DNA of 38,057 nt from a virus, in IMG/VR virus record IMGVR_UViG_3300034983_000114, positions 1 through 38,057 of that record; one strand, 5' to 3'. This document shows, one piece after another, positions 1 through 38,057 of the stretch. The notes under the pieces were generated by a model that had not been told where the DNA came from, did not search any database, and worked only from the letters and a program-made list of their open reading frames with translations. The position numbers and the translations under genes were made by a program. Within the stretch, counting starts at the first letter, position 1; each line of letters starts with the position of its first letter.

Positions 1-125
1 GGGGCGGCCCGGGACGTCGAGGCCCCGCGCGCCTAGCGATGGCCGCTCCCGACTCGCCGACGGTCACGGGCTGGGGGACGGCCGCCGGGAGGGCCCGGCG
101 GCGGGACGTCCCCGCAGGGGCCACA
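1..125. other. Extremely GC-rich left end, possible chimeric or foreign sequence
   Basis: A hand count gives 101 G or C in the first 120 bases (84 %), against about 53 % in the next 60 and 40-45 % in most of the window. A reading frame starting at 39 is open but has the arginine/glycine/proline make-up expected of any GC-rich sequence, and it crosses into a region where a different frame holds the better gene (170-340). I see no phage feature here. It could be an assembly or library chimera, or a genuinely odd genome end. Confidence 0.6.
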
Positions 126-169
126 GAGAGGGAGGTTGGACGTGGTGAGGGGCGAGAAAGGAATGGGTT

Positions 170-340
170 ATGGACTTTAAGGAAGTGCAAGTTCTGGTGC
201 AGGCGGAGGTTTCTGAAGCCCGTAAGAAGATCGTTGAAGATGTTCTCAAGGATCTGCGGGAGATCGACAGGAGAGTGCAGGAGCGGCTTACTCTCCTGGA
301 GCTTGATCTGAGATGGCATAGTCATCCACCACAAAGTTGA
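170..340 (+). CDS. Small charged coiled-coil protein, 56 aa, function unknown
   Basis: The ATG at 170 has an AAAGGA Shine-Dalgarno at 157-162, seven bases upstream, and the frame runs to TGA at 338-340. The product is almost entirely one charged helix, with alternating hydrophobic and Lys/Glu/Arg positions (for example KKIVEDVLKDLREIDRRVQE) and a short His/Pro-rich tail, so it is probably a coiled coil. Local GC is still about 52-57 %, higher than further right. I do not recognise a family. The next gene is also a small coiled-coil protein, so both may be minor structural or scaffolding-like factors, but that is a guess from size only. Confidence 0.55.
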   Translation: MDFKEVQVLVQAEVSEARKKIVEDVLKDLREIDRRVQERLTLLELDLRWHSHPPQS

Positions 341-431
341 ATGGCCTTTTCCTGTATAAGGGGTATAGAGTGTGGTTTAGGCAGAGGTATTTGAAATAGG
401 TTGGCCAAGGACTTTTTGGAGGGTCATTGAA

Positions 432-686
432 ATGTCTGAAATGTCACCTGACCTTTCAGAAGGTACCATTGATAATTTGCGAAGTCAGGTTTCTGACTTG
501 GAGAGTGAGGTTGATGATCTTAAGGAAGAACTTCAAGTTGTCTATTTGGCATTGTTGGAGTTGGATCCCGTGTCTTTTGATGGAAGATGTCAGTTTTGTC
601 ACAGGTTGTTGTTGAAGAGTAAGCCCTTGGGCGGTCATGCTAGTAACTGTCTTTACATGAAGGTGAAAAGGTTTTTTGCTACCTAG
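432..686 (+). CDS. Small coiled-coil protein with a C-terminal zinc-finger-like motif, 84 aa
   Basis: The start ATG is preceded by GGAGGG at 418-423. Residues about 10-45 form a strongly heptad-like acidic helix (LRSQVSDLESEVDDLKEEL), likely a coiled coil for dimerisation. After it come C53, C56, H69 and C73, spaced C-x2-C-x12-H-x3-C, as expected for a small zinc-binding finger. The end is basic and aromatic (KVKRFF), which could contact nucleic acid or a partner protein. The gene to its right (765) also pairs a Cys cluster with helices, though in reverse order. No named family is recognised. A role in regulation or virion assembly is equally possible. Confidence 0.7.
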   Translation: MSEMSPDLSEGTIDNLRSQVSDLESEVDDLKEELQVVYLALLELDPVSFDGRCQFCHRLLLKSKPLGGHASNCLYMKVKRFFAT

Positions 687-750
687 TTCCTGTGCCCCTA
701 AAGGGTACAAGCCTACGAACCTTATCAAGGTTTAAGCCCTCGTAGGGACG
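687..750 (+). ncRNA. Compact intergenic RNA structure (two hairpins, possible pseudoknot)
   Basis: The gap holds one 6-bp hairpin (692-697 with 703-708, loop CTAAA) and one nested hairpin: 712-718 pairs with 740-746 (7 bp), enclosing 719-723 with 727-731 (5 bp, 3-base loop). AGGG at 702-705 could also pair with CCCT at 737-740, which would make a pseudoknot. No T-run follows, so this is not a standard terminator. It lies directly before a gene whose GTG start has only a weak ribosome-binding site, so it may be a leader that controls translation or an RNA-processing site. Function is inferred only from pairing. Confidence 0.4.
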
Positions 751-764
751 TCAATGAAGATTTT

Positions 765-1307
765 GTGATTGAATCTGTAGTAACACTCATTATGAGTAAG
801 GATGATAAAGTGATTGATGCAGAGTTCTTTCCTCTGAAAGAACAATATTGTTCTCTCTGCTCTCAAAAAGATGCATGTAACATGCAGGGGTGTGTTGCCC
901 TTCGAGACTTGCAAAGTGTTCGCTCAGCTCTTAAAACTCTTGTATTCCATAAGGATACAGTAATTCTTACTCTTCGAACAAGAATTAGGGAGCTTCTTCA
1001 TCAATTAAGTCAGCTTACTCCCGATGAGAATCTGTCAGACGTGGAGCTTCAAGGTTGGATTAAAAAGTTTCAGGAAGCTTGTGATATGAATAGCACTTCT
1101 AGTTGTTCTGGTTTCGGCATCGAGTGGATGCGCCATTTATTGGCAGCATTAGCTTCTGAGCAAAGAAAAGCTGCTTCTCTTCTTGCTGATAAGGAGTTGC
1201 TACTTAGAGCTCTTCGTGCGGATGGATATTTCATTTTTACAGAAGATGATGAATTGTTAGCCCCAGTGCATGGGGTGGACAGACCTTCCACCAATGGCCC
1301 TATTTAG
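765..1307 (+). CDS. Cys-cluster/helical protein, 180 aa, function unknown
   Basis: GTG at 765 gives the longest frame; its Shine-Dalgarno is weak (GAAG about six bases upstream). The next ATG at 792 has none, so the start is uncertain. Near the N-terminus C29, C32, C38 and C43 (C-x2-C-x5-C-x4-C) form a compact cysteine cluster that could bind zinc or an iron-sulphur centre. Residues about 45-150 are predicted helical with Leu-rich heptads, probably coiled coil. It follows the structured intergenic segment at 687-750, which may regulate it. I do not recognise a family; the Cys-plus-coil make-up resembles the preceding gene in concept, not in sequence. Confidence 0.7.
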   Translation: MIESVVTLIMSKDDKVIDAEFFPLKEQYCSLCSQKDACNMQGCVALRDLQSVRSALKTLVFHKDTVILTLRTRIRELLHQLSQLTPDENLSDVELQGWIKKFQEACDMNSTSSCSGFGIEWMRHLLAALASEQRKAASLLADKELLLRALRADGYFIFTEDDELLAPVHGVDRPSTNGPI

Positions 1308-1547
1308 GGCTATGTCTCTGAAGTTAGATCATTTTTGTCAACTTTTGATATATTTTCTAGAATTTCAGGATTGTGGTAATGGTTGTGGTATTGTTGATGT
1401 TTTAGTAGAATATTTCTTTTATTGTTTAAAGTAAGGATGCCTTGTTGAGAGTGAAGTTTTATTCTTTATTTATAATATTGGTATTTTCATACCCCTTCCC
1501 TTCTTTTTGTGGTCATTCATTTGCTCTTTAATTAGAGTGGAGGTAAA
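1297..1547 (+). promoter_or_regulatory. Intergenic region with end-of-gene hairpin and candidate promoter
   Basis: The stop codon of the upstream gene lies in an inverted repeat (GCCCTA 1297-1302, TAGGGC 1305-1310), preceded by CCCCA/TGGGG (1261-1265, 1271-1275). There is no T-run, so termination is doubtful. The rest of the ~240-bp gap is T-rich and has no credible gene. A perfect TATAAT lies at 1471-1476 with TTGAGA at 1445-1450; the 20-bp spacing is longer than ideal for a sigma-70 promoter. A promoter for the 1548 gene cluster is plausible but weakly supported. Confidence 0.3.
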
Positions 1548-1943
1548 ATGCCTTTTTGGAGGAGTGCCATGTTGTTGTCACTTAAAGAAATGAAAGAGAC
1601 GGGAGCTTTTCAATATTTTTCTTCTCCATTAGAATTGAGTCGCTCTCTTTCCCTAATGGAAGCGATAAGACAGTCAGGGATTGTAAATGTAAAAGACAGG
1701 GAGTTAGTTGAAGCGTTGGTTTGGACTTTAGATCCCTTAGACCTTTTCCATGTTTTTAAAAAACCTGGGGTTCAAGAATTTCTTCTGAGTAATATTAAAC
1801 CATTGTATCAGACTATAGAGCAAGATTGGGTGAATAGTTTTAGTCAAAAAATACGTAAGGAATATGGGGTGTTTCCACTTGGCTTGGAAGTGGCGGCAGC
1901 CTTGTTGAAGGGTTTAAATCAAGCAAGGGAGGATTCTTTATGA
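1548..1943 (+). CDS. Helical protein of unknown function, 131 aa
   Basis: ATG at 1548 follows GGAGG with 4-5 bases spacing. An internal ATG at 1569 also has a GGAGGAG-like site and is an alternative. The product looks all-helical with no cysteine motif, signal peptide or obvious catalytic residues. Its stop overlaps the next start in an ATGA junction (1940-1943), so the two genes are probably translationally coupled. I do not recognise a family. Its position left of the neck and tail genes suggests a minor virion or assembly role, but nothing in the sequence proves this. Confidence 0.7.
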   Translation: MPFWRSAMLLSLKEMKETGAFQYFSSPLELSRSLSLMEAIRQSGIVNVKDRELVEALVWTLDPLDLFHVFKKPGVQEFLLSNIKPLYQTIEQDWVNSFSQKIRKEYGVFPLGLEVAAALLKGLNQAREDSL

Positions 1944-1997
1944 CTCGGTGGGGTAACGAAGTTCAAGCCTTTTTGAAAAGACGGTCTGCTCAACCTT
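1925..1997 (+). repeat. Direct repeat copy 1: ribosome-binding site plus N-terminal tag
   Basis: This segment starts with AAGGGAGG, contains the ATG at 1940 and encodes the first ~19 residues of the downstream protein. From the shared TGGGGTAA onwards it matches 2318-2365 with only about three mismatches in ~48 bases. The Shine-Dalgarno and its spacing to the ATG (15 bases from repeat start to ATG) are also conserved. The two copies differ by one codon right after the start. Confidence 0.85.
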
Positions 1998-2266
1998 CTG
2001 AAGTAACTCCTGCGTCTGATGTGTATCAGAATGCTATTGAGGCGGCTGAAGCGTCGGAGCAGGCTGCTGAATTGGCCACTGCGTCGGCCAAGAAGGCATT
2101 GATGGCTTGTCCTATGGGGACGGAAGTTAGGAAGGCCTGGGTGCAGGCAACAATTGCGGCCCGGGAGGCGCTTCGGAACTCTCGTTTGGCGGCGTTCGAG
2201 GCGGGCCGAGCACAAGAATGGGCAAACGCTGGGGCTTTAGCCCAATCTCGTATTAATGCTGGCTAG
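1940..2266 (+). CDS. Tag-bearing alanine-rich helical protein, 108 aa
   Basis: The ATG at 1940 overlaps the previous stop and has AAGGGAGG upstream. Residues 1-19 are a basic amphipathic tag (core WGNEVQ, FLKRRSAQP) shared with the next gene. The remainder (about residues 25-108) is a long Ala/Glu/Arg-rich helix. The stretch coding for it (2041-2220) is about 63 % GC by hand count, far above its neighbours, and uses many GCG/GCC codons, which suggests a different origin from the tag. No family is recognised. The tag may target two different proteins to the same place, such as the capsid interior, but this is inference. Confidence 0.75.
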   Translation: MTRWGNEVQAFLKRRSAQPSEVTPASDVYQNAIEAAEASEQAAELATASAKKALMACPMGTEVRKAWVQATIAAREALRNSRLAAFEAGRAQEWANAGALAQSRINAG

Positions 2267-2295
2267 GTAGTGTTGTTGGCATTCATTTCCCTACT

Positions 2296-2365
2296 AAGGG
2301 AGGGTCCTTGATGCAGTGGGGTAATGAAGTTCAAGTCTTTTTGAAAAGACGGTCTGCTCAGCCTT
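2296..2365 (+). repeat. Direct repeat copy 2: ribosome-binding site plus N-terminal tag
   Basis: This is the second copy of the cassette at 1925-1997. AAGGGAGG starts at 2296 and the ATG is at 2311, the same 15-base offset as in copy 1. The encoded tag differs by a one-codon deletion and an Ala-to-Val change. Similarity stops abruptly after the Ala-Gln-Pro codons, where the two proteins diverge completely. Confidence 0.85.
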
Positions 2366-2664
2366 ATGAGAAAGCCAGAATGGTGACACGAAAGAAGTTG
2401 GTGGACAGGTCAGGGGTAGTGGCCGTAACGTTGCAGACTCGATCTGCATCACAATTTTTAGTAACCCCCAAAGCCGTGTTGGTAGAAAATACAGAAGATA
2501 ATACCCAAGTGTGGATGGATAGAAAAACAGGAGAAGAGTTTATTATTTCCTCAGAGGATAGATTAATGGGTTCACCAGGTATGCCTGCTCCTTTGGGTAC
2601 CCGAGGTAAAATTTTTGGTCTTTCTTTACTTCAAGGAATTCGTTACTTAGCAGAGAGACTCTAG
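2311..2664 (+). CDS. Tag-bearing beta-rich protein, 117 aa, function unknown
   Basis: I chose ATG 2311 over the in-frame TTG at 2308 because the spacing from AAGGGAGG then matches the paralogous cassette at 1940. Residues 1-17 repeat the tag of the preceding gene (WGNEVQ, FLKRRSAQP). The rest is unrelated to that protein: residues about 22-95 look beta-rich (VVAVTLQTR, SQFLVTPKAVLV, TQVWMDRKTGEEFII), ending in a short helix. No cysteines or catalytic motif stand out. The shared tag on two dissimilar bodies argues for common localisation or common translational control. Family unknown. Confidence 0.75.
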   Translation: MQWGNEVQVFLKRRSAQPYEKARMVTRKKLVDRSGVVAVTLQTRSASQFLVTPKAVLVENTEDNTQVWMDRKTGEEFIISSEDRLMGSPGMPAPLGTRGKIFGLSLLQGIRYLAERL

Positions 2665-2717
2665 TTTTATCTTGTTTAGTTTTATTATTTTACCCTTAGA
2701 GAGGAGGGTTGGAAATA

Positions 2718-2963
2718 ATGAATTCAGAAATTGAGCTTATTCCAGAATATGTTCAAAGTGTAGTTTTGAAGTGTCCACATGAATTATCGAAGCAAGTGAT
2801 GGAAATCCTTTCTTCAAGGCGTTGGCAGATGTGGGCTTATAATCGAGGCACAACGGAGATTTTTGTTTCTTTTTCTGACTCTATTACCTTTATTCAAGCA
2901 CGCACTCTTTTTAGTGATCTCTTTAAAGAACTTCCAGTTGAAATACACATTAAATTTCCTTAA
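2718..2963 (+). CDS. Small alpha/beta protein of unknown function, 81 aa
   Basis: ATG 2718 is preferred because GAGGAGGG (2701-2708) sits about ten bases upstream; the in-frame TTG at 2709 directly abuts that site. The product alternates strands and helices (VVLKC, helix, WQMWAY, TEIFVSF, helix, VEIHIKF), consistent with a small ferredoxin-like beta-alpha-beta fold, but I do not recognise a family. It is the last gene before a non-coding region with a strong terminator, so it probably ends a transcription unit. Confidence 0.65.
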   Translation: MNSEIELIPEYVQSVVLKCPHELSKQVMEILSSRRWQMWAYNRGTTEIFVSFSDSITFIQARTLFSDLFKELPVEIHIKFP

Positions 2964-3002
2964 TGTGGTATTGATTTGTTTTGGTTATTTTGGATATTTA
3001 TT

Positions 3003-3116
3003 GTGTCTGAGGGGTTGTTAAAGCCCCAGGTCCAGGGGATAAAGGCCCAAAAGCACGTGGATTTCCGGAGTCGTGCGGGGTAGAGGCGGCATATTAAGTG
3101 CCGCCTCTTATTTTTT
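3003..3116 (+). ncRNA. Candidate structured small RNA ending in an intrinsic terminator
   Basis: The ~180-bp gap has no credible gene but is rich in local pairing. GGGGTT 3011-3016 can pair with AGCCCC 3022-3027, or alternatively CCCC 3024-3027 with GGGG 3035-3038. GCACG 3053-3057 pairs with CGTGC 3072-3076, and the terminator stem follows. A weak sigma-70-like element lies upstream (TTGATT 2971-2976, GATATT 2993-2998, 16-bp spacing). The competing G/C-tract pairings could make a switch, or the segment may simply be a structured 3' UTR of the 2718 gene. No known RNA family is recognised. Confidence 0.35.
3082..3116 (+). terminator. Strong rho-independent terminator
   Basis: A 10-bp, very GC-rich stem pairs 3082-3091 with 3099-3108 around a 7-base loop (TATTAAG) and is followed by TTATTTTTT. 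This is the clearest intrinsic terminator in the window. It separates the small-gene cluster on the left from the phosphoesterase/glycosyltransferase genes on the right. Confidence 0.92.
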
Positions 3117-3120
3117 GATA

Positions 3121-3137
3121 CCGATCATTATCGGAGG
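3121..3137 (+). promoter_or_regulatory. Hairpin overlapping the ribosome-binding site of the phosphoesterase gene
   Basis: CCGAT 3121-3125 pairs with ATCGG 3130-3134 around CATT. The final GG is part of the Shine-Dalgarno GGAGG at 3133-3137, six bases before the TTG start at 3144. The fold would partly hide the site and so reduce translation. It is short, so the effect may be modest. Confidence 0.4.
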
Positions 3138-3143
3138 TGTATA

Positions 3144-3707
3144 TTGTCCCTGAGGAGAGCTCATCAGTTTATGCATTGGTGGTTAATATCGCAAGTTCGT
3201 TGTGGTGGAAGACCGATACCAAATAGTCGAGTCTATATGTTAACAGGTTATCCATCTTCGTTAACACAACAACGGTTGTTTTCTTTTATGACAGGTAAAA
3301 AATTAGGGGGCGTAGCACGTATTTTTGGTCCTGATTATTACCATATGACAGTTAGAGGTTGGCAAGGAGTAGTATACCCTTTACCAGAAGTGGTAGATTG
3401 GCTTCGTGAACATAAAGATTGGTTTCATTCAGTGCATTGTTCTCCCAAGGGTTGGGAAATTCTTGGTCCTAAAAAGGCATTGTGTCTTATTTTAGACTGC
3501 CCAGGACTTCAATCTATTTTTAGTAGGTTAAACAAGGATTGGGAAAAGTTTGGTATTCCTTATTATTCTTGGTCAAGCTTTAAGCCACATATTTCTGTGG
3601 CAGAGGGAGTGTCAGAGGTACCAGAAGATTTACCTCTCTTTGTCATAGAGATTGCAGGGTTTGTCTTAGTTAATAAGTCTGATGATTTGTTTTGGAGTTC
3701 ACAATGA
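3144..3707 (+). CDS. 2H phosphoesterase family protein, candidate anti-CBASS (Acb1-like) nuclease, 187 aa
   Basis: The protein has the two signature motifs of the 2H phosphoesterase (LigT/2'-5' RNA ligase-like) superfamily: H67-M-T69 (in YHMTV) and H149-I-S151 (in KPHISV), 80 residues apart as expected. Known 2H enzymes cleave 2',5' or cyclic phosphodiester bonds with these two histidines. Phage members include T4 Acb1 (gene 57B), which destroys the cyclic oligonucleotide messengers of CBASS defence. The size and the GWEILG/ALCLIL segment between the motifs fit that phage branch, but this assignment is by eye. TTG 3144 has GGAGG six bases upstream; ATG 3171, after GAGGAGAG, is an alternative that keeps both motifs. 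The stop overlaps the next ATG (ATGA). An RNA-processing role remains possible. Confidence 0.75.
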   Translation: MSLRRAHQFMHWWLISQVRCGGRPIPNSRVYMLTGYPSSLTQQRLFSFMTGKKLGGVARIFGPDYYHMTVRGWQGVVYPLPEVVDWLREHKDWFHSVHCSPKGWEILGPKKALCLILDCPGLQSIFSRLNKDWEKFGIPYYSWSSFKPHISVAEGVSEVPEDLPLFVIEIAGFVLVNKSDDLFWSSQ

Positions 3708-4093
3708 AATTAGCAGGAAAAGTTAAGCCTTTATTTCTCACTACAGGACACCTCCAAGGGGCTTGGACTTTGTCACCACTTACAGGAGAGCTTAAAAAAG
3801 CCTTGTTGAAAGCGGGGAACAGTCTGTTGGAAGATATGTCGGTTATTCTTTCTCGTAAAGATAGCCAGAATTTGGCGAGTTCTATTTTTTTGGATGGTGT
3901 ATCATCTAAAATTATGGACCCTTGGTTTAAAGATTTATTGTGGCGTGCAACACCACGTATAAGAAAAGAATACCAGGCAGCCCCCAAAGAATTTGATAAA
4001 TGGTCAACACAAAGATCAAATTTGGAGTACCTAGTACGGAAAGCTGTGGTAGACATGGCCCAACAGGCATTATCAATGTGGCGGGTTTTGTAG
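3704..4093 (+). CDS. Helical protein of unknown function, 129 aa
   Basis: ATG 3704 forms an ATGA overlap with the phosphoesterase stop and has GGAG six bases upstream, so it is preferred to the in-frame TTG at 3692. The product is mostly helical, basic towards the C-terminus, with no membrane segment or cysteine motif. Translational coupling to the 2H phosphoesterase suggests that the two products are made together, possibly as partners. I do not recognise a family. Confidence 0.7.
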   Translation: MKLAGKVKPLFLTTGHLQGAWTLSPLTGELKKALLKAGNSLLEDMSVILSRKDSQNLASSIFLDGVSSKIMDPWFKDLLWRATPRIRKEYQAAPKEFDKWSTQRSNLEYLVRKAVVDMAQQALSMWRVL

Positions 4094-4129
4094 CTCTTTC
4101 TTTGTTTCATGTAAAAGTTCAGAGGTGAT

Positions 4130-4810
4130 ATGACTCCAACTCTTATTTTTACCCAGTTTGGAGACAGGGCTTCAGCATTGGAGCCTCAGCGGGTTTTCCA
4201 GCAGCTGATGCTTGTGTGTCCCAAATTGAAACCTCGGGTAATCATCTACTCAGATAGGCCGATTTTGGTGCCTTTTGCAGAAAATATTGATGTTTCAGAG
4301 TTAGTGTCTTGGTTAGATTCAAATGATGAGCGATATGGCTATCATGCTTCAAATTATATTAGGATGTGGGCGTTGCTTCAGGCGTCAGGAGAAGCAGTGT
4401 ATCTTGACGGGGACATGAAGGTGGTGTCTCCATCCTTTGTGGAAGGATTCCAGCTGGCAAAGAAGTTTGGGATTTGTTTACCTCAAAGTAATAGATGGGT
4501 GGTTCGGGAAGATTTGCGTATTGGGGTCGAAGTGTCTAAACAAGACCGTAGAGATATGCGCAGTCCCATTTATGGAACACTATGGAATGCTTCCCCCATT
4601 TTTATAGTACCTCAACATGAAGTGGCTCTACGATTTGTGGATGTTTTTCTGCAAGAGTATCGAAACAATCCAAGGAGAGGTCCTTTAGGTATGTGGCGGG
4701 CAGCATGGAAGTCGGGTGTGTCTCCATTTACATTGCCGGTGCAGTGGTGTCTTCCATCCGAACTTCAATACCTGCCCTATCATATAGTTCATCATGGTTT
4801 CTGGGGTTAG
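4130..4810 (+). CDS. GT-A-fold glycosyltransferase with DxD motif, 226 aa
   Basis: The ATG follows an AGAGGTGAT ribosome-binding site. Residues 76-100 carry the hallmark of nucleotide-sugar transferases of the GT8/GT32 type: a helix (YIRMWALLQASGEA) leading into VYLDGDMKVV, where D93-x-D95 is the metal and sugar-nucleotide binding DxD. A conserved-looking NASPIF segment and the C-terminal IVHHGFWG fit the acceptor side and the last histidine of such enzymes. No membrane anchor is seen, so it should act in the cytoplasm. The gene abuts a second glycosyltransferase. Acceptor unknown: a virion protein, host glycan or modified DNA base are all possible. Confidence 0.78.
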   Translation: MTPTLIFTQFGDRASALEPQRVFQQLMLVCPKLKPRVIIYSDRPILVPFAENIDVSELVSWLDSNDERYGYHASNYIRMWALLQASGEAVYLDGDMKVVSPSFVEGFQLAKKFGICLPQSNRWVVREDLRIGVEVSKQDRRDMRSPIYGTLWNASPIFIVPQHEVALRFVDVFLQEYRNNPRRGPLGMWRAAWKSGVSPFTLPVQWCLPSELQYLPYHIVHHGFWG

Positions 4811-4811
4811 A

Positions 4812-5564
4812 ATGCAAAGAGCCATTATGGTAGTAGATCAGACTCTTTTGAGTTGTGTAGATTTGGCAGTACAGTCGTTGCATAGAGTTTCTCCATCAGC
4901 GGAAATTCTAGTATTTGGAGTTGGGTTGTCTATTTCACAAAAGAAAAAATTAGAGGAGGCGGGTGCCTTAATTAGGGATCTTCAGTTATCAACTGAAGAT
5001 TGGTTGAATCATTGGTTCTTTTTTAAACCGAAAAGTTATTCTTGGGTAATACATCAGCCTGGGGACCAAGTCCTTTTGCTAGACGTAGATATGTTATTTT
5101 TTGGGGATCCGTGGGGTTGTTTTGGAGACTTTGATGTGGGTTTTTGTCTCAGAAATCGGGATAGAAAATATGGTCCGTTTAACGGAGGTTTGGTGGCTTT
5201 GACAGCCTCACAAGCTGTTAATTCCTTTATGGATTTATGGTGTTCTCAAATAATTAATCCAACGTGGAAAGAAATTTCTGAATGGAAGAGTAGGACTAAA
5301 AACCGATCAGAGCTTACTGCACGGTGGAGTAATCAATATTTTCAGTTTGCCGCAATGGATCGTCGAGAGACGTTGCCTTGGCAGCTGAAAATTCAAGCCC
5401 TCTCTCCCATATGGAATTGGTTAGCTGTAAAATCTTATGGTAAATCTTTTCAAGAGTTAGAATTTTATCGTCCCAAAGTGGTGCATTTTAAGGCAAATTC
5501 TAGAATGTCAATGTTTCGTATAGCGAAGGAGTGTTTGGGTTTGGAGGTGTGGAATGGCAAATGA
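4812..5564 (+). CDS. GT8-like glycosyltransferase, 250 aa
   Basis: I prefer ATG 4812, just after the previous stop with GGGG nearby; the in-frame ATG at 4794 inside the upstream gene has no ribosome-binding site. The motif order matches retaining GT8-type enzymes: FKPKSY 71-76, LLLDVDMLFFGDP with D91-x-D93, NGG 124-126 and KVVHFKA 222-228, whose histidine is the usual third metal ligand. It is better matched to the family than its upstream neighbour. The pair could add two successive sugars, but neither acceptor nor sugar can be read from the sequence. Confidence 0.82.
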   Translation: MQRAIMVVDQTLLSCVDLAVQSLHRVSPSAEILVFGVGLSISQKKKLEEAGALIRDLQLSTEDWLNHWFFFKPKSYSWVIHQPGDQVLLLDVDMLFFGDPWGCFGDFDVGFCLRNRDRKYGPFNGGLVALTASQAVNSFMDLWCSQIINPTWKEISEWKSRTKNRSELTARWSNQYFQFAAMDRRETLPWQLKIQALSPIWNWLAVKSYGKSFQELEFYRPKVVHFKANSRMSMFRIAKECLGLEVWNGK

Positions 5565-5925
5565 AGATACAAACTGGAAAGGAACGGGTAAGCCCCGTGA
5601 CGATATTCGTATAGCTTGGGAAAAGTTAGATAGCAAGAATCGACCAGGTTGGGCAGCATATGTAAAACTTTGTCGTGAAGAAAATGACCGGCAAAAGCAA
5701 CGATCTAAATTTGAATCTGTGTTACAAGCTCGGGTGGGAGTTAGAATTACGTTACCACAAGATTTAGAAAATGATTGGCTTGTCGCTTCTAAAGAGAAAG
5801 GGTGGGAACCCCAAAAAGTAATAGAAGCAAAGATAACAGGTCATAAGTCTTGTATATATTTTTTGCTGCAACAGGAAGCAGATGCCATTTCAAGTTTTTT
5901 TAAAACATGGGAAGAAGGTCGTTGA
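5554..5925 (+). CDS. Hypothetical protein, 123 aa
   Basis: ATG 5554 lies inside the end of the glycosyltransferase gene (11-base overlap) and is served by GGAGGTG about five bases upstream, so translation is probably coupled. The N-terminal third is hydrophilic and Lys/Arg/Asp-rich. The middle (about 60-85) and C-terminus look alpha/beta (VRITLPQDL, CIYFLLQQEAD). No recognised domain, cysteine cluster or membrane segment. Its coupling to the sugar-transfer genes is the only hint of function. Confidence 0.65.
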   Translation: MANEDTNWKGTGKPRDDIRIAWEKLDSKNRPGWAAYVKLCREENDRQKQRSKFESVLQARVGVRITLPQDLENDWLVASKEKGWEPQKVIEAKITGHKSCIYFLLQQEADAISSFFKTWEEGR

Positions 5926-5940
5926 CTTGGTATTAAGTTT

Positions 5941-5974
5941 GTAACTCCATAACAGGGGTAACTTGTGGAGTTAC
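5941..5974 (+). promoter_or_regulatory. 9-bp hairpin that sequesters the Shine-Dalgarno of the SWIM gene
   Basis: GTAACTCCA 5941-5949 is perfectly complementary to TGGAGTTAC 5966-5974, with a 16-base loop. The only plausible Shine-Dalgarno for ATG 5976 (GGAG 5967-5970) lies inside the 3' arm, and the stem ends one base before the start codon. This is the layout of a translational operator or RNA-structure switch. The loop contains AGGGG, which could bind a protein or base-pair elsewhere. Confidence 0.6.
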
Positions 5975-5975
5975 T

Positions 5976-6902
5976 ATGTCTTCAAAAGTCTCAGCTACTA
6001 TTGACCGTCCTTTAATTTGTGGTAAGGTTGTTCAGACAGACCCTCTTCATGGTTGGATGGATCCTCAAGGTGATTTCCATAGAGTGACCAACCATGCAGA
6101 CTTAGCAACACATACTACGGGAATAGATTCAGATGATTGGGCGATAAGGGAGATGTTTAACCGGGGATGGATACGGGTTGGTCCAGGTTGGATTCAAACT
6201 ACTAAAGGATTATCAGACTCTCGGTTTAGGGACTTAAAAGACTTGTTCTTGGAGAATGAGCCATTTCAGGAAATAGACCTAGATTTAGGTGGAGTTTTTT
6301 GGTCTGTTACCCTGGAAGAATTTTTAGAAGCAGAGTCTGTCGTAGATCTTAAAAAGTTTGCAAAATATGTTGCTTCAGATGCAGTAAATACTGTTCTGGC
6401 CAGTTGGTTAATGAAAAAATACCCAGTAGTTTTGTCTCTTGATTCTCAAGTTCGAATACAAGGTTTTTCAGAAAGGGTTTCATACACGTTAGGTACTTTG
6501 ATTAGATTGTCAAATTGGTGGTCAAAACAGAGAGCCACCAGATGTAACTCTCGGTTGTTTCGAAAGGATTATAAATATAATCGTTATCTTTTTAAAGTTA
6601 AATGTTACGAGAAATGGTCAAAAGGCCCTCACGTTGTTATAATTCAGTTATTACCTGGACAGGATACGAAAGTTTCAAACCGAGAAGTTAGAGTCAGTTG
6701 CAGTTGTCCATTCTGGGTTTATATGGGCCCTCTTTGGAATTCTTCTCAGAAGAATTACTTGCATGGCAGACCACCTGTGTCTCCTACATCCCCAACAAAA
6801 CTTATAAACCTTAAAAGAAAGGCTATGATTTGTAAGCATGTGGCTGCTAGTGCTTCCGTATTTAATAGATTATTACCATTGGATGTTGAACAGGTAATTT
6901 AG
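5976..6902 (+). CDS. SWIM-type zinc-finger protein, 308 aa
   Basis: The C-terminal region has the SWIM zinc-binding signature C-x-C-x(n)-C-x-H: C242-S-C244 (VSCSCPFW) and C286-K-H288 (ICKHVAA). The 41-residue spacer is long and Pro/Lys-rich. SWIM domains are known protein- or nucleic-acid-binding modules, found in plant/transposase FAR1 proteins, bacterial SNF2 partners and some tailed phages. The N-terminal 230 residues are not recognised; they contain a WxxP/DHRV-like patch and several helices. The start codon is directly downstream of a hairpin that hides its ribosome-binding site, so expression is probably controlled at translation. Role in the phage unknown; it sits at the left edge of the neck genes. 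Confidence 0.78.
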   Translation: MSSKVSATIDRPLICGKVVQTDPLHGWMDPQGDFHRVTNHADLATHTTGIDSDDWAIREMFNRGWIRVGPGWIQTTKGLSDSRFRDLKDLFLENEPFQEIDLDLGGVFWSVTLEEFLEAESVVDLKKFAKYVASDAVNTVLASWLMKKYPVVLSLDSQVRIQGFSERVSYTLGTLIRLSNWWSKQRATRCNSRLFRKDYKYNRYLFKVKCYEKWSKGPHVVIIQLLPGQDTKVSNREVRVSCSCPFWVYMGPLWNSSQKNYLHGRPPVSPTSPTKLINLKRKAMICKHVAASASVFNRLLPLDVEQVI

Positions 6903-6936
6903 TAAATTAGCAAGGGGATAAATATTTGGAGACTAT

Positions 6937-7422
6937 ATGAGATATGACTATCGTTGTGATAAATGTGGGTTAGTGACAGAGTTGGAGCACGGTATGTCTG
7001 AGTCTCCTAAAATTTTATGTCCACAATGTGAATCTCTTTGTGTTCGAGTTATATCAGGTGGTTCAGGTTTTGTGCTTAAGGGTGCAGATTGGCCCTCTAA
7101 GAGTTTGAAACTAAGTACAGATCGTGATCATAAATCACAAGAATTAGAAGTGAAACAATACCAGCGATATGGTTTGGATGGTGGAATGAGATTGGTTCCG
7201 AATGTGGATGGGGAAGTTACAGATAATTGGAATGAAGCAAAACAATTAGCTAAAGCAAAGGGAAAAGTAGATCCAATGTATGACCACATGATTTTTCGTG
7301 AAGCGGAGAAAGCTAAAATTACAACGAAGGATCAAGTGGGTTTTCGTGGATCAGAAGCTAAAAAATTGTTAGCCGTAAAGCCAACACCAAGTAATAGTCA
7401 AGTAGTGGGTGCTGTTAAATAG
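6937..7422 (+). CDS. FmdB-like zinc-ribbon protein, 161 aa
   Basis: The N-terminus matches the FmdB/CxxC zinc-ribbon type: RYDYRC then C7-x2-C10, and C28-x2-C31 after a ~17-residue loop, followed by RVISGGSGFVLKG. This ribbon with the downstream GGSGFxLKG turn is common in small phage proteins encoded near neck genes. The remaining ~110 residues are hydrophilic and helical. Start ATG with GGAG seven bases upstream. A second protein of the same type is encoded at 13684, just before the sheath gene. Named family members are called putative regulators, but a direct function is not established. Confidence 0.8.
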   Translation: MRYDYRCDKCGLVTELEHGMSESPKILCPQCESLCVRVISGGSGFVLKGADWPSKSLKLSTDRDHKSQELEVKQYQRYGLDGGMRLVPNVDGEVTDNWNEAKQLAKAKGKVDPMYDHMIFREAEKAKITTKDQVGFRGSEAKKLLAVKPTPSNSQVVGAVK

Positions 7423-7432
7423 GGAGTGTCAA

Positions 7433-7729
7433 ATGGGTGATTATCGTGACTTTACAGTACATGCCCGCCACTCAGATCCTATGATGGGAGATAATGAATG
7501 GCGAACTTCAGACATGTATCTGGCAGCTTTTCTTTTAGCAGTTGGGGCTAAGATGATTCGTCATATTAAGTCGGGTTCGGATAGATCAAAATCTAAAATA
7601 TGGTTTGTTTTTGAAAAAACAGATAATCTAGAAAAGCTTCAACAAGAATACCATGTAGGATCTGCCAGAGTAGTGGCTTTAGATTTTGTAATGCGGATAA
7701 AAGCGATAAAGAGTTTGATTCATTCGTAA
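7433..7729 (+). CDS. DUF5659-like small phage protein, 98 aa
   Basis: ATG 7433 has AGGGAGTG just upstream and starts after the previous stop; the longer frame from GTG 7409 overlaps the upstream gene without a ribosome-binding site. The pattern TSDMYLAAFLLAVGAK, then WFVFE, then a Tyr/Val stretch and a C-terminal helix with LKSL-like spacing resembles the DUF5659 family of small phage proteins: helix, beta hairpin, helix. The family has no established function; members are often near head-tail genes, as here. Confidence 0.65.
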   Translation: MGDYRDFTVHARHSDPMMGDNEWRTSDMYLAAFLLAVGAKMIRHIKSGSDRSKSKIWFVFEKTDNLEKLQQEYHVGSARVVALDFVMRIKAIKSLIHS

Positions 7730-7746
7730 GTAGGAGGTTGTTTAAT

Positions 7747-8652
7747 ATGGCAATTGCTTTGACAGTAGGTTTTAATAGGGGTCAAACATTAGGGCCAACT
7801 GATCTTTATGTGACCCTCAAGGGTCAGAATGGTCAGTTTGTAGATCCTTATTCCATTACGTGGTCGGTTTATAAAGTGCTAGATGATGGCACAGAAGAGC
7901 TTATTTCTGCTCTCTCTCAAGAAGCTTTCAGGCAATCAGTGGGCTATTATTATACCGGATGGAAAATACCAGATGCATTAGTAGATGGTAATTATTTGGT
8001 GCGGTGGGCAGTGTCTGAAACTGTGGGTCAAACATCCCCATCCTATGTAACAGAGAATTTTCGTATTGAACCTTTTGAAGCAACAACTGCACCAGAAGAA
8101 AAACAGGAGTTGGCAGAATTAGTAATGTCTCTGAGAGTATTGTTGCGGGACAACAACCCAGATAGAAATTATCATTTTAATCCACCAGCCTCTGAAGATT
8201 TTACTCATCAGCAAACTCAAACTTTTGGTTACATCTGGACAGATGATGAACTTTTGGAGTATCTTCAGATGTCAGTGGATACTATTAACTCCTTTGAACC
8301 AAGGACCGGTTTTACTATTACAAACTTTGATCAGGAGGTCAGGACACTGCTTCTACACGGAGCGGCCCTTCAAGCGCTTATTGCCTTATCTTTGAATTGG
8401 GTAGTAGAGGAATTTTCCTATTCTATTGGGGGTATTTCACTAACCATTGATAAAGCTTCAAAATATATGTCTCTCAAATCGAACTTGGAGGAGCTTTTCA
8501 ACAAAGAGCTTGAAGCTTATAAGAAATCTATTCACGTGACCAAAGGTTTACAACAACCGCGATTTAATCCAGGCGCTCGTGCTTTATTTGGACCTCATGT
8601 AGGTCGTAACATCCTATCGGCTAGGACATTTTTAAATCCAACAGGAAGGTAA
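7747..8652 (+). CDS. Putative head-tail connector/neck protein, 301 aa
   Basis: ATG 7747 with GGAGG nine bases upstream is preferred over TTG 7738. Residues about 5-115 form a beta-sandwich-like domain (DLYVTLKGQNGQFVDP, GYYYTGWKIP, GNYLVRWAV), a layout also seen in phage baseplate/neck accessory domains. Residues about 120-301 are helical, with an RVLLRDNNPDRNYHF motif and a TDDELLEYLQMSVDTIN helix, typical of gp6-like head-tail adaptor proteins. Position before tail-completion and sheath genes supports a neck role. The call rests on motif appearance and gene order. Confidence 0.6.
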   Translation: MAIALTVGFNRGQTLGPTDLYVTLKGQNGQFVDPYSITWSVYKVLDDGTEELISALSQEAFRQSVGYYYTGWKIPDALVDGNYLVRWAVSETVGQTSPSYVTENFRIEPFEATTAPEEKQELAELVMSLRVLLRDNNPDRNYHFNPPASEDFTHQQTQTFGYIWTDDELLEYLQMSVDTINSFEPRTGFTITNFDQEVRTLLLHGAALQALIALSLNWVVEEFSYSIGGISLTIDKASKYMSLKSNLEELFNKELEAYKKSIHVTKGLQQPRFNPGARALFGPHVGRNILSARTFLNPTGR

Positions 8653-8807
8653 CTCTTTATAAAAATGTTTTCTCAATTTATATGTCTAGTAACTTAAAAT
8701 TTGAAAAGAAGCTTCTTTAAGAAGTTTGAAAGGTTTTTCTGAGTTGTTGTGGCATGTTAATGCACCTTCTTTTTGAAGGTGCAGGATTAGTTTATAAGGG
8801 GGTTTAA
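8653..8807 (+). promoter_or_regulatory. Intergenic region with two hairpin systems
   Basis: This 155-bp gap has a perfect palindrome AAGAAGCTTCTT (8706-8717) overlapping an alternative hairpin (8712-8716 with 8720-8724). A separate strong hairpin pairs TGCACCTTC 8761-8769 with GAAGGTGCA 8775-8783 around TTTTT. Neither is followed directly by a good T-run, so RNA processing or translation control is likelier than full termination. TATAAA occurs at 8658-8663 without a convincing -35. No gene is seen. Confidence 0.45.
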
Positions 8808-9602
8808 GTGGGTGGAATAGTGCAGCGAGGTATCAGAGTTTTGGCTTCAGATCCCCGAAGGGATTTGAGATTTCCTAGTCCGGCACCTAGGAAAGAAGTG
8901 GATGCAATGAAGGTGCTGCGAAAAGCGCTTCGTGTCATCTTGGAAGAATCTTTTGATGTCCGAAGTGACGATGGGGGTCTATCAGTATCTCCTCGAGGAG
9001 ATAGTACATTTGCAGCAACAGTTCATTTTCTTCAAGATGAAGACAAAGTTTTAGCCTCTCTTTATAAAGGAGATTACAAGGTCCGAGAAGCCTTCTATCA
9101 AACATCTGAATATGCCAACTATCCAGCTTTAGCAAAAGCAATTTATGGGTGGGTTGTCGATGGGATGTTGACATCGGTGTGGAGTCTCTTTGAAAAAGAC
9201 AGAACAAAGGAAGAATCCCAAACTCGAAAGGTAGAGGGAGCTTGGATTGGTATATCAACTGATAATAATTGGAAAATTTCAAAGAAACTGGTGCAGCAAG
9301 TAGCTAAGCAGCTTCGAACACAGAAAAAGGATTTGAGGCAGCGTCTGCTTGAAGCAGTATGTCGAAAAGAGCGTGCTAGCCAGTTATTAAAGTGGTCAGG
9401 GAAAGTTCGGATGATTACAGGAAAGAAACTGCGGGAAGTTGTAAGATCAGTGCGTAAAGATTTGATCTGGGCTTTGGCAGATCTGTCAATAGTGGATGAA
9501 GTTAATGATAATCCGGAACTCAAGTCAGCAGTAGGTTGGGGTTCGATGGGTATCTTAAGAGAATTCAACGAGCTCATTAGGAGACTAGAGAGGCTTGCTT
9601 AA
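8808..9602 (+). CDS. Hypothetical protein in the neck cluster, 264 aa
   Basis: GTG 8808 has AAGGGGG five bases upstream. The protein has a basic N-terminus, a mixed central part (residues 45-110) and a long, strongly basic helical region (about 150-235, rich in Lys/Arg, e.g. KKLVQQVAKQLRTQKKDLRQ). No cysteine motif or recognised family. It lies between two neck-type proteins, so a minor head-tail joining or tail-completion role is likely. The basic helices could contact DNA near the portal vertex, but this is inference. Confidence 0.6.
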   Translation: MGGIVQRGIRVLASDPRRDLRFPSPAPRKEVDAMKVLRKALRVILEESFDVRSDDGGLSVSPRGDSTFAATVHFLQDEDKVLASLYKGDYKVREAFYQTSEYANYPALAKAIYGWVVDGMLTSVWSLFEKDRTKEESQTRKVEGAWIGISTDNNWKISKKLVQQVAKQLRTQKKDLRQRLLEAVCRKERASQLLKWSGKVRMITGKKLREVVRSVRKDLIWALADLSIVDEVNDNPELKSAVGWGSMGILREFNELIRRLERLA

Positions 9603-9604
9603 CA

Positions 9605-10975
9605 ATGAAAGGTCTTCCTACTGAAACAAGGTTTAAAGGGACGTTAGAGACGGATCAGGTTAAATCTTTTAGTACCGCACCTTTAGCCCCTAGAGAAGTT
9701 CAGGTAACTGCTAGTTTTTTGGTAGGTAGTCTTGATGTTCGTTGGGAAAATCCTAATTCTATTTCAGAGAATCAAGCTTTGGATGTGGTAGGGGTTAATA
9801 TTTATAGGTCTTATGATGATGAACTTGGTAACTATACTAAGATAAACGCAGTTCCTCTCGGAGCATTATTTTATCGTGATTCAACAGAATTGGTGTATCA
9901 AGAGAATGAACCAGTGACCTGGTTAAGTCGAGGTTCAAATCCTCGGAAAGAATGGGTTTTTCAAGTAGCCCATGTTCCTATTATTAAACCTTCTTCTCAG
10001 GCAGAAATTTCATACAAACCAGTAGATATTGTTTTTAAAATATCAGGTACTCCAGTGCGAGTCAAACAAGTGGTTGGCCATACAGGAGAAGTTTTTCTAT
10101 TTACCACAGGGTGGTGGGATCATTCTGCGCAAAATATTATAGAAGCTACTTTACCATCTTTAGAAGATGTAACAACATGTTCTTACTATTGGAATAAAGG
10201 TTTGATTGTGGGCCACCCTAATCGTCGTATTTTTTATCGTGTTACTTCGGTTTTGGAAGATGATACAGAAACACCATTATCAGAAACTTTGCCACACAGT
10301 GTAGAAGAGGTTGAAAAATTAGATTATATTTGGCGAGAAGCGGTACGGCGGAATGCCTGGATTTTAGACCAGGGAGGGGAACGAGTTTTAGTTTTTCTGC
10401 GGAGGTGGTTAGGCTCAAAATGTTCATGTTATGATTATGATATGGAACAAGCGAAAGCAACATGTGAGATTTGTTATGGGACTGGAGTTGTTGGAGGCTA
10501 TGATGGTCCATATTCTTTGATTATTTCACCATCAGATGCAGATAGGAAAAGGAAGTGGGCTCCCCAGGGCTTTATCCCTGAAAAGGCAGAAGAAGTTTGG
10601 ACTGGCCCTTCTCCAGTACTTACTCACTGGGATTTTATTGTTAAACAAAATGGAGAAAGGTGTTCAATAGGGTCAGTTCGCATACCAATGGTGAGAGGAG
10701 CAAGGTTGCAGCAGCACATTCAGATAGGATTGTTGCAGGATCATGATGTAAGATACAAGGTGCCGATAAATGGATCAGATCAGGTTGTGCCTATAGCAGA
10801 CACGGGCTATACTCAGTCAATAGGATCGGAGGAGGAGCCAGTAGGGCCTCCGCCAGGCAGCCCATTACCAGAAGATTTGACGGATGCTTCTCCAGTCATA
10901 ACAGAAAATCCTGACATCCCAGAAGGAAAACGGAAGAAGGGACGAACAGTTACATTTGATAATTTGGTGTACTAG
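9605..10975 (+). CDS. Neck/tail-completion protein with FnIII-like domain and zinc knuckle, 456 aa
   Basis: Residues about 28-100 resemble a fibronectin type III domain (PREVQVT, LDVRWENP, VGVNIYRS). Residues 138-200 hold the beta module seen in other structural proteins here (FKISGTPVRVKQVVGHTGEV). Residues 273-294 form a zinc knuckle C273-x-C275-x11-C287-x2-C290-x-GTG, reminiscent of phage proteins with a CxxCxGTG turn, followed by YDGPYSLIISP. The C-terminal ~80 residues are Pro/Glu-rich and likely disordered. Position suggests a head-tail joining protein. The stretch SRGSNPR is coded by a sequence that mimics a tRNA T-arm; see the rejected items. Confidence 0.65.
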   Translation: MKGLPTETRFKGTLETDQVKSFSTAPLAPREVQVTASFLVGSLDVRWENPNSISENQALDVVGVNIYRSYDDELGNYTKINAVPLGALFYRDSTELVYQENEPVTWLSRGSNPRKEWVFQVAHVPIIKPSSQAEISYKPVDIVFKISGTPVRVKQVVGHTGEVFLFTTGWWDHSAQNIIEATLPSLEDVTTCSYYWNKGLIVGHPNRRIFYRVTSVLEDDTETPLSETLPHSVEEVEKLDYIWREAVRRNAWILDQGGERVLVFLRRWLGSKCSCYDYDMEQAKATCEICYGTGVVGGYDGPYSLIISPSDADRKRKWAPQGFIPEKAEEVWTGPSPVLTHWDFIVKQNGERCSIGSVRIPMVRGARLQQHIQIGLLQDHDVRYKVPINGSDQVVPIADTGYTQSIGSEEEPVGPPPGSPLPEDLTDASPVITENPDIPEGKRKKGRTVTFDNLVY

Positions 10976-10983
10976 GAATTTAT

Positions 10984-11442
10984 ATGTTTCAAATTGAGAT
11001 AACAGGGAAGTCCTTCCACAAGTCAGCTTTAGAGCTACCACACATAGAACTACAAAAGTTGTCTCAAATAGGTTTGTCAGGACTAGCAAGAAGACTACAG
11101 CAGGCTAAGTTTCTGGGAAAGATAACTGCCGATACAGCGTCTCCAATACGGGTGAAAGTAACCCCTAATGGGGTTATTTTCAGCTTTAATAGAATGTTGC
11201 AAAAATATATTCAAGAGGGTGTTCGAAAAGAAATGGCTAAATATATACAGGAAGCCTTCTCTGGTAGAAAGATCAACACTCCTTCAGAGTTGTTAGGGGT
11301 TCGTTGGGGTAGAGAAGGAGTTATGGTTGGGGGAGAGAAACTAGATAAAGTTTTAGAAAAGATGGTGTCGGATGTGGCAGAGAATGAAATGGCGTTGGAA
11401 GTGGCAAAGTATTGGGAAGAAAAGTTAACTGAAGGTACATAA
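10984..11442 (+). CDS. Putative minor tail/tail-completion protein, 152 aa
   Basis: ATG 10984 has AGGAA five bases upstream. The size, basic alpha/beta make-up, early helix (KLSQIGLSGLARRLQQA), central strands (PIRVKVTPNGVIFSF) and C-terminal helix are consistent with HK97-gp10/tail-completion type proteins that sit at the capsid-tail joint, but similarity is too weak for a firm call. Gene order (neck protein, this gene, tail-terminator candidate) supports that interpretation, although a glycosyltransferase gene intervenes. Confidence 0.5.
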   Translation: MFQIEITGKSFHKSALELPHIELQKLSQIGLSGLARRLQQAKFLGKITADTASPIRVKVTPNGVIFSFNRMLQKYIQEGVRKEMAKYIQEAFSGRKINTPSELLGVRWGREGVMVGGEKLDKVLEKMVSDVAENEMALEVAKYWEEKLTEGT

Positions 11443-11447
11443 TTTAC

Positions 11448-12485
11448 ATGAAAATATTGTTTTTTATAGATGGCCATAATGGCTGTTCCTGGTATCGAGC
11501 CTTGGTTCCTGGGCGCTATCTTGTTCAAGAAGGTGGTCATCAAGTTATGGCAACTACATCATTAGATGATGACATTGTCAGAGAAGTGGAAGTGGTAGTT
11601 TTTCAAAAGAGATTTTTTAAAAACGATGTAGTGTGGATGCGAAAGTGTCTTAAACTTGGAAAGCGAGTGATTTTTGAGTTTGACGACGATTATTTTAGCC
11701 TTCCTTCCTGGAATGGAACAGGACATCTTTTTAAGCCAGTTAAAACGTCGTTTATTTCAGCTTTGAGGACAGCTCCTAAAATAACAGTGACGACTGAACG
11801 TCTTAAAACGGTGTATCAAGGTATGACAAAAGAGATAACGGTTTTACCAAATAGCATAGATTTAGTTCGTTTGAAAGAAAGTCTGGAAACTTACCCTATT
11901 AAGCCCCGGATTATTAATCATGTAGATCAGGTGGATTTAAAAACCTTGGATGGGTTCCGTATTGGGTGGGCAGGTAGTGCTACGCATAAAAAAGATCTTG
12001 AAGTTGTACAGGACGTTCTTATTCGTCTGGCTAGACGATATCCTTCCGTTAGAATCTTCATGTTAGGTGCAGCATCGGATGATATTATACATAAAATACC
12101 CCGGAAGCAGCTTTTTCTAATTGAAGGGGTGCCTGTGGATTGGTACCTTCCTATTCTGTCTTGTCTAGGTTTGCATGTAGGGTTAGCACCATTGGTTAAT
12201 ATAGATTTTAATCTTAGTAAAAGTAATCTTAAGTTGTTGGAATATATGTCAGTGGGGGCAGTGCCTTTAGCTTCTCCTGTTGGAGAATATTTTAGAACGT
12301 TAGAAGAAGGGAAGGACATAGGTTTTTTGTGTTCTTCTCATCAGGATTGGGAATTGCGACTAATTCAGTTGATGATGAACCAGGGTTTGCGAGAAGAAAT
12401 GAAGGTTAACGGTAGGAAATTTGTGGAAGAGCAATATGACGTAGCCAAAAATTGGGTTTTATGGGAGCAAGCATATTTTGCTTAG
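11448..12485 (+). CDS. GT4-like (GT-B fold) glycosyltransferase, 345 aa
   Basis: A two-domain GT-B enzyme. The N-terminal Rossmann half begins MKILFFIDGHNGCSWYR (typical acceptor-domain start with a Gly-rich loop), with EFDDDYF at 77-83. The C-terminal half has IGWAGSATHKKD (172-183), a LGAAS strand end, and the nucleotide-sugar motif KSNLKLLEYMSVGAVPLAS (258-276), whose E265 corresponds to the conserved glutamate of the family. No membrane segment. The gene is embedded between tail-completion genes in the same orientation with tight spacing, so it is expressed with them and may modify a tail or neck protein. Host-envelope modification is an alternative. Confidence 0.82.
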   Translation: MKILFFIDGHNGCSWYRALVPGRYLVQEGGHQVMATTSLDDDIVREVEVVVFQKRFFKNDVVWMRKCLKLGKRVIFEFDDDYFSLPSWNGTGHLFKPVKTSFISALRTAPKITVTTERLKTVYQGMTKEITVLPNSIDLVRLKESLETYPIKPRIINHVDQVDLKTLDGFRIGWAGSATHKKDLEVVQDVLIRLARRYPSVRIFMLGAASDDIIHKIPRKQLFLIEGVPVDWYLPILSCLGLHVGLAPLVNIDFNLSKSNLKLLEYMSVGAVPLASPVGEYFRTLEEGKDIGFLCSSHQDWELRLIQLMMNQGLREEMKVNGRKFVEEQYDVAKNWVLWEQAYFA

Positions 12486-12494
12486 GAGAGTGAC

Positions 12495-13640
12495 ATGTAT
12501 GGTTTTTTGACTAATGCTCTTAAGCGAAGGGTTGTGCGTGATCTTCGTCGATTTATTGAGCAGCATCCAGAGTTTTCTTCTAAGTTGGTGGTTTTGCCAG
12601 CCTTCCCAATGAAGGACAGGCCTTCCATGTTTGTAAGGGTGTTTGGTTCTACAGCAGAAATAAAGAGACTGGATCCTAGTAATCATGTGGGACAGGTACT
12701 ATCACATGTTCAATTGTTAAAGGTGGAGCATAAACCAGGAACCACCATAGAGTGGGTAAGGGAAGCAAACCCCCAAAATCCAGAAGATTTAGTAGCCCCT
12801 GGTTTTTATTATGTAGAGGTTACAGGTGAAAAAGAAATAACAGTTTCAGCATTATTAGAGTATTCTGAAGTGTTGTATCGGGAGTACGTCACAGGTGTCA
12901 GTAGCGCTACTTTTAATCTTTCTCATCATCCCGTGCAGGGTCGCTATGATATAGTGAGAATTTCTGGAGATTCTAGAGTTTATATGAAGGAAGGAGAACA
13001 TTTTACCCTGGATAAGGAAACAGGGGTTGGTACTATGTTGGAAGAGATTGATGTGGGTGGTTGGCGTGTAGAGATAGCATACTTGGCACCCGGAGAGGAA
13101 GCCGGACCTTATACAATTGAAGAGAACAAAGCTTTATATAATGTGCTTCAGGGAGTGGTGTTGGCCATTGGTCGTCGTGCTCAACTTGGTGATAAACAAG
13201 TAGTTCGAGTGACCAAAGAGTTGGAGCCAATGGCAGAGGCCATAGGAGGTCGATGGGATTTAGGTTTATCGTTTGAAGTTTGGGCGTTGGACGCTGACTC
13301 AACTTCTGAAATATCAGATTTTTTAGCGATTACATTTTGGGGGGAGTTACTGGAGCTTTATGCCAATGAAGGTATTGAACTTCAACAGTTGGATATAGGA
13401 GGTGAGCAAAATGAAGTTTATGATGAAACAACGTCTCAAGTGTGGTTTACCACCACACTTTCTCTTAAAGTAACATGTGATTGGGAGATTCACATTCCTA
13501 TTCCTCCAGCAATTTCGGCTTTGCGGGGTTTGACCGTGTTTCAAGGTGATGACAAAGCGACACAGCTTTATCAAAATATTATAACAGTACCTGCTGTAGC
13601 CATTGTTATGCCTGGTTATGATTTTGAACGTATTCGTTAG
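12495..13640 (+). CDS. Putative tail terminator/neck protein, 381 aa
   Basis: ATG with AGGAGAGTG upstream. The N-terminal ~30 residues are a basic amphipathic helix and the rest is beta-rich. The segment NKALYNVLQGVVLAIGRRAQLGDKQVV, then WDLGLSFEVWALDADSTSEISDFLAITFWGELLELYANEGIEL, looks like the helix-strand core of tail-terminator/joining proteins that cap the tube. Position immediately before the sheath module fits this. It is larger than typical terminators (150-270 aa), because of an inserted beta region at about 60-200. I assign it by context and pattern only. Confidence 0.55.
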   Translation: MYGFLTNALKRRVVRDLRRFIEQHPEFSSKLVVLPAFPMKDRPSMFVRVFGSTAEIKRLDPSNHVGQVLSHVQLLKVEHKPGTTIEWVREANPQNPEDLVAPGFYYVEVTGEKEITVSALLEYSEVLYREYVTGVSSATFNLSHHPVQGRYDIVRISGDSRVYMKEGEHFTLDKETGVGTMLEEIDVGGWRVEIAYLAPGEEAGPYTIEENKALYNVLQGVVLAIGRRAQLGDKQVVRVTKELEPMAEAIGGRWDLGLSFEVWALDADSTSEISDFLAITFWGELLELYANEGIELQQLDIGGEQNEVYDETTSQVWFTTTLSLKVTCDWEIHIPIPPAISALRGLTVFQGDDKATQLYQNIITVPAVAIVMPGYDFERIR

Positions 13641-13683
13641 GCAATATTTCTTTGGTGTTTTTTAGTTTGAGATAGGGAGTGTT

Positions 13684-14055
13684 ATGCCATTACGGGAGTT
13701 TGTTTGTGAATCTTGTGGAGCCTTGTTTGAGGAGCTTATGTCAAGCACTGAGCCAATTAAGCAAGTGCCATGTAAAGCATGTGGCGGAAGGGGCTTACTT
13801 AAGGTAAGTGTTGTTAGTTTGAATTCCCCAAAAGCACCTGATGCTGCTTCAAACCCTATTATGGACGTAGTTATAGGGAAAAATGCTGAGAAAGCATGGG
13901 GAATGTATCGAGATTTAAAAGCAGTAAAAGAGCCGATCATTAAAGAAACAGGTCGAGGGGTTACAGTTGATGTAGCTAGGGGTGGTGTTCGGGCGACTTC
14001 TGCTGAAGAAGTTGCTCAACGGAAAAGAGCTTTTGCTCTTATGGATCAAAAATAG
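13684..14055 (+). CDS. Second FmdB-like zinc-ribbon protein, 123 aa
   Basis: ATG preceded by AGGGAGTG. The N-terminus PLREFVC with C8-x2-C11 and C30-x2-C33-GG repeats the zinc-ribbon of the 6937 gene, and the VSVVSL turn follows as in the family. The C-terminal ~80 residues are a different helical domain with a KxAEKAWGMYRDLKAVKEP helix. It is a paralogue of 6937 in the ribbon only. It sits between the tail-terminator candidate and the sheath gene. FmdB-like ribbons near tail genes are common, but their job is unknown. Confidence 0.78.
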   Translation: MPLREFVCESCGALFEELMSSTEPIKQVPCKACGGRGLLKVSVVSLNSPKAPDAASNPIMDVVIGKNAEKAWGMYRDLKAVKEPIIKETGRGVTVDVARGGVRATSAEEVAQRKRAFALMDQK

Positions 14056-14170
14056 AGTTAAGATTTGTTGGCGCTAAGTTTTAGGTTTTCTTTCATTTCA
14101 TGTGTGTATGAGAGTAAAGCATTTGTATGCGAAGGCTAGGCAGTAAATAGGTGAATAGGGGAGGTTGACT
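14056..14170 (+). other. Intergenic gap before the sheath gene
   Basis: About 115 bases without a credible gene. A 12-codon ATG frame in it has no ribosome-binding site. I see no convincing terminator or promoter; the pyrimidine-rich stretch TTTTCTTTCATTTC lies at about 14084-14097. The right end supplies GGGGAGG (14158-14164) for the sheath start. Confidence 0.4.
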
Positions 14171-16927
14171 ATGGCAGGTCCTTTCACTTCGTATGCTCCA
14201 CCAGATGTTTTTACGCGGACAAATTTTGATCCGGCAGTAGCATCTTTGTTGGGTGGGCTGAGGATTCCAGTGTTGGTGGGTGTAGCAGAAGAACAGATTT
14301 GTGTTGAAGATCTGGAAATTTTTAGAGGTAGCTCAGCTACAGCAGATGTTCATGTTGTCAATGAGGATATTAGTTCCCAGTTTGATGGATCAAATGCAGG
14401 ACCAGTAACTGTGGCACATTGGCCTATTACTACAGGAGATGGTTCCGGAACATCTACCACAAACCCTTATGATGTTCAGGTTACTATTAATGGGGAGCCA
14501 GCAGGGGTAAGGCAGGTGCGTGGATCTACTGGCGAAGTCTACCTCGTAGATATTCCCCAATCGGATGACGAGGTTCACATTACTTATTGGTTTAATCGAG
14601 GTGACACATTAATTTCAGAAGAAGATTTATCAGGTCAAGCAGATGGAGAAAATACTACTTTTAAGGTGAGTAATGTTCCCATTGTTGATGGTTCAAATGG
14701 TGGGGTTACAACAACAGATGTTAATCGTGTTACAGTGACAGTAGAAGGAACAACTGTAGTTCCAGCGTCGGTGGACGGGGAAACAGGTTTTATTGAGTTG
14801 TCATCAGCACCAGAAGAAGGGGACGAAGTGTTAGTCACGTATTATACTAATACGTGGCAAGATACATATGATATTCTTCCTAATCAGAATATTGTGAGTG
14901 TTTTGCGGGTTGGAACAGGTCCAGGACGTACGGATTATGTTGAAGGTGTAGATTTTGTTTTGGTTGATGATCAGATTCACTGGGGAGCGTCTTATCGGAT
15001 TGAGTCAGATACTCATACTCCGGGGGCTGAATATCTAGATGATACTCAGATTGCATATACTTTGTATGATAATCGTCGGTACATGGCTCTTGTGGGGGTA
15101 GGAGACGATTCAAACAGAGAGTTTACCTTAGAGTCTGAGCCTACAGATGGATCAGGTAGAGATAGAGTTACAGATGATGCTTCAAAAATTCAAGTATATG
15201 TTGGTACCAGTGTTGCCGATGCGTTGTCAGAGGGCCAGGTTGATGTCCTTTATCTTGAAGGGGCAGACCGGTTGGTTACTCTGAAAGAAGCTCCAGCAGT
15301 AGGTCAAAAAGTGTATGTAACCTATTATGAAAATCTTTTACGAGATGATTGTTACACCATTGAAGTAGTAACTCCAGGTGGTTCAGGGGTTGGAACGTAT
15401 AGGATCATCTCTGAAAGAGATGACGGAACTCTGTTTAAAGTAACAGAAGGAACACACGATGTATCTGATCCAGATTTTGCCACTGAAGGTATTGTTTGGC
15501 CAGGAGGAGTAGGTTCTGATCCTGATCTTCAGACAATACCAGGTTATGCAGTAGAAGAAACAGTTACTGTTACGATTGGTTCGGGGGAAACCTTTGATGT
15601 TACGTCAAGTAACATGGAAGGATCTGTTGGTACAGGAGAGTTGGGGCAGACGTATAAGGATAGCAGAACAGGCTTAAGATTTACAGTTTTCCAGGGTGTT
15701 TCTTATGATTATAGTGAAGGGGACACGTTAGAGTTTGAGGTGGATTCTGATCCTATTACTTGTGCAACAACACCTGTTCTTTCTATCCCGGGTGGAAAAC
15801 TGTTTGTGTATAACACTACCGACGTTGCGGTAGCAGATTCTGCTGAGTTGTGTACCTTTGAAAAAGGTGGTGAAGAACCAGCAGTAGGAGATTTCTATTA
15901 TATTTCCTATTGTTATGAAAAAGAGGATTATGATCCAAAAGTTTATACACGGTTTAAGGATATAGAGCGAGATTTTGGAGATCTTTCGCCGTCGAACCCA
16001 CTAGTGTTAGCAGCATGGTTGTGCTTCCTAAATGGTGCGGTAGCAGTAGCGTTGAAGCAGGTTGTGAAAGAGGAAAATTCAGAGCAGGCGGCGTCTGCTA
16101 CATTTATCACAGCCCTTCAAGAGTTAGAGAAGCCAATTGAAGGAACGGTTAAACCAGCAGTCGTTGTTCCTATTACCACTTTTGACGCAGTGATTTCAGC
16201 CTTAAAATCTCATGTGGATAAGATGTCAAATATTCGTTATCAGGGTGAGCGTATTGCGTTTTATGGTTTGGCTTCTACAACCACCACTTTCCGTTCTCGT
16301 GAAGTAGCGGAGAGTATTAAAGATCAGCGTATGATACAAGTATTTCCCAACGCAGCCATCATGTCTCTTACAGATTCTGTTGGAAATGAGATTCAGTTTA
16401 GAGTGGATGGTTCTTATATAGCAGCGGCTGTGGCAGGCTTGAATGTTAATCCAATATATGACGTGGCGACGCCGATGACAAACAAGCAGGTTCTAGGGTT
16501 TGTTAGGTTTACTCAGAATTATGATTCTGTAGAGCTTAATCAGTTGGCGTCTTCAGGAGTGTTAGTGATTGAAGATCGAGACCCAGTAATGATAGTGCGG
16601 CATGCAGTGTCTACAGATCCAACTAACGTTCTTACTAGAGAAGTTTATGTGACCACTACAGCAGATGAAGTGCAGAAGAATATGAGGGCTAATTTAAGGC
16701 AGTATATCGGTAGGAAGGATTCTAGGAAGTTGTTACCGGATATCGTGGATACGGTAGCATCTACGATGGGTGCCTTGATGGAAGCGGAGATAATATCAGC
16801 TTATACTGGAATCGAGGCGGTGTTAGATGACAATGACCCAACTATAGTTAGAGTTACTGCCTATTATAGGCCAATATTCGGAGTAAACTGGATCGTAGTG
16901 ACCTTTAATCTACGGACCAGTTTGTAG
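14171..16927 (+). CDS. Contractile tail sheath protein, 918 aa
   Basis: ATG 14171 is placed six bases after GGGGAGG; TTG 14165 overlaps that site. The N-terminus (FTSYAPPDVFTRT) is a typical sheath start. The last ~330 residues have sheath core features: a long helix with WLCFLNGAVAVALKQV, the GLNVNPIYDVATPMTNKQVLG segment, VLVIEDRDPVMIVRHAVSTD, and the C-terminal TAYYRPIFGVNWIVVTFNL strand that links subunits. Between about residues 55 and 480 are several inserted beta modules (pattern VxVxGxxV...DGxTGxIxL..AP..GDxVxVTYY), making it much longer than P2 FI (~400) or T4 gp18 (~660). These should project outward from the tail. The tube gene follows. Confidence 0.9.
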   Translation: MAGPFTSYAPPDVFTRTNFDPAVASLLGGLRIPVLVGVAEEQICVEDLEIFRGSSATADVHVVNEDISSQFDGSNAGPVTVAHWPITTGDGSGTSTTNPYDVQVTINGEPAGVRQVRGSTGEVYLVDIPQSDDEVHITYWFNRGDTLISEEDLSGQADGENTTFKVSNVPIVDGSNGGVTTTDVNRVTVTVEGTTVVPASVDGETGFIELSSAPEEGDEVLVTYYTNTWQDTYDILPNQNIVSVLRVGTGPGRTDYVEGVDFVLVDDQIHWGASYRIESDTHTPGAEYLDDTQIAYTLYDNRRYMALVGVGDDSNREFTLESEPTDGSGRDRVTDDASKIQVYVGTSVADALSEGQVDVLYLEGADRLVTLKEAPAVGQKVYVTYYENLLRDDCYTIEVVTPGGSGVGTYRIISERDDGTLFKVTEGTHDVSDPDFATEGIVWPGGVGSDPDLQTIPGYAVEETVTVTIGSGETFDVTSSNMEGSVGTGELGQTYKDSRTGLRFTVFQGVSYDYSEGDTLEFEVDSDPITCATTPVLSIPGGKLFVYNTTDVAVADSAELCTFEKGGEEPAVGDFYYISYCYEKEDYDPKVYTRFKDIERDFGDLSPSNPLVLAAWLCFLNGAVAVALKQVVKEENSEQAASATFITALQELEKPIEGTVKPAVVVPITTFDAVISALKSHVDKMSNIRYQGERIAFYGLASTTTTFRSREVAESIKDQRMIQVFPNAAIMSLTDSVGNEIQFRVDGSYIAAAVAGLNVNPIYDVATPMTNKQVLGFVRFTQNYDSVELNQLASSGVLVIEDRDPVMIVRHAVSTDPTNVLTREVYVTTTADEVQKNMRANLRQYIGRKDSRKLLPDIVDTVASTMGALMEAEIISAYTGIEAVLDDNDPTIVRVTAYYRPIFGVNWIVVTFNLRTSL

Positions 16928-16952
16928 GAGTATGAAATAAGGAGGTTGGATT

Positions 16953-17597
16953 ATGGCGACGACAGGTGATTATATCTATAGGAAAGGTTTAGCGCCTGAA
17001 ACGCGTGTAGCCCTTTCGCTGAAAAATAAGATTTTTTCTTACATTCCTAAACCAGCAGCAGGTTTGGGGGAGTTTCGTCAAGTTGGGGTAATGTCTACTT
17101 TTAATGTGAGTGAATCTAGAGGAGTGGAGCCAATTCGTGGTATTGGTTTTGGTGATCAGGTAGCAGAGTTAGTACCATCAGTTACGGATCCAATGTCGAT
17201 TTCTGTAGAACGTGCGATGTTGTATGTCATGAATCTGATGCAGGCCTTTGGTTATACCGCGGGAGTAGATGGGGTGGTAAGGTCGTTAAAGCATCATAAG
17301 TGGCCCTTTGACATAAAGCAGGAGTTGGTTTTTTCGGTTCCTGCAGATCTGGATGCTGAGGCTTCTTCTCCTCCAGCGTTACAACAAGGTTCTGATGGTA
17401 TTAATGCTATTATTACTATTTTTGAAGCCTGTTGGCTAAATAGTTATAGCGTTAGTTTTGGGGCAGATACCACCCAAGTGATGGAGAGTTGTGACATTAC
17501 AGTATCAGACGTTATGCATGTATCAGGTGTGGGTTCGGTGGGCTCAGAAGATACAGGTAACTATCTATCTTCACGAAGGTTTGCAACTAGAGGTTAA
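16953..17597 (+). CDS. Tail tube protein, 214 aa
   Basis: An AAGGAGGTT site lies seven bases before the ATG, the strongest ribosome-binding site of the module, as expected for an abundant protein. The sheath-tube order is diagnostic. The pattern MSISVERAMLYVMNLMQAFGY, a central polar loop, then ITIFEACWLNSYSVSF and VMESCDITVSDV matches tube proteins that form stacked hexameric beta-barrel rings. The length is slightly above T4 gp19/P2 FII (160-170 aa). Two cysteines in the C-terminal strands are noted. Confidence 0.88.
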   Translation: MATTGDYIYRKGLAPETRVALSLKNKIFSYIPKPAAGLGEFRQVGVMSTFNVSESRGVEPIRGIGFGDQVAELVPSVTDPMSISVERAMLYVMNLMQAFGYTAGVDGVVRSLKHHKWPFDIKQELVFSVPADLDAEASSPPALQQGSDGINAIITIFEACWLNSYSVSFGADTTQVMESCDITVSDVMHVSGVGSVGSEDTGNYLSSRRFATRG

Positions 17598-17626
17598 TTG
17601 GCGTTTAAAATTTAGATGTGTATAAA
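17598..17626 (+). promoter_or_regulatory. Candidate sigma-70-type promoter after the tube gene
   Basis: TTGGCG (17598-17603, 4 of 6 to consensus) and TATAAA (17621-17626, 5 of 6) are separated by exactly 17 bases, directly after the tube stop codon. Transcription would begin near 17633, giving a short leader for the chaperone gene. It could allow tail assembly genes to be expressed separately from the abundant tube, but chance occurrence in AT-rich DNA is possible. Confidence 0.45.
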
Positions 17627-17649
17627 AGTTGTGGGTGAAGGTGATTTGA

Positions 17650-17697
17650 ATGAAAAATTTGGATTATCCTTCCTTTTTCCATGAAATGGGGTATTAA
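17650..17697 (+). CDS. Possible 15-codon leader peptide upstream of the chaperone gene
   Basis: ATG 17650 has GAAGGTG eight bases upstream and reads MKNLDYPSFFHEMGY, ending in TAA (17695-17697) immediately before the ATG of the next gene (17698). That gene has only a weak site of its own (GGGG), so its translation could depend on ribosomes finishing the leader. The peptide is aromatic-rich. Such a short frame can arise by chance; the good ribosome-binding site and abutting stop/start are the arguments for it. Confidence 0.35.
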   Translation: MKNLDYPSFFHEMGY

Positions 17698-18231
17698 ATG
17701 TCGGAGGCTCAAGATCTCTTAAAATCTTTTGAATCTTTGGTCATGGAATTACGTCCCCAGAGTGTCATAGAGGTGGTGGGGCATAAGTGGTCTTTAAGAG
17801 TGACATCAGCGGAAGATGATGCAATATCTCATGAGGCTGTGAGTTCTTACTCAAAATTGGCCTATCTTTTTGCTCTTAAAATAGAAGTTTTGGCACGAGC
17901 CATTGTGGCGGTGGATGGTGTAGAGGTGCCCAAATTTGTACCTCAAAAAGGTAACAAGGACCTTCCTATTGAAAAAGTGATGTTTTTGCGGTCTCATCTT
18001 TCTCAACTTCCACAAGAATTGATAGATTTAATGTATGCAAAATATAACCAATTGGTGGAGGAAGTAGGAAAGAAAATTGATCCAACAAACATTACGCGAG
18101 TGGCAGGGATGAATAAGACGGAAGTAGATCTTGTTGCTAGAGCGCAAGCTAAAGATGCTTTGGAAAATGGACTAGCACAAGGAGTTTTGGACAATGAAGG
18201 AACCACTAGTCCAGAGGCTAAAGACAAATAG
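17698..18231 (+). CDS. Tail assembly chaperone (gpG-like), 177 aa
   Basis: Position between tube and tape measure is the invariant place of tail assembly chaperones, which coat the tape measure during tail assembly and are absent from the finished virion. The N-terminal beta part (VIEVVGHKWSLRVTSAEDD) and following helices (FLRSHLSQLPQELIDLMYAKYNQLVEEV) fit this family's appearance. The C-terminal ~30 residues are polar. It overlaps the next frame by 38 bases, the typical site of programmed frameshifting in these genes; here the relation is +1 (equivalently -2) and a separate start with a good ribosome-binding site exists. Confidence 0.72.
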   Translation: MSEAQDLLKSFESLVMELRPQSVIEVVGHKWSLRVTSAEDDAISHEAVSSYSKLAYLFALKIEVLARAIVAVDGVEVPKFVPQKGNKDLPIEKVMFLRSHLSQLPQELIDLMYAKYNQLVEEVGKKIDPTNITRVAGMNKTEVDLVARAQAKDALENGLAQGVLDNEGTTSPEAKDK

Positions 18232-19327
18232 TTCTTTGTTGGGGGATGTACAAGATTTAGTTAAAACAGGGTTTTTAACGGATTGTGTGAGAATTGGTAA
18301 TTCTTATCTTATTTTCAAGACGATAAATTCTGTGGAGCTGCATGAGATTGATGAGCGGGTACCTGAGACTAGATTTCGAATAGATGGTTTTCGTAAAAGT
18401 TTTTGGATGCTTGCCTTTGCCATCTATAAGATAGATGGTCAGAATATGTTGTTTTCCCGGCCAAATTCTTTAGATTATTTGAATAAACAATTTTGGCAGT
18501 GGCCCCAAACTATTTTAGTTCATCTTTTAGAAATCCTTAATAGTCTAATGCAGAGATCTGTTGAGGCTCTAGAGAAGGTTAAAATGTGGGTACCAAGATT
18601 AGATTCACGATTGTTGTGGAGAGCTGTAATGGGGTTTCCTCTTTGTGACAGTAAATTGACGGGTATTTTGGGTACAGAAAAGCTTGGGTTGAACGAGGCT
18701 CAAATTGTATGGGTGGCCTTAAATAGAGTTTTAGATAACTATGAAGAGTACTGGAAGCACCTATCAAATGCAGCTTTGATAGCTTCAGCAACAAACCCTA
18801 AAGGGATGAGATCATTGAATCAGTCAATTAGGTCGCAGGAACAGTCATATAAGCAGATGTTAAAAGACTGGGAAAGAGGCGATGCTCCACGCGATGAGGT
18901 GGTTAAAGTAGCTCGTTCTGTAGAAGATCTTCTAGAGCAGAAGCGTCGGGAAGAGCAGGGTATTAAGGACGAACATGACGGAGCAATTGAACGCCTTGAA
19001 CAGGGAATAAGGGATACAGTACTTTCAAAGTTGGAACGAGCAAGAGAAAAAGTTCGTAGGGGGGAAGAGGAGGTAGTTGGGATACTTTCAACACAGCGTA
19101 AAATTATTACTAGTGATGAAATGGAGCGTCAGGTACAAGAGCAGAGAAGTAGGGTAGGGAAGCCTTCATCACAAGTGAATAAGCTTTATATAGATGATCC
19201 GAATGTTCAGAAAGTTTTAGGGCTAATGAATAGCCCATCGGCATTTGATTTAGAACCTCCTTTGGAAGAATCGGAAGAACGTCCTGACGTGAAGAGAGTG
19301 CCGGGTATTAGACGGAGGAACAAGTAG
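18194..19327 (+). CDS. Second tail assembly chaperone-like protein, 377 aa
   Basis: ATG 18194 lies inside the end of the first chaperone gene and has a perfect AAGGAG (18179-18184) nine bases upstream, so independent initiation is likely; a +1/-2 frameshift fusion in 18176-18228 is the alternative. Residues about 15-90 include FKTINSVELHEIDERVP and a WQWPQTILVHLLEILNSLMQRS helix; about 135-185 has LGLNEAQIVWVALNRVLDNYEEYWKH, typical of the T-domain of tail chaperones. Residues 200-320 are a long charged coiled coil. It overlaps the tape-measure start by one base (TAGTG). Larger than the usual T extension. Confidence 0.65.
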   Translation: MKEPLVQRLKTNSSLLGDVQDLVKTGFLTDCVRIGNSYLIFKTINSVELHEIDERVPETRFRIDGFRKSFWMLAFAIYKIDGQNMLFSRPNSLDYLNKQFWQWPQTILVHLLEILNSLMQRSVEALEKVKMWVPRLDSRLLWRAVMGFPLCDSKLTGILGTEKLGLNEAQIVWVALNRVLDNYEEYWKHLSNAALIASATNPKGMRSLNQSIRSQEQSYKQMLKDWERGDAPRDEVVKVARSVEDLLEQKRREEQGIKDEHDGAIERLEQGIRDTVLSKLERAREKVRRGEEEVVGILSTQRKIITSDEMERQVQEQRSRVGKPSSQVNKLYIDDPNVQKVLGLMNSPSAFDLEPPLEESEERPDVKRVPGIRRRNK

Positions 19328-21525
19328 TGGCTAAACAAGTTTCGGTGCAATTTGTTCCCAAGGGGGCTTCAAATCTTCTCAATATTTTTGATGACATAGA
19401 CCGTAAGCTTAAACTGATGAAGGAAAATGCGGCGGGTGCAGGGAAAATAGCTAGTCAATCTTTTGATGAACTTCAAAAAGATATGTTAGCAGCTGGTATA
19501 GCAGTGCAGAATATTCAGCGTAAATTTGTGAAGGGTGTGGTTACAGCGGGGGATGTTCGAGATTTAGAAACACGGTTGGAGACCATAGGTGATATAATGG
19601 CAGATGTTGTTCAAAAAGTAGCAGCCGATCCTGATAAAATGAATAAGATGGTTAGCCAGTGGCAAAACCTATTTGTAGCTATTGCCCATCTTAAAGGTGT
19701 ACAACGAGATTTAGAAGATTTCAGTGGAGCTCTCCAAAATATGGAAGAAGTAATGGGGGGCCTTCGTTCAGCCTTTGGTGATATAAGGGGTAAAGCCCCT
19801 CTACAAGCGTATAAAAATTTCAACAAGGTTTTTAAGTCTCTAGGCAAGGGTTTAAAAAATATGGGTAAACAAATACAAGGGGCATCAAGTAGAACCTCTA
19901 TACTTGGATCGGGTTTGAGTAGTTTGGGTGGGGCCTTAGCTTCATCAGCAGTGCCTCTAGCGGCATTTGGAACAGTGGCAGCAGGTGCAGTGTTTGCTTG
20001 GGCAAAAGGAGTGGAGTATCTAGCAGATTGGAATAAAGAGATTTTAGAGGCAACGGGTGGTGTGTCAGGTTTGTTGCGGTCTTCAGGGCGAGCTAGTACC
20101 ATGCTTGAAGCTTCTGGCACAGATATTAGAGAAAGTTTTTATGATTCAGGAAAAGCTTTAACAGAATCAGTTATGCGTATGGGATATGTTAATGAGAAGG
20201 AGCTTATGAAGTTTTCTGGTGTTTTGGCTACAGCAGGAGTAGAAGCGGGGCATTTTACAACATCGGCTGATCAAACCCAAAAATCTTTTCTAGCATTAGC
20301 AGGTATTGCATCTTCCTTTGGAATTTCTCAAGAAGAGGCCGCCAGATTAATGGGAGAATCAATGGCGGGCCTAGGTCTAAAAATAGAAGGGGTACAAAAG
20401 CGCTATGCCTTGTTAGATAAAGTATCCACACAATCAGGGCTTTCTCAGTCAAGATTTTTGTCACTAGTGAACCAAGCTACTTCAGATTTTGGTATTTTTG
20501 ATATGAGGGTGAGTTCAGCGGGCGAAGCCATAGCTGCTTTTACAAAAGCATTTGGAGAACGTGAAGGGTCAAAACTAACAGCGGAATTGTTAAAAACTCA
20601 TAAGTTAGGAATAGATGAGGCTCGAGCCTTTGTTTATCGTCTTTCGTCAATGAGCCTGGCGGGTCAGCAAGAATTGGAGAAACTTGCTAAGGCATCGATG
20701 GAGGAACTTTCTAAACGTCTTGGTGAACAAATGGAAGGTGTTGCAGTATGGACGCCAGCGATACGCGAAGTTATATCTGTGTTAAACAAACAAGGAGCAA
20801 ACGCAGGTGACGTGCTTAAAACCATTTCTCAACTTGGTCCTGAAGCTTGGGAAGATATGAATAAAGTTCTTAGGCAGCAAGCTCCTCAGGCCCAATTGTT
20901 GCTAACACAAATGAAACGAATGGGAGATGCATTTCAAGACGGTGGAGTTTCTGCAGAAAAAATGGCTTATATGATTTCAACAGGGATTGTGCCACCAGCC
21001 GCAATGCTGGAGGCTCAGTTGGCAATGGCAGGGACTACTCTGAAAAAGTTTGCTGAATTAGAACCAGCAGGAAAGGAATTTCAGGTTTTAGCAGCGAAAA
21101 CTCAGCTTCCAGTAGAACTACTAGTAAAGTTACAAGCAGATGCTGCTGCTAGGATAGCAGCAGGAGCAGAATCCCTAGTTGAAGAAATGAAACCAATAAC
21201 AGCAGTTACAGCGGAAGAAATAGGTAAGTTGAGGGAGGGTACAGAAAAGGCAATGTTGGAGACAACAACGTTGATAGGTAGAACATGGACCCGAGCAGCT
21301 TCTTCAGTAAAGGACGGATTATTGGATGCATCGGCTAATTTATCTCATGCGGGTGATTATATTGAAAAGTCTTGGGATAGAATAGCAGGAGCATTACAGA
21401 AAACTACACCAATGGCGGGTACAACAATAAATCAAACTATAAACGTGACAACCGTGGGGTCTTTAAGTTCTCCAGAAGAGTTAGCCACTGTTATACGGAG
21501 AGCAGCACACGATGCTTCTAAATAG
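19327..21525 (+). CDS. Tail tape measure protein, 732 aa
   Basis: GTG 19327 is preceded by GGAGGAAC and overlaps the upstream stop. The long, Ala/Gly/Lys-rich helical sequence has a hydrophobic segment at about 205-235 (VPLAAFGTVAAGAVFAWAKG), repeated Met/Leu heptads, and an end with INQTINVTTVGSLSSPEEL, all typical of tape measures, which run through the tube, set tail length and are injected. No lysozyme or peptidase motif is visible. At 732 residues it predicts a tail of about 110 nm by the standard ratio, modest next to the huge baseplate locus. Confidence 0.85.
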   Translation: MAKQVSVQFVPKGASNLLNIFDDIDRKLKLMKENAAGAGKIASQSFDELQKDMLAAGIAVQNIQRKFVKGVVTAGDVRDLETRLETIGDIMADVVQKVAADPDKMNKMVSQWQNLFVAIAHLKGVQRDLEDFSGALQNMEEVMGGLRSAFGDIRGKAPLQAYKNFNKVFKSLGKGLKNMGKQIQGASSRTSILGSGLSSLGGALASSAVPLAAFGTVAAGAVFAWAKGVEYLADWNKEILEATGGVSGLLRSSGRASTMLEASGTDIRESFYDSGKALTESVMRMGYVNEKELMKFSGVLATAGVEAGHFTTSADQTQKSFLALAGIASSFGISQEEAARLMGESMAGLGLKIEGVQKRYALLDKVSTQSGLSQSRFLSLVNQATSDFGIFDMRVSSAGEAIAAFTKAFGEREGSKLTAELLKTHKLGIDEARAFVYRLSSMSLAGQQELEKLAKASMEELSKRLGEQMEGVAVWTPAIREVISVLNKQGANAGDVLKTISQLGPEAWEDMNKVLRQQAPQAQLLLTQMKRMGDAFQDGGVSAEKMAYMISTGIVPPAAMLEAQLAMAGTTLKKFAELEPAGKEFQVLAAKTQLPVELLVKLQADAAARIAAGAESLVEEMKPITAVTAEEIGKLREGTEKAMLETTTLIGRTWTRAASSVKDGLLDASANLSHAGDYIEKSWDRIAGALQKTTPMAGTTINQTINVTTVGSLSSPEELATVIRRAAHDASK

Positions 21526-21533
21526 GAGATTGA

Positions 21534-22076
21534 ATGGGTGAAGTTATAAGTTACCCTCGTGGTAAAGTACCTAAAAAGCAGATGTTATTTGAAATTAGAG
21601 ATGCCTGGGATAACCGGGTTATTGCTCCTATGTATTTGGTTATGAATCCCACTACTCTTAATTTAGAAACATCATGGTTGATTAACCGATATCAGACTAG
21701 AGGAGCTTGGATAGAAGAAATATATGGTCAAAATCTAGATGTTATTTCTTGTACCGGTAGTACCGGAGCTTTTATTGGTCAGGGGGGTTTGATTTCCACA
21801 GGTGGATCTTATGGGATTTCTTCTACAGAAGCTTGGAGGAATTTTCAAGCTCTTCTCAGTGTTTATCAGAACAACGGAGAAACTTTTGACCCTCGAGGAG
21901 CAGTCATTAAGGTGGGTTCTGTTTGGTTAATTTTTGATCAGGGAGTTTACGTTGGCTATTTTTCTGAATTTTCTTTTGCCGAGGAAGCTATAAAACCCTT
22001 TTCATTTAGCCTTTCTTTTACGTTTAAGGTGATGCGAACGGTTATGGGCATAGCCCAAAGGACATATGGTGAGTAG
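21534..22076 (+). CDS. Tube-baseplate junction/LysM-type hub protein A, 180 aa
   Basis: ATG with AGGAGATT upstream. Features: MYLVMNPTTLNLETSW, then TRGAWIEEIYGQNLDVISCTGSTGAF, FQALLSVYQNNGETF and FSEFSFAEEAIKPFSFSLSFTFKV. This pattern (small beta-barrel, then a strand that ends in a PFxFxxxFxFxV motif) is typical of the tube-like proteins after the tape measure in contractile phages that link tube to hub. The next gene is a clear paralogue (VSPDSLTWNRSKVLNETRARGGW, FRNNGLLFED, FDTFRLTEEADHPFTVNWAFTFTI). Together they may form successive rings. Confidence 0.7.
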   Translation: MGEVISYPRGKVPKKQMLFEIRDAWDNRVIAPMYLVMNPTTLNLETSWLINRYQTRGAWIEEIYGQNLDVISCTGSTGAFIGQGGLISTGGSYGISSTEAWRNFQALLSVYQNNGETFDPRGAVIKVGSVWLIFDQGVYVGYFSEFSFAEEAIKPFSFSLSFTFKVMRTVMGIAQRTYGE

Positions 22077-23196
22077 AGTAATTGCTCAAGCAAAAGGAGG
22101 AAAGGTTGATTACACGATTGTGGAGTTGGCGTCAGTTCCTACATTCCTCTCTTGGAAGAAAGTAATAATAGCAGGTCCTTCAGAATTAGTACAGGGAACG
22201 AGACAGCAAACTCTTTCTGAGCGTCCAGACCTTATGTTGATAGAACTACAGTATTCAGAAGAAGTAGCTAGGACAGCGCCTCTTGCATTGTTGGTGAGTC
22301 CAGATTCTTTAACTTGGAATAGATCAAAAGTTTTAAATGAAACTCGTGCTCGTGGGGGGTGGGTTGTTCAGCATTGGGGTGATAATTTAGGGGTGTTAGA
22401 GGCATCGGGGCGTAGTGCCGGATGTTATGTTGGTGCTTCGTTAGAAACAGGATTATTGGGAACAAGTGAATCGGGGTTAACACGTTATCGTCGTTTTGAA
22501 TCTTTATCTTGGCAAAATATTCAGTCTTTGGAGTTAGCTTTCCGAAATAATGGTCTTTTGTTTGAAGATGAGGAAACAGTTCCTTCATCGGTTTTGGGAG
22601 ATGGTCTAATTCGTAAACCTGGTATGGTATGGCTTTCATTTCGAGATGATGTCATGAAAGGCAGGTTTGACACTTTCCGTTTGACAGAAGAAGCTGACCA
22701 CCCATTTACAGTAAATTGGGCGTTTACCTTTACAATACATGCTCAAGACCCTATCTGGAGACCTTCTTATGTTCAAGAGTTTAAATCGGAGAGTTTAGTG
22801 GTTCAGAACCCAGTTTTAGCAGCCCGTTCTTATAGAATACAACCATTACCAGATGTAGTAATGACAGATGCGGAGTTGTGGGCAGCTTATGTAAATAGAC
22901 CAGCCATAGACTCAGATTTAACTTTTGAGGATTTTAAGGCCAGGGCAGCAGGTACAGTCACTCAGGAAGAACTTAATGCTCAGTATCAAAATTTGCACGA
23001 TCGTCGAAAAGCCGATGTAGGTTTTGAAGGTATGTCAACAGCAGTGTCAGCTGAAGGGGTTTCTCTTCAAGATGTTTTTGATACTTATGATCCAGCATCG
23101 GGTCAACAGTATGTTGTAGTTCGAGGAACTCCTTATTATATTGGAGAGCAGACGGAAGAATCTTATGCCTATTTAAGGCAGATGGTGGAGGGTTAA
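22066..23196 (+). CDS. Tube-baseplate junction/hub protein B, 376 aa
   Basis: ATG 22066 overlaps the previous gene by 11 bases with AAAGGA four bases upstream; GTG 22069 is an alternative. Residues about 65-235 repeat the fold of the preceding protein (RARGGWVVQHWGDNLGV; SLELAFRNNG; RFDTFRLTEEADHPF). Residues 240-376 add a new, partly helical domain ending in YVVVRGTPYYIGEQTEE, which may bind the hub. Order tape measure, A, B, hub matches that of other contractile systems, where such proteins polymerise above the spike. Exact homologue not assigned. Confidence 0.7.
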   Translation: MVSRVIAQAKGGKVDYTIVELASVPTFLSWKKVIIAGPSELVQGTRQQTLSERPDLMLIELQYSEEVARTAPLALLVSPDSLTWNRSKVLNETRARGGWVVQHWGDNLGVLEASGRSAGCYVGASLETGLLGTSESGLTRYRRFESLSWQNIQSLELAFRNNGLLFEDEETVPSSVLGDGLIRKPGMVWLSFRDDVMKGRFDTFRLTEEADHPFTVNWAFTFTIHAQDPIWRPSYVQEFKSESLVVQNPVLAARSYRIQPLPDVVMTDAELWAAYVNRPAIDSDLTFEDFKARAAGTVTQEELNAQYQNLHDRRKADVGFEGMSTAVSAEGVSLQDVFDTYDPASGQQYVVVRGTPYYIGEQTEESYAYLRQMVEG

Positions 23197-23197
23197 A

Positions 23198-25606
23198 ATG
23201 GGGTTAGTGGGGCCACAAAAACGTGAAGATGTCAAAGAGCTTTATTCTGGTGCAGATGCTTTTTATTTTGCAGAAAAACCAGTAATAAAGTTGGCGCCAG
23301 ACTGTCTTGTTTTTATTAATGGGGAGTTGATGTTGCCTGTATGTCCTAAGTGTAATTGTACACGAGATTTGCGAAATGATATTGTATCAGTGTCGATTAC
23401 AGCATCTACGATTGGGACACCTTCTTCTTGTTCAATAGAAATAGAAGCCCCTCGACATAACGAGGACGCTTATTTTAATAATGGTAGGCTTATTTTTGCT
23501 CCAATGCAAGAAGTTAGAGTGTACATGAAAAGTCGGTTTCAAGAGAAGGGTGGTAGGCCTGTTTATTGTCCTGTTTTTTGGGGTCTTATCTCTTCAGCGG
23601 TAGAGACCTCAGGCGTGGTGTCTTCTATTTCGCTGCAATGTGTAGGCATGCTACGTTGGTGGCAAATTATGAAGTTTGCTGTTCAGCCTTCAACTATTTT
23701 TTTGGATTATTCAGGTCTTTCTGGTGAGGGATGGAAAACTCTTTTTGCTAACAAGAACCCTTTTCAAATTATGTATGAATTGAATCGTTTTACAATGAAT
23801 ACGGCAGCAGAGCCTTATAATTTAAAAAATGTAAATGTTATAGCGGAGACTCAGCAGGTGTGGAGGCGTCTGAACAGGGATCTAGTGTTTTATTGGTCAA
23901 ACCGATTTAAAGAACTTGGTTCTGTATTGACAATGTTTGGTGTTAAGGGGCTACCAATAGCCTTGGATAGACGGGGCCTTAAAGATAGAGCTCAAGAAGA
24001 TGCTCGTTTGGCTACCATTGATTCTTTTTTTCAGCCACCCTCACTTGGGGTGGAACCAGAGATGTCTAAGTTGGGTCCTTTTGAAGCGGTATATAAAGGA
24101 ACTTATGAAGAAACAGAGGCTATGTCTTATTTGGAAATTGCAAACCATGTTAAGCAATTTATTGGGTATGAGTTTTTTCAACAGATGGACGGAAATTTTT
24201 GGTTTAAACCACCATTCTATAATGTAGATGTCAGAGCCTTTGCTCCAGTTTCTATAATAGAGGATTCTGATGTGGTGAATTGGTCTTTTGGGGAATCAGA
24301 ATCTGAGGTTACAACAAGATTGGATGTTAAAGGAAACATTATAGATGTGGATAACACAGGAGGAGAGGCAGCTCCTTATGGATATCATATAGATTATGCA
24401 TTGGCTCGGCAGTATGGTTTACGGGCAGAACAAGCAACAATGCAGTATCTTAGGGATGCAGCAGCATGTCGTCTTTATGCAATAGCAACCCTTTCTCGTT
24501 TGAATGCCAGAGTTACTAGTTCATCGTTGAGTATTGTAGGTCGTCCAGAGCTTAGATTGGGGTACCCAGTTTATGTTCCAAGTAGAGATGTCTTTTATTA
24601 TGTGACTGGTATTACTCATAGTTTTAGATTTGGGGGTCCTTTTCAAACAACCTTGACTCTGGAGGGTCGTCGTGCAAAAAGGCATTCTCAGGGTGGTGAG
24701 CTTCAAAAGAATGCAGCGTTGATACTAGCTAGAGAAACTGATCCCAATAGAACAACAGAGGGGGTCCAGGTTTTACCAGAAACCCAAACACAAAAGCAGG
24801 AAGTAGTCAGTAAAAAGGGTGTAGCTATTATTGATGGTCAGCAAGCAGGTTATTGGAAGGAAGTAGTAGATTATCCATTAAATCAAGTAACTCAGGAAGC
24901 AATACCTGTGACAGATGAGGAAGGTTATGAGTTGGTTGGTGGTTACCCGTACGGTAGAGATTTACAGGTTACCTCTCAAGGAGAGGTAGAAATTGGTTTA
25001 GGTCAAAGAATAGCAGCTTCGGAAATGCAATCATTGTCAGTAGAGTTGGATGAGGAGATGCTAGAGAGTCGGTTAGCAGAAGGAAAAAATGTTCCAAAGT
25101 GGAGTGACCAGGCAGGAAAAGAGCGTTATAGGCAGCAGGTTTATCTTGAAGATACGTTGTCGGATCGGTCGGTTGGTGTTTTAGGCTCAACCTTAGCGGA
25201 ACTAACACCAGGAGAAGATATAGAAAAATGTACTTGTACCCCCCTTGGAACTACTTTTGAGCGTTATCTATTGTTGATATCATCGGGATTAGCGGTGCCA
25301 ACAGATGAGTTAGAAACAGATAGATTTATTGAACGGGCCCGAGAATCAGCGGGCTCAGATAGAGAGAAATTGTTGTCAGTATTGGGGGATGCAATGGTTA
25401 AGGATGAAAATTTTATGCAGGATATTAACAATCGGTTGGCAAATCCTAATGCTCTTAATGATGAGCAAGTTAGTGCATTGAAGGTGGAATCGGCCCGAGC
25501 AAGAGAGCATCAAACACAACTACAAAGGGCTTTGGATAGTTTGAGTGGCTCCCCCTTGGACAAGCCAGTATCACGAGATGAAGTATCGGATTTGGTGGGT
25601 GAATAA
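23198..25606 (+). CDS. Baseplate hub protein, 802 aa
   Basis: Start ATG follows GGAGGG. Residues 40-115 include C49-P-K-C52-N-C54, the SVSITASTIGTPSSCSIEIEAPRH strand set and FAPMQEVRVYMKSRF, then CPVFWGLISSAV. This is the common first domain of gpD/gp27-type hubs, which receive the tube and hold the spike. About 160-460 contains the second barrel and a long linker; residues 470-600 carry SSLSIVGRPELRLGYPVYV, typical of the hub C-terminal barrel. The last ~250 residues are charged and helical, an extension beyond usual hubs (~400 aa). The CPKC motif may bind a metal. It overlaps the spike start by one base (TAATG). Confidence 0.8.
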   Translation: MGLVGPQKREDVKELYSGADAFYFAEKPVIKLAPDCLVFINGELMLPVCPKCNCTRDLRNDIVSVSITASTIGTPSSCSIEIEAPRHNEDAYFNNGRLIFAPMQEVRVYMKSRFQEKGGRPVYCPVFWGLISSAVETSGVVSSISLQCVGMLRWWQIMKFAVQPSTIFLDYSGLSGEGWKTLFANKNPFQIMYELNRFTMNTAAEPYNLKNVNVIAETQQVWRRLNRDLVFYWSNRFKELGSVLTMFGVKGLPIALDRRGLKDRAQEDARLATIDSFFQPPSLGVEPEMSKLGPFEAVYKGTYEETEAMSYLEIANHVKQFIGYEFFQQMDGNFWFKPPFYNVDVRAFAPVSIIEDSDVVNWSFGESESEVTTRLDVKGNIIDVDNTGGEAAPYGYHIDYALARQYGLRAEQATMQYLRDAAACRLYAIATLSRLNARVTSSSLSIVGRPELRLGYPVYVPSRDVFYYVTGITHSFRFGGPFQTTLTLEGRRAKRHSQGGELQKNAALILARETDPNRTTEGVQVLPETQTQKQEVVSKKGVAIIDGQQAGYWKEVVDYPLNQVTQEAIPVTDEEGYELVGGYPYGRDLQVTSQGEVEIGLGQRIAASEMQSLSVELDEEMLESRLAEGKNVPKWSDQAGKERYRQQVYLEDTLSDRSVGVLGSTLAELTPGEDIEKCTCTPLGTTFERYLLLISSGLAVPTDELETDRFIERARESAGSDREKLLSVLGDAMVKDENFMQDINNRLANPNALNDEQVSALKVESARAREHQTQLQRALDSLSGSPLDKPVSRDEVSDLVGE

Positions 25607-27012
25607 TGTCACAGCAGAGAAGGCCTCTTCCTGGGGTGTGGAATATTCCAATATTACCAGGACAAAAACCAGCAGAAGGTCGTTCAAGGGGCTTGGAAGG
25701 TAGATTTACTTATCTGCGCGTCGGTAAAGTGGTTCGTGTTGACAACATTTATTGGACAGTTGATGTGATTTGGTTGGATCAACAAGGAGGTCGCACAGAA
25801 GTGCCTTTGTTGATGAACACAGCAACGCCGAGAGCATTCATGGGTTTTCTTCCAGAGGTAGGATCGGTAGTGGTTTGTGGTTTTATGCAGCAACATGAGT
25901 TTCATGGCACACCTGTAGTGTTAGGATTTTTACCTTCAGGTATCCGTAAAGGTTATAACTTTGACCCAGTAAAATTTATAGGTCAGGACGAGCAAATAAG
26001 ATACAAAATGCAGAAACTTTATCCTGGCGAGGGTTTCTTTCAGTCGACACAAGGTACTTGGATTCGTTTAGATCACCATCTTTATGCCTTTGCCTCAGAT
26101 TTATCAGGTTTTTGGGTAGACGCCTTTGCCCATCGTATTGGTAGTAGATCTCTACACCATGTGATAAATAGTGGAAGAGTGAAGTCAGTGAAGGGTCTTG
26201 TGATTAGAGACCCCCATCCTAATAAACCAGGTAAAGCATCAGTAGACCCCATGACCCTTCTGGATACTCGTAAAATGTATGTGGTAACAGTAGACGATTC
26301 TTCATTGGATGATGGAGGTGAGGCTTGGGTGGAGAGTCGTGAAACTTTAAGAGAAACTTCAGATGGGGTGTTGGATCGAATAGAAGAGATAGAGGGTATG
26401 GAGGATATATATGATGGAGAAATTCTAGTAGAACAGGTGAAGGGTACTTTGGTGGGGGCGGATCCAGGTAACTCCACCACCTTTGGTAAGGTGTTGCGTC
26501 GTAAAATTTTTGGTAGTGCAGATGCAACTTCACCAGCAGTTTCATATGAAGTGATTTCAGATGAAAAGGAGAAGCGTTCATTAGCCGAAGCATATCACTT
26601 AAAGATAAAAAATACAACAATAGATATTAATAAAGAGGGTAAAATTCAAATTAAGGTGGCAGCTTCTTCTTCCTCAGACCCATTAGGGGCTGGTCGTTCG
26701 ATAGAAGTTGGATTAGACGGTTCGGTTAAACTTGTGGTTGGTTCTGATCAAACAACAAAACGATCTATAGATATTTCTGCAGCAGGAGCCATTAAAATAG
26801 CGGTGGTAGGAGTGGATGCGGAAGGATATGCAGCACAAGTAGAATTAGGTGGAAAAGCAAAATTGATGGTAAAGGGAGATTTAGAAACAGAGGTGATGGG
26901 TAATGAAACACATACTGTGCATGGAAATAGAACAGTAACGGTGGGGGGTCAAGAGAAAAGAACAGCAAATGCTGCTCTTTCTGATGAGGCCCCGATTATT
27001 TATCATAATTAG
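25606..27012 (+). CDS. Baseplate spike protein with OB fold (gpV/gp5/VgrG-like), 468 aa
   Basis: The ATG overlaps the hub stop. Residues about 28-118 are an OB-fold (YLRVGKVVRVDNIYWTVDV, VPLLMNTATPRAFMGFLPEVGSVVVCGF), the domain of P2 gpV, T4 gp5 and VgrG. Residues about 330-460 hold repeated short strands (TTIDINKEGKIQIKV, RSIEVGLDGSVKLVV, KLMVKGDLETEVMGNETHTVHGNRTVTVGG), consistent with a triple-stranded beta helix or needle. No lysozyme insertion is seen. It should sit under the hub and be capped by the PAAR protein at 30550. Residues 210-300 are an acidic linker. Confidence 0.83.
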   Translation: MSQQRRPLPGVWNIPILPGQKPAEGRSRGLEGRFTYLRVGKVVRVDNIYWTVDVIWLDQQGGRTEVPLLMNTATPRAFMGFLPEVGSVVVCGFMQQHEFHGTPVVLGFLPSGIRKGYNFDPVKFIGQDEQIRYKMQKLYPGEGFFQSTQGTWIRLDHHLYAFASDLSGFWVDAFAHRIGSRSLHHVINSGRVKSVKGLVIRDPHPNKPGKASVDPMTLLDTRKMYVVTVDDSSLDDGGEAWVESRETLRETSDGVLDRIEEIEGMEDIYDGEILVEQVKGTLVGADPGNSTTFGKVLRRKIFGSADATSPAVSYEVISDEKEKRSLAEAYHLKIKNTTIDINKEGKIQIKVAASSSSDPLGAGRSIEVGLDGSVKLVVGSDQTTKRSIDISAAGAIKIAVVGVDAEGYAAQVELGGKAKLMVKGDLETEVMGNETHTVHGNRTVTVGGQEKRTANAALSDEAPIIYHN

Positions 27013-27020
27013 GGGGTTAA

Positions 27021-30000
27021 ATGGCGGACCAATCTAAAACTATTCTAAACTTTTTAAATCGATTACAACCGCGTTCGGTAGCAGAGGCAGCTTTAGCCCG
27101 TATGCAAGCAGACGGAGAAAAACGGAGGGTCAAACAGTCTGAATTTGTAAAAGTAAGGGGTCGAACGAGGGGGAAGGAAATCTGTTCCAAAGAGGAACTG
27201 GAGTCTTTTAGGGTCCAGCTAGATGGTGCAGTAGCGACAACAGGGTTGAGCGAAGATACCAACGTAGCAATACAGGGAGTGTTTTCTCTTCTAAATAAAG
27301 TGTCAGCATCAACTCAAGGGGTGCTAGAACAAGTGGATTTGTGTGGTTTATCAGGTGCGATGCGAGAAGCGATTGCAGGAGCTAGGGACCAAACTTTTAT
27401 AGCGGAATTGGAAAAGATTTTTAATCAGTTGTCACGTCAAGAACAAATTTCTATTCAAGAAGCTCGTGAACATCGTGGGATTCCAGGACCTTCCGTATCT
27501 CAACCAACAGAAGACAGCTATCAGCCAAAAGCTGTGAAAAACTTATGTGCAATTTGGAATTTGGAGGGTAGAACTTATTTGTCTTGGGCAGATAATCCGG
27601 ACATATCTTCTCCTTGTGGAGAAGATAACCCCAAAGCCTTAGAGCGGTGTTTTGAAATTCTATATGGGGGCGAGGTGGTAGGAGCGTCTGTTTCAAATTA
27701 TATATCACTATCTGGTCTGGTGAATGACGTAACAGTTGATGTGGGTGTTAGAGAGGTAAATGGGGATGGGGTTAAGGGGCCAGTGACAACGGTGTCTGTG
27801 ACACCAAGATCAATAGGAGGGGTTCCAGCACCTGACTTACCAGATCCACCAGAAGAATTTTTGACTCAAGGGCTTCGTGAAATTTTTGCACAATGGGAAA
27901 TCCCCCGCAAGGAACTTACAGTTCAAGACATTATGGAGATGGTTGGTCAAGTTTCAGATGCGTCTCAACTTAAGATAACGGTGGATGGTTTGCCGTGGAC
28001 GGAAGGAACACCTATTGTCATGTCTATAGTTCAGGTGAGAAACAATACTCAGGGTTTTGACTACGATTTCACAGGTGCAGTGTTACAGGAACAAGGAACA
28101 GAGCTTAAGTTAGATCCCACTATAAATGGAGAGGTTTCATATCAGGGTGATTCTGTAACTGTCTATTATAGGCATCTTTTTGAAGATCGTATGGTAGCGA
28201 GGGTGGTAAACTCTTTAACTTTGGAATTTCTAGTTCTTAACGAAGACTTAACTCCATTATGGCCCTTAAGTAGTATTTTACGGGTAGAGAACTTAACACT
28301 TGGAGTAACTTATGATGTGTCTGGGGCAACAATTGGTGCGGATGGTAGAACGTTTACTTTAGATGTGGAGAGTCAACCTGGTGTTCCAAGTCAGCTTGAA
28401 GCAAGTCATGAAATACAGGTGTGGTACACACATTATGTTGATCCTCAAATAGTTAATATTCAAGCTTCTGTCAGTCCTGATGGTGGAGATACCTATAGTC
28501 CATGGATTCCGTTAGGAATAGTGACTTTTCATAGTCAATATCGAGACTGGGGTCCAGTTTGGGCTCTTAAAACAAGGCAGGATACTCGGTTATTAGTTGA
28601 GGACAACTATGGCTTAATGTTTCGGTTAAGTCAACCAGGAGATGTCTATGTTGGTGTGGATCTTGAAATGTCTGTTTTGCCTCGGTGGCTAAATGATGAT
28701 GGCTGGACACAACTAGATACGAAAGCTTTCTTTATAGATGGTAGTCATTCTTTTAGATTTTGGACTAAGTCATTTGACCCTGGAGATTTAGTAAATATAG
28801 GTGGCAATAGATCTCTGGATTTTATTGTTCAAAAAGAGGATCCTGACTGTGGTTTTGATCGTGCATTGCGTAATCAGTTTCCATACGGAATGTTGTTGGT
28901 CCTAGTGAGGAGCCAAGATGAAGAAGATATTTCAAATATAGAGATTTTGGACCCAGAAGGAACTAAAGGGGTGTATTCACCCGTTCTTGTTAATTATGGA
29001 GATATTATCTATCAAGATGAAAACACAGAGTTAGGGTGGCGAGACTCAAATCTAATGGGAAGTACTTTTCAAGTGGGTCAACAGGTTTGTTTCAGAGTTA
29101 GAGCAGAGTCAGCAGGAGGTAGGTTTTCAGACCCATTAGAAGATTGTGTCACAGTACGTAACATAGATATTACGGCGGAGGTTCCAGAGTTAGCTTGGTC
29201 GGGTGGAACCATTCATGTTAATATTTATACATCAGTTTCTTTAGCCGGGGGTAATCTTATAGTAAGGTTGAGTAAACCGGGTGGGGGTACAGTAGATTTA
29301 ACTTGGACAACAGAGGATTATCAGAATTTTGTAGCAACATGGGTAGTAACAGATGGGTTGCCTGTTGGTTTTTATGATATCCAAATTTTAGCCACGCATT
29401 TTTCAGGCCTATCTGACAGTACTACTATTCAATATGAATACATGGGTGCTTTGTCAATGAAGATCAGTTTAAATGATACATCTTATTGGCATGAAACCTC
29501 TATGACGGTAAGTGCCGTTACATCCCACGACCTTTTGTCATTGGGTGGAAGTGTTGTGGTGGATGTGGAAGACATGGATAGAATACATCGAGAGCATATC
29601 CTAACGTCAGTAGATGGTTATAATTGGTCAGCTACTTTTGAGTTAACGGGCAGCGATTGGGAGGTCGATTTATATCGTAATCAAGTTTTTCAAGTGGTGG
29701 TTACGGCTTCAGTTCCTGATTCTCCGGATGTGCATGAGTTAACATCTTATATTAGTGCGGGTAGGATATATGCGACATTGACTACTATTCCAGTAGAAGT
29801 TTCTCTCGGGGAGTCTTTAGAGATTTTTTTAGAAGCTAGGACCCCCCAGTTACTTTCTGCCACATTGGATATAGAAACACCAGATGGATGTGTGGAAGAG
29901 GTTACAATGGTGGCATATGGAGACCCAAGTGCTCGAATGTACACTTATACAGTGTTGATGGGATGTCCAGGAACGGGCTCTGTTCCTGTACCAGGTTTTA

Positions 30001-30089
30001 AAACTTTAACAGCTCATGCGCAGGTGGCCAAGGAGCATGGACCTCCAATTAGTTTTGATGTTGTAGGAAGTTATGAATTTGTGATGTAG
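27021..30089 (+). CDS. Large baseplate-associated beta-sandwich protein, 1022 aa
   Basis: ATG with AGGGGGT upstream. The N-terminal ~150 residues are helical and basic. Residues about 170-260 and 640-730 resemble FnIII/Ig domains (VKNLCAIWNLEGRTYLSWADNP; VGQQVCFRVRAESAGGRFSDP). Two similar units occur at about 325-400 and 415-475 (QVRNNTQGFDYDFTGA and LRVENLTLGVTYDVSGA, each followed by a WYTHY/YYRH strand). About 720-1020 is a run of beta-sandwiches. No catalytic motif. Location between spike and PAAR suggests a baseplate arm, tail fibre or receptor-contact protein. It may be a tail-fibre adaptor; a specific homologue is not recognised. Confidence 0.6.
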   Translation: MADQSKTILNFLNRLQPRSVAEAALARMQADGEKRRVKQSEFVKVRGRTRGKEICSKEELESFRVQLDGAVATTGLSEDTNVAIQGVFSLLNKVSASTQGVLEQVDLCGLSGAMREAIAGARDQTFIAELEKIFNQLSRQEQISIQEAREHRGIPGPSVSQPTEDSYQPKAVKNLCAIWNLEGRTYLSWADNPDISSPCGEDNPKALERCFEILYGGEVVGASVSNYISLSGLVNDVTVDVGVREVNGDGVKGPVTTVSVTPRSIGGVPAPDLPDPPEEFLTQGLREIFAQWEIPRKELTVQDIMEMVGQVSDASQLKITVDGLPWTEGTPIVMSIVQVRNNTQGFDYDFTGAVLQEQGTELKLDPTINGEVSYQGDSVTVYYRHLFEDRMVARVVNSLTLEFLVLNEDLTPLWPLSSILRVENLTLGVTYDVSGATIGADGRTFTLDVESQPGVPSQLEASHEIQVWYTHYVDPQIVNIQASVSPDGGDTYSPWIPLGIVTFHSQYRDWGPVWALKTRQDTRLLVEDNYGLMFRLSQPGDVYVGVDLEMSVLPRWLNDDGWTQLDTKAFFIDGSHSFRFWTKSFDPGDLVNIGGNRSLDFIVQKEDPDCGFDRALRNQFPYGMLLVLVRSQDEEDISNIEILDPEGTKGVYSPVLVNYGDIIYQDENTELGWRDSNLMGSTFQVGQQVCFRVRAESAGGRFSDPLEDCVTVRNIDITAEVPELAWSGGTIHVNIYTSVSLAGGNLIVRLSKPGGGTVDLTWTTEDYQNFVATWVVTDGLPVGFYDIQILATHFSGLSDSTTIQYEYMGALSMKISLNDTSYWHETSMTVSAVTSHDLLSLGGSVVVDVEDMDRIHREHILTSVDGYNWSATFELTGSDWEVDLYRNQVFQVVVTASVPDSPDVHELTSYISAGRIYATLTTIPVEVSLGESLEIFLEARTPQLLSATLDIETPDGCVEEVTMVAYGDPSARMYTYTVLMGCPGTGSVPVPGFKTLTAHAQVAKEHGPPISFDVVGSYEFVM

Positions 30090-30097
30090 GGGGTGTG

Positions 30098-30550
30098 ATG
30101 GCAGATGTTTCGAGATGGCTTGAACAATGTTTGTTCTCAGTTTCATCAGAGAATCTTTTGTTGTTGTGTAAAGTGTTAGACGATAATATTGGAAAGCTTA
30201 GTCGTCAGTTGGTGGTGTATGAGACAGCACATTCTGCAATAACAGATAGAGTTTGTTCAGTGCAAAATCAGCAATTGGAGTTAACAGACTTACAGTCGGA
30301 TACAAATAAAGTGTTGTTAGCTTTAACGGCCATTCCATGTACCGCGGCAGTTAAAGAGCTAATTCTGTTGCGTCAGTCTTTGACCCTTTCAAAGCAAGAG
30401 CTTCAAAGTTACATAAATGATGTGTTGTCTTTACCGGCCTTATTGACTAATCAAGCACAATTAACATCAAAAATAGAGACATTAAAGCCTTTGTTAGTTA
30501 GTTTACGGAGTTTTAGGAATCTTATGAAGTTCCGGTTAGGAATTTGCTAA
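30098..30550 (+). CDS. Coiled-coil baseplate-cluster protein, 150 aa
   Basis: ATG 30098 is preferred over the GTG three bases earlier; AGGGGGTG lies upstream. The product is almost all helix, with heptad-like Leu spacing (ENLLLLCKVLDDNIGKL, LILLRQSLTLSKQELQSYI) and five cysteines spread through it. Its stop overlaps the PAAR start (TAATG at 30548-30552), so the two are translationally coupled. A chaperone or trimeric stalk for the tip assembly is plausible, but no family is recognised. Confidence 0.65.
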   Translation: MADVSRWLEQCLFSVSSENLLLLCKVLDDNIGKLSRQLVVYETAHSAITDRVCSVQNQQLELTDLQSDTNKVLLALTAIPCTAAVKELILLRQSLTLSKQELQSYINDVLSLPALLTNQAQLTSKIETLKPLLVSLRSFRNLMKFRLGIC

Positions 30551-30837
30551 TGCCGGGGATAGCTAGGTTGAATGACCCTACTTCGTGTCAAGGTATGGTA
30601 TTGGCTTCGACAGGTCCAGTATCAGTGTTTGTGGATAAACTTCCAGTACATCTTTTAGGGGATTATCGATCAAACGTGGCGTGTGGTAATCCACCAGGAA
30701 CACCTCCTATAACTACGGCAATTGAGGGATCTCTTTCTGTTTTTGTGGACAAGAAACCTTTAGTTCGTTTAGGAGATAAGGGTTCTCTTGGGGATTCTAT
30801 TACAATGGCTTCCATATCTACTTTTGCAGATGGGTAA
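30550..30837 (+). CDS. PAAR-domain tip protein, 95 aa
   Basis: ATG 30550 overlaps the previous stop; AGGAA lies about ten bases upstream. The protein is a full PAAR domain: MPGIARLNDPTSCQG, then two repeats of the PVSVFVDKLPVHLLGD type (about 22-37 and 60-75, SLSVFVDKKPLVRLGD), with C45 and other Cys/His/Asp candidates for zinc. PAAR proteins form a conical zinc-stabilised tip on gpV/VgrG spikes in phages and type VI secretion. Its expected partner is the OB-fold spike at 25606. Length is normal for the family. Confidence 0.88.
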   Translation: MPGIARLNDPTSCQGMVLASTGPVSVFVDKLPVHLLGDYRSNVACGNPPGTPPITTAIEGSLSVFVDKKPLVRLGDKGSLGDSITMASISTFADG

Positions 30838-30839
30838 AT

Positions 30840-32234
30840 ATGTTTGATTTTCTAGGAACTTTCAGTAGTAATTTTTGGAGCAAACTTAAAGGTTTTCTTC
30901 AAGATAAGTTTTCTTCTGAGAAAGAAGCTATTGCTTCTCACCTGGACCATGAAGCATCTCGTTTTAGAGCCTATTTAGACAAAATACAGGCAGCGAAAAA
31001 GAAGCGAGGATCAGGTGATGGAGATGTGGAATGGAAAGTGGCAGGAAAACCTCCAGAGACAGCGGTAAAGACGTCGGGAGCACGGCGAGATGGAGATGTA
31101 GCTATACATGTTGAAGATTTAGTTAGGCCAGCAATACCAGCCTTACGCTATGTTCATGAAACATTAGAATATGAAGCTAAATTAGTAGCAGATTTTGTAG
31201 AGAGAGCAGAACGACAAGCAGTTGTCACAAGACAGTGGGATGGCTTAAATAAACAAGCATCAGAAGTAGATTCATTGTTTGCATCGGGCCAACACAAAGA
31301 AAATCTTTTTTCAGATAGTGAACCATCACCTGTGTTGTCAAGCTTAGATGCAATTTTTGGAGAAGGTCAAGTACCTTCATCTGGAACAGGACCGGGTCCA
31401 GGTAAGGATTTAGAAACAGGGGTTTCTGCTTCAGTATTTTCTCCTCCTTCAGTTTTGGGGGGAATATCCGTTGAAGGGGTGCCAGTAAACCCGGGTCCTG
31501 GTCAAGTACTCCCTTCAATTCCTAGAAATCTAGTTCAAGGTACAAAAGGTTTGCCTGGGGTGTACCAGGGTTCAATAAAACTACAAGATGGATCCGTTCA
31601 ATTGACTGATGGGTCTATTCAACGTCCGGATGGATCCATTTTGCAAATTGATGGTACTATTTTGAATTTAGACGGTTCAGTTCTTTACCCGGATGGTCGG
31701 ACAGTGTATGTTGATGGTTCAGTGAAGTACCCAGATGGTTTGATTAGATACCCAGATGGTTCAGTGAAGTACCCAGATGGTTCAATAGCGGCGAATGGTC
31801 TTAGAACATTTTCAGATGGTAGGATACGTCGGGGTGATGGGGCAATTTATAATCCTGCAACGGGAGAAACTTTATATAGTGATGGGTCTCATCGATTTAA
31901 AGATGGTTCTTTTAAAACTGTGGAAGGGTGTTGGTTTCGTTTAGATGGTACAGTGGTTTGGTCAGATGGATCTGTTGTCACACCCGATTGTCGTGTTTTA
32001 CGTCCTAATGGTGAGGTATGGTATCCGAATGGTGATGTTTTGTTGCCGAGTGGTAATGTAAGACATCCGGATGGTTCAGTGACAGATCCTTCCGGGACAC
32101 AGATAGAACCACCGACAGAAGGTTGTGTCAGGCAGGTTGGGGATTGTGAAAAGTGTCCAGACCGAAATTCGGTTAGATGTTATAAAAGAATAAGGTGTTT
32201 TCCTCAAGGGTGTGATGGGGGGCAGTATCCATGA
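30840..32234 (+). CDS. DG-repeat (G-box-like) fibre protein with Cys-rich tail, 464 aa
   Basis: ATG 30840 lies two bases after the PAAR stop. Residues 1-130 are helical and charged; 130-245 is a Pro/Gly/Ser linker. Residues 250-420 contain about 24 copies of a 7-9-residue unit ending in DG(S/T)(V/I), often preceded by YP (KYPDGSV). This resembles the G-box repeats of the Tcp10_C domain in CPAP/SAS-4, which form an open beta sheet; I infer a fibrous beta structure. Residues 425-464 have six cysteines (CVRQVGDC, CEKC, RCYKRIRC, GC), perhaps metal- or disulphide-bound. It may be a tip fibre or receptor-binding needle. Confidence 0.7.
   Translation: MFDFLGTFSSNFWSKLKGFLQDKFSSEKEAIASHLDHEASRFRAYLDKIQAAKKKRGSGDGDVEWKVAGKPPETAVKTSGARRDGDVAIHVEDLVRPAIPALRYVHETLEYEAKLVADFVERAERQAVVTRQWDGLNKQASEVDSLFASGQHKENLFSDSEPSPVLSSLDAIFGEGQVPSSGTGPGPGKDLETGVSASVFSPPSVLGGISVEGVPVNPGPGQVLPSIPRNLVQGTKGLPGVYQGSIKLQDGSVQLTDGSIQRPDGSILQIDGTILNLDGSVLYPDGRTVYVDGSVKYPDGLIRYPDGSVKYPDGSIAANGLRTFSDGRIRRGDGAIYNPATGETLYSDGSHRFKDGSFKTVEGCWFRLDGTVVWSDGSVVTPDCRVLRPNGEVWYPNGDVLLPSGNVRHPDGSVTDPSGTQIEPPTEGCVRQVGDCEKCPDRNSVRCYKRIRCFPQGCDGGQYP
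31713..31782 (+). repeat. 42-bp period DNA repeat within the DG-repeat gene
   Basis: A 28-base sequence at 31713-31740 recurs exactly at 31755-31782, giving a 42-base period (14 codons, two DG units). Identity at the DNA level is higher than among the other repeats, so this is a recent duplication, probably by replication slippage. Confidence 0.8.
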
Positions 32235-33001
32235 GTTTTGATTTAAAGTTTGAAGCAGTCTGTGATCATAGAGTGCATATGGAAACATATGTCTTAGAGT
32301 CTGATAGGCGAACAGTAAAACTATTACGTCCTGTCGCAGATATAGGGTTTCAGGTTTTTTTGAATGGTTATGAAGTTCCTTCTAATCATGAACGATGGGG
32401 CTGGAGGCTAGTTCTTGATCCTGATGTGTTAACTAACGATGTTAAAATGTTGCAATTTAAGAAGTTGTTACCTTCTATGGATAATGTTGTGCAACTATCG
32501 TTTCAAACCAGTGCCGATAATTGTAGGAGATGTCATGGGTTGCGTCTCTATCATGATATATCATTAGATAACATGGGCAGATTACGGGCGGTTCTTAATG
32601 AAGAAAAGTTATCTCAGGATTTGGAAAAGGGAGTATTTACAGAGAGGGGTACTAATAGATATGCAAGTTGGTATGGTACTGGCATAGTTACCTTAATTGG
32701 CACAAAGGTGGTGGATTCGGGGTATTTACGGTTGAGCATTCAGCGAGATATCACAGCCTTTGCATCACGTATGCGACGTATGCAGCTTAAGCAAGGAGAA
32801 TTTCAGACAGTTTCACTTAAAGAGTTGTTGCGTGAAGTACTTAGAGTAGATGTTAATGCAACTGATGTTTCTCAAACTTCTTGGGATGTGTTGGTGGAGA
32901 TTCGTAATCAGTTGGGAGACAAGATTGCCTTTGTTAAGGCAATGGATTTGTATGGAGCACCACCAGAACTCAAGGGTTTTGGTAAAGTATCGGTGCTATA
33001 G
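32231..33001 (+). CDS. Putative gp25/W-like baseplate wedge protein, 256 aa
   Basis: ATGA overlap with the upstream gene; a G-rich site (GGGGGG) precedes the ATG. The segment EKGVFTERGTNRYASWYGTGIVTLIG (about 136-161) matches the gp25-type pattern ILTxKGxRxxxPxFGTxL, and the downstream helices and strands fit. gp25/W starts sheath assembly on the baseplate. Position right before J and I (W-J-I order of P2/Mu-type phages) strongly supports this. It is longer than gp25 (~130 aa) because of an N-terminal beta domain with C98-x2-C101 (NCRRCHG). Assignment is by motif and order. Confidence 0.65.
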   Translation: MSFDLKFEAVCDHRVHMETYVLESDRRTVKLLRPVADIGFQVFLNGYEVPSNHERWGWRLVLDPDVLTNDVKMLQFKKLLPSMDNVVQLSFQTSADNCRRCHGLRLYHDISLDNMGRLRAVLNEEKLSQDLEKGVFTERGTNRYASWYGTGIVTLIGTKVVDSGYLRLSIQRDITAFASRMRRMQLKQGEFQTVSLKELLREVLRVDVNATDVSQTSWDVLVEIRNQLGDKIAFVKAMDLYGAPPELKGFGKVSVL

Positions 33002-33012
33002 GAGATTTGAAT

Positions 33013-36000
33013 ATGGCATTGCCAAGCGTTCCCGTTATTACGGGACCATATGCTGTCAGTAATTTTTCAACCAACAAAATTGAGCAGCGTATTTCGGGTA
33101 TGGGGTCAGCAAATACATTATCTTTATACATACATCAACGTCCTGATTTAACGGTGATGTGGAATACCACCACATTGCGTTGGTATGTTGATGTAAACCT
33201 GGAAGAAGGTCAAAATATCTTTTATATTATTGCTCGAAATGCAGAGGGGATTAGTGAGCCTGCAAATATAGAAATATTGTTAACATCAGATGATGAATTA
33301 TCAATTATTTCAACCCCTCCGTCAGGTCTTGTGGTATCTATAACCACAAATGCAGTATTAGTTAGTTGGCAAGGATCCTCAGATCCGGATGTAATAGGAT
33401 ATAACGTTCGTAGGTCAGATTCTCCAGCTGGGGGTTTGAAGGGGTACATACTTCAGAATACGGGTCTTGTTACAGAAATTAATAGGAGTGAAGAAGTTAA
33501 AACTCCGGTATCACAAGAATCGGTTGTAACAGGGAATACAGAAGAAGTAACAACGGTATATTCTGTGGAGAATGTCTCATATTATGAGTATGAAGATTCA
33601 ATGGTTTTAGAAGGTGGTGGTATAGATCGAACAGTTTATTATTACGTTGTTACGTCTGTAAAATTTGATGCCTTGCGGCGACAAGAAGTAGAATCTCCTA
33701 ATTCAGCAGAGGTGGTAGGTCAAGCCACATTGATGTCTCAAACTATTGCTACCTTTCCTTTACCAGTACAACGAGATATTGTGGTGCGTATGGTTAATTC
33801 ACTGTTCCAGGCACAACCAAAATTGGATGTTAAAACGGGTCAAGTGGCAAGAGACATTTTAGATGTGATGGCAGAGGACGAAGAAGATGTCTGGAAATTG
33901 TTAGATTTCATGAATAGGTCTCAGTCTTTTGTGACTTTGACAGCTATTGATGATGCAGATGGTGATGGTATTTCAGATACGGTAGCTGGTAGTACTTATA
34001 AAACAAGTCTTAAGAAGGCATTAAACTTAGATACTGACTCAGACGTCCAGTTAGTTATTGATAGTGCTTTTACCAGATTAGCGGCTACATTTGGAGTAGA
34101 GAGGATAACGTCTAAGCCTTCTAGAGTTATTCTTACCTTTTATGTGAAATCAGCACCAGATCAAAACCTTGAAGTTAATGTGGGAGATAGGGTGCTGTCA
34201 GTAGCAGATACCGAATCTGGAGTACCAGAACTGACCTTTAAAGTTCTAGAAGCAAAAACAATGCAACTAGAGAATTTAAGTAGCTATTACAACCTTCAGA
34301 ATCAACGATGGGAACTTAGAGTGAAAGCAGAGTGTGAAACAGCTGGTCAAATAGGTAACGTATCTTTAGGAACAATCACAACAGTTTTATCCGGTGCGGT
34401 AGGTTTGGGTGTATCGAATGATACAGCAGCTTTTGGTGGTGAAGATAGCGAAACAAACCTAGAGCTTCAAGAGAGGACGCTTTTGAGGTTAGCGGGGGTG
34501 GATACAGGTCGTGAGAAAGGTTATTTAGCAAAAACTCTTGAGGTGGGGGGAGTGCAAGATGCAAGGGTGGTGTCTGCAGGTAATGATATTATGTTACGAG
34601 ATTGGGATGACATTAGGAAGAAACATATTGGAGGTAAAGTTGATGTTTATATCCGAGGTGAGAGTGTCTCTCAAATGGTGGAAACTGTTCCATTTGGTAA
34701 TATGGTAAACCAGGTGGCTAAAGTTCGAATCTATTCGGTTCCTATGCTTCAATTTATAGTAGAAAACGAAGCTTTCTCCGACGGAGAAAATGCAATATAT
34801 GCGGTGTCTTCAGTAAGAAATATAACTCGAGATGGTAAAGAGTATGATTTAACAGGATTGACCATTATTCCTCCTAATGCTATAGATTTAGACGAAACAA
34901 GACCATTAAATCAGCGAATAGGTTTAAGTTCCTTTGATGTAGTGGAAGTTACCTATGATAGGCGTAATAAGCGAGTTTTTACGTTGCTGAAACAGCCTCT
35001 AGAAGAAGTTATTCAGGTGGTAGGAGAACTCTCCGGGAGTTTACAAGACAATGTTAATATTTTTAAACAAAATGATCCTCTTCTTATAGGTAGGTCATCG
35101 TTATCTCAAGATGGAGTTGAGATTTTTTTTAATCCGGCGAATGGTAAGCCCACAGGTTCTCGCCATGAAGTAACTGATGAATCAGTTGTCTTGGTTAATG
35201 AGCAGCAAGAAGCATTAGGAAAAGTGGGTGTGGACCGTAGAACGGTAGTAGTTAAAAACGTAACAGGAGATGTTACATATGTAGCTGGAATAGATTATGA
35301 GTTAGAAGTTGATGGTTATGAAACTAATATTTATCGTTTGACGGAAGGGTCCATTCCTAATGGGGCTACTGTGCTGGTTAGTTATGAGGCAGATGAAAAT
35401 GTTCAGTTAACTTACTCATATCAATCAACAGTGGAAAGAGTAGCAGAACAGTTAGATAATTTTAAACACCTTACGGCCGATGTGGCAGTAAAGTTGGCAG
35501 TTGAAGTGCCCATTGATATAACCATGACAGTTGGTCTTCGGGGAGGAGCAAATAGGCTGACGGTGGACGGTTTAGTTCGTTCTCAGCTTAAAAATCAAAT
35601 TGACTCTAGAAGAGTGGGAGAGTCTGTTTATCAATCAGATGTAATTGGTTGGATGGAGACGGTTGAAGGAGTGGGTTATGTTGTGGTTCCCTTGACCAGA
35701 ATGGTCAGAGCAGATCAAGCCATGATAAATGCTGAAGAATTGGATATTGCTGAGGATCCCGAGTCACCAAATGGGTGGGAAAGAGTTTCGGCCGGGGTGT
35801 CTTCAGTTTGGCGAACAAAAAGATCTGTGCTTAATTTTGCAACAGTAGATGGTGGTGGAGCAATTTATGTGGAACCAGGAAGAGTGGGGCGTCTGTATCG
35901 CCATGCAGTTGTTTATGTTGATAAGCAAGCACTGAGCATGGTAGAAACTGAAATAGAGTTGAAAGATGAAATAGGCTTATGTTTTATTAGGAAGGATGGG

Positions 36001-36156
36001 AAAATAGTTGTATCTCTTCCTCTTGGCAACACTCCCTATAAATCTTCATTTATGGCAAGTTATTGGGTAGAGGGAGAACAGGGTTCCAAGGATATCGTAG
36101 TCAGGAATTTGGAGTATCCTGTGCTTAATGATCTTGTGATAAATTATAGGGAGTAG
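33013..36156 (+). CDS. Baseplate J-like wedge protein (gp6/GpJ), 1047 aa
   Basis: ATG 33013 follows TAGGAG with about eight bases; TTG 33007 is too close. The Baseplate_J core lies at about 370-560: AGQIGNVSLGTITTVLSGAVGLGVSNDTAAFGG, GGEDSE (475-480), ERTLLRLAGVDTGREKGYLAK, GGVQDARVV and GGKVDVYI. It forms the wedge fork that closes the baseplate ring. Extra parts: an Ig-like and an FnIII-like domain before residue 240, an EF-hand-like calcium loop D314-A-D-G-D-G-x-x-D322, and beta modules at about 600-800 that resemble those in the sheath. P2 J is ~300 aa, so this is greatly enlarged. The last ~250 residues include a DGLVRSQLKNQID wedge-like end. Confidence 0.83.
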   Translation: MALPSVPVITGPYAVSNFSTNKIEQRISGMGSANTLSLYIHQRPDLTVMWNTTTLRWYVDVNLEEGQNIFYIIARNAEGISEPANIEILLTSDDELSIISTPPSGLVVSITTNAVLVSWQGSSDPDVIGYNVRRSDSPAGGLKGYILQNTGLVTEINRSEEVKTPVSQESVVTGNTEEVTTVYSVENVSYYEYEDSMVLEGGGIDRTVYYYVVTSVKFDALRRQEVESPNSAEVVGQATLMSQTIATFPLPVQRDIVVRMVNSLFQAQPKLDVKTGQVARDILDVMAEDEEDVWKLLDFMNRSQSFVTLTAIDDADGDGISDTVAGSTYKTSLKKALNLDTDSDVQLVIDSAFTRLAATFGVERITSKPSRVILTFYVKSAPDQNLEVNVGDRVLSVADTESGVPELTFKVLEAKTMQLENLSSYYNLQNQRWELRVKAECETAGQIGNVSLGTITTVLSGAVGLGVSNDTAAFGGEDSETNLELQERTLLRLAGVDTGREKGYLAKTLEVGGVQDARVVSAGNDIMLRDWDDIRKKHIGGKVDVYIRGESVSQMVETVPFGNMVNQVAKVRIYSVPMLQFIVENEAFSDGENAIYAVSSVRNITRDGKEYDLTGLTIIPPNAIDLDETRPLNQRIGLSSFDVVEVTYDRRNKRVFTLLKQPLEEVIQVVGELSGSLQDNVNIFKQNDPLLIGRSSLSQDGVEIFFNPANGKPTGSRHEVTDESVVLVNEQQEALGKVGVDRRTVVVKNVTGDVTYVAGIDYELEVDGYETNIYRLTEGSIPNGATVLVSYEADENVQLTYSYQSTVERVAEQLDNFKHLTADVAVKLAVEVPIDITMTVGLRGGANRLTVDGLVRSQLKNQIDSRRVGESVYQSDVIGWMETVEGVGYVVVPLTRMVRADQAMINAEELDIAEDPESPNGWERVSAGVSSVWRTKRSVLNFATVDGGGAIYVEPGRVGRLYRHAVVYVDKQALSMVETEIELKDEIGLCFIRKDGKIVVSLPLGNTPYKSSFMASYWVEGEQGSKDIVVRNLEYPVLNDLVINYRE

Positions 36157-36159
36157 GCT

Positions 36160-38057
36160 TTGGCGACCTCTTGGAAAGAAATATTTGGGTTTGATAACCC
36201 ATTACAGCGAATGGGTGATAGTATTCACCCCATAGAGGATGGAAAAGATTTTCGTATTAGGTGGCGCAATCTTGCTGATAGTATTCTTCAAGTTCTAATT
36301 GAAAGGCTACCTTCAAGTCATGATGCTTCTATTCCCTCTACGCTTTATGGACAATTTTTACGAGCTTGGGCGGAAGAGATGTCTCGCATACGGTTGGAGG
36401 CAGAAGCCCTCCGTAAAGATAGATATTTAGTTACTTCTCGATCACAATATCTTTATCAGAAGTGGGGTTATATTCTTCACGTAGATAATGTAAAATTTCC
36501 AAGGTTGGATTGGTCATCAGAGATTTATAGAGCCTTTCTTCAAGTCTTACTTCAGATGTATTTGGGAGGTTCTAAAAAAGACGTTACTGAAGAGGGTCTT
36601 TCAGCACTATCCAATCTTCCAGTGACTCTGATTGAGCTTTATACATTGGAAGATAGTCAAGTGTCAGACGTAGATATTTCTGATCAGTTTACGTTTGATG
36701 TCACAATACATCTGAATAGTATTGCTCAGGTGGGAGAGTCTCAAAATTTAGCAGAAGATTTGTCTTACGTGTTAGATTTGGTGAAGCCCGCACACGTAAA
36801 ATATCGTTTACGAGTGGTAGCAGAAGAAAATTGGGGTTTATCTGGACCAAATGTTGGATGCACAACAGTTTTGGGTAGTGGCTATTTATTTGCAGTGCGA
36901 ATGAATTTTGTGGATCAGCGGTCCAGAATGTTTCAGGGGGTTCAAGAAGTCTCTTTAGAAGGGGAAATAACAGAGGTTAATGTAGCGGCTGGGACAGCTG
37001 AAATAGACGGTATTCCAATTAGGTTTGATTCAGATTTAGAGTTAACAACATCACAAGGAACGCCAGTTCCTTTAACATCTCTTCAAATAGGACAGCTGGT
37101 TTATTGTGAAGGTAGACTAGTAGATCCTATTTTGACAGAAGATGGCTTTTTAGTTGGAGAAAAGATTACTGACACGTCGGTTTGTGATAGATTTAATCTT
37201 ACATTGTGTGAGTGGTTTTATGATGATATTAGGAGGCAGCGACAATATGGCACAGAGACTGGATTACTTGAAAATTTGGAGGCGGAATTAACAAACTATG
37301 AAACGGTGATTTTGTGGTCAAATCATAAACCCTGGACAAGGGGAGATGGGTCTGGATTACCTCCATATGCCACAGAGGATGGTACCGGTGGGGTCAAAAT
37401 ATGGTATACTCCTCCAGGGGGTGTTCCTCAGAATGTTTCAGGGAAAATTCTATTTCTTTTCCCTTCTAAGGGGGAAGTTGAGCTTTTAGTAGAAGAGGGT
37501 GTTGAAACAGCAGCTCAGGCTAAGTTAAGGTATCGGGTAGAGTATTTCTTTACCTCACGAGAAGTTTTTATCTCACGGGAGTCAGTTAATTTACCAGATC
37601 AAGTGCTTCCAACCATTAGAACAGCGAGGGGACCGTTGGTGGAAGGGGATGGTTCCTCTGTTTTGTTGGTATGGCCAGTTTCGTCTCGGTCTTTGATTTT
37701 GTGGGTTAATGGGGAAGATCGATCTTCGTGGATTGAAAATGTAGATCCAAAATTAGGAGAAATTACCTTACAAGATGGTGTGGATTTGTATGATACGGAC
37801 ATTGTGGAGTTATCATATTGGATATGGGTAGAACCGGACACACCATTTATAATTGGAGATTATGGAACCTCTCTCAACGACGTCTTAACAGATAGAAACC
37901 ATCGTTTCCTTTATAGGACAGTATTGGGTTTTCCTAAAGAGGCAGAAACACCTCAGGAAAATATTACGCAGTATCGTTATTATGGTTTGATGCCGTCTTA
38001 TACAGCAGCGTTAAATGACAAAGCATCATTTGTTTTAAATGAGTTTACTGAAAGTCC
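36160..38057 (+). CDS. gpI-like baseplate wedge/tail protein with extra domains, partial (runs off the right end)
   Basis: TTG 36160 has GGGAG six bases upstream, four bases after the J stop; ATG 36211 is a weaker option. The frame is open to the window end (632 codons). Residues 1-220 look like tail protein I: helices, then KPAHVKY (209-215), the family's usual closing motif. Residues about 264-336 resemble a DUF5666-type OB domain (EGEITEV, IDGIPIRF, LQIGQLVYCEGRL). Later parts (about 385-600) are beta domains, including the module LILWVNGEDRSSWIENV..GEITL. P2 gpI is ~180 aa, so the extension may attach fibres. The 3' end is missing. Confidence 0.75.
   Translation, partial: MATSWKEIFGFDNPLQRMGDSIHPIEDGKDFRIRWRNLADSILQVLIERLPSSHDASIPSTLYGQFLRAWAEEMSRIRLEAEALRKDRYLVTSRSQYLYQKWGYILHVDNVKFPRLDWSSEIYRAFLQVLLQMYLGGSKKDVTEEGLSALSNLPVTLIELYTLEDSQVSDVDISDQFTFDVTIHLNSIAQVGESQNLAEDLSYVLDLVKPAHVKYRLRVVAEENWGLSGPNVGCTTVLGSGYLFAVRMNFVDQRSRMFQGVQEVSLEGEITEVNVAAGTAEIDGIPIRFDSDLELTTSQGTPVPLTSLQIGQLVYCEGRLVDPILTEDGFLVGEKITDTSVCDRFNLTLCEWFYDDIRRQRQYGTETGLLENLEAELTNYETVILWSNHKPWTRGDGSGLPPYATEDGTGGVKIWYTPPGGVPQNVSGKILFLFPSKGEVELLVEEGVETAAQAKLRYRVEYFFTSREVFISRESVNLPDQVLPTIRTARGPLVEGDGSSVLLVWPVSSRSLILWVNGEDRSSWIENVDPKLGEITLQDGVDLYDTDIVELSYWIWVEPDTPFIIGDYGTSLNDVLTDRNHRFLYRTVLGFPKEAETPQENITQYRYYGLMPSYTAALNDKASFVLNEFTES

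Follow-up and report, generated by a model that had tools for sequence, protein, structure and literature searches.

A duplicated ribosome site and N-terminal tag, possibly an address of the capsid-targeting type, at the start of two adjacent genes in a huge phage with a contractile tail

The question raised by this locus is how two consecutive phage genes come to begin with almost the same stretch of DNA when the rest of the encoded proteins is different, and what such a shared beginning might do. The window, that is, the whole stretch of DNA analysed, is a viral record of 38,057 bases and represents a fragment. When it is compared with itself, a single match is found, between positions 1925-2001 and 2296-2369 (85.7% identity over 77 nt, E 5e-18), and there is no further repeat in it at E<=1e-3. 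The 77-nt repeat contains the Shine-Dalgarno sequence, the ATG (at 1940 and 2311) and 18 codons that align between gene A (1940-2266, 108 aa) and gene B (2311-2664, 117 aa), whose parts are collected in Table 1. The aligned codons encode WGNEVQ[A/V]FLKRRSAQP[S/Y]E and are preceded by MTR in copy A and MQ in copy B, a one-codon indel; both tags end in Glu, which is the last shared codon, and directly past it the similarity stops. At the protein level, residues 1-45 of A and B match at E 3e-13, and no similarity was detected between body A and body B. The description in an earlier note of a cassette that is near-identical in adjacent genes, with dissimilar remainders, is thus borne out by the 77-nt match and the unrelated bodies.

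Table 1. Features of the gene group that carries the duplicated cassette (window positions)
Feature	Position	Strand	Basis or remark
Upstream gene, 131 aa	1548..1943	+	ORF list; without Pfam or PHROG match
Ribosome-binding site, copy A; AAGGGAGG at 1925-1932	1925..1939	+	Sequence; start of 77-nt match
N-terminal tag, copy A: MTRWGNEVQAFLKRRSAQPSE	1940..2002	+	ORF list, self-comparison
Body A, about 87 aa, Ala-rich	2003..2266	+	ORF list, structure model
Ribosome-binding site, copy B; AAGGGAGG at 2296-2303	2296..2310	+	Sequence; self-comparison
N-terminal tag, copy B: MQWGNEVQVFLKRRSAQPYE	2311..2370	+	ORF list, self-comparison
Body B, 97 aa, unrelated to body A	2371..2664	+	ORF list
Downstream gene, 81 aa	2718..2963	+	ORF list; without Pfam or PHROG match
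Terminator-like hairpin, 11 pairs + T run	3082..3117	+	

Within the 18 shared codons the two copies differ five times; three of these differences are synonymous (AAC/AAT, CAA/CAG and GAA/GAG) and two are nonsynonymous (Ala/Val and Ser/Tyr), which corresponds to dS 0.31, dN 0.049 and a ratio of 0.15 (Fisher p 0.067). Since three of the five differences are synonymous, the conservation looks to be at the level of the peptide, and the synonymous excess points, weakly on its own, to a constraint on the peptide. For the same reason the claimed identity down to synonymous sites was overstated, and the selection on the RNA that was proposed from it finds no support; the claim of a recent duplication is partly right, namely for the DNA, with its dS of 0.31.

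In the single-sequence structure model of protein A (pLDDT 81), the tag is predicted as a separate helix (residues 3-17), followed by a break and then by the two long helices of the body (25-56 and 61-107), while the model of protein B (pLDDT 41) is unusable. The amphipathicity of the window tag does not go beyond chance (shuffle p 0.23). No Pfam or PHROG family was matched by either protein, and no relative of body A was found. Candidate relatives of protein B were rejected: L003 because its match is out of frame inside another gene, and low-scoring matches in a Listeria phage and in plasmids of Agrobacterium because they are at chance level.

The window encodes a contractile-tail module (head-tail connector, sheath, tube, baseplate hub and PAAR spike), and its relatives are huge phages such as LR745208 (485 kb) and Tunturi_5 (309 kb), together with 201 related IMG/VR stretches whose contigs reach 618 kb. 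In none of the 80 relatives kept does the identity of the neck protein exceed about 44% across the greater part of its length (partial matches reach 53%), so the window phage has no known close relative. No capsid, scaffold or protease gene was recognised in the 38-kb fragment; protease homologues occur in the relatives. Both tagged genes belong to a same-strand group (1548-2963), in which the final codons of the upstream gene overlap the ribosome site and start codon of copy A (ATGA overlap at 1940-1943), and the terminator-like hairpin behind the group would be its putative end. Elsewhere in the window, the first 140 bases seem, judged by eye, to have a much higher G+C content than what follows; they hold no clear gene and are possibly a foreign end or an assembly artefact. 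An array of YPDGS-type repeats is present in a 464-aa protein (30840-32234) that adjoins the PAAR spike protein. The product of 3144-3707 matches a PHROG RNA ligase family weakly (E 0.0015), and its HMT and HIS motifs resemble a 2H phosphoesterase.

The exact tag is confined to the window pair, and no other searched record has one. It is missing from the 80 related viral records, LR745208 and Tunturi_5; as degenerate DNA patterns it has zero matches in viral contigs and bacterial genomes, and in a phage collection that includes T4 it has no match. As the exact tag is private to the pair, the related phages were examined for the same architecture with other sequences. Gene calls in the relatives are mechanical, being open reading frames with the start picked by ribosome-site score, and the thresholds were set during exploration. 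Among the 1576 genes of 69 non-redundant loci, which include the window, 27 pairs (in 14 loci) share only the N-terminus and 3 pairs only the C-terminus; the 27 are pairs and not independent events, a few being ordinary paralogues and the majority short peptides on unrelated bodies. In genomes that are complete or nearly so the pattern is plain. In G065, MKHLAQIQxEFxKxA stands on 20 genes; in G023, (N)PRKAFEEAL stands on 9-10 genes and a second family on 6; in LR745208, LRSKLIRLAHxNPxLRPxLLPLLK begins 11 dispersed genes, two of them adjacent; and LIRLG tags are found on 7 genes of G066. In 400 kb of each of G053 and G078 there is no N-terminal tag family of at least three genes. The adjacent genes 8960 and 9314 of L039 have 30 codons that are identical but for 1 nt within the tag, and their ribosome sites are nearly equal (GTGAGGAAAACCC vs GTAAGGAAAACCC), so that this cassette of ribosome site plus 30 codons repeats the design of the window pair. 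On whether the tag exists in this pair only, the result is mixed: the exact tag occurs in no relative, which speaks against a shared address, and the relatives carry equivalent tags of other sequence, which speaks for it. The window tag is linked to these tags through architecture and clade, not through sequence.

The relatives also allow the constraint to be followed over longer divergence. For ten LR745208 tags dS is 1.23, dN 0.17 and the ratio 0.14, and nine G023 tags have a ratio of 0.09; the synonymous sites of the G065 tags are saturated and hence give no ratio. In L029, L086 and LR745208 the upstream regions of the tagged genes are largely unshared. By these measures the tags are under constraint at the peptide level.

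If differing tags do one job in different lineages, their exchange on orthologous bodies would be expected. Gene 251198 of G023 (NPRKAFESAI) and gene 9314 of L039 (LIKLGTEHPELRPHIRPVL) encode proteins with 51% identity over 96 residues directly past unrelated tags, and gene 351838 of LR745208 and gene 9456 of L030 likewise have orthologous bodies with different tags. Topoisomerase IB bears an MNHIAQI tag in G065 and RIAARY in G004, and the CCA-adding enzyme bears KHYIIVQKDF in G065 and RVVQRYL in G023; these two cases are weaker, because the N-terminal extensions of large enzymes vary anyway. That is to say, an orthologous body bears the tag of its own phage's lineage.

The closest known layout is that of T4, in which the tag of ipII and ipIII is an established capsid-targeting sequence (CTS) removed by the prohead protease, and in which the internal proteins are a diverse anti-defence set with the CTS alone in common (PMC3012670, PMC5694885, PMC9391042). 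The two T4 genes are adjacent, with 49 of 55 nt identical between the ribosome-binding site and the end of codon 10 and 81% identity over 106 nt, and past residue 17 their proteins are unrelated. The window pair resembles them in its adjacent genes, near-identical ribosome site and N-terminal codons and unrelated bodies, and it thus has one feature of a T4-type CTS, the same short N-terminal peptide on otherwise unrelated proteins. The T4 CTS has 10-20 residues, whereas the window tag has about 20, and gp21-type cleavage is a feature of T4. Inspection found no alignable motif between the window tag WGNEVQAFLKRRSAQP and the N-termini of ipII and ipIII, and since similarity to the T4 CTS was sought and not found, the tag is not filed as a homologous CTS. 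When the pipeline was run on T4 as a control, it recovered the ipII/ipIII pair; it also returned nrdG/mobC, in which a homing endonuclease gene has its neighbour's first residues, and I-TevI/segD, which are related endonucleases. In phiKZ its sole pair is gp97/gp153, both annotated as structural head proteins, which have a common N-terminus as the window pair does. In SPN3US, the diverged head proteins gp53 and gp54 have an identical 15-residue N-terminus ending in Glu, and processing in that phage is after Glu (PMC5694885). The window tags agree with them in a shared N-terminus closed by Glu; however, gp53 and gp54 are paralogues with long propeptides, in contrast to the short tag and unrelated bodies of the window, and head-protein propeptides of SPN3US and phiKZ are cleaved at A-X-E or S/A/G-X-E. 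In P1, the first 30 residues of DarB suffice to bring a reporter to the capsid (PMC9024508), although the Dar proteins are without a consensus signal, whereas the window tag is common to both proteins.

The window pair is probably an address tag of one destination or another. By analogy with T4, we tentatively read the cassette as a tag of the capsid-targeting type with the virion as its destination, at a little short of an even chance. A huge phage with a contractile tail would then have two small accessory proteins with the same N-terminal helix; a phage-encoded prohead partner (core or scaffold) would recognise it, both proteins would consequently become part of the head and be injected along with the genome, and the Glu closing the tag would be the likely point of cleavage. 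Copying of the cassette with its ribosome site from gene to gene would give the neighbour the same address and the same expression. We infer the binding partner, packaging, destination, cleavage and body function from the analogy; the observed basis is the duplicated cassette, the unrelated bodies, the T4 layout, the recurring lineage tags and the tag exchange. The suggestion in the earlier note that the tag sends both products to one place is accordingly supported in part and by analogy: the repeated N-terminal tags of the clade, their exchange and the ipII/ipIII layout speak for it, and the privacy of the exact tag speaks against it.

More broadly, it is an evenly balanced proposition that this megaphage clade routes many accessory proteins, among them enzymes such as topoisomerase IB and the CCA-adding enzyme, via short lineage-specific terminal tags, of which the window pair is one. 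The new element would be that tags specific to a lineage, and exchangeable, are used across the clade. N-terminal targeting sequences go unmentioned in a 2026 review of jumbo-phage biology, and no description of such lineage tags was found in the open-access literature, to which the search was confined (subscription papers lay outside its scope). If the tags mark virion cargo, sequence alone would tell which ones among hundreds of unknown megaphage proteins are packaged and, at infection, delivered to the host. Each tag would also be a candidate handle with which to load proteins of choice into very large capsids. The virion-cargo reading can be tested directly by way of the lineage tags and their exchange between orthologous bodies.

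The position of the tagged genes was tested on whole genomes only; that they cluster near virion genes within the 20-kb loci is not counted as evidence, since the neck gene was the basis on which these loci had been chosen. The structural span holds 6 of 9 tagged genes in G023 (p 4e-4), 4 of 11 in LR745208 (p 0.05, borderline), one of the latter near the capsid gene with one ORF between, and only 2 of 20 in G065. The G065 tagged proteins include topoisomerase IB, the CCA-adding enzyme, an FtsK-type ATPase and an aldo/keto reductase, none of which is an internal protein of the classical kind. Early-acting enzymes delivered by the virion and an intracellular docking signal are both possible, and since enzymes are among the tagged proteins of the relatives, the destination may be other than the virion; likewise, with several tag families in G023, a tag need not mean the virion.

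Among the alternatives, a duplication accident, in which a gene start was copied next door by recombination or mobile-element insertion and the peptide has no joint function, is unlikely. It would fit the limitation of the exact tag to the window pair, the first residues common to T4 nrdG and mobC (the model for such an accident), the T4 record's description of alt.-1/alt.-2 as a duplication of the alt start, and a dN/dS signal that is weak with 18 codons. On the other hand, both reading frames are intact, only 2 amino-acid changes at the observed dS suggest constraint, and the relatives repeatedly keep their tags across longer divergence, as in LR745208. Its particular form, a homing-endonuclease insertion that duplicated the gene start, is not supported, as neither body matches a homing endonuclease, Pfam or PHROG family.

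It is rather improbable that the tag is an address for another destination, docking both proteins on an intracellular phage partner such as a replication complex, a phage-built compartment or a cargo shell. The G065 tagged genes, mostly outside the structural span and several of them enzymes of intracellular type, agree with such docking, and the same genomes hold terminal tags of other kinds, some of them C-terminal and on 40 small genes. In bacterial microcompartments, short terminal helices are general cargo signals, and their encapsulation peptides resemble the window tag as short N-terminal helices on unrelated cargo, whereas the window is of phage context. Against this destination, the closest precedents from the same pipeline (ipII/ipIII of T4 and gp97/gp153 of phiKZ) are head proteins, and import in nucleus-forming phages is reported to be independent of conventional terminal signals (PMC13282480).

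It is very improbable that the repeat is kept at the RNA level, for translation initiation or mRNA regulation, with the peptide incidental: the ribosome site does lie within it, but the A/B differences are mostly synonymous, there are zero Rfam family matches, upstream regions of the tagged genes in L029, L086 and LR745208 are largely unshared, and the translation-enhancing cassette once proposed is disfavoured because the relatives keep the tag peptide while the codons diverge (0.14 in LR745208, 0.09 in G023).

Further terminal motifs were seen in the relatives. In G023, at 22-104 kb (L108-L112), a C-terminal tag [TS]LW[DE]HLxxD ends about 40 small genes, with the variants PTAWERLxxDD (>20 genes, G004), TLFDHLxDD (G042) and PTLWDRILEE (G078), and in G004, at 155-195 kb (L166-L168), a C-terminal YxQEEITxAIxEV is common to about 14-16 neighbouring genes. 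A clade-wide N-terminal motif, [RKQN][VI][AVL]x[RK][YFH], as in MxxRVAARYLxxA, occurs in 17 genes of G023, 13 of G004, 10 of G042, 7 of LR745208, 5 of G078 and none of the window, where 0.4-0.8 genes would be expected from shuffled N-termini. Just upstream of the prohead protease gene of G023, two adjacent small genes (310226-310758) begin with MTYDRRY. In L005, at 39705-42079, the LR745208 neck gene appears to be split: between its two halves stand an ORF that resembles an endonuclease and an intein-like stretch.
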